Shown here: positions 1 through 41,265 of the stretch, in pieces
How positions within the stretch are numbered: position 1 is the first letter of the stretch
Layout: each line of letters starts with the position of its first letter
Assembly: GCA_029717555.1 (NCBI GenBank)
Contig: JAMDHS010000129.1
Location: 1-41,265 of the forward strand
Origin: Peribolospora baueri
Lineage: Eukaryota; Basidiomycota; Peribolosporomycetes; Peribolosporales; Peribolosporaceae
Direction: 5' to 3'
Length of the DNA stretch: 41,265 nucleotides
The notes under the pieces: generated by a model
Told to the model about the DNA's origin: nothing
The model's input: the letters and a program-made list of their open reading frames with translations, nothing else
Databases searched by the model: none
Made by a program: the position numbers and the translations under genes

Positions 1-21
1 TTTTTTTTTTTTTTTTTTTTT
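1..21. repeat. poly(T) homopolymer at window edge
   Basis: Twenty-one consecutive T residues open the window and are followed directly by non-repetitive sequence. It is a simple homopolymer tract. It could be the A-tail of a retroposed copy on the minus strand cut by the window edge, but nothing next to it supports that. Confidence 0.9.
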
Positions 22-447
22 GTTCCGCACCTGTCTTTCTGTGTAGCTTGCGGACCTTGTCCGTTGTTCGGTCATGAAGACGACCGTATGTATGTAAATG
101 ACATCGTGCACAACCTCCACTCGGCAGGTACACGATCCCCGAGCAGAGCTCGCCACAACGAGCCAAGGCGGTCTGCTTCGCAATCAACATTAGCCTCTTC
201 TTTCTCTAGCAACGTCTGCTCTAGGGTGAACCCCAGTCCTGCTCAGGCGTCTATTGCTCTGTCTTTGAGGCTAGAATGTCATCGTTGAACGACAATGCTC
301 AGCTATCTATCTCTTCTCGTGCCCTCGATAATGAACAACGGGTCCAGCGCGGCGATCGGAAAGCCTTTGATCACGCGCGCCGAGTCGGAAACGGCGTGGA
401 AACGAATTATTACGCTCCCGTCTCGACTTCCACCACAATCGTCAGTC
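22..447. other. 5' flank of the MED11-like gene
   Basis: No gene could be supported here. Short open frames overlap on both strands, none with recognisable motifs. The frame of the downstream MED11-like gene stays open back to an ATG at 295, so an N-terminal extension of 51 codons is formally possible, but it lacks family similarity. The stretch probably holds the promoter and 5' leader. Confidence 0.5.
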
Positions 448-1352
448 ATGGACGAAGAGGAGCCCGAAAGCGTCCGGCAGATCCGTGCGCTCAACGACAC
501 TGACACTGTGAGTACGACACGATGGGCGGGCGAGCGGGCGCGATTTTCAGGTCACCCATGCCGACGGTACCGAATTGATCACTCTCTTTTCGCGGTCAAC
601 ATCTCCTTGGTGGAGAACAGCAACTCGCCCTCCTCCTGGATATCACCGCACAGGCTCTCTATACCCTCCTTCCCGCCGACTCGACCGGATCGCACTCTCG
701 CGACGGGAATGCTGAAACTCATCCGCCCGTCGTCGCAGACGCCGACAAGATGGCCGTCGATGCACCAGACCTTCGGTTGAGTGACGAGGAGAGAAGGAGG
801 CTGTTCGGTCAGAAGGCGGAGCAGTGGTTCTCCACGCTTGACGTGAGCATCCTCGTCCGGTTCGCCTCTTATGTCCCACTTTGAAGCTCTCGCTGCTCCG
901 ATGCTGAGCTACGGCCACTCCCTTCCCAACGCTCCTCCGTGACGGCGGCTCACCGTATTCCTCTCGTTCACCATCCCCTCTCCTTTCTTCTCTGATCTGG
1001 CCACGCACTGGATTCCTATTCCGCTTGGAAGACGATCAACGTCAACCTCCGAAGAGTAATCCGCTACCTTCGCACCTCTCGTATTCCCCCCATCACCCAC
1101 CTCCCCACCGATCCTCTTGCCCCATTCCGCTCCTCCTCCGCCTCAGCCGCTGCTCTTGCAGCTTCCTCCACTGAGCCTTCTTCCTCGCTCGGCGAAGGAA
1201 ATCAGACCGACCCCAAGGACGTCCGGGCATCCGATACCGACGTCGACAGGGACGTAGCAACAGCAAGCGAAGAGAAGGGAGACAGCTTATTGGGGACTGG
1301 CGACGCGGCTCTCTTGAAGGCACTCCTTTCCGCGGGCGGAGGGAATCGGTAG
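448..1352 (+). CDS. MED11: Mediator complex subunit 11 (MED11-like)
   Basis: Three exons are proposed: 448-507, 621-842 and 1032-1352, giving 200 residues. Exon 1 ends at GTGAGT and intron 1 ends in ACAG. Joining exons 1 and 2 gives VRQIRALNDTDT followed by QLALLLDITAQALYTL, which parallels the human MED11 helix LRALEDIEREIGAILQNAG. Exons 2 and 3 then give KAEQWFSTLD followed by TINVNLRRVIRYLR, matching the second helix of the family, which ends in a basic IRYL segment. MED11 pairs with MED22 in the Mediator head module, contacting TFIIH and RNA polymerase II. The C-terminal 80 or so residues are Ser/Ala/Asp-rich and have no counterpart in short MED11 proteins. The ATG at 448 was chosen because the family helix begins close to it; an in-frame ATG at 295 is less likely. 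Recognition rests on remembered family sequence. Confidence 0.72.
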
Positions 1353-1755
1353 AAGAGGCCGGCTCGAGCGAGGGCTGCGAGCATCGTAGATGGAGGGCGA
1401 GCCGGGCAGAATGGCGTTTCCGCCGCTCTTCTTTCCCTCCCCCTTCTTCTCGCCCGGACGACGTCATCCTCGTTGTCTCGTTCGGCGCGAACTCCTCCCG
1501 CCGAGCCTATAGTTTGCGTCGACTCCCGAGGCATCCATAGATCCTCGAATGCCCTTCTGTCTGTCCTCTTCGCCGCCCATTCATACAAACTAAACCCCAT
1601 CCCAAGACGCGAGACAGCCCTGTACTTTTAGATTGACTCGAGAAGCAGCGTACGTTGGTTTCATCTAACCGGTCGATATTATGGGTGCACAGGATACGGG
1701 TCATACAGCGCAGGTAGACACTCGGACGAAAGAGATCGGGTAAAAAGGGCCAGGG
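1353..1755. other. convergent intergenic region
   Basis: This 403-nt stretch lies between the stop codons of the convergent MED11-like and arginine methyltransferase genes. It holds both 3' untranslated regions; no supported gene, repeat or RNA was seen. Confidence 0.6.
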
Positions 1756-4234
1756 CTACGTGTATTGCGAGAAATGGTAGACTTGGCGATCTGCGATGGC
1801 CGATGAGGTGGCGCGAGAAGGGGGGATCGGTCCTCATGAGCCTTTGTGCGAATGGATACATCCCACCGAGCGTTCCCCAGGCCATACGTGCCCAAGGAAA
1901 AAGAAAATCTTACCTAGACGCCATCGGCCAGAGCGATGGAGAGGATCGAAAGCGGCAGAAGATGAAGCAGAAGGGGCGCCTGCGATGCCGAGCTTTGCGG
2001 AGATGGTATAAGAGCTGTTCACACCCATAACCAGAAGGCGCGAAGATGTATTAGTGTGATGGAAAAGTATCAAACGAGTCGAGATGGGCGTGATCGGGCT
2101 GGGTAGGCTCGTGAGAAAGACGCACCGGCTCTCGTTAACTACGCAGATCATCTTTCCCTTGATCACTTGACTCCGATTCACCGCTAGCGGCTCTTGAAGC
2201 TGCATCGACAACGACCAAGGCCGTAGGAGGATGGATCAGCGTTCCATGACCGTGGCTGGACCCGCAGGTCGCGCGCATCGTCGACTCACTAGGAACCGAA
2301 CCTGCTGCCAATGCGTCGGAGTGTGCAGAGGGCTCGTGGTCATGTACGTCGGATCCTCCACCGTTGTGCTGTTCGGCTGGAACGACGCTGCCGCGGCTGA
2401 CATCTGAGACATGATCCCGGCCGCTGTACTCATAGCGGACGACACTGCCGTCGTCGTCGGTAGAGCCCCATTGGTCCCATCCTCCGTAGGGCCAGTGGGA
2501 AGAGAGATAAAGTTGCTGGCCGTAAATTGGGAGAAGTCGATGGCCTCGCCGGTCGTAGACGTCCCCGGCGGCGGAGAGGGAAAAGTAAGGTCGAACCCTG
2601 CGAAGGCCCGGGCCACAATCGTAATCTTATCGTCAGGATACGGGCCTTCACGAGACCGTGTCTCCTCACGCTTTGGTGAACTAAGCGTCTAACACTCACA
2701 CCCGGCGATACCGTGAAGGATGCCGGTCCTCTCGGCGACCCACTCGAAGTCAATCTCGAACCTCTCCAGCTCTTCTTGCGTCACTGTTCCAAAGTCGATG
2801 ATGTGCGGTGAGGAGGCCGAGAGGAGCATCTGTGGCGGGAACACGCCCACGACAGGCGCTTCGAAGGCTTCAGCCACAGCGGCTTCGTGAAAGGGAGTCA
2901 GATCAACGCCATAGAAATTCTGGCTCGCCGCACAGGGCATGACACAGAAGCAGGGAGGCAGAACGGATCAGCTGTAGAGCTTTTTGTCTTCCCGGGTGGA
3001 AAGGGACCCCGGGCCGAAAGGGACAGTACACACCTTATTCAGCCATGGCGCGCCAGCCTTGTTGATCGTCTCGTCATGCAGCGCCTGGTCCATGAAGGGG
3101 GCAACACAGATGGTGCCTGCCGACGGAAATAATTGTCCTCCAGGTCGAAGAAATCGTCGGGCAGAGATGAAGGACTCGACCATTCTGCCCGAGTCGAACC
3201 AGAAAGAGGAAATAAAATAGTCAGACCAAACACTTCTTGAATCATCACATGCATTGTCCCACTGACCGCTCGTGAACCAAGAAAACGCCTAGACACTCGG
3301 AGATGAGAGTGTCGACCTCAATGTCTGCGGGAAGATCCTCGACCTTGGCTAATGGTCGGGGCAGACGCAAATAGGTGCAGTTTAAAAGATCTGTCTGTTT
3401 ATCGATCCCCACTCCGTCGATGGCTCACAGTGCATCACCTCCAGCTTGCCCTTAAGGAACGGATTTCGCGCTTCTAAAGGCCTTTCTGCATCAGCGGCCA
3501 TTCGCTTGATGCTGTTTACCATGTTGGAAGCTTCTACGGCCATAACTTTGCTCGCGCCGGCTTGTGCAGCAAAGTAAGAGAGGATGCCAGAACCTGCACC
3601 GACGTCTGCCGGAGTATAACAGGAGAATATGGATGGAATCACCGATGAGACTGCACGCCCTTATCAGATTGAGCTCGCTGGTCGACTTACCCATAACAAT
3701 CTTGTCTGGAAACATTGAACGGAAATAAGGTCACAGTGCTCTCATACAATGAGCAAAAAATCCCTTTGGCGAGCTCACTTTTGAAGGATGTCGCTGCATT
3801 GTTATGGATTGCGCGATGATAGGCCGACGTTCGTACGACGTCCTGAGAAAAGACGAGACGAGATATCAGCTCCGAGTCTTCTTCTTCTTTTTTAAGTCAT
3901 GAAGAGAATTGCAGACGGCCTCATGGGTCCGACTTGCGCGGCACGGAGAAGGGACTGACTTGCAACATCTGAGCCTTGAGGGCGAGAGCGAAGAAGAGCG
4001 AACCGCCGAAAACGGTTATGGGTGAGCTGTTGGCCTCAGCCAGACGATGCCGGGCCATCCGCGGCTATACAGCAACGAACACCAACAATCAGAACAACTT
4101 ACCTGATGGGTGAGCTGAGCATAGTAAGTGAAATACGGAGTGTCCTCCTCCCCGTAAGGCCTTTCCTCCTTGACCCCATTCGTGACGCCCTTGCCGGCCA
4201 TATGCGCATCAACGTCCGACATATCCAAGCTCAT
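1756..4234 (-). CDS. PRMT4: CARM1/PRMT4-type protein arginine methyltransferase
   Basis: Twelve exons on the minus strand: 4234-4103, 3974-3960, 3842-3779, 3705-3691, 3605-3429, 3348-3267, 3184-3034, 2919-2700, 2597-2290, 2199-2126, 2014-1914, 1790-1756. They join in one frame to 457 residues. The predicted enzyme transfers methyl groups from S-adenosylmethionine to arginine in nuclear proteins. Visible landmarks are YFTYYAQLTHQ, the substrate-side helix VVRTSAYHRAI, the SAM-binding motif DVGAGSGILSYFAAQAGA (from residue 76), the double-E loop SECLGVFLVHER (Glu152 and Glu161, spaced nine as in CARM1), HGIAGWFDLTF and the THW loop (residues 380-382). AAQAGA-VMAVEAS and PAFHGVDL-like NFYGVDL favour PRMT4 over PRMT1. 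Two exons are only 15 nt. The frame is open up to an ATG at 4486, giving 541 residues, but that would leave 36 nt to the divergent neighbour. The start at 4234 is therefore preferred; 4366 is another option. Confidence 0.85.
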
Positions 4235-4522
4235 GACGAACAGCACTTGGCGCGCCGGGCTCCTAAGATCCGGAGGCTCTTGAGAAGCTCCTTGCCGGAG
4301 GTGGGGATGAGATGGTGGTAATGTACAGGGTGTGGTCGCGTGGCTGTCGAGATAGCTGCGCATCATCCTCCATCCACCAGCGGGGGAGCTTCGCTTCGAC
4401 TGCGGCGCAAGAACATGCGTGTAAGCGCAACGAGCACATTCAAGTGTTGACGTTGACGTCGACGACGACAACAAGCACAACGACAAGCGCTGCGACGGCG
4501 ACCTTGGCCCTTTCCCTTCACA
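4235..4522. promoter_or_regulatory. divergent promoter between PRMT4-type gene and BDC1-type gene
   Basis: The two genes point away from each other. If the methyltransferase starts at 4234, the shared region is 288 nt; with its longest open frame (ATG 4486) only 36 nt remain. Two chromatin factors would then be fired from one short region. Positions 4441-4500 show a GAC/GCG-rich, repetitive composition (cgacgacaacaagc-like), but no specific factor site was identified. Confidence 0.45.
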
Positions 4523-6814
4523 ATGCAGTCCGCTGCAACATCAAGGACGTCTCCAGAGCAGACAGCTAGCCAGCCCGCGCTGAGGATGGCGAAGAAACGG
4601 TTCAACGAGCGACTGCTCAATCTTCGATCCGTCATGTTGACCGACGAGGACAAGTTCCGGTGCGTGTTGTGTTTTCGTTTCCCCCTAACATCATGCGATT
4701 CGTTCCTTTCTTTAGCTCACGGATTCGAATACGGATACAATGCTTTCGTGACAGGACGCTCATACACGAAATCGATGAAATCCAGGCCGAACGATGGGAT
4801 AACAAGCTGAGGGCCGAGCTGCAGAGTGCCGAGCGCAAGGAAGTCCAAGACTCATCGCCTTCCGATCGAGACACCAGGCACGAATCAACTCCGTGCTCTG
4901 GTCCATCAACGGCAGCGGCACCTGCAGGAGACGGTGACAAGAAGGCCGGCGAGAGGACGAAGGCAGGAGAGGTCGTGATGGAAGAGGAGGATGACGATGA
5001 GGCGGCGGTAGAGCAGGAAGTCGCACGCACGATTGAGGAGGAGAAGGGCAAGACTAAGGGTGAGAATGACGAGAAAGAGGAGGAACCGGGGAAGGAGGTG
5101 AAGGAGGATGAGAAGGACGACACTCACGTCGAGGACGTCGATGAGGGAGGGTCTCACGAAGAGGAAGGAGAAAAGGACCAAGCTGACAAGGTCGAAAGCA
5201 AGAAAGGTAACGACCATGCGAACAAGGAAGACAAAGGCAAGGGCAAGAGGAAAGTTTCATCTTCCGTAGAATCTGCGTCCGATCGTCGAAAGAGACGACG
5301 ACGAGAAAGCGCGGAGGCCGCCGAGGTATCCGAATCTGAAGATGGACCCTCATCTCCCGTCGTGCGGTCCACTCGGTCTCGACGACGGCCGCAAAAAGGG
5401 GAGGAGGAGAAGGAAACAGCCGATGAAAGAAAGGATGCTGCGACGAACGAGGAAGAAGAGGAAGAAGAAAGTCAGTGATCAAAAGTTTTGGCATGGTTTC
5501 TCAGATTTGTCAGGAGAGACGAGACTTAGTGACTCACGTCTTCTTCCACTTTCGTCTCCTGCATTGCTCACTTTCTCTTTGTTCCAATTTCAGACCCGAG
5601 ACGAACACGTAGGCGAGTACAAAAAGAAGAGGAAAGGCGTGCTGCTGAAGACGGGCAAGAGGATGAGAAAGAGGGAGAAGAGGAAGAAGAAGGTGAGCGC
5701 ACAAATTCTGCGTTTTCTTAAAGGCTGTCCTAGTAAAGATACGCGCCCGCGCTTCGTTACATGCACACTCACCTCCGTGTCAATCTTTGGTGCCTTCTAC
5801 GTCTCTTTCGCCTCAACTCAGCGCCGCGACGCAGCCGTAGACGGGCGCAGAAGGGCGGTGAAAAGGATACTGCCGTTGGGGCAGGAAGAGCAGTTGGGAA
5901 GGAGGAGGAGGAGGAAGAAGATGGTGGGCTACCGGACTATCTACGTGCTTTCTTTCAAATTATCTATATAAGAAGGCGCTCACACTGTTACTCTCTTCAT
6001 AAATGGTCCCCTGCTTTCCTTTCCTATCGTCTTTTCATCGCAGTCGACTTGGCGCCAAAACGCACGCGCCGACGAGGGCAAAAGGAGGCGGATAAGGAGG
6101 CTGCAGAGGAAGGTCGAGAGTCCGTGAAGGACGAGGATGAGGAAGAAGGAGGTAAGCGAACAACCATGTCAACGCTTCGTCAAGCTCTTCAACAAGGTGG
6201 TGTGACACCTCTTTGCTCATTTTTACCTGTTTACTCATGTTTTCCCTTCGCCTTGGCGCCTGTCTCTATTTCCCTTCTCAGTATCAAAGCGCACGCCCGA
6301 CCCTCGTTTCCAGAAACTGATCACCAGTCTGCTGAGCGACATCTCTGCACATCGCAACGGTAGCATTTTTCAGGCTCCTATCAAGCAAACCGTGAGTGTT
6401 TCTTGAAGCCAGGCTGTCCGTCCCTCTGACGGTCTGGAACTGGATGTTCATGTTTTCGTCCTACCTCTCCGACCTACGGCTTGGTGTTCGTCGCGCTATC
6501 CTTGTGTTGTCGCCGACGGTCGTGTGTCTTTTCTTCATCTCTTTTCTTTCGTTGGTGCTCTGGCAAAAAATCTCCGTCCACAGGACGCGCCAGATTACTA
6601 CGATATCGTAAAGAAACCGATGGACCTCAAGACGATCAAAGCGCGCATCAAATCTGGTCAGATCGCGACGAGCCACGAATTTCACAGGGACGTGATGCTT
6701 ATGTTCGCCAACAGCCTCATGTACAACAAGCCCGACTCAGAAGTGTACAAGATGGCCAAGGAGATGATGGAGTACTCGCAGTCGCTCATCGAGACCTTTG
6801 AGCAGACATTGTAA
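4523..6814 (+). CDS. BDC1: Bdc1/BRD8-type bromodomain protein (NuA4 subunit-like)
   Basis: Seven exons: 4523-4659, 4755-5470, 5594-5692, 5822-5923, 6044-6151, 6282-6391 and 6584-6814, giving 500 residues. The N-terminus has a helix RFNERLLNLRSVMLTDEDKF followed by HEIDEIQAERWDNKL. The middle, about residues 75-385, is extremely charged: Glu/Lys/Asp-rich with basic clusters. The C-terminus, about 393-500, is one bromodomain with DPRFQKLITSLLSDIS, DAPDYYDIVKKPMDLKTI and the acetyl-lysine-binding Asn in LMYNKPD (Asn472). HRDVMLMFANSLMYN closely parallels BRD8 and fission yeast Bdc1, where the single C-terminal bromodomain belongs to the NuA4/TIP60 histone acetyltransferase complex. Exons 3, 4 and 5 are symmetric phase-1 units carrying the same basic-then-acidic pattern (see the repeat entry). 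NuA4 membership is inferred from the family. Confidence 0.82.
5361..6151 (+). repeat. exon-borne basic/acidic repeats in the bromodomain gene
   Basis: Four successive coding units each begin with a basic motif and end in a run of acidic residues just before an intron. They lie at 5361-5470 (motif STRSRRRPQK, in the end of exon 2), 5594-5692 (RRTRRRVQK), 5822-5923 (RRSRRRAQK) and 6044-6151 (KRTRRRGQK). The three complete units are separate exons of 99, 102 and 108 nt, all phase 1 at both ends, so each can be skipped or duplicated without changing frame. The pattern points to tandem exon duplication. Confidence 0.8.
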
Positions 6815-7567
6815 CGCCATATGTGTCTAGCCCATGAGCCACAATTATATCCAGCCAGAGACGGGGAAACGGTTTAAGGCCATCTGATGAGATGAGGCTG
6901 CCCTCGCAGCTCAAAGTCACATCAACGACGGAGGAATGAGGCGCGTTAGCTTGCTGATGATGGCTTTGGAGGCGGCGCCACCGGCACAAACCTTGGCCAT
7001 TGCAATCCACTTGACTGGACGTACCGTAGGTACTTCCAGCTCTGTATAGATATCTACCTGTACGATGGCTGCATGACGATGGATGGAAGGATCGGATGAG
7101 CACCAATCAGAGCAGCTAGCTGATTGAAGATCACTTTGCATGTGGTTGAGTGACCATCCACTGGCCGTATGTCTACTGAAAGACGTATCCTATCGAACGA
7201 AAGCTCGCCTTGAAGGACGGCGGGCAAAGTTGCGGATGCAATCACCACTCAGGTTCTGGCTTGGGTGGGCAGGCCGCGAAGAAGTCGCGATCGGTTGCCG
7301 CAGTCGCGTAGAGTGGAACGCGCGCGCTCGACGCGTGGATGCCCGAACTCGGTCTTCCTCCCACCCGTCCATCTCCATCCCCTTCTTCATCCCCCATCTC
7401 CATCACCTCCTTCTCTTTCTCCATCTCCGTCTTGGTCTCCATTTCACTCGCGCTTCTGCTTTGTTCCCGCACCCCATCGCAATTCGTCGTCCATCCCCAA
7501 GTACCACGCCCTCATCCTTTCTCTATACCCGCTCACCGTCCCTTCTCATTCGCATCCGCCTCTCGCC
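6815..7567. other. intergenic region upstream of RIF1
   Basis: This 753-nt stretch contains the 3' end of the bromodomain transcript and the RIF1 promoter. From about 7340 it becomes strongly pyrimidine-rich (CTCC/TCTT runs) up to the RIF1 start, which fits a fungal 5' leader. No gene or repeat was recognised. Confidence 0.55.
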
Positions 7568-10500
7568 ATGGATACCGCTCTCAGAGCCAGCTACCCCGCT
7601 GTTGCTTCCTCCGACGCTGCCTCTCCCTTTGCCGACCTCGCCGCGGACAAGACGAACGACGGGACGACAGAGCAGCTGCTCAGGGACGCGCTTGACGGGC
7701 TCTCCTCTACTCTCCCGGACGCGCTGTCATCACGGAACCACAAGTCTCAACCCAAAAAGGCTGTGGTCTTCAATCCTAGTCGCCTTCCGAGCGCATCCAG
7801 CACGCCGCGCCATCGCTACCATGTCTCTTTCCACCCATACCGGAGACCTTCGCGAGATTTGCCGTCATCTAGAAGCGCGTCCTCCGCCAGTTTCGCCGAC
7901 GACGCGTCCGACGGCGGCTGCAGCACCGATCCTCCTTCTTCCTCTCCCCCCGCTACCCCCCCTGCCAACGGAAAAGACTCGACGACCAGGGCAACGACGA
8001 AATCTAAGGCCTTGTGCGGGTCCCGTATCCGTTTCTCCTCTTCCTCTCCTTCCTCGTCTTCCTCTTCTGCTTGTCTCACACCCTCGTCCGCCGGGCCTCT
8101 ACTTCGACCACGCGGCATCCTCAAACCCACAACACACCCCATCAACGTTGCTCGCTCTTGCTTGGAAGGAACGAGGCTGAACGCGAACCCTTACATGATC
8201 CCGAACGCATTGAGGATGAGGGAGAGGGAGAAGGCGCTCGTTGCTGCCGGCGGACGCGGAGGCGACGCGTCTGGCGAGTCTGCGTTCGCGAGGCGCTTGC
8301 AGGCCGCTGGCTCGGCGAAGGGAGGTAGAAAGGACCTTGTTGCCAGGACGGCGGGCTTTGGCATTGGTGGGACTGGGCAGAAGCAAGCTCCATCACGAGA
8401 GGGAAGAGGACAAGGGCCCACTGACTCTACCCCGGCTAGTGAGCGCGCTCATCAAGGATCGCGCCTCCTCATCGACTGGGTCACCCCTGCCATTCGGACT
8501 CTCGTTGCCTCCCTCGAGCCCGATACCTTTGGCCCGAGTTCGAACATCCAGGCCGGCATAGAGCGTGAACCTCGGTCGCCGGAGATCGGTCAGGTCGGCT
8601 TCGGCCATTCTGGCGCTCCGGGCTCAAGATCTGTTCCGGATAGCCCAGACTCGAACATGTCGGAGCGCGAAGTCGCCGAGAGCTTGGACTCAGAGGACGC
8701 AGGAGAGATTTCTTCGACCGCTGCTTCACGGCTTGCTCCGGCGCCGCCGAGGGTCGAGGTCACGCTCAGGGACGTGGAACAGGCGTACGATGTTTTGCTG
8801 GCCAAGTTCCGCGTCGGTCTCGCTTCCTCCTCTTCCCAAGTAACCCCGTTCGCCAACGCTTGCACCGACGAGTCAACCGAAGACCGAGCGTGGAACGAAG
8901 CCGAGGCGGCTCTCGATGCTCTCCGAAGACACGCGCCCGACTTTGTGCGTTGCGTGAGCAGGGACATTGCCAGGCTTTTCGATCAGCCTGAGTCGTCCAA
9001 GTCCAAGTCCGGCTCTGGCAGCGCTTCCTCGTCCGATGCGGAGCTGTCTTTTGTTTCTTTCTCGAACCCCCGCGCCAGGAGGGGTGCCGCAACAACAGCT
9101 CCGTCCAAGAAGCGGGGACAGAGCGCGGCGGAAATCAGGAGGAAGAGGGAAGAGATGGACGTCGCTCATGCTGCTATCAAGTGGCTCGGATTGGTGTTTT
9201 GGACGAGAAGGCTTTGGAGCTGCTTCACTGGTGGGTTTCATTTCGCTTTCTCATAGTCTCATGCTCTCCTTCTACATTCTCATCTGACCCTATGACAACC
9301 TCAATAACGCTCTAAACCACGTGTCACCCAGAAACGGACCTATCCTCGCTTCTGTCTGAACTCCTTCTCATCCCGTACGCGCCCGTTCTCTCCTGCCCGA
9401 ATCCCAAGAAGACCTATGGAATGGCCATCTGGGCACTTCAGACACAGCACCTTCCCCTCTCTGTCCTCTCTCCCCACGCAAACCGCCTCACTGGTGCCAT
9501 CGTGGGCGCCCTCGGTCCCCTTTCCGATGACCCGTCCTCGTCCGCTGGAAATCCACCAGCTCAACCGTCGCGGACTAGCGGCAACTGGTGGGGAAGTCTG
9601 AGCGTTCGCGCTGAAGCGACGCTGGCCGTGCATTCCTTGGCGCTCGCGCAACCGAGCCTGATCTTGCCCCGACATGCCCAGTTCCTTCCCCGCATCATTC
9701 AGACGCTCTGGCATCCTTCCAGTGCCACTCTAAGGGCGAAGGCAGCTGTAGCGCTTGGTGCTTGTGTGGAGGGCGCGAGGAGGTGGGTGGATGATGCGGA
9801 GAGGGAGGTGAGAGAAGCTGAGAGGGCCTGTGAGGTCGCGATACAGCGACAGAGGCAGGGCGAGAAGGAAGGAGGAAGTGAAGAAGAAGGAGCGAGTGGG
9901 GGTCTGCAGGTGGCGGAAAGGAGGAAGCTCAAGGGGCGGAAAGAGCTGACGAACGCGTTGAGAGCAAGGGATGAGTTGGCGATCTCCGTCGGGGTGAGTC
10001 ATAGTGCTTGGGTTAGGCTCCCACTACCTCTGCTGTCTACTAACGCCCATTGTCACCGTGCCACCTTGTTGATTGTAGTCCTTCTTGCACCGCCGTGTGA
10101 CCTCGCGTCCTCACCGAACGGAATGCACGAGGGAACGAGGTGAAGAAATAACTCGGTCTACGCCTTGGCGGGAGGTGCACAACCTCGAGGACCAACTGCT
10201 CGTCTCCTTTCCAACCGAGTGCGCATGGTCAATTCCTGCCTGGGCGTCACTCATCGCCCTCGTGGGCGCTCAGGCGACTCAGTTCGCTCAGCTCAACACT
10301 GTCCTCCGTATTCTCCAGCGGTGGCTCATTGAACGTCAACCGTCTGTTCGGACGCTTGTTCACCTCGCTTGGAATCATGCTATCTATGCATTCTCTCGCC
10401 CTCCCGCTGCGAGGGAGAAGAGGTCCATCAACCCGGCCGAGGCGGGGATGGAGGATATCGCGGGTGCCCATGCCGCCATCCTCAAGCCGAAGGTGCTTAG

Positions 10501-12007
10501 GCTGCTTACTGGCATCCTCGGTTTCAGCAATGACCTAAAGGTTGTGCCCAAGTTGATCACGGCCGAGGCCGACAGCGGTATCGTCGCCGGCGACGATGAG
10601 GCAGACCTGGTGGCGACCGATGCTCCTGAGGCGATGAGCGGACACGGGGCGGGGGAGCGAGGCACGAATGTGCGATTGCTCAATGTCAGCAACCGCGGCA
10701 ACGTCAATTGGGACAAACGATCGGACGCTGCCCTCGCCACGATTCAGGCCTGTGCACGGACGATCGTAGCGCTCGTCTTCGCCGTGAGCGGGGCCATCGG
10801 CAGCTTGCCGGAGCTTGAGAATGTCTCTTCGACAAACGACACCGCCGCCCCGCCTTCAGATAACGGCCTTGCGGAAGTGAACCACAAGCGACTACGTACA
10901 GGGAAGCGCACGCAAGGAGAAGGACGGAAGCAGGGACAAGAACAAGAGCAGGGGCAAGATCAAGAGCAAGGCGCGGTCTTTGTCGCTGCCACTCCGTCTA
11001 TCATCTCGTCCCCATCTCCGCGCGGATCTCTCCGTCACGCTCAATACGACCAAGTCTTTGTCTCGCTCATCGAGAAGCAGCTAGGCGTGCTTTTAGACAT
11101 TGTAGCTGCCGACGAGACCAAGCGGACGGCGTGGGATTCTCTCGCTGCTCTCTTTGCAGTCGGCGGCGTTGAGGCCCTTTATGCTAGACCTGGTGATGTG
11201 GTGAAGGGCAGCAATATCAACAGCAAGGCTTCCGACAGCGACCGAGAGGATGAAGGACAACCAACGTGGAACCCCTCCAGGCTGCTCGTGGACGACTTCT
11301 TAAGCGGCCGGATCGCATCGATGGATGTCCTAGGCGATCACGATGGCCTGGACAATGCTGCGTTGAGTGCTGCGGAAGCGAGCGTCCGAGCGGAGGAGAT
11401 TGAGCGATGGGATCCAGAGTGGGTGAGAGTGAATGCAGACAGGGTGTTGGGACTGGTGGTGCGGGCAATCAAGGGTGTGAGGGGTCTGTGCGACGACGAT
11501 GGGAAGACGAAATGGGTGCGGGAGGCGAGAAGGGGCTCCAAGGTCTTGCCCGTTCCTCTTTCAAGATTGTGGCGTGGGGTGCTGAAGACATTGGCCTCGT
11601 CGGAAGGCCAAGAGGAGAAGGACAAGGCCAAGTGCGATGCGCAGCTCGCCTCGCGGATCGTTGCCTTCCTCCTCCACTTCCTTTCGCCTTCCTCCGAACC
11701 TCTCCTCCCACCTTCCGTCTCGCATCTCCAGCCCGAGTTGCTCGTCCGATTCGGTCTCGTCTTCGAGCTGTTTGACGTGGCTGCGCAGGAGCTTGGTTCG
11801 GTCGCTTTCTCTCTTCCGGCCGACTCAAGTATCCTCAGCGACGCAGAGGCAGTAGGAGGAGGCTCTGTGAGCGCGGCAACATACCTTGCCGTGCGCCTTC
11901 TTCGCGACAACCCGAATTCAGCAGATGGAGAAGTGCACGCGGATGTGAGGGAGGCTCGGTTTGCGCTCATGGAAAAGGTATCGAGGATGGCGGTGTGCGG
12001 GTGTTGA
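7568..12007 (+). CDS. RIF1: Rif1 homologue (telomere/replication-timing factor)
   Basis: Three exons: 7568-9230, 9332-9993 and 10079-12007, giving 1417 residues. Rif1 binds telomeres and origins, recruits protein phosphatase 1 (PP1) to oppose DDK at replication origins, and acts at DNA ends. The N-terminal 400 residues are disordered and contain likely PP1-docking motifs: KAVVF (64-68), HVSF (85-88) and GILK (183-186). From about residue 400 (DVEQAYDVLLAKF) an alpha-helical repeat region begins. The Rif1 N-terminal signature spans the first junction: MDVAHAAIKWLGLVF before it, then DLSSLLSELLLIPY and NPKKTYGMAIWALQ after it. Later segments such as SVRTLVHLAWNHAIYAF also fit fungal Rif1. A Gln/Glu-rich stretch near 10925-10980 is low complexity. 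The frame is open upstream to 7265, but the ATG at 7568 follows the pyrimidine-rich leader and has a good context. The C-terminus was not matched to a known Rif1 domain. Confidence 0.8.
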
Positions 12008-12497
12008 GGGGCATGGGCGGTCATACGAAAGCGACACAAGCTAGGACCGTCCGCCTTTCGGCTTGTGCACACGGAGCCTTCTTATGAGGTCTCCGAGGCA
12101 GATGTGGATATTAAACGGCCTGGGCAGGGAGGAGGACATGAACAAATCGTAAGGAATCAATGGGTGTAGATCTATTTCTCTCTTCTCGGCATGCTTTTTT
12201 CTCGCCTCTCTTGTGTACATTCAAAGATTGTATGAAGACTTTTTTATACGCTTCAGCGGTCTGACGCAGGATGGAAGCCAGCATTCGCTGAAATGACGAA
12301 ACCTGAGAGAAGAACGGACGGAGCACACATGCAAAAGTATGAATGGTTTGTCCTAAGCATGTCATAAAATACATGATCGGTCTGAAAGCGAGTGCCGGAT
12401 GAACGCGGTGGTCGAGCGGACGTCGACGGGCAAGCGGGGAACCGCTCGCCGCCGAACCGATGCTTTCGCCGCACGAATGGCATCGGCCTACCAATTT
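12008..12497. other. convergent intergenic region RIF1/UTP4
   Basis: This 490-nt stretch between the stop codons of two convergent genes is AT-richer than its surroundings and contains both 3' ends. No gene, RNA or mobile element was recognised; a 127-codon frame on the minus strand (12111-12494) has no family motifs. Confidence 0.55.
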
Positions 12498-15400
12498 TTA
12501 AGTGCCGTACTTGCCTCCCTCGTAGAAAGCGGGAGGGAGGTGTCTCGTCAGAGCGAAGAAGGGTCTTTCTACGACGATCAACTCATCCCTCCCGACGCCG
12601 CCGCCGCCAGTGACAGAAGCGGTGGCGGGGAGGATATCGACGAGGAGCAAAGGCTGGTACTTGAACGTGAGCCGGACGGCCATGTCCACCTCTACGTCCA
12701 CGACCGAACCGTCCTCCATGACGGTGACCGATGAGCCCGTGTCGTCCGCGTCCGTGGCGAGCGAGGACGATCGAGAGACGGTGGTGAGCGAAGAAGACTC
12801 GCGGCGTCTCTTGCCGCTGCGTCGCTTCCTGCTGCCTCCACCTCCCACACTGGCCAATCCCAAGGCCTCGCTGACGGGCGTCTCGAAGCGCACACTGCAC
12901 ATCCAAGTGGGACCCCAGAGGATCATGGCGTCCCCTGCCTGATCGGCTGTCGGCTTCGGCGTCGGTGTAGGACCGCCGGAAGGACGAGCAGACGATGCGG
13001 GCACCCAGACGATTCCGACGAGGCCCTCTCGCACGCTTTCGAGACGCCGTTTCACACATTCGCTCGTGCGCCGGATCCAGGATTCGGAGCCGGCTGCGGA
13101 AGAGGAAGAGCGGGCTGCTTCGAGATCATAAATCTGCACCGTGTTCGTCGGAAGACCGAGCGTAAGAAGTTGGGGGAAGGCAGGGTGGAAGGCGAGCGTA
13201 GAGGGCGGGTAAGGCGGCGACGGAAGGGTTAAGTGGTGCTGCAAGTGAGAAGGGGCGGCCCCAAGGTGAGGGAAGGAATGTATCAGCTTTTGGGTTTTCA
13301 ATCCTAACAGCCAACCGAAAGTCGGAGAGAAATATTCACCTGCAAAGAATCAAGGTTGAAGACATGCACCCGTCTTCGCAAGTCGGCCGTCGCAAGCCAC
13401 TGGCCGTCGGTACTGATGGAGGCGCAGCAAATCTGGGTGACCACCTCTCCTTCTTCGTCATCATCTCCGTCTTCGTCCACGTCGTTCTCGTCTTCGTCTC
13501 CCTCACGCTCCGCCTTGTCCATGTCTGGAGAACCCATAGGTTCGCCATTCGCCACGATGCCATTCGGACTCTTTCTCCCAGCAATTGCTCGCGTCCCTCG
13601 TTCCGCCTGAGGCCGACGGACACTGTGGTGACCGAAAGCGCGGAGAACACGACACGTCCTACCGTTGGTCTCACTCACCGCCTCAGAAGGGGCGGTGGGC
13701 AGCTCAACTATGAGCACGTATGCCGTGGCGGTCAAACAGAGAACGAGGCGGGCGGAGTCGAGAGAGAAGGTCAAGCAACTCGAGCCGGTCGATTTGGTCG
13801 CCGCGGAAAGGACGGCGGAAAAGGACTTGAGCCTGCGAGGTTTGAGACGTCCGCCCATCGCGACGTCCTCGTCGACTCGGTAAAGTTTGGTCTCGTACTG
13901 GTCGGAGACGGCGAGCCAACGGCCGTCGGGGGAGATGGCCGTGGCGGTAATATTCGTTCGCGTCTGTCGACCGAAAAAAAAAAGAACAAAAGCACTCGTC
14001 AGGATGACCAAGACCAAACCTCACAAATGTGCGCCGTTTACTCGCTCACCTTCAGCTCCATATCCAGAAGCTTGCTCCAGCCCGTGGCCTCATCCGAAAG
14101 AGCTCCGTTCGAAGCGCCGTGCAGCAACCTGTCCCCTGCGTTCTGGTCCTCGACCCTCCAAATGCCAATTCCGCTGTCCCTCCTGACCACTACCCACCGC
14201 TTCGCCTTGCACAGGTCCACTACTTTGGCGCTCCCTCTCGCCGAAGATGGGACGAAGGGAACTCTCCGCTGCACGGTGTCTGCGAACGCCGTCAGCGGTG
14301 TCGACGAGATCGGATTGTGGGCCTTGAGGGAAATGGAGGAAGGCGAGGAGGCAGGACAGAGGACGAGGCTCATGTCGAGTCCGCCGGATATCAGGACGGG
14401 TAGACGCGAGGGGAGAGAGAACAGTGTCCTCTCGCCTGCTGGGACATTTCGTCGAACGGCAGCGTCGAAAAGGCTGAAGGGTGGGTCCATGACGAGCGCG
14501 CGGACATCGTGAGAGTGCAGCCGCCTCGACGCGCTCACGATCCACTTTTCCTTTCCCACAATGCCTTTGGAGGAAGCAACGTCGTTCGTCGCTACGGCTT
14601 TGGCGGCGTTCCTGCCGACGAGAGCGAACTCTACCGTCTTTTGGTCCACGCCGCTCGAGTAGACGCTTCGCCCGTCACTGCCGACGGTCAAGCAGAGCAC
14701 ATCTGCAGCATGAACTGGAAAGCTTTGCAAAAGCGTGCCGGTGAGAGCATCCCAGAACTTGACGTGCCCTAAAGAATCGCCGGTGACCATAGTGCCGTCG
14801 CCTAGCACGCTGCACGCCCATACCAGCGTCGCCTCGTTACGCAGCTTGTCCACCGTCAGTCGCTCCACCACGCGGCCCGTATGGACGTCCCACTGTCGCG
14901 CGGATGAGTCGGCACAGCCGCCCAAAATGAAAGTATCTTCCCATTTGTCGTCCTCGTCCTCTTCATCCGCAGACGAGTCGGACTCATCGCTATCGGTCCG
15001 CATCCGAGAAGTGACGGGTACGTTGTGTGACCCCGCCTTGAGAAGCCTGGGAGGACCCCAAGAGAGGGAAAGGACCCGCGAGTTCACCCGATCGAGCCGG
15101 CCGAGGTGGTGCAAGTCTCCACCCTCAAGGGAGAGCAAGCGTACGTGACCATCTTCGCAGCCGATGGCGAGCGTCGTGGAAAGCGGGGAAGGGGAGATCG
15201 CCCAGATCGCGCCACCTAGGGAACCGATTGTTCGCTAGAGTGAGGTAGAGAAAGCGGAGAGAAAAGGGGTGCAAGTGAGGCTCTATTCAGAGATGGCTCT
15301 TCTCTCGCTCGGGCCAACCAATCCGCTCGACTCACCTTGATCGTGCCTCTCTCCATGTCCCATTCAAAGAGCTCACTACCGCCCCCTGAGCTGAAGAGCC

Positions 15401-16006
15401 TCAACATACCTGGCTCGGCGTCGGACCAAGTGAACGCGAGAGAGTCTACTTTGGAGGGGTGCGGAGCAGGAAAAGTCTGTTCAAAAGTGGGGAAAAGAAA
15501 CGTACGTGTGTGAGAGGGTGGCAATGTATAATCGAGGCGGACAGCAAAGCGGTCCAGCATCGACTGCTAAATTTTTCAACCGCGCTGCCACTCACCCTCT
15601 CTACCATCCAACCTTTCGGCAGGGCGCCTCCCTTTCTCGCAAATGCTGCGACGCCTCCGTCTCCGTTCAGCGAGGCGCGCTCATCGCCTCCGTCGACCCA
15701 GACGCAGATGTCGATGTTGCCATTGTCCCTGCCTACGGCCAAAATGGGCCGATGTCGAGCGAGGGCCTGCGCATCCGTGTCTGATTTGAGGGAGGCATGG
15801 ACGTTATGCGAGCGGGAGGCGAGGCGGGCGGCGGAGGAGATGGCGAACGGGGAGCTGGAGGGAGAAGGAGGGAGGGCGAGAGCAGTGATAGGAGATGGCA
15901 TGTAGTCTACGAATCGGACTCGGTGCAAAGGAATGGTGGGCGCCGGGCCGCCGAGAGAGGACACGGAGGGGGTGGAGGAGTGCGAGTGGGGGAGGGAGAC
16001 GGGCAT
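12498..16006 (-). CDS. UTP4: Utp4/Cirhin, WD40 subunit of the SSU processome (t-UTP)
   Basis: Five exons on the minus strand: 16006-15596, 15476-15336, 15234-14050, 13963-13340 and 13238-12498, giving 1033 residues. Utp4 is a nucleolar tandem WD40 protein of the t-UTP/UtpA subcomplex that binds pre-rRNA early in 18S maturation. Family landmarks are the N-terminal LHRVRFVDYMPSPITALAL (human HRVRFFNYVPSGI), GGAIWAISPSPLSTTLAIGC, CEDGHVRLL, SRVLSLSWG, TGDSLGHVKFWDALTGTLLQ, SHDVRALV, NITATAISPDGRWLAVSD, and the diagnostic end VVERPFFALTRHLPPAFY. Budding yeast Utp4 has 776 residues; the extra length here comes from low-complexity inserts, including an Asp/Glu-rich loop (about 13440-13510) and Ser/Gly-rich segments. 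Exon 3 is taken to start at 15234 (after CTCTAG) because that restores RTIGSLGGAIW in frame. The junction reads phase 0 at every intron. Confidence 0.9.
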
Positions 16007-17409
16007 GGTGAGAGCTGTGAACAGATCGGAAACAGTTTGGCGTGCGAGTTGTGGACGTTCCTAGGCGCAACAGTCGTTGGCGGCGCTCGGGGACAAAGAG
16101 AAAAAGAGAAAGGCGAAGGCAGGATGAGAATGAAGGAGAAGAGGTCGCCTGCAGTCCGCCTCGCCGTCGTTGTCCTTGTCGTCGAAGCTCGCCTTAGTCC
16201 TTTTTCCTTCCTCGTCTGCCGTCTGAGCTCTGATGAGCAAGTTTCCTTGTGCTGTCATTGCCGCAGCTTTTGAAAGATGGCACGGACGCCGCAGTTGGCT
16301 GAATTTCGCACGAGGGTCGATCACCGGTCTCGTGAGTGACCTGCCTGGCCATGCCTGGGAAGAGTCACAACGCACATAGCGAGAGCAGTCAAGTGCATGT
16401 ATCGCCAGCCAGCATCCTTTCAGCGTCCCTTGTCACGTCAAAGCGGCTATTCTCGGAAGACTTTGTGGTCATACAAGCTTTAGCTAGCCTGGATGGGCAG
16501 CCTGATGACAAGGAGGGGGAAAATGAAACATAGTCAAACAGCACGTACAACTGTCTTTACTGACATAGATGGGCATGATCTGAGGTCAGCTTGAGCATAT
16601 GCGACCGACGGTGCGGGTAATGATCGACGGCACGGCTAATTATCGAGGCTGGTAGAAGACGGGCTAGGAATGGGGCAATGGATTAGAGATGAGGGACGAG
16701 AGCAAGGGAGGGAGGGGAGGCAGGACGGACCGACGAGGGGGCGGTGGTGACGGACAGTGATGGAGAACTCACAGACCAGTAAGTAACTCTTTTTTTATCA
16801 GCAAGACAGTTTTCCTGGGGCCATGGAAGATCCGCTTCGCCAGGCGGCGGATCGCCGAACGTACGCCACCACGATGGCCTGGAAGAAGGGAAGAAGAAAA
16901 GATGGAAAGGGGCCGGAGCTGGACTCCGATCTCCCACAGCAGGCGTGATAATCAGATCTCACCACGACTGTAGGTGATCATGTCCTGTGAACCTTTGCGT
17001 GTAGTGAAGTGAGAGGCTAAGCGCGCAAGGAGTCTTGTCTCGTTCAGCCAAAGAAAGATGCTGGGGGAAAGCGGCAGAGCTTGAGGCAGTGGTCCTGGGC
17101 GGAAAAGGTAATACAAGTAGGAGCGATGAGTGTTCGCCATGGCGACAAGGCGGGTAAGACTGTCGACTTGAAGTCTTCTCAGCGGCCGATGTGGGCTTCG
17201 AGCAACAGGACCTGCAGCCAAAACGAGGGCTAGAATGAGCGATGGAGGGACAGCAGGACAGCGCGCGAGAAGTGCGTCAGAAGAAGTGCGCCAGGACGTG
17301 CACTCGCACTCGCGGGCTTGGTCGCTCGCCAATGGTGGACGGAGCCTTGTACAGATCATTTCCCCTTCCTTCGCCTCGCCTTTTCCAACAGGGACAAGGA
17401 TGCTTCATG

Positions 17410-17446
17410 GTCGGGCCCACATTCAGGCCCCACATTCAGGCCCGAC
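17410..17446. repeat. paired direct repeat inside an 8-bp inverted repeat
   Basis: The 15-mer CCCACATTCAGGCCC occurs at 17416-17430 and again at 17429-17443, a 13-nt step. The pair is bracketed by GTCGGGCC (17410-17417) and its exact reverse complement GGCCCGAC (17439-17446). It lies about 140 nt upstream of the TATA-like element of the Uds1-type gene, so a regulator-binding site is conceivable; no known site is recognised. Confidence 0.7.
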
Positions 17447-17585
17447 AATCGACGACATAAGTCTAAATCACGCGTGATCACGTGCGGCACCGACCGACCG
17501 TGCAGGGTCGCTGGAGACCACGAGGAGAAAGAGAAACAGCAGCAAAAGGAATGGAGTGCCAGCCATCGACGAGGAGGCGGACTGG

Positions 17586-17598
17586 TATATAATAAAAA
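17586..17598 (+). promoter_or_regulatory. TATA-like element
   Basis: TATATAATAAAAA stands out in a GC-rich setting. It lies 76 nt upstream of the ATG at 17662 and 140 nt upstream of the ATG at 17726, a sensible distance for the promoter of the Uds1-type gene. Confidence 0.5.
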
Positions 17599-17725
17599 TT
17601 TCAAAGCCGAAGGTTCTATCGTACGGTGGCGCAGTTGGACTAGTTACTTAACCAACGAACGATGCGCCCGCCTCCAGCGCCGCCTAAGACAACACCACCA
17701 CCACCTCGACCCGTCCGGCGGCGAC

Positions 17726-20700
17726 ATGCTTCCGCACCGCAGCCGCCGGCTCGACGCAAGCGGCGCTCGCTCACCACGTTCTCACCAAACTCCTCCATCA
17801 CCATCACCGCCCGCCGCCCTTCACCATCCTTCGCCTCCCTCCACCCTTATGATCGCCCCTCCCATGGCCAGCCCAGGCTGCCCTCCAGCCCCGCTCCCGG
17901 CCTCCGCGCCCTACCGCCGGCGGTCGAGCGGGGCGGCGAGGAGGATAAGGGCCAGCGCCAGTAAGGCAAGCACGACCTCGAGCTCCCGCACGAGCACGGG
18001 CAAGGGTCTTGCTGATCTTGACGCGCTCTTGTCCCAAGAGCTCGGCTTCATCGACTCTCCCGTCACCATAGTCGAGTCCCCTTCCTCGCCCATTTCTCCC
18101 GGCTTTCCTCGCGCGCCGCCAAAGCTCGCCGTGGAACGCTTGGACGGCACCGCCGTCGTCCCGGCAGGCGCGATGCTGAGAGAGGAGGACGGCGTCGCGA
18201 GCCCCGTTCGGCAGCCCACGGCCGATGATATGATCCTCGGTCTCTTGGCTAGCCAGGCCAGCCTGGATGCCACCAAGGAGGGATGGACGATGATGGGCTT
18301 CGAGGAGGTGGAGGAGAGCAAGAAGGTCAGTGGACCGGCCAACGGCCATTCCTTTATTCCCTTTTTCTTTTCCTCTCTCTACCTCTTGTATTGGACCACT
18401 CCCGCTGACAATGCCACTTCCCCTCTCTTGCAGGAGCTACAACACCTCGCGACCCGTATTTCTGCTCTGACGCATAAGCTCTCCCTTGAGATCAAGATCC
18501 GTGACGCCGCCTTGTCCCTGCACAAGGCCAGCGCCCGGTCCGCCACCTCCACCTCCTTCCCACCCATTGGCAGCGTCCCTCCCACCCCTTCGTCCTTCGG
18601 ATTCCCGAACCTCGCTATACCACTTTCGCCTGCCTCCCCGAGCCCCGCGGCGTCTCTCCCCTCCCCGCTCCTACCCCCGGACCCGCAACATCAAGCTGAG
18701 CTTGAGTCGGCGACGAGGAAGATCGAGGCGGTGCGCGTAGAGCTATACCGCCTCGTCCAGCGAGAGGCGTCGGTGCGACGCAAGCTGCTCGAGCATAACG
18801 CCGCCGCGCTGGCGGCGAGGGTGAGCCGGTTGGAGGAGGACGGCGCAGAAGGGAGCGGCAGGACGAGGAGGGGAAGCGACGGGAGCGCGGACACGTCGAC
18901 GATTGCGACGAGCGTCAGCTCCGTGGGCTACAACAAGCGCTTTGAAGGACCCCACCTTTTTGCGGATGCTTCCTCGTCGCCAGCAGCCAAAGTCGCCGCC
19001 GCCGGGAGCGGTAGCGTGATGGCCCACGTCGCCAGCTTGGAAGCGCAAGTGCACGAGCTCGAGTCCGTTTCGGAGGGCCTTCGAAACGAGCTGGACGACG
19101 CTCGCGCCGAGGCAGAGCAGTTGGAGGAGGAGCTATCCTCTGCTCGTCAGGCGAGCCGCGCCATGGAGAAGGCACACGCCGCTCTGCGAGACGCACGTGC
19201 CCGCGCTGAGACGCTGGAGAATGCTTTGGCGGAGGAGCGGAGACGGGTAGAAGAGGAGCTCGATGGCCGACATAAGCATTTCGAGGCGGCCGAGCTGAGG
19301 GCCCGCCAGGAGGCGGACGAGCTTCGGGAGCAGATGCGTCGCTCGGCCGAGGAGCGCGAGGATACCTTCCGCGAGATGGAGGTCCGCCTCGGCGAGTTGG
19401 CTCGCGAGGCGGACATCGCAAAGGCGCGATTATTGGAGGGGGAACAGGAAGTCGCTTTGGCTAGGGAGCAAAACACCGCCGTGGAGCGCCGGGTGAGAGC
19501 CGCCGAGGAGAGACTGAAGGAGAGCGTGAAGAGATGCGCAAAGCTGCTGGGCAAGGACGACGGGAGGGAGGAGATGGAGCTCATGCTGGAGCGCATCAAG
19601 CTGGGTCAGGCGAGGGAGCGTAACCGGGACGACCTTGGCCGGGACTTTGCCGACCTGATGACCTCGATGGAAGAGCACTTGGCCGACATCGAACACGAGA
19701 TCCTGACCTTCCGCCAGCGAGATTGGCTCAGCGAGGAGGGCGAGGGAGGCAAGGATGGCGACGTCGCCGCCGTTCTCAAGGCGGAGAGGAACGGGTCGGC
19801 CGGCCCGGAGACGACCTCGGACGCTGCCTTAGAGCGCGTGCAGGAGGCGGAGAAGGAGTTGAAGGAGAGCAGGAGAGCATTGGCGGAGCTTCGCAAGCTG
19901 GTTCCTAACCTTCCTCGCGGACTCACCGAAGGGACACGGCTAGCGTTGAAAATGGCCGTCGAGTCCGAGGGCGAGCCGGGCACGGTTGTGTCTTCAGAGG
20001 GTATGGAGGATGAAGAGGGTGCGCGGAGCGATTTGGAAAAGAAGGAGAAGGAGTGGGAGGAGAACGCGAAGGGATGGAGAGAGAAGGAGACGAAGCTGTG
20101 AGTCACCCCGTTTCCCGGCACGACGCGCGCTTGCTTTAGTCGTCCATACTTATTCTCTCCCCTCTTTTTTCGTTGGCGACCTCCAGTAACGAGGAACTCT
20201 CCGAGATGAAGGAAAAAATTGAACTCATCCGCGGGGAGAAGCGAAGGCTGGAGGTCCAACTGTCTACAACAACGGGTCTCGGCACGAACAATAGCCATCA
20301 CCATCTCCGAGGGACCTCTACTTCGTCATCCCACCTCTCCCCTCTCCCCTCTCCCGTCAACCCCAGTTTCTCTCTCGGCGGCTCTCCGCGCAGTATCACC
20401 CTTGGAATGGACAGCAACGCCCTAGCTGCAAGGGTGCGAGAATTGGAGAGAGAGCTCCGCAACGTCGCTTCGATGCGCGCCAAAGCTTCAAGAGCTGCTG
20501 AACTAGAGGCGGAACTGGAGGAGATGAAGCAAGACCTCGCGGACGCGCAGGACGAGCTGGACGAGATCAAGGGCAAGGAGCAAAAACAGCGAATCCAGTT
20601 GTTGTGAGTGTTCTCCTTCTGCCCTCTTGTTTTGCCCCGGCTTTGTTCGCTCTCGACGATCTACTCTTCTGCCTTATTTCGCTGGGCGACATTGACGTAC

Positions 20701-20835
20701 CATTTTCCCATTCCCTTTGTTTTTGGACACAGGGACGAAATGAACCAGTTGCAGCAGGATCTTGCCACCGCGCGGGCCCAATTGCGACAGGGGCAGCGCA
20801 GGAATAAGGCGGGCCCCAACGCCGCGGACAATTGA
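17726..20835 (+). CDS. Uds1-domain coiled-coil protein (up-regulated during septation family)
   Basis: Four exons: 17726-18325, 18434-20097, 20187-20603 and 20733-20835, giving 927 residues. The family signature crosses the first junction: DDMILGLLASQASLDA and MMGFEEVEESKK (about 166-200), then ELQHLATRISALTHKL and IRDAALSLHKAS. This is the Up-regulated During Septation (Uds1) domain of fungi, associated in fission yeast with cell division. The downstream two thirds are long Ala/Glu/Arg coiled coils (for example ELESVSEGLRNELDDARAEA), so a dimeric rod-like protein at the cell-division machinery is likely. Intron 1 is 108 nt and in frame. The N-terminus is uncertain. The first ATG after the TATA element, at 17662, opens a proline-rich frame that differs from the Uds1 frame by one base. 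Joining them needs a weak intron, for example 17778-17871, or a sequence error. The start at 17726 is the first ATG in the main frame. Confidence 0.8.
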
Positions 20836-21311
20836 TGTTAATTTTTTTTTCCTCTTCTTCATGTTGGCCGATCGCAGCTCGCTGTCGCTATCTCAATTTT
20901 TTTCTCCCATTCTATCGTTACGAGAGCGGCTGATCCCCTCGATCGCTGCCTCTTCTGTTCGTTTTTCTCGAGTTTCCGTTTGTTTTCTTACGTATACGCA
21001 GCTTTCAGATGAGGAAGGAGTTACTACTCCTCTCAATCACTCTCCTTTGGAGGTTCCCCCCTTTTTCTCCATCTTATCGGAGGGCCGATCGTTACCCGAA
21101 CGCCCATCCCCCAGCCCTACGCTCGTTTCTTCGTATTTGTATTGGATTAGTACGGGGATGTACGTCTATCGCCGCAATGCTTGCGCATGCCCCTCGAAAG
21201 GGCTGCAAGCTAATCAAATCTATACCTTGTCCTGATCCTCGGGCTCCTTTATGATGACAGCCAGACGGGGTCATGGAAGACGAAAAGCATAGATGCCAGC
21301 GGACGCGTCCA
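20836..21311. other. convergent intergenic region
   Basis: This 476-nt stretch lies between convergent stop codons of the Uds1-type gene and the mitochondrial IF3 gene. It is T-rich in its first part, as expected for a 3' untranslated region. Nothing else was recognised. Confidence 0.55.
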
Positions 21312-22199
21312 TTAGTCCGCCTTGCTCCCGTCCTCGGCTGCTGTCATCTCTCCCTCCTCTGTCGCCTTCTTCGTATTCTGCAATCCCTGAAGCTTGATCA
21401 CGCCTGCCGAGTTTCTCTTTTGAAGCTCGCTTTCCTTCCAAGGCTTGGCGACATCGGCGAGCATCTGCTCGATCTGCCGAATCATCGCCCACCGCTCCTC
21501 CGCCATCTTTGCGTCCGCTGGCTTGGAGCGCTTCTTGGCGTTGATGTGAATCGTCACCCTGATCATCGGTCCGGCCTTGATGAAATCCTTGCGCGCCTTG
21601 GAGAGCTTGTGGCCGAGGTCATGGGCGCTGACGCCCCATGTCAGTTGGAGCTCCTTCTCCTCCGGCTCGCCATGTCGGCCCTGACCCGCAGCGGCAGCCC
21701 TCCTCTTCTCCTTCTCCTTCGCCTTGGCGGCCTTCTGCTTCTCGTACTCAGTCTTCTTGTCCAACAGCTTGCATATCGGAGCTGCCTCTGGAGAGCCCGG
21801 CGGCGCGTCCGGATCGGCAAGAGCGACCTGGATGAGCCAGTGGCGCGAGCGGTCAATTGAGGCGAGGACCTTGGACGTTGGCCTTGGCGGAAGCAGCTTG
21901 TTCGTCTCCGGGTCGACGACGCGCACCTTTCGCGCGGTGATCTCTTCGTCCCGCACGATTTGAGAAGACTGTGTGAGGGAGAGGACGCGGGCGGTGGTGG
22001 TGAACGCGGCGTGCGCCCCCGTCCATGGCTGCGAGGCGTGACATCGCGACGAGGTGGACGGTGATCGGGGCAGGGTGAGAGAGGAGAAGCAGGAGCGACA
22101 GGAAGGTCGCGGGGGCAACGTGAACGACATTGGTCGAACACAGAGAGAACCTGTGGCGAGAGCGCCCTTGACGAGCTTGCGCAATGCTGTCGAGTCCAT
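21312..22199 (-). CDS. AIM23: mitochondrial translation initiation factor IF-3
   Basis: An uninterrupted frame of 295 residues. IF3 binds the small mitoribosomal subunit, keeps it from premature joining with the large subunit and proofreads initiator tRNA pairing. The first 75 or so residues are rich in Arg, Ser and Thr and poor in acidic residues, a typical mitochondrial targeting sequence. The N-domain follows (DEEITARKVRVVDPETNKLL and APICKLLDK), then a Lys/Glu/Ala linker, then the C-domain KELQLTWGVSAHDLGHKLSK with IKAGPMIRVTIHI. A short charged tail ends the protein. The gene is divergent from the paraoxonase-like gene, with 220 nt between the start codons. The identification is firm; the yeast symbol AIM23 is used for the family. 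Confidence 0.9.
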   Translation of the reverse strand: MDSTALRKLVKGALATGSLCVRPMSFTLPPRPSCRSCFSSLTLPRSPSTSSRCHASQPWTGAHAAFTTTARVLSLTQSSQIVRDEEITARKVRVVDPETNKLLPPRPTSKVLASIDRSRHWLIQVALADPDAPPGSPEAAPICKLLDKKTEYEKQKAAKAKEKEKRRAAAAGQGRHGEPEEKELQLTWGVSAHDLGHKLSKARKDFIKAGPMIRVTIHINAKKRSKPADAKMAEERWAMIRQIEQMLADVAKPWKESELQKRNSAGVIKLQGLQNTKKATEEGEMTAAEDGSKAD

Positions 22200-22419
22200 C
22201 GTCGTTGGCGGGAGATGTTCAAGTCCAAGTCAGGTTTGGTGGGACGGGAAGATGTCGAAGGTACTGCTGCGGCTTATCCGAAGTGGGACCAGCTCGAGCC
22301 GTGATCTACACCTTATCTGGAAGGCAGTGGATAAGAAGAGGAGCAAGAAGAGAAGGAAGAAGTCGACTGACTCGACGACGAAGTGGGCTCTTCCCTTCTC
22401 CTTCTCTCGACCGCCAATA
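22200..22419. promoter_or_regulatory. divergent promoter IF3/paraoxonase-like gene
   Basis: Only 220 nt separate the two start codons, so both promoters share this segment. It contains a purine-rich run near 22330-22370 (plus strand). No specific element was identified. Confidence 0.45.
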
Positions 22420-24333
22420 ATGATCGTCCCCGTTGCCGTCTCGGCGACGTTCGCCGCCGTCCTGGCCTTGCTCGCATACTGGCCCCGTGAGTCGCAGTCA
22501 TTCACTCGCACATCCATCTCGACGCCCTCTCACCCTCATACTTTCTTCGCGTCGTCTGCCATCTTTCTTCCGCTCGGTTTTACAGGCCAAAAGTTCACAA
22601 CCTTGCACGGGTACTACATCGAGCGCTCCTCGCTGCCGTCCACCAACTTGAACGCCTGCGAGCTCGTCCGCGGCCCTGCCTTCTGCGATGATGTCGTGCT
22701 GCACGAACACTCAGGCACGGCTTACATGGCGTGCGACCCCACCCGGCCGTTTTGGGACCCGTTGCGGCATGTGTGGGAAGAATCCGGAGAGAGAAGTGGA
22801 GGGGACGTGTGGTGGTGGAAAGTCGGGGTGAGCTAATGACCGTAGGAAAGCGTAAGGAGACCGACACGGACTGATGCCTTTGACTCAATTCCGACCTGTG
22901 GACATCACAGGAAAGCGCACCTCCCAGAAAACTGGCATTGAAAGGTCTCCCATCTGGCGACCAATTCCATCCGCTGGCACTGTCAGTCATTCACTCCAAT
23001 ATTTCCAACCCATCATCGGAAGAAGTCCTTGTGCTCGTCTCCAATCATCCCACTCCCGGTGACAACGGTGTTGTGGATGTATTCGTCCATCCTGTCTCGC
23101 CCGCATTGGACGGACTACCGGCGTTCCGGGGCAACGAGCTCGTCCACATCCGACGGGTCCAAGGCGAGGAACTCGAGCATCAGAGTCCTCACCGCTTGCA
23201 TGCAGTGTGGGATCAGCCTTCCTTGCCCGTCAAGGCTACCGGCCTCCCCGCCGCGCATCCTTCCTTGCGCGTTCCTTCTTTTTTTTTTTCCACAGTTCCA
23301 AAGGTACCAGCGCGCATTTGGAATTATGTTCCCGAGCTCCTGGGTTACTTGTTCCCCACTTCTGCTGGAGTCTCTTATTACCATGCCCGAGCCGGCCTCA
23401 GCAGGACCGTGATTAGCGGCCTCGAGACTAGCACGCCTTTCGGCATCGCTATCAAGGTATGGGACGGAGGCGGTCCCGAGGCTGGGAGCAATTCCACTAG
23501 CGACGTCGTATTCGCCGCTTCCGCCTACAAGGGAGAGGTGGCGGAGTGGTCTCAACATTGGGTGGACGTAAGTTTTTTTTTTTTTTTTTTGGCCATGCGC
23601 CCTTTAGTTGTACGTATTCTGAATCTCACCTTCGAACTCGCTTCGCCAGACCAACGCTTTCCGTGAGGTCGTCCCCGACCCATCCCACTCCCTCCTCCCT
23701 ACCCCTCCTCCGCCGCCAGCCCCTCAACCGGGCCCCCGCTCCCTCTACACGCTCAAGTCCGTCTTCATGCATACGCCCTCCTTCGTCAACTTCTTCCACT
23801 TTACGGCCGGATATCCATTGTACGCCATCGACGTCGACAAATTCGGGCGTCTTTGGGGAGTGAGCAACAGACGCAAGCCAGACGTAGACGCCTGGGTGGA
23901 GGCGGTACGCTCTTCGAACGGCTCTAGCATACGCGCCGAGCGACTGGCCAGAAGGCCCGGCGCGACGGTCTCTCAGTCCACATTCGTCGCGCGTCTCGGT
24001 GGGACCTTTTCGATCAGCCGGCTCGACGACGCAACCGTCCGCCCCTGGGAGGTAGCCAAGCTCAAGGAACAGCGCTCAAAAGGCCATTTCGTGCCCAAAG
24101 AGTGGTTCACCTCCACCGTCTTCTCCAATCCTGGTTTCGATCCGCCCTCAGCAGAAGGCGGCAGCGCGAACGGCGAGGGGTACGATCCGAAGCTGCATGG
24201 TTTTCTTCCTGCCGTAGCGAGTGCGCTGGCAATTGATTTGCCAGGAAAGAGGGTAATCGTAGTGGGCGGTTACGAGGAGAGGGGGATCGCGTTGTGCGAG
24301 GTGCCCGAAGGCGAGGCGGAAATGGACAGTTGA
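22420..24333 (+). CDS. paraoxonase/arylesterase-like six-blade propeller protein
   Basis: Four exons: 22420-22486, 22586-22827, 22911-23567 and 23650-24333, giving 549 residues. The N-terminus is one hydrophobic helix (VAVSATFAAVLALLAYW), a signal anchor, so the protein is probably secretory or membrane-tethered. The body resembles the fungal calcium-dependent phosphotriesterase (paraoxonase) group: FCDDVVLHEHSGTAYMAC resembles the Ca-binding first blade, FHPLALSVI the HGI region, RIWNYVPELLGYLF and VSYYHARAGLSRTVISGL the middle blades, and YAIDVDKFGRLWGVSN a later blade. Several Ca-ligand positions of paraoxonase look changed: the expected NG of FANGI reads FGI, and no clear PND motif is seen. 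Activity is therefore doubtful. A T-tract followed by CCACAG inside exon 3 (to 23295) resembles a splice acceptor, but reading through it keeps the frame. The family call is moderate. Confidence 0.55.
23573..23590 (+). repeat. T18 tract inside an intron
   Basis: Eighteen T residues begin five bases after the donor of intron 3 (GTAAG) of the paraoxonase-like gene. It is a simple homopolymer and prone to length error in assembly. Confidence 0.85.
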
Positions 24334-25624
24334 TATCACAAGACACGACACTGGCGACGACGGATAGCCGGGCTGGGACCTATTTACTATCTTCACCTCC
24401 AGGTCAGCTCTGCGGATGCGTGGACGCGCCTGAGCCAGGTATGTGCTACTTGATGAGCATTTTGCGTCAACCTCTTGAACTGTCGTCCATAGGATGAGCG
24501 AAAATGTCGAGCGTCCCGGAAAGGCCTCCTTTAACACACTCTTTATCTTCCGGACTGCACTTGCCCGCGCGCCCCGAAAGGATAGGAGCGGAGCTCTAGC
24601 GTTGACGAGGACGAGAGCTCGTAGGATCGTGTGCACTTCTTCCGAAAATACGAAGGCTCACGCAAAAAACCTCCTCATACCGACCTGCACGGCGCCGTCG
24701 CCCCAAGCCTCAGACATTGTCTGAGAGACCCCCCGTATATTGAGCGTACGTTAATCGAGGCCGTCGTAAGTGGGCGGTGCAGCAACGGAGATCCCCCCAA
24801 AAGCAACTTGTCGTAACCTTGGCTATGACCTGTCTGGCTCAACCTTGCTTCCATCAGAGTCAGCGACGGGAGCAGCTCCTCTTGGCCAGAAAAAAGTGAA
24901 TATGCGGGAGGAGTATGACAATGGGACGTAGTATCATCGAGTTCATAGTACGAACTGTTGCAGCAACGTAAGAAAGTGAGAATGTGAGGTTATTGAACAA
25001 GAATGTCAAGATCCGGCATGCTGAACATCTCCGGCGTCGGTCGACTGCCAAGTCGACTACATGGCGTCTCTGACCTCCACCAGCCAGCTGCTTGGCAACT
25101 TCAACAGCAGGACCTGCGGGTCCTTTCAGTACTTCAGGGGCGCCACGACATTTTTCTTTCGCTTTTCTTTCCTTGGCGTCGAGGCATCTCTATCCAACAA
25201 GGAGTGGCTAGTCGAGTGCCCGCTTGCTCTTTGTCTCATCGCGCTCGCTTTCGTGCGCTTCATCTTGCGTATCGCGGGGACTAAGGCGACGTCGCCTATC
25301 CATTCGGAGGATTGATGAGCAGACGGTTAAACTTTGCCGAGGTCTCATACGCACAGGGATCGTGAGGCTGGAGACGGGAGACCCATAATGACCATTTATT
25401 ATTTCCCGGCGTCCTGAATGTGTCAGAATATTGGGGTACAGTGCTCGAGTACAGAGGTGTCTAGTGCGCACGATAGGAAGACGATGCGTGAAAAATGCCG
25501 AGCCGAGTGCGGGGGAGCGGAACGGAAAGAGCGCGGAGGACCTTCCCTCAGTCCTGAACGTAATACCGAACATGCAAGCTCTTGCTGCAACCCAGGGTTC
25601 CATGTATTTGTATACAGTTATCCT
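24334..25624. other. 1.3-kb convergent intergenic region with no recognised gene
   Basis: Both flanking genes end here, so no promoter is needed, yet 1.29 kb lies between the two stop codons, much more than at the other convergent junctions (about 400-490 nt). Open frames are short (at most 162 codons) and none shows a family motif. An intron-split small gene or a non-coding transcript cannot be excluded. Confidence 0.5.
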
Positions 25625-27679
25625 TTAGTCTCGGTACTGAGCACAGACACAGTAGATGGGGAAGAGTATAGGAAAAGAGGTCGGGAGACGAAGAAGCGAG
25701 CAAGGGGGCCAACGTCAGTATGGAAGATGCTCGCCCAGAATTAGAAAAGGCGCCATCGACCGACACCCAGTCGCCGCACCAGCCCGAGAACTTACCTTGT
25801 CCATGAATTGCTTGTGGAACTTGGAGATGCGCTCCACGAAAGCGTCTGTCTCCTTCGCGAGTCTGTTGGCATGCCGTCGAGGAACGAGGTGAGCGAGCAC
25901 CCCGGAAGCGACCATTTGAAACGTGGAAGACCACATCGTGGTGAGCTCACATCGTCGTCCTGAAATGGTACGTCCCCTCCACCTGCCCAAAGCCGGAGCC
26001 GGGAACTACGCAGATACCGGTCGCGTCGAGGAGCTCGAGACAGTAAAAGTCGTCCGGCTTCTTGCCGGCCTTTTGGGCCGCCTCGATGGCTCTGCGAGGG
26101 AGACGGATGCGCGGGAACAGGTACATTGCTCCCTGGGCCTCGTTGCAATCCACGCCCTCCATCTGAAGGAAAGCGTCTCGCATCTTGGTGACGCGCTCCT
26201 TCATGCGTAGATGTATGCGCTCCTCCTCCTGCTTGTAGAGCGCGTACGAAGGCTCACCCTCCCTAGGCGGACGTACGAGTAGGTCCACGCCGATTTGACC
26301 CTGCACAGAAGGGCAGAGCTGAATGGAGGCCAACTTGTACACCTGCTCCTCCACCTCGGCGTCGATGTTGACCAGCTCGAAGTAACCTCCCCTACGACCG
26401 CACTCGCCCGTCACACCCTTTGAGATGCTGTGGAAGCTCACGAGCTCCACGCCGTTAGCCACGTCGGTCCTTCCTCCATGCTGTGGTAGAGCAAAGTCGC
26501 GGAGGACCTTTTTAAAGGAGACGAACGGACGCTGCTCGGGCTGGTAGATGTTACGCTGGTAGACCTCGTCAGCGAGGAGGACGAGACGCTCCTCGTGAGC
26601 GAGCAAAACTACCTCGCGCATGTTCTCCTCGCTGAGCGTCGCGCCGGTCGGATTGCCCGGGTTGATGACTACCATCGAGCTGACATCCTTGCCTTCGGAA
26701 CGGGCTTGACGTATGGACTGGCGGATGGAGGGGACGTCGAGCGCCCAGTCACCGGAGGACTCGTTGAGATAGTAGGGCAACGCGTGGGCATCATGTAGAG
26801 CAAGGGTGGCGGTGTAGAGAGGGTACTGCGGAATGGGAATGAGGACGGCGGACGAGGGGGATGCAAGCATGATCTGGAAGAGCAGCGCCACACCGCCCGA
26901 GGCGCCCGACGTGAGGTAGATGCGCTCCGGGTCCGCGGGGTGACCGTCGCGCTCTGCGGGTGGTTCCAGCAGCCGAAAGAGCCCCTCCCCCCTAGTCAGT
27001 CACCAGGAGTTGGCAGACGAGACAAAGGCGCTCGGTGAGTGTGTGTGTGCTCACCCTCGATAAACTCGGCGACGTGCTTGCGAATGCTAGCGGCTCCCTT
27101 GGAGTGAGAGTAAGCGCCGACGGAATAGAGGTCGTCGAGCAGATCTTTGGCGCGGCGCTGAACGTCCGAAGGAAAGAGCGAGGAGAGGAGGGGCTCGGAG
27201 ATGGACTTGACGAGAGAGGGCAGCTCCGTCAACGCGGCGACCTGTGGGGCGAGGACGAGGTGAGCAGAGTGATGAGGGCGTCACGACGCTCGCTCACAGT
27301 AGGGAAGTGGGCTGACCTGGCGCCAGAATGTCAGCGGCTCCTGCTCGAGCCCTTCCTGCTGTGGGTTGCCGATGTTGGCGGTGACGACGCTGTCGAAGGG
27401 CAGCCCTCGCTTGTCACCGCTCCTGAGCCGGGTGGCATAGTCGTTGGCGCGGATGGAGAGCTCGCCGCGGACGGCGTACTGAACGTTGATGACATGCTGA
27501 TTGATCGTGCTCTTGGCCAGGACGGGCTTGCGAGCGGACGAGGAGGAAGAACGGAGAGGGGGCGAGGAAGAGGGCATGAGGGACGAGGGAGACAGGTAGG
27601 CAGTTGTGAAAAGGAGGCTTGGGGTGGTGACCCTGGGACGGAGGAGGGGAAGCGGGACGACGGGGCGGACGTAGGGCAT
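25625..27679 (-). CDS. ALT1: alanine aminotransferase (PLP-dependent, class I)
   Basis: Five exons on the minus strand: 27679-27317, 27241-27055, 26953-25951, 25862-25796 and 25636-25625, giving 543 residues. The enzyme interconverts alanine plus 2-oxoglutarate with pyruvate plus glutamate. Motifs are YAVRGELSIRA, IGNPQQEGLEQEPLTFWRQV, DLYSVGAYSHSKG, LTSGASGGV, IPQYPLYTATLAL, VINPGNPTGATLS, LADEVYQRNIY, and SFHSISKGVTGECGRRGGY with the PLP lysine at about residue 362. Near the end comes VVPGSGFGQVEGTYHFRTT. The last exon is only 12 nt and supplies YRD-stop, giving FMDKYRD. Exon 3 is placed after GCAG at 26954 because that alone yields FIEERDGHPADPERIYLTSG. The first 60 residues look like a mitochondrial presequence. 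An in-frame Met at residue 35 (27577) could give a shorter form. Confidence 0.93.
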
Positions 27680-28198
27680 GTCTGGGGTGATCTGGAGCCG
27701 GCGGGGGGGTTTATATATAGGAGAAGGATCGACTGGACGGTCTTGGATGGCCGGTGGCTGGGGAGAGTGGACGAGTCACGCCGCGGGGGCCCACAGGTCG
27801 CCGCCGACTGACGAGGTTGAAGGCCGGCGCGGCGAGCGAAGATGAGTACGCCGGACAAGGCTGCCCTACTGGCCTACTTCGCTCCAAGAGGTTGTGAGAG
27901 GCGGAGAAGGCGGATGCGAAGACGTGACGTAGTGAAGGCGACAGCGACGAACGACAACGGCCTAGTCGAGTCAAGCAATGCAAAGCAATCCGCAGAATCG
28001 CTCGATCTTCTCTCAAGTCTGCCTGCCGACTCGCTCGGCTCACATGGCCGGCCCCCATCGCTCGACCGCTCAAGTCCGCCTACGTGCGCCCGACGTCGCC
28101 CGGCGAAGCTTCGATCGACGACGAACGACACCGGCATCTCCTTCGTCCCCTCCGCATCGATTGCCTGACCGCCCTTTCCCCCTCGCCTCCTCGCAACC
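27680..28198. promoter_or_regulatory. divergent promoter ALT1/MIC19
   Basis: A 519-nt segment separates the start codons of two divergent genes for mitochondrial proteins. It contains a minus-strand TATA-like element next to ALT1 (separate entry). No coding potential was accepted here, although short frames exist on both strands. Confidence 0.5.
27710..27719 (-). promoter_or_regulatory. ALT1: TATA-like element of ALT1
   Basis: The minus strand reads TATATATAAA, ending 31 nt before the ATG at 27679. At the usual TATA-to-start spacing, transcription would begin almost at that ATG, which favours transcripts that miss it and use the downstream Met at 27577. Confidence 0.5.
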
Positions 28199-28978
28199 AT
28201 GGGCGTGCAGCCTTCCAAGATCTCAGAAGACGAAAAGGCGTATTACGCCGACACTCCGGTTCGGGTGCGCTGGCCGTCAACTGAAAGCACAGGTGGTCGA
28301 GATGGTGACATGACATAACATGACGTGACTGACAATGACCTTGCCCTCCTGTCTTTCCGCTTCTCAGTTCTCGCCTGGCTTGATCAACCACCTAGACGAT
28401 CAGCTCGCCTCGTCCTCTCCCTCCTCCCCAGACGCCGCCCGACAATCCACGCTGGACGCGCACGTCCGCTCGCGTATCCGTTCCGAGCTCGACCGCCTTC
28501 GAGCGCAGGAGGCCGAGGTGCGCGCCGAGATCGAGAGGGCGCTCGAGAGGGAGAATTTGGATCGCGAGCAAGGTGGAAGCGGCGTCGCATCGGAAGAAAA
28601 GCAAGTGGGGGACGAGGCGCGTCGGACGAACAGCGTGATCCTCGCTCGTGACCTTGACGAGATCCGGCGCAAGATCGAGAGGCATCATCAGAAGAGAGAC
28701 CTCGCCTCCTACCCTGACATCAAGGCCGCCCAAGAGGGGCTCGTCGCTTGCTTCAGGGACAGGAAGGGACGCACGCTCGATTGCTGGAGGCAAGTCGACG
28801 ATTTCAAGGCGGCCATCGCTAAGGCAGAAAAGGTGAGCGGGATGAAGCTTGCCGTCGCCTTCTGTGCGCATATATCGCTCATTTGCACGGATGGCTCCTC
28901 TTTCATCTCCCCTACCCTCTTCTCCTTCTCCGCTCCTCTTTATTCCCACTCCAGGACTTTGTAGCTTCGTTTGCTTAG
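28199..28978 (+). CDS. MIC19: MICOS subunit Mic19 (CHCH domain)
   Basis: Three exons: 28199-28264, 28368-28832 and 28955-28978, giving 184 residues. Mic19 links Mic60 to the rest of the MICOS complex at crista junctions, on the intermembrane-space side of the inner membrane. The N-terminus MGVQPS fits an N-myristoylation motif (Gly2, Ser6), as in CHCHD3. Joining exons 1 and 2 gives DTPVRFSPGLINHLDDQL, typical of fungal Mic19. A coiled coil rich in Arg and Glu follows (IRSELDRLRAQEAEVRAEIE). The CHCH region ends with CFRDRKGRTLDC, a C-x10-C spacing like yeast Mic19. Both introns are phase 0, and the last exon is 24 nt (DFVASFA-stop). It shares its promoter region with ALT1. Confidence 0.88.
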
Positions 28979-30807
28979 ATCTATGTACAGGATATAGGCC
29001 GGTGGTCCCCGTGTCGTGAACAAGCACATTATTCCGTCTGGTGTGATATGTGGTCTGGAGCAAGGAACGATCGCGAATGGAAGTTGGTTCTATAGAGGCG
29101 AGATCCAAGTGGCCACTTCTACGCTGTATCGTTCTTACTAACGGACCTCACTGGCGTCGTTAAGGTTCCTCACGCCCGTGGCCGAAAGGACGCTTTGTCC
29201 ACTGCACTCGGTCCGTCCCGTTCACTTTCTCAAATCAGTCTTTCCCCCACGGCAGACACGCCCGAAGGCGAAGGAGTACAGCAAGTCTACTTGGAGCCTT
29301 TCTTGCCGGAACCGTTCCTAGTCCACTGACCGATCCCGGATATTCCGAAACTGGTTAGTCAAGAGCCCCTCGAGCGCCCCTTCGCTGCCGACGTCTGTGC
29401 TTTGCATGTTCAAACAGGCCGTAGGTCGCTTTGCCTCGTGGACAGTCCGAAGTCCCACTTTGGACCTCTTTGGAACAAATCTGGCCGCAGCCCTTGGCTG
29501 TCAGAAAGGCAGGCAGTCTAGCATGCGGGTCCTGTCCAGTGAGTGCTCTGGGTCGCAATGAGAAGCGGACGGTATCAGAATGCCACGCCAAGATGTCGGA
29601 GTAGATATTTCGCACCTGTATATCCGCCAATGTCCGATATCTCCGATTTCCCGACCTTCCTACATGCACAGAGCGTCGTTTTTCGTTCAGACGGACATGG
29701 TATCGAAAGAGGGCGGATAACACCAACTAGTGCAGTTTACGTTACCATCTTCGTCTTGTCTGTTGCCTTGGGCCCCTACTACCTTTGTCCTGCCTACCAC
29801 CTGTCTTCTTCCTGCTGTGCTGGACGGCGTACGGCCGCGGCTGTGCGCGTGTTGGGGTGTATTTTTAGGCCCATCACGTGGGCGTAGAAGAGACTTTTTT
29901 TTGTCCTCGGGCTGACACTGCCTTTTCAGGCACGTTCCGTGGCAGATCCAGGATCATCCCACATTGTCTCCGACTTATCGTCCATCGGTAGCCGTCCGAG
30001 TGAGGCGGATTTGCAAATTGGGAAATTTTTTCTCTTTCCTCTTCAGCAGCAGGTACAAGCGACGTCGTGCAGCGCTCGGGTCTGCAAATACTTAAAGCTC
30101 TCGCGATAGACAAGAGCGCGCCGCTCTTTTCTCACTCTCGTTACTATTGTCCTCCTTACCACCCCTTTTTTGGCGTCTCCCTTGAGTCTTCTTACCTCTC
30201 TCTATCAGCCCACAAGTCTTCGGCAGAACAGACATCGAGCTTCGAGGTCCTAGCGGTCAACCACTCTTAGCCTCCTTGCACCTAAACTCACCGTCGACGA
30301 CGCCCGTCACGTTCACCCCTCTCGATACCACCAAGTTGGCTACCTCCAAGCGTCTCGTCCTTGCGCGGTCTTCCAGCGGACGAATGATAGTCGCTGGAAC
30401 CAGGAAGCCCCCATAAGGTTCCCCCAAGAAAGTGAAAGACCTTCCCGGTAAGTCAGTCACTACCCGCTGGCTTCCTCATCGAATCCTCCTCGCTTACGCT
30501 CCCGTGGACGATCTTACCCTTTCGCGGTTCGCTTAATCCCCCGCTCCATGGTTAAAGGCACGTTCATGGCAACACTAATCCCCTCAGCACCTTAGACTCT
30601 CCCGCTCTAGACAGTTCCTTTTCACCTCGCGCCCGCCTAGATCCACGTTCGTAGTAAAGTCGGATCTAGTTCAAGACGTTCACCTTCGTCCTCGGCCGCC
30701 TTCGTTGTCCCGACTGGCTTCGTGTCAAGCCGTCCACCTCCGGTAGCGATCGGCGTCCTGCTCACGCCTTGGACCTAGCCGCGCTTGACGGCAAGCTTGA
30801 CGCCGCG
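28979..30807. other. 1.8-kb region upstream of the Mg2+-ATPase gene, unexplained
   Basis: This is the longest gap in the window. Both flanking genes read left to right. Open frames do not exceed 123 codons, and none was recognised. The section from about 30100 to 30760 is pyrimidine-rich with CTC/TCC runs, which fits a long 5' leader or an intron-bearing leader of the ATPase gene. Nothing else (repeat, tRNA, transposon ends) was seen. Confidence 0.45.
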
Positions 30808-33800
30808 ATGATCATCCAAGGCGCCTCGTCTAACTTGGAGGACAAGCCTGATCCTCGCTCGCCCGAGGCTGCGTCTCCTTTTGCCCTTCAGGACGACGCG
30901 GAGCCTAAGAAAACCTTCAAGTTTTCTGCCTTCCGCCGTCAGCGCGCTCCGGCCGTCTCCGACGCAACGGTCGTCTCCGCTCTGTGCAAGTTTGCCGCGG
31001 TTTCTGCCCAGGAGATGTTTGCTCTGCAGCCGCCGTCTCGTCCCGTCGGTTTGTTCGAATCCGAGGTACAAGACCTTCGCGCCAAACATGGACTTAACGT
31101 GCTCACCGTCGGCCGCCAATCTTCGACCATGCACCTGTTGTTCTTCGCCGCTGTCACGCCGTTCAATGGAATCCTCATCGTTTTGGCCGCCACCGCAATC
31201 GGCACTGGCGATCATGCCACCTTCGCGGTCATGCTCATCATGGTTGTTGCAAGCACGATCTTGCGCTTCGTTCAGGAAAAGAAGAGCACCATCGCCGCCG
31301 CACGCTTGGTCGCAGACAACGTGTCCAGCACATGCTACGTGCTCAGGAAGCAGGGCAGTCCGACCGCTGCTCGCATCGGCGAGTTCGAAACGGAGGAAGG
31401 GGCCATCGTGATCCCTCGAGACCAACTCGTACCTGGCGACGTGCTTTGTCTGGCTGCCGGCGATGTGGTACCTGCCGATGGCGTCGTCATCTCGTCCAAC
31501 TCCATGCTCGTTAACCAAGCAACGCTGGTATGTCACCATCTCATCGTCCGCGTATATTCGCTCGACTCTGCCACCTAACGCTCAGCACGTTCGTTTTGGC
31601 AGACCGGTGAAATCTTCCCAGTGGAAAAGGTCCCCAAGCTTTCATCCCTTCCGCCGAACGAGACGCCTGATCAAAATGGTGACGAATCGCCAGAAGGAGC
31701 TCAGCTGGACGTCATCTCTGCGACTAGTATCTGTCTGTCAGGTACAAGCGTTGTCAGTGGAAGCGGTCGAATGCTCGTTCTGGGAACAGGTGACAGTGAG
31801 TGACTTCCCCTCAACTCTGTGATCTCTGCCTAGTGTCGGCTTCGCTGACTTGCACACCCGTTTCAATTCCACATAGAAACATATATGGCTTCCATTGCGG
31901 GTGCTCTGGCGGGCAAGCGTGTCCCGAACTCTTTCGAGCTCGGGATTCGCCGAGTGTCATACGTGAGCCCATGCTCCCATCAGCACAGGCTTGACCAACT
32001 GTTCCATTCTGATATGACGGATATGATATGACCCTTTTCGTACGGCGTTCGTCCAGTTGCTCATCATCTTCTGCGCTGTGATGACGCCCATCGTCTTCAT
32101 CATCCAAGGCCTCGTCAGCAAAGATTGGAAGCAAGCACTCTTGTTCAGTATCTCTGTTGCCGTGGGACTCACGCCCGAAATGCTGCCTATGGTCGTCAAT
32201 TCGAACCTGGCAATCGGAGCGCTCAAGATGGCGCGTGATCGGGTCATTGTCAAAAGACTCGATGCGGTCCAAAACTTGGGCGGGTGCACCGTCTTCTGTA
32301 AGTACTGTAGATGGCGGACAGAGACTTGGGGTCGGGACCTCACATATCCTTCCATCGTCTCCAGGTTCTGACAAGACAGGTTCCCTCACAAAGGACGAAG
32401 TCGAGTTGGTCACCTCTGTGGACGGTCAGGGCAAGCCGTCATCGCTCGCCTTGCGCCTCGCTTTCATCAATGCGCACTTTCAGACCGGATCTCGGTCTCT
32501 TCTTGATGCGGGTATCGTCGGCGCCCACGACGAAGTGATTGCTAGCGCGGGCATCACAGATGGCCGGGATGCACTGACGCAAGACGTGTCTACACTAATG
32601 GCCCGCGGGGAGGTGCCGTTCGACAGCGCTAGAAGGCTTCTCACCGTCGGAGTCGTACCCACCGACGAGGCAGAAGGCAAGAGCGTGTTCCTCATCACTA
32701 AGGGCGCCGTCGAGGAGTTGGTGTTCCGATGCACCACCGTCATTACCGAAGACGAGGCTGCCACCGCAAGCGTGATTTCTATGCCGCGTTCCAAGCTCCT
32801 CACGACAGAGACTCGGGCTGATCTTCACCGGACGGCCGGCTCTCTCAACCGGGAAGGTCTCCGTCTCGTAGGCGTGGCCGTCAAGGCTTCCGTCTTCTAT
32901 CCTTCAATGGGTCTGACGTCCGAAGATGAATCAGATCTTTGCTTCGTTGGCTTCCTTGGCTTCCTCGATCCGCCGAAACCGGACGCCAAAGACGCCATTG
33001 ACCACTTCCGTCGCTGGAATGTTGATGTCAAGATTTTGACCGGCGACTCTCCTGCCGTGGCTGTCAAGGTGGCTCGCGACATTGGTCTTCTGGACGCTTC
33101 GTTGCCCTTCCCGGACGTCGAGCGACCAATCGATGTCGAGACGTTACTCGAGGCAGACTCGACCAAGCCGTCCGTGGTCACAGGCAACGATTTGTGTCTC
33201 ATCAACGATGGCGACGAAGAGGTAGCGCGCGAACGCATGCGCACCGTCGTCCAGCACGCCGTCATCTTTGCTAAATTGAGTCCGCACCAGAAGCTCGAGG
33301 TGGTTGACGCTTTGCGCTCTCTCGGCCACACTGTCGCCTTTCTCGGCGATGGCGTCAACGACTCGTTGGCGTTGCGCCGAGCTGATGTAGGCATTGCCGT
33401 CGATGCCGGCACTGACATTGCCAAGGACGCAGCGGACATCATCCTGCTCGAGAAGAGCTTGGCCGCTATTGGAAAGGGCATGGTGTTCGGCAGGGTCACC
33501 ATGGTCAACACGCTCAAGTACATCAAGATGGCCGCGTCGAGCAACGTGAGTCCATCCAGGATTGCACTATGGCACGTAATGCTGCTGATTCCCGGCCGTC
33601 TTTCCCGTACCCAGTTCGGCAACGTGTTCTCGGTTTTGGTCGCCAGCGCGTGGCTTCCGTTCACCCCAATGGCCCCGCTGCAGCTCTTGGTACAGAACCT
33701 TTTGTACGACTTTTCTCAAGCCAGCATTCCGTGGGACAATGTAGACAAAGAGCTGCTCGAGATGCCCAGATCATGGGGGGCCGGCTCGATAGCCAAGTTT

Positions 33801-34341
33801 ATGATCGTATTCGGCCCCACGAGCTCGGTCTTCGACATTTGCACCTTCTGTCTAAACTGGTGAGCATTTGATTATGAATGATCTGTGAGCGGCACTGTAC
33901 TCACTTGGTCTTTTCAGGTTCTTCTTCGGCATCCGCACGGGCGACTCGCCCTTGGTTCCGCGCGCCCAAACGCATTGGTTCCTCGAAGGACTCCTGACGC
34001 AGCTCTTGGTCGTCTATTCGCTGCGCACGCCCCGGATCCCTTTTCTCCAAAGCCGGCCTTCCATCTCAGTCCTCGCAACTACGTTGGGCCTAGGCGCCGT
34101 AGGGGTTGCGATCCCGTGAGCTCGGTTCTTTCTCCCATCCTCCATCTACGAGACTTGCTAACAAGGTGGTCTTCCTCTGTGTGATTGCAGTTTCATCCCC
34201 CCCATCGCGAGTGCCTTCTCGATGATGCGGCCCGCAGGCATCTTCTTCGCTTTCCTCGTCCCCATCTTGTCGGCCTATCTGGTCCTCGTCCACATCGTCA
34301 AGCAGATCTATCTGCGCATCTGGAAGGGAGAGTGGATTTAG
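30808..34341 (+). CDS. mgtA: prokaryote-type P3B Mg2+-translocating ATPase (MgtA/MgtB family)
   Basis: Eight exons: 30808-31527, 31603-31795, 31877-31962, 32057-32297, 32365-33545, 33615-33859, 33918-34115 and 34191-34341, giving 1004 residues. P3B ATPases import Mg2+ using ATP. P-type motifs are TGE (241-243, actuator domain), SDKTGSLTKD with the phosphorylated Asp416, ILTGDSPAVAVKVA, and GDGVNDSLALRRADVG (from 741). The membrane segment SVAVGLTPEMLPMVVNSNLA is the hallmark of the Mg2+ subgroup. The C-terminal half holds six further hydrophobic segments and ends in RIWKGEW, near the end typical of bacterial MgtA. Introns are 58-94 nt and all junctions keep frame. The frame begins at a non-ATG codon at 30769; the first in-frame ATG (30808) is taken, though an upstream exon is possible. 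The fungal introns show residence in a eukaryotic genome. Family origin is bacterial; transfer is inferred. Confidence 0.92.
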
Positions 34342-35117
34342 CACCGTGGGGTTTCAATGCAGACACAAGAGTGGAGTCCGCCAACAATCTCCTACCTAAC
34401 GTCCACCTGTAGGGTATGTCCAAGTGGTTCTTGGAGACCACACATCTTGGGGCGGTACTGCATGATTCTGCAGCCTGCTTCCAACAAAGTTTTCAACTGT
34501 TCTCTTCTTCGTCCTTGACTATAATTTCGTCGTTCAAATTCTGCTTCTGTAGCTGCCCAGTCACCCTATGGTTGTCCAGCGTAGTGAACGCTAGATCGCT
34601 CGTTATGTGTGCACCGGCAGCTTGATCCTTCTAGTTGTTCCGAACCTGGTACACGGGTGTCAGGTGACTCCCTTCTATTACGTATATAGCAGGGATCTCA
34701 CTCCCCGTATCAGGATGAATTTATCTTTCCTTCCCCCATCTCACGTACCATTAGCAAGCGCAAACTCCCCTTGGCGAAGGCCTCCGCTCCCGCGATCATG
34801 CCGTTCACCGTCGAGATGTAACTATGCCGTGATCAAGAGCCTCTTGAAGAGGACTAAGAGCGGGATCTATTGACAAAGTGTCCATGTTGAGCTCCAATGG
34901 TCTCAGCACGGATTGCCGGGGACATAGCTTCCCATCCGGGTTCTCGCGTTCCGCGACGCCGTGTAAAAGGTGCCTCTGCATGTGATCCTAGACACGGTTC
35001 GGAGTCCCCGCATATACGTTTCACGCTCGCCGAACCTCTCTTTGATCACGACTGCCACTCGGTCTCCTCGCTTTCTTTGTCAACCTTCCCATCTAGACCG
35101 GCGACCGTCTTTATTCT
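34342..35117. other. intergenic region before the amidase gene
   Basis: This 776-nt stretch contains the 3' end of the ATPase transcript and the promoter of the amidase gene. It is AT-richer than the genes. No gene, RNA or repeat was recognised. Confidence 0.55.
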
Positions 35118-37606
35118 ATGAGACCAGCAAACATGTTCTTTTTCACGCCCCGCTGGAAGACCCTCCGAGACTCTCATCTGAAGGAGCGGGACGTGGCCAT
35201 CCAGCGCGGGCGCGACCTGCTTGCGGAGCACGAGGCTGATGGCGCAAGCCTGGACGCGGAGATCCTCCGACAGGACATCGCCGGTTTGACGAAGGGCATC
35301 GAGGAGCGCAGGTGGGATGCGCGAAGGGTGCTCAGGGCATTCATAAGAAGTTCGATCAGGGCGCAAGAGCGGACGAACTGCTTGACCGAAGGTGAGCTGT
35401 CGAACAAACAGAGAAGAGGTTCCGAGTCGAGTTGAGGACAGCTTGTTGCTTACAGCCCTATTAACTTTCTTTTTTTCCATCCAGTCCTCTACCAAGAAGC
35501 GTACGAAGAAGCTACCAAGCTGGACGACCACTTTGCAGAGACGGGCCAGCTCAAAGGGCCGCTTCATGGTGTCCCCTTTTCCTTCAAGGACCAGTATGGA
35601 ATCCGAGGCGTGCACACGACATTGGGTTTTATCAACTGGATCACCTCTGAACCTGTTCCAAACCTGGAGGAGGAGGCGGTTTTGGTGAAAATTGTTAGAG
35701 CGGCTGGCGGAGTACCGTTCGTCAAGACCAACGTTCCTCAGGTGAGCTGTCAGAGCTTGAGTCGGACATGTTCTAATTTCCGCTGCATGCGGCAAGCGAA
35801 GGCCAACTGGAATGCTTAACCACATCCCTTTGATCCACCTCCTAGTGCCTCCTTGCCTATGAATGCTCCAACCCTCTCTTCGGTGTAACATCCAACCCCT
35901 GGTCCGCAGCGCACACTTCAGGAGGTAGTTCCGGAGGTGAAGCCGCATTGCTAGGCTGCGACGGCTCGGCCGCTGGGTTTGGATCTGACATTGGTGGATC
36001 GCTCCGCATCCCCACGGCCTGGTGTGGGACGTGGAGCTTGAAGGGATCTAGCCAACGCTGGCCTAATAAGGGAGTTTCTGCGTTGGGTGACGGTGAGTCT
36101 ATGAGACAGGCATCCACAGATATGGTTCTCAAATAACATCTGCTCACACACTGCTGTATCGGGGGCGACATCTCGTGACAGGACTGGAAGGTGTTAAGAG
36201 CGTTTTGGGACCGATGGGCAGGTCCCTCGCTGATGTCCGCATTGTCACGCAGCTCGTCTTCGACTATCTCCACTCATTGCCGGCTTCTGCCCCTGGCCTC
36301 TCGTCTTCCACTCTCACCACCGAGCCTCTCCTTCCCTTGCCCTTTCGTGACATCGATTTGCCGGACGTCCAGAAGGGCGGTCGACCTCTGCGATTCGGAT
36401 ACTACATCAATGATGGCTTTGTCAGAGCCAGTCCAGCTTGCAAGCGAGCAGTGGAGATGAGCGTGAATGCGCTGACAAAGGCAGGGCATGAATGTGTCGA
36501 AATTGAGATCCCTTCTGGTGCGTTCGGGAGATTATTGTAGACAGAACTCAAGGTCGCCTGCGCATCAATGGGTGCGTTTGGATGATTGACTTCCTTCTTC
36601 TGTGTCACTGTCTTTGCACAGCCGCTGAAGCTCTCCACACTTTTGTTGGCTTGACGTCGAGTGACGGGTACTACAACTTGACTAGGCACATCGGCGGAGA
36701 AGGGGTGTGTCCGTCATTTTCCCCTTTCATATTTCACTATTGCCAACTGAATCTTCAACATATGAATCCCCATCTCTTTTTACAGCGAGAACCAGCCTTG
36801 TTTCTTCCCGTCTTGGTGGCTCGCACACCGGGTGCGTCTTAAGACAATCTGCATTTCTGCGTGCTGCTTTCCAGACATTCTTCTCAATCTCTCTGTGTGG
36901 CATCCATGCAGCCTTCCTTCGTAACTTCGTTGCTTTCATCGTCCGCCGTGTCGTTGGTGATGTCCCGTTTGCTACGGCTATGTCTGGTGCAGGTGCAAAG
37001 AGCGCCCGCCAATACTGGTCCTACGTCCAGAAGAGAAACCACTACATACAACGCTTCAAGGACGAAGTGTGGATCAAGCATGGCCTTGATGGCATCATTG
37101 CTCCTACTAATGCGCTTCCTGCTATGCCCCACGGAGCGACAAAGGAGCTAAGGTGAGCTAGCTGTTCACAGGCACATACCTCTTGCACTCTCCTGTGTGT
37201 ATCCCTTTTCCGAGAGTCTAATCTGATGACAAGGAGTGATGCTCCTTGCTCCTCCCTCCTCGTTATCAGCATGGCGGCCATCGGCACTATCATATACAAT
37301 ATCACTGATGCCACAGTAGGCATTGTACCTGTCAGGCGCGTTTCCAGTAACCTGGATGAGGTATCGAAGACATGGCGATCGGCAGGTCCGGAAGGCAGCA
37401 AACTTGCTACAGCTCTCATGTATGACTCTGGCAAGTACTATGACCCACACAGGATGAAGAACCTGCCTGTGGGTGTCCAGGTTATCGGCCAGGAGTGGGA
37501 AGAAGAGAAAGTGCTGAAGATAATGGAGGTCCTCGATCGTGCCCTGGGTCCACGGGACCTCGGATACCCTGGAGCGTGGATAGACGCTCAATCTCAGCAA
37601 GCTTAA
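35118..37606 (+). CDS. FAAH-type amidase (amidase-signature family)
   Basis: Eight exons: 35118-35391, 35485-35741, 35846-36092, 36182-36517, 36622-36704, 36786-36831, 36912-37152 and 37270-37606, giving 606 residues. Amidase-signature enzymes hydrolyse carboxamides by a Ser-Ser-Lys triad. All three residues are visible: Lys126 in PFSFKDQYG, Ser205 in SGGSSGGEAALL, and the nucleophile Ser229 in GSDIGGSLRIP, the last two 24 apart as in rat FAAH (217 and 241). Other segments are VLGPMGRSLADVRIV, ARQYWSYVQKRNHYIQRF and LDGIIAPTNALPAMPHG, which fit fungal fatty-acid-amide-hydrolase-like proteins. The substrate is not known. The N-terminus contains no obvious membrane helix. Exon 6 is only 46 nt; intron 6 (36832-36911) was chosen because the nearer acceptor gives an early stop. 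Exon 7 begins FLRNFVAFIVRRVVG. Confidence 0.87.
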
Positions 37607-37855
37607 ACTTTGCCTCTCGCGGGCATTGTGAGCCTGTTCTCTTCTGTGTTAGAATAGTCAGCCTTTTCATGCGCTCTCATTCGTGGAAGATGGAAAGGAA
37701 CCACCTTGCCCTTTGGTGGGAGTCAGGTTTCCAACAACGCTTCACAATCTCTTAGACGGGATAAGAGTCGAGAAAAAAGTCCGCATCGTATGAAGCCGGA
37801 TTAAAGGGCAAATGTAGTATAATCGATCTGGGTCATCGATCCAGGTCCAGCTTCC

Positions 37856-39965
37856 TTAGTCACCACCCCTTCTTTTGTCCTTAGCATCTATCCTCCTGAG
37901 CGCATCCGTCGCCATCCTCTGTCCGGCCTGCAGACCGATCGCGTGGGAGAACTCAAAAGCTCGACGGAAGTATGAGCGCGCTAAGGAAAGGTCGTTGGCC
38001 ATCTGAATTAGGAAGCACGAGAGGGGAGATGCCAATGGCGAGACGGGTGGAGAGAAGAAGTTCGTATCAGCCAACCGAGCCAGATTAGAACATCTAGACG
38101 ACGACATCCACACGTCAGTTACCCTGTTGCGCAACGTACCTCCCCGAGAACGCCCAAGTTGAACAACAACGTCGCCCTCGTCCTTTGACACATCTCGGCT
38201 TCACTCTCGTCCAATTTCTCCGTTTTCTCGTTCGACGCGATCGAAGACGCCCCGCCACCCAATGCCGCCAGAGCCCGCCCCTCGTCCTGGGTGGTGAGAC
38301 CTGCGTCTCTCCGAGCAAAGTCAACGATTTCCAGGCCTTTTTGAGCCCAGGCCATGGCCTGGTCGATAGTTGAGGACTTGGGATCAGCAACAAGGACTTG
38401 GGCGAGATTGTTCATAATAATGCCGGCTGCCGGGAGCGGAGGAGAGATGGGGTACGTGGGACCATCGACGAAGCCCAGTGCGACGGCGACGGTTAGCTCG
38501 GGTCGTCTCTTTCAAGTAAAAATTCGCCCTCAGAACTTGCCGCTCTCACCTTGACAGCGGTCGGTGACAGATGGTCTAAATGGGCGAGGTTTTTCTGGCG
38601 TCGAAGGCGGCATCAGAACAGAGAGAGCTTGCAGGTAGAGCGGTACGGCGTATCTGTCCAAAGGAAAGTTCAATACGTGAGCAATAGGCCATTTCAAGCG
38701 AATTAAATCAACCCCATGTCGCAGAGACTCACTCCGCGTTGCCCTCCCGTGCATAAAACTGGCCCAAGCTCTCCAGCGCCGGGCCAACATCTTGCTTGCT
38801 AACCCAGGGAGGTAACTCAAGCTCTCCGATTGTCATCCTCTCACTCTCCTTCAACAGCGCGTCTTCATCGTCTGTTTTCCCACCAGCCATGACTCGTTCT
38901 GCCTCCGCCTTCATCCTTCCGCTCAATGTGAGCTTCAATAGCTCCTCTAAGCTCCAGATGAGGTAGCCTTCCTCCTCCGCCGAGCCCGACTTTACGTCCG
39001 GGCTCTGAGCGAGGTCGCCCAGTTTCTGAGCAATGGAGGCAGCGCGCAGTCTCTCTCTGGGCTTGAGCACCTTCTGCCTCTCAACGCTCAGCGGGGCAGG
39101 GCGTTGTCCAGAGGTCATTCCGCCGGTATCGGTGAGCGAGACGTAATCTTCATTTGGACCGCGAATCTCGTCGAAGGTGGCGCTCAGCACGTCGTATGCC
39201 TTTTGGTCTTGACCTGTGCCTTCATAAAGGGAGGCGAGAGCTATTGCAATTCCCGTCGTCTTGAGCAGACGGTCTGCACCAAGACGCTCATCGGGAAGGG
39301 AGCGTGACGTTTCTAGGGCCCTGTGGGATCGAGACAGGTAGATCACGAAGCGTCGTCAGACTCTGAACAATGGCGTGAGTACAGCCGAGACAAAATGTGG
39401 GCACCAACTTAAGAAAATGTGCCTCCGCTCTGATAGGGTCTCCTCGGTGCTGCGCTTTTAACGCCGTCCTCAAGTCGCCACGAACCTCCGCAGGCCACTT
39501 GGAGAAGGACGTGTAGAATTCGTACCTGTTCGTGTAATTCGAACAGCAGGCCGTGAGAACCATGAAATGTGATGATGTCCACAAAATGAGCGCTCACAGG
39601 CCGTAGCTAGTCAATGTCAAACCGAACAAAGTAAGGCTACAAGAGTGAAGGTTCAAAGACGCGCCCCTCGATTAGCCGAACTCATCGCAGATATCAGGAG
39701 AGAGTACCATCAATAGGTATACAACATACGCCGTAAAGGCCACGCCAACCCTGAGCCGATTATGTCCCGGTGGTGGTGGGGGAGGTCTGAAGCTTGAGCT
39801 GGCAGTCGAAGTGAGCCTGCCGGCAGTGACCGGAAAAGATAATGGCAGAGCGGACGACGACAGCTTCGAGGGAGAGCCGTTGCCGAAGCGAGGCTTCATT
39901 GTCGTACCCCGCATAAGCCGCATGAGCGGAGGCGCTCTCAAAAGAGGAGCTGTCGAAGCAGACAT
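37856..39965 (-). CDS. mitochondrial TPR protein, Mgr3-like
   Basis: Six exons on the minus strand: 39965-39730, 39525-39409, 39320-38733, 38653-38550, 38426-38140 and 38002-37856, giving 492 residues. The N-terminal 60 residues are basic and Ser-rich, fitting mitochondrial import. The segment FYTSFSKWPAEVRGDLRTAL with HRGDPIRAEAHFLKALETS resembles fungal proteins related to Mgr3, an adaptor of the i-AAA protease. TPR-like helices follow: IAIALASLYEGTGQDQKAYD, LESLGQFYAREGNAEYAVPL, NNLAQVLVA, LLFNLGVLGE and LARSYFRRAFEFSHAIGL. The join of exons 1 and 2 is the weak point. The donor GTATGT after 39730 keeps the frame but shortens the hydrophobic stretch VGVAFTAYVVYLLMVL, which could be the inner-membrane anchor. 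A different donor with an undetected small exon is possible. The exon 2 donor (GTTGGT) is also non-standard. Confidence 0.6.
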
Positions 39966-40741
39966 CGCTAGTGTTGGGGCTCCGACGAGTTGGTGTGCGA
40001 GTGTCAGGCGGCCTGGCCTGGCTTGCCGACGGACTGAGGTTGGACTCGTTGAAGATCAACACTTGTTCCCCGCCGCAGTCCGATCGATCAGACGGCAGTC
40101 CCGAGAGCTCTGGTCGCTGATGAGAACCAGCTGATGGAGTTAACGTCGGAGAGCGGGAGAGTTACTCTATCTATGGCGCAGATGTACCATTCTCTATCGT
40201 TGCAGCCTCTGCATGCGAAAGTGTAGCGGTACAGGCGGTGTGAAGAGCAGGAAGCCTGTCTGTTCACCTCGGGGTTAGGTTTGCTGGTTTTCCTCTACTC
40301 CATCCCCGACACATCTACCCCTTGGTATGCTTATCGGCCGATCTGTATTTATGTCTATGCTCTTAATTTCAGATTGTAAGAAAGAAACGAAGTGAGGAAG
40401 ACGGTCATAGGGGGCCGTCGGCGAGACGGCGGCGGCGTGCGCCTGGGCCGAGGTGGGCCGAAGACCCGAGAGAGCATGTCCTCCAGCGTTTCTTCCAGGC
40501 GTGAAAGTCAAGGGAAAGGGAGGAGAGCGGCGGCTGAGTGGAGTAGGGAAGGAGAGCCGCATTGCCGAAGGAGTTTGCGAATAAAGTCGGAGTGGTCCTC
40601 GTCAATCGCGGCAAGGACCTGGACAACGTCAGCTTGGCCCGGATGATTGCGTCCTGCGCAATGTGAGGCAAAGACGAGTCGTGAGGAGGGAACGGGGGAG
40701 GCACACGCTCGCGCTTCTGTTGACCGCCTTCCTTCGAAGCC
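39966..40741. other. intergenic region between TPR gene and merB
   Basis: This 776-nt stretch separates the divergent TPR gene and merB. Its left part resembles other fungal promoters here; from about 40400 it becomes GC- and purine-rich on the plus strand. No attachment site, insertion-sequence end or direct repeat that would mark a recent insertion of merB was seen. Confidence 0.5.
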
Positions 40742-41265
40742 ATGTCCGAGGCCGTCACTACCCCCCTTCCCCGCACCCCGCCCTGCGGCGCCAATCCGCA
40801 CGCCTCGGCCACCGTTTCCGGCCTCCACCGGCCCCTGCTGCGCCTCCTCGCCAATGGCGAACCGGTCACCGTCGACGAGCTCGCCGGTGCCAGCGGTCGC
40901 CCGGTCACCGACGTGGCCCGCACGGTGGAACGCTGGCACGACGCTGAACGGGACGACGCCGGGCGCATCGTCGGACTCGGCATAACCCTCAGGCCCACGG
41001 CGCACCGGTTCACCGTCGACGGGCGTGACCTCTACACCTGGTGCGCCTTGGACACGTTGATGTTCCCCGCCATCATCGATCGGACCGCCATGGTCGAATA
41101 GCGCTGTCGCGCTACCGGGGCCGTCGTCAGGCTCACCGTCCACCCAACCCACGTCGGCGCCGTAGAACCGCCGACCGTCGTCTTCCCCGAGTCCTGGACC
41201 TCTCTGCGGTCCGCTTTCTGCGACCGAGTCCACTTCTTTGCATCTGCCGACGCCGCAGCGTCATG
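40742..41265 (+). pseudogene. merB: alkylmercury lyase (merB) with an in-frame stop, cut by the window end
   Basis: MerB cleaves the carbon-mercury bond of organomercurials, releasing Hg2+ for MerA. The frame runs 119 codons, meets TAG at 41099-41101 and continues in the same frame to the window edge. The N-domain reads LHRPLLRLLANGEPVTVDEL and GRIVGLGITLRPTAHRFTVD. The catalytic motif DLYTWCALDTLMFP holds Cys101 and Asp104, equal to Cys96 and Asp99 of E. coli R831b MerB. After the stop come RCRATGAVVRLTV, with the structural Cys 21 residues after the first (as Cys117), and SAFCDRVHFFAS, with the second catalytic Cys (Cys159). The family usually has Ser where the TAG lies (VESRC-like), so a TCG to TAG change would explain it. 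No introns are seen and codons are GC-rich. A real nonsense mutation, a sequencing error and recoding are all possible; the 3' end is outside the window. Confidence 0.88.

What the first reader, a model, noticed from the sequence alone, without database searches (positions are those of the whole stretch)
40742..41265. Bacterial-type merB at the edge of a fungal gene block
The translation matches MerB across both halves, including both catalytic cysteines, the Asp and the structural Cys. Organomercurial lyases are typical of bacterial mer operons. From memory, an HGT-derived methylmercury demethylase and a mercury ion reductase were described in the fungus Metarhizium robertsii, so fungal capture has precedent, but a basidiomycete-like setting would be a further case. 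The gene directly follows, on continuous sequence, a run of intron-bearing fungal genes, so simple contamination would have to occur inside the assembly.
Basis: partly seen in the sequence, partly recalled or inferred. Interest (0 to 1): 0.85.

Follow-up and report, generated by a model that had tools for sequence, protein, structure and literature searches.

The report
Broken bacterial mercury gene in fungus
At the end of a fungal contig lies a bacterial-type gene for breaking down organic mercury; two closely matching copies were found in the genome and both are broken, so it looks like a detoxification gene acquired from bacteria, then lost and duplicated as a relic.

Summary
The MerB similarity is real: both halves match MerB families and align to the solved MerB 1s6l. 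The window is all of contig C32 of a 22.1-Mb, 178-contig genome. A second copy, on C144, shares 41 bp of 5' flank, the TAG and the missing stretch; it has also lost 243 bp (winged helix, first catalytic Cys) but keeps the C-terminus. No third copy, no MerA over its cut-off and no bacterial DnaA were reported. Flanks are fungal: a duplicated gene fragment (C32); a divergent heavy-metal P-type ATPase and a truncated RSE1 copy (C144). Best reading: a horizontally acquired merB, already broken before a recent DNA-level duplication. Donor unresolved (best match 67% over 92 residues). Contamination is unlikely. A precedent exists in Metarhizium (review passage, PMC13161390).

The parts
40742..41098 (+). 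merB pseudogene, 5' part: ATG, winged helix, first catalytic Cys (41042-41044) and Asp (41051-41053)
   Evidence: Pfam PF12324 and PF03243, NCBIfam MerB, 1s6l alignment
41099..41101 (+). in-frame TAG, shared with the C144 copy
41102..41265 (+). merB pseudogene, 3' part up to the contig end: structural Cys (41105-41107), second catalytic Cys (41219-41221); C-terminus missing
   Evidence: PF03243; 1s6l alignment of the C144 counterpart; alignment
41176..41177 (+). point at which four residues nearly invariant in bacterial MerB are missing (also missing in C144)
40806..41048 (+). 243-bp interval absent from the C144 copy (edges ambiguous by a 5-bp microhomology, 40801-40805 = 41044-41048)
40701..40741 (+). 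5' flank shared with the C144 copy (no mismatch over 40701-40805); left border of the duplicated block
40381..40701 (-). copy (86% identity) of the 3' end of a long open frame on C153, meeting the merB block at 40701
40373..40488 (.). piece similar (82%) to C12
40285..40373 (.). piece similar (88%) to C146
41139..41265 (.). last 127 bases, identical to C144; the only substitution in the shared 222 bp is at 41138, so the contig ends exactly 127 bases after it, as a k=127 de Bruijn assembly would do at a repeat
   Evidence: assembler inferred

Best explanation
A bacterial organomercurial lyase gene of the type common in Actinomycetota entered the genome of this fungus. At one site (C144) it lies head-to-head with a heavy-metal P-type ATPase gene, about 600 bp between likely start codons, a plausible metal-detoxification pair. 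The gene then stopped being a working MerB: it acquired a premature TAG and lost a conserved four-residue stretch. After that, a block starting 41 bp before its ATG was copied at DNA level to a second site, the end of C32, next to a duplicated fragment of another gene. The C144 copy later lost 243 bp between 5-bp microhomologies. Shown: homology, both shared lesions, two copies, junctions with fungal DNA, the deletion. Inferred: transfer direction, earlier function, order of events, and that the copying belongs to a patchwork of duplicated fragments, perhaps at chromosome ends. The original enzyme would have cleaved the C-Hg bond of organomercurials to give Hg2+ (family knowledge); the present copies most likely make no enzyme.
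For: MerB matches in both halves. Two MerB places reported in 22.1 Mb, each with one TAG. Same TAG and same missing stretch in both. One substitution in the shared 222 bp at the 3' side and none in 105 bp at the 5' side. Different flanks. At C144, open frames on the opposite strand hold one HMA domain over the Pfam cut-off, one just under it, an E1-E2 ATPase domain and a hydrolase domain. Downstream is a 95% copy of an internal part of RSE1, whose longer gene on C147 has both RSE1 propeller domains and CPSF_A. No bacterial DnaA. No MerA over cut-off.
Against: No reads, long reads or second strain were available. The donor is unresolved: the fungal row is a long branch (0.82) in a weak fork (44/84). 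GC3 of the C32 frame (0.83) is above six of six uncurated fungal frames (0.61-0.79) and near the bacterial median (0.87), whereas the C144 C-terminal piece (0.76) lies inside the fungal range, so neither adaptation to the host nor its absence is shown. A neutral simulation gave 2.8 stops on average at 58% identity with at most one stop in 21% of 200 runs, so long selection in the fungus cannot be claimed. The fungal copy departs at 7 of 46 conserved columns; the two worst bacteria depart at 9 of 49 and 7 of 46. The genome search is exon by exon and scores only the best candidates, so a split MerA could stay under its whole-protein cut-off.
Confidence: 0.76

Rival explanations
1. The TAG is bypassed (readthrough, editing or reassignment) and C32 still makes a MerB.
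For: The frame stays open after the TAG to the C-terminus in the C144 copy, and the key residues are kept in C32. Of two conserved genes whose ends I read, neither ends in TAG (TGA and TAA).
Against: TAG ends 4 of 21 stop-to-stop frames of 250 residues or more in the window, though these are mechanical frames, not proven genes. No unusual RNA structure around and after the TAG (z 0.42). Four further conserved residues are missing. The C144 copy with the same TAG lacks a catalytic Cys.
Confidence: 0.05
2. Bacterial contamination joined to fungal contigs by the assembler.
For: merB lies at a contig end in the window; GC3 of the C32 frame is near the bacterial median.
Against: Two contigs carry it with the same 5' border, different flanks and one differing lesion. 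No bacterial DnaA. No close match among the 80 best of 274 bacterial relatives or in plasmids. A stop and a missing conserved stretch are not expected of a live contaminant.
Confidence: 0.04
3. The truncated 119-residue product (winged helix plus the start of the catalytic domain) has a new role, for example binding metal or nucleic acid.
For: An ATG-to-TAG frame covering most of the winged-helix model (positions 13-74 of 74) exists in C32.
Against: That domain was reported only in C32, not in C144; the product lacks the second catalytic Cys.
Confidence: 0.05
4. The two copies are a rearranged allele of one locus in a non-haploid strain, not a fixed duplication.
For: Near identity of the shared block.
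Against: The left flanks differ; ploidy could not be examined.
Confidence: 0.1

Closest known systems
Bacterial MerB (organomercurial lyase, PF12324 + PF03243) as in Amycolatopsis antarctica (L042) and Mycolicibacterium chubuense pMYCCH.01 (L034)
   Same: Domain order and key residues; first half 67% and 65% identical over 92 residues. The second half is less alike: best 58% over 55 residues, Sciscionella marina L074
   Different: Both bacterial loci have merA directly before merB; here no MerA over cut-off, a stop codon, a missing conserved stretch, fungal flanks
Metarhizium robertsii methylmercury demethylase Mmd
   Same: Bacterial gene for organomercury breakdown in a fungus, acquired by horizontal transfer according to a review passage (PMC13161390)
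   Different: Mmd works together with a reductase Mir according to that passage; the present copies are broken. The original paper (PMC9704736) is not held and no Mmd sequence was at hand, so relatedness was not tested
Subtelomeric merA copies in the red alga Cyanidium (PMC9812998, passages)
   Same: Horizontally acquired mercury gene multiplied in a eukaryote by duplication
   Different: merA, five copies, chromosome-level evidence; here merB, two broken copies, and a chromosome-end position only suggested

Membership tests
MerB (organomercurial lyase) | Sequence match to winged-helix and catalytic domains | tested here: met
   C32, both pieces; the winged helix was not found in the C144 copy
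MerB (organomercurial lyase) | Cys96, Asp99, Cys159 (1s6l numbering; catalytic roles recalled) | tested here: met
   C32 keeps all three; the C144 copy has lost the first
MerB (organomercurial lyase) | Uninterrupted reading frame | tested here: not met
   TAG at 41099-41101 and in C144
MerB (organomercurial lyase) | C-Hg bond cleavage | not testable with these tools
   needs an experiment
mer operon | merA in the neighbourhood | tested here: inconclusive
   no MerA over cut-off in the genome; seven matches below it at three loci: C145 and C153 read by me as glutathione reductase and dihydrolipoamide dehydrogenase, C97 a general pyridine-nucleotide oxidoreductase. At C144 the neighbours are a P-type ATPase and an RSE1 fragment; the right side of C32 is not assembled
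Horizontally acquired fungal Mmd | Same clade as Metarhizium Mmd | not tested
   no fungal MerB sequence other than this genome's was at hand

The most novel reading that the evidence does not exclude
A further fungal lineage captured merB, perhaps independently of Metarhizium, and ran it with a metal-transporting P-type ATPase in a divergent pair instead of with MerA; the gene was lost only recently in this strain, so sister strains may still carry working copies, possibly near chromosome ends.
Probability: 0.3. Interest if true: 0.65.

Novelty: new member of a known kind. Interest (0 to 1): 0.42.

Why it matters
It would add a case of bacterial organomercury detoxification entering fungi, and show such a gene being lost and copied as a relic. 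It also warns that a MerB-like hit in a fungal genome need not mean a methylmercury degrader. If relatives keep an intact gene, they would offer a natural gain-and-loss series to test whether merB pays for itself in fungi.

Tried and rejected
Intron over the TAG: rejected, because the residues before and after it are conserved MerB and the profile skips one position only. Hidden MerA: see membership test. RNA structure for readthrough: none beyond chance, 127 of 200 shuffles fold as well. Tandem repeats in 38000-41265: none. Overlap of the left contig end with another contig: none, so k=127 rests on the right end alone. Chromosome end: C117 begins with telomere repeats and the last 45 bp of C144 match C117:776-820, but 59 matches to the first 1200 bases of C117 lie on many contigs, so this is only suggestive. 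Host identity: the 18S search gave no answer three times.

Papers: eight searches of the held library. In the listings I saw no title or abstract reporting merB in a basidiomycete; one search listed 20 of 50 papers and one search listed 15 of 22, so the rest went unseen. Passages read: PMC5766836 ('merb' there is merbromin in the passages shown), PMC7902016 (an abbreviation), PMC12590662 (an author name), PMC11792481 (Rhodotorula mucilaginosa said to lack MerB), PMC12195606 (merA and merB homologues in fungi mentioned, citing the Metarhizium work), PMC8780889 (fewer genes with alkylmercury lyase activity than in Metarhizium anisopliae ARSEF 549, which implies that the latter has some), PMC9812998, PMC13161390. 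The library lacks most subscription papers.

Rows dropped: of 274 relatives the tool kept 80; with 9 plasmid loci these gave 89 proteins, 54 distinct, all 54 used.

Full report
OBSERVATION. The window is the complete contig C32 (41,265 bp) of a 22.1-Mb, 178-contig genome. On the + strand an ATG at 40742 opens a frame whose 119 codons match the MerB winged helix (E 8.5e-18) and the start of the MerB catalytic domain (E 1.7e-12). After a TAG at 41099-41101 the same frame goes on with the next part of MerB (E 3.2e-07) up to the contig end. NCBIfam MerB models match both pieces (3.7e-41 and 3.4e-13), each below the whole-protein cut-off because each is a fragment. Alignment with PDB 1s6l places the equivalents of Cys96, Asp99, Cys117 and Cys159 (roles recalled).

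LESIONS. Of 46 columns conserved at 90% or more in 54 distinct bacterial MerBs and lying within the C32 span, C32 keeps 39. The seven departures are two substitutions, the stop, and four consecutive missing residues at 41176/41177. By number this is not exceptional (the worst bacteria depart at 9 of 49 and 7 of 46); by kind it is. The residue at the stop position is the same in 54 of 54 bacteria.

SECOND COPY. MerB was reported at two places in the genome, C32 and C144, each with one TAG. The C144 copy shares 41 bp of 5' flank, the ATG, the TAG and the missing stretch. It lacks 243 bp, flanked by a 5-bp microhomology, which removes the winged helix and the first catalytic Cys, and it runs on to a C-terminus with an extension after the usual Cys-Cys end. 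The shared 105 bp on the 5' side have no mismatch; the shared 222 bp on the 3' side have one, at 41138. C32 ends exactly 127 bases after that base. A de Bruijn assembler with k=127 would stop there if both copies are in the reads and identical from then on; the assembler is inferred, and the left end of C32 shows no such overlap.

SURROUNDINGS. Left of the block on C32, 40381-40701 is an 86% copy of the 3' end of a long open frame on C153; shorter similar pieces lie on C12 and C146. Further left, 5 of 9 long open frames scanned have a Pfam domain over its cut-off: WD40, Uds1, IF3, aminotransferase and a hydrolase with weaker cation-ATPase matches. On C144 the opposite-strand neighbour has one heavy-metal-associated domain over the cut-off and one under it, an E1-E2 ATPase domain and a hydrolase domain; its likely ATG is about 600 bp from that of merB (my reading). 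Downstream is a 928-bp, 95% copy of an internal part of RSE1, what I read as intron sequence included; the longer gene on C147 has both RSE1 propellers and CPSF_A. These look like DNA-level duplicates, so merB was probably moved the same way. A chromosome-end position is suggested by the 45-bp match of the end of C144 to C117, 0.8 kb from telomere repeats, and weakened by repeats in that part of C117.

ORIGIN. A scan of one genome per bacterial or archaeal species found 274 relatives of the first half among 277 stretches; of the 80 kept, the best-scoring is 67% identical over 92 residues (Amycolatopsis antarctica), and a proteobacterial MAG reaches 67% over 82. The scan used two peptide patterns, so relatives without them were missed. 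On plasmids the first half reaches 65% over 92 residues in Mycolicibacterium and the second half 48%. In a 55-row tree the fungal sequence is a long branch in a weakly supported fork with actinobacterial, bradyrhizobial and enterobacterial rows: bacterial in type, donor unresolved. Of nine plasmid mer loci read, six have merA directly before merB, two have a MerR-family gene between them and one shows no merA in the stretch; Amycolatopsis antarctica has merA directly before merB. The fungal genome gave no MerA over the cut-off, but genes split by introns are matched exon by exon. GC3 is 0.83 for the C32 frame and 0.76 for the C144 C-terminal piece, against 0.61-0.79 in six uncurated fungal frames and a median of 0.87 in 89 bacterial merBs.

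CONTAMINATION. Unlikely: two contigs with different flanks share one 5' border and two lesions and differ in a third, DnaA is absent (while 13 of 14 control genomes ring), and nothing nearly identical turned up in the bacterial sets searched.

FUNCTION. The ancestral enzyme would have cleaved organomercurials (family knowledge). The present copies most likely make at best a truncated product. Signs of a bypass were not found: TAG ends 4 of 21 long mechanical frames in the window, though the two conserved genes whose ends I read use TGA and TAA, and no structure beyond chance surrounds the TAG.

KNOWN OR NEW. A review passage reports a horizontally acquired methylmercury demethylase in Metarhizium (PMC13161390). 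The host here was not identified: it has fungal domains and a degenerate 5.8S/ITS-like fragment that from memory resembles basidiomycetes. If so this is a further fungal lineage, but a relic. I file it as a merB-derived pseudogene, a new member of a known kind.

Noticed in passing
L123:4729-5200 (G000:C106, 65728 onward): A degenerate-looking 5.8S/ITS2/28S-like fragment lies alone amid other DNA; Rfam matches only the 5.8S part, and it is the only 5.8S match reported for the assembly (39 of 644 candidates scored).
   Followed up: partly
L007:6668-7581 (C144): Truncated RSE1 copy, 95% identical to the longer gene on C147, with small gaps.
   Followed up: yes
L030:1-1200 (C117): Contig begins with CCCTAA telomere repeats; pieces of its first 1200 bases recur on many contigs, some of them within 1.2 kb of a contig start.
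   Followed up: partly
window 40381-40701 and L008:4030-4872 (C153): Long open frame with repeated short motifs on C153; the window holds a piece of its 3' end and C12 a shorter similar piece.
   Followed up: no
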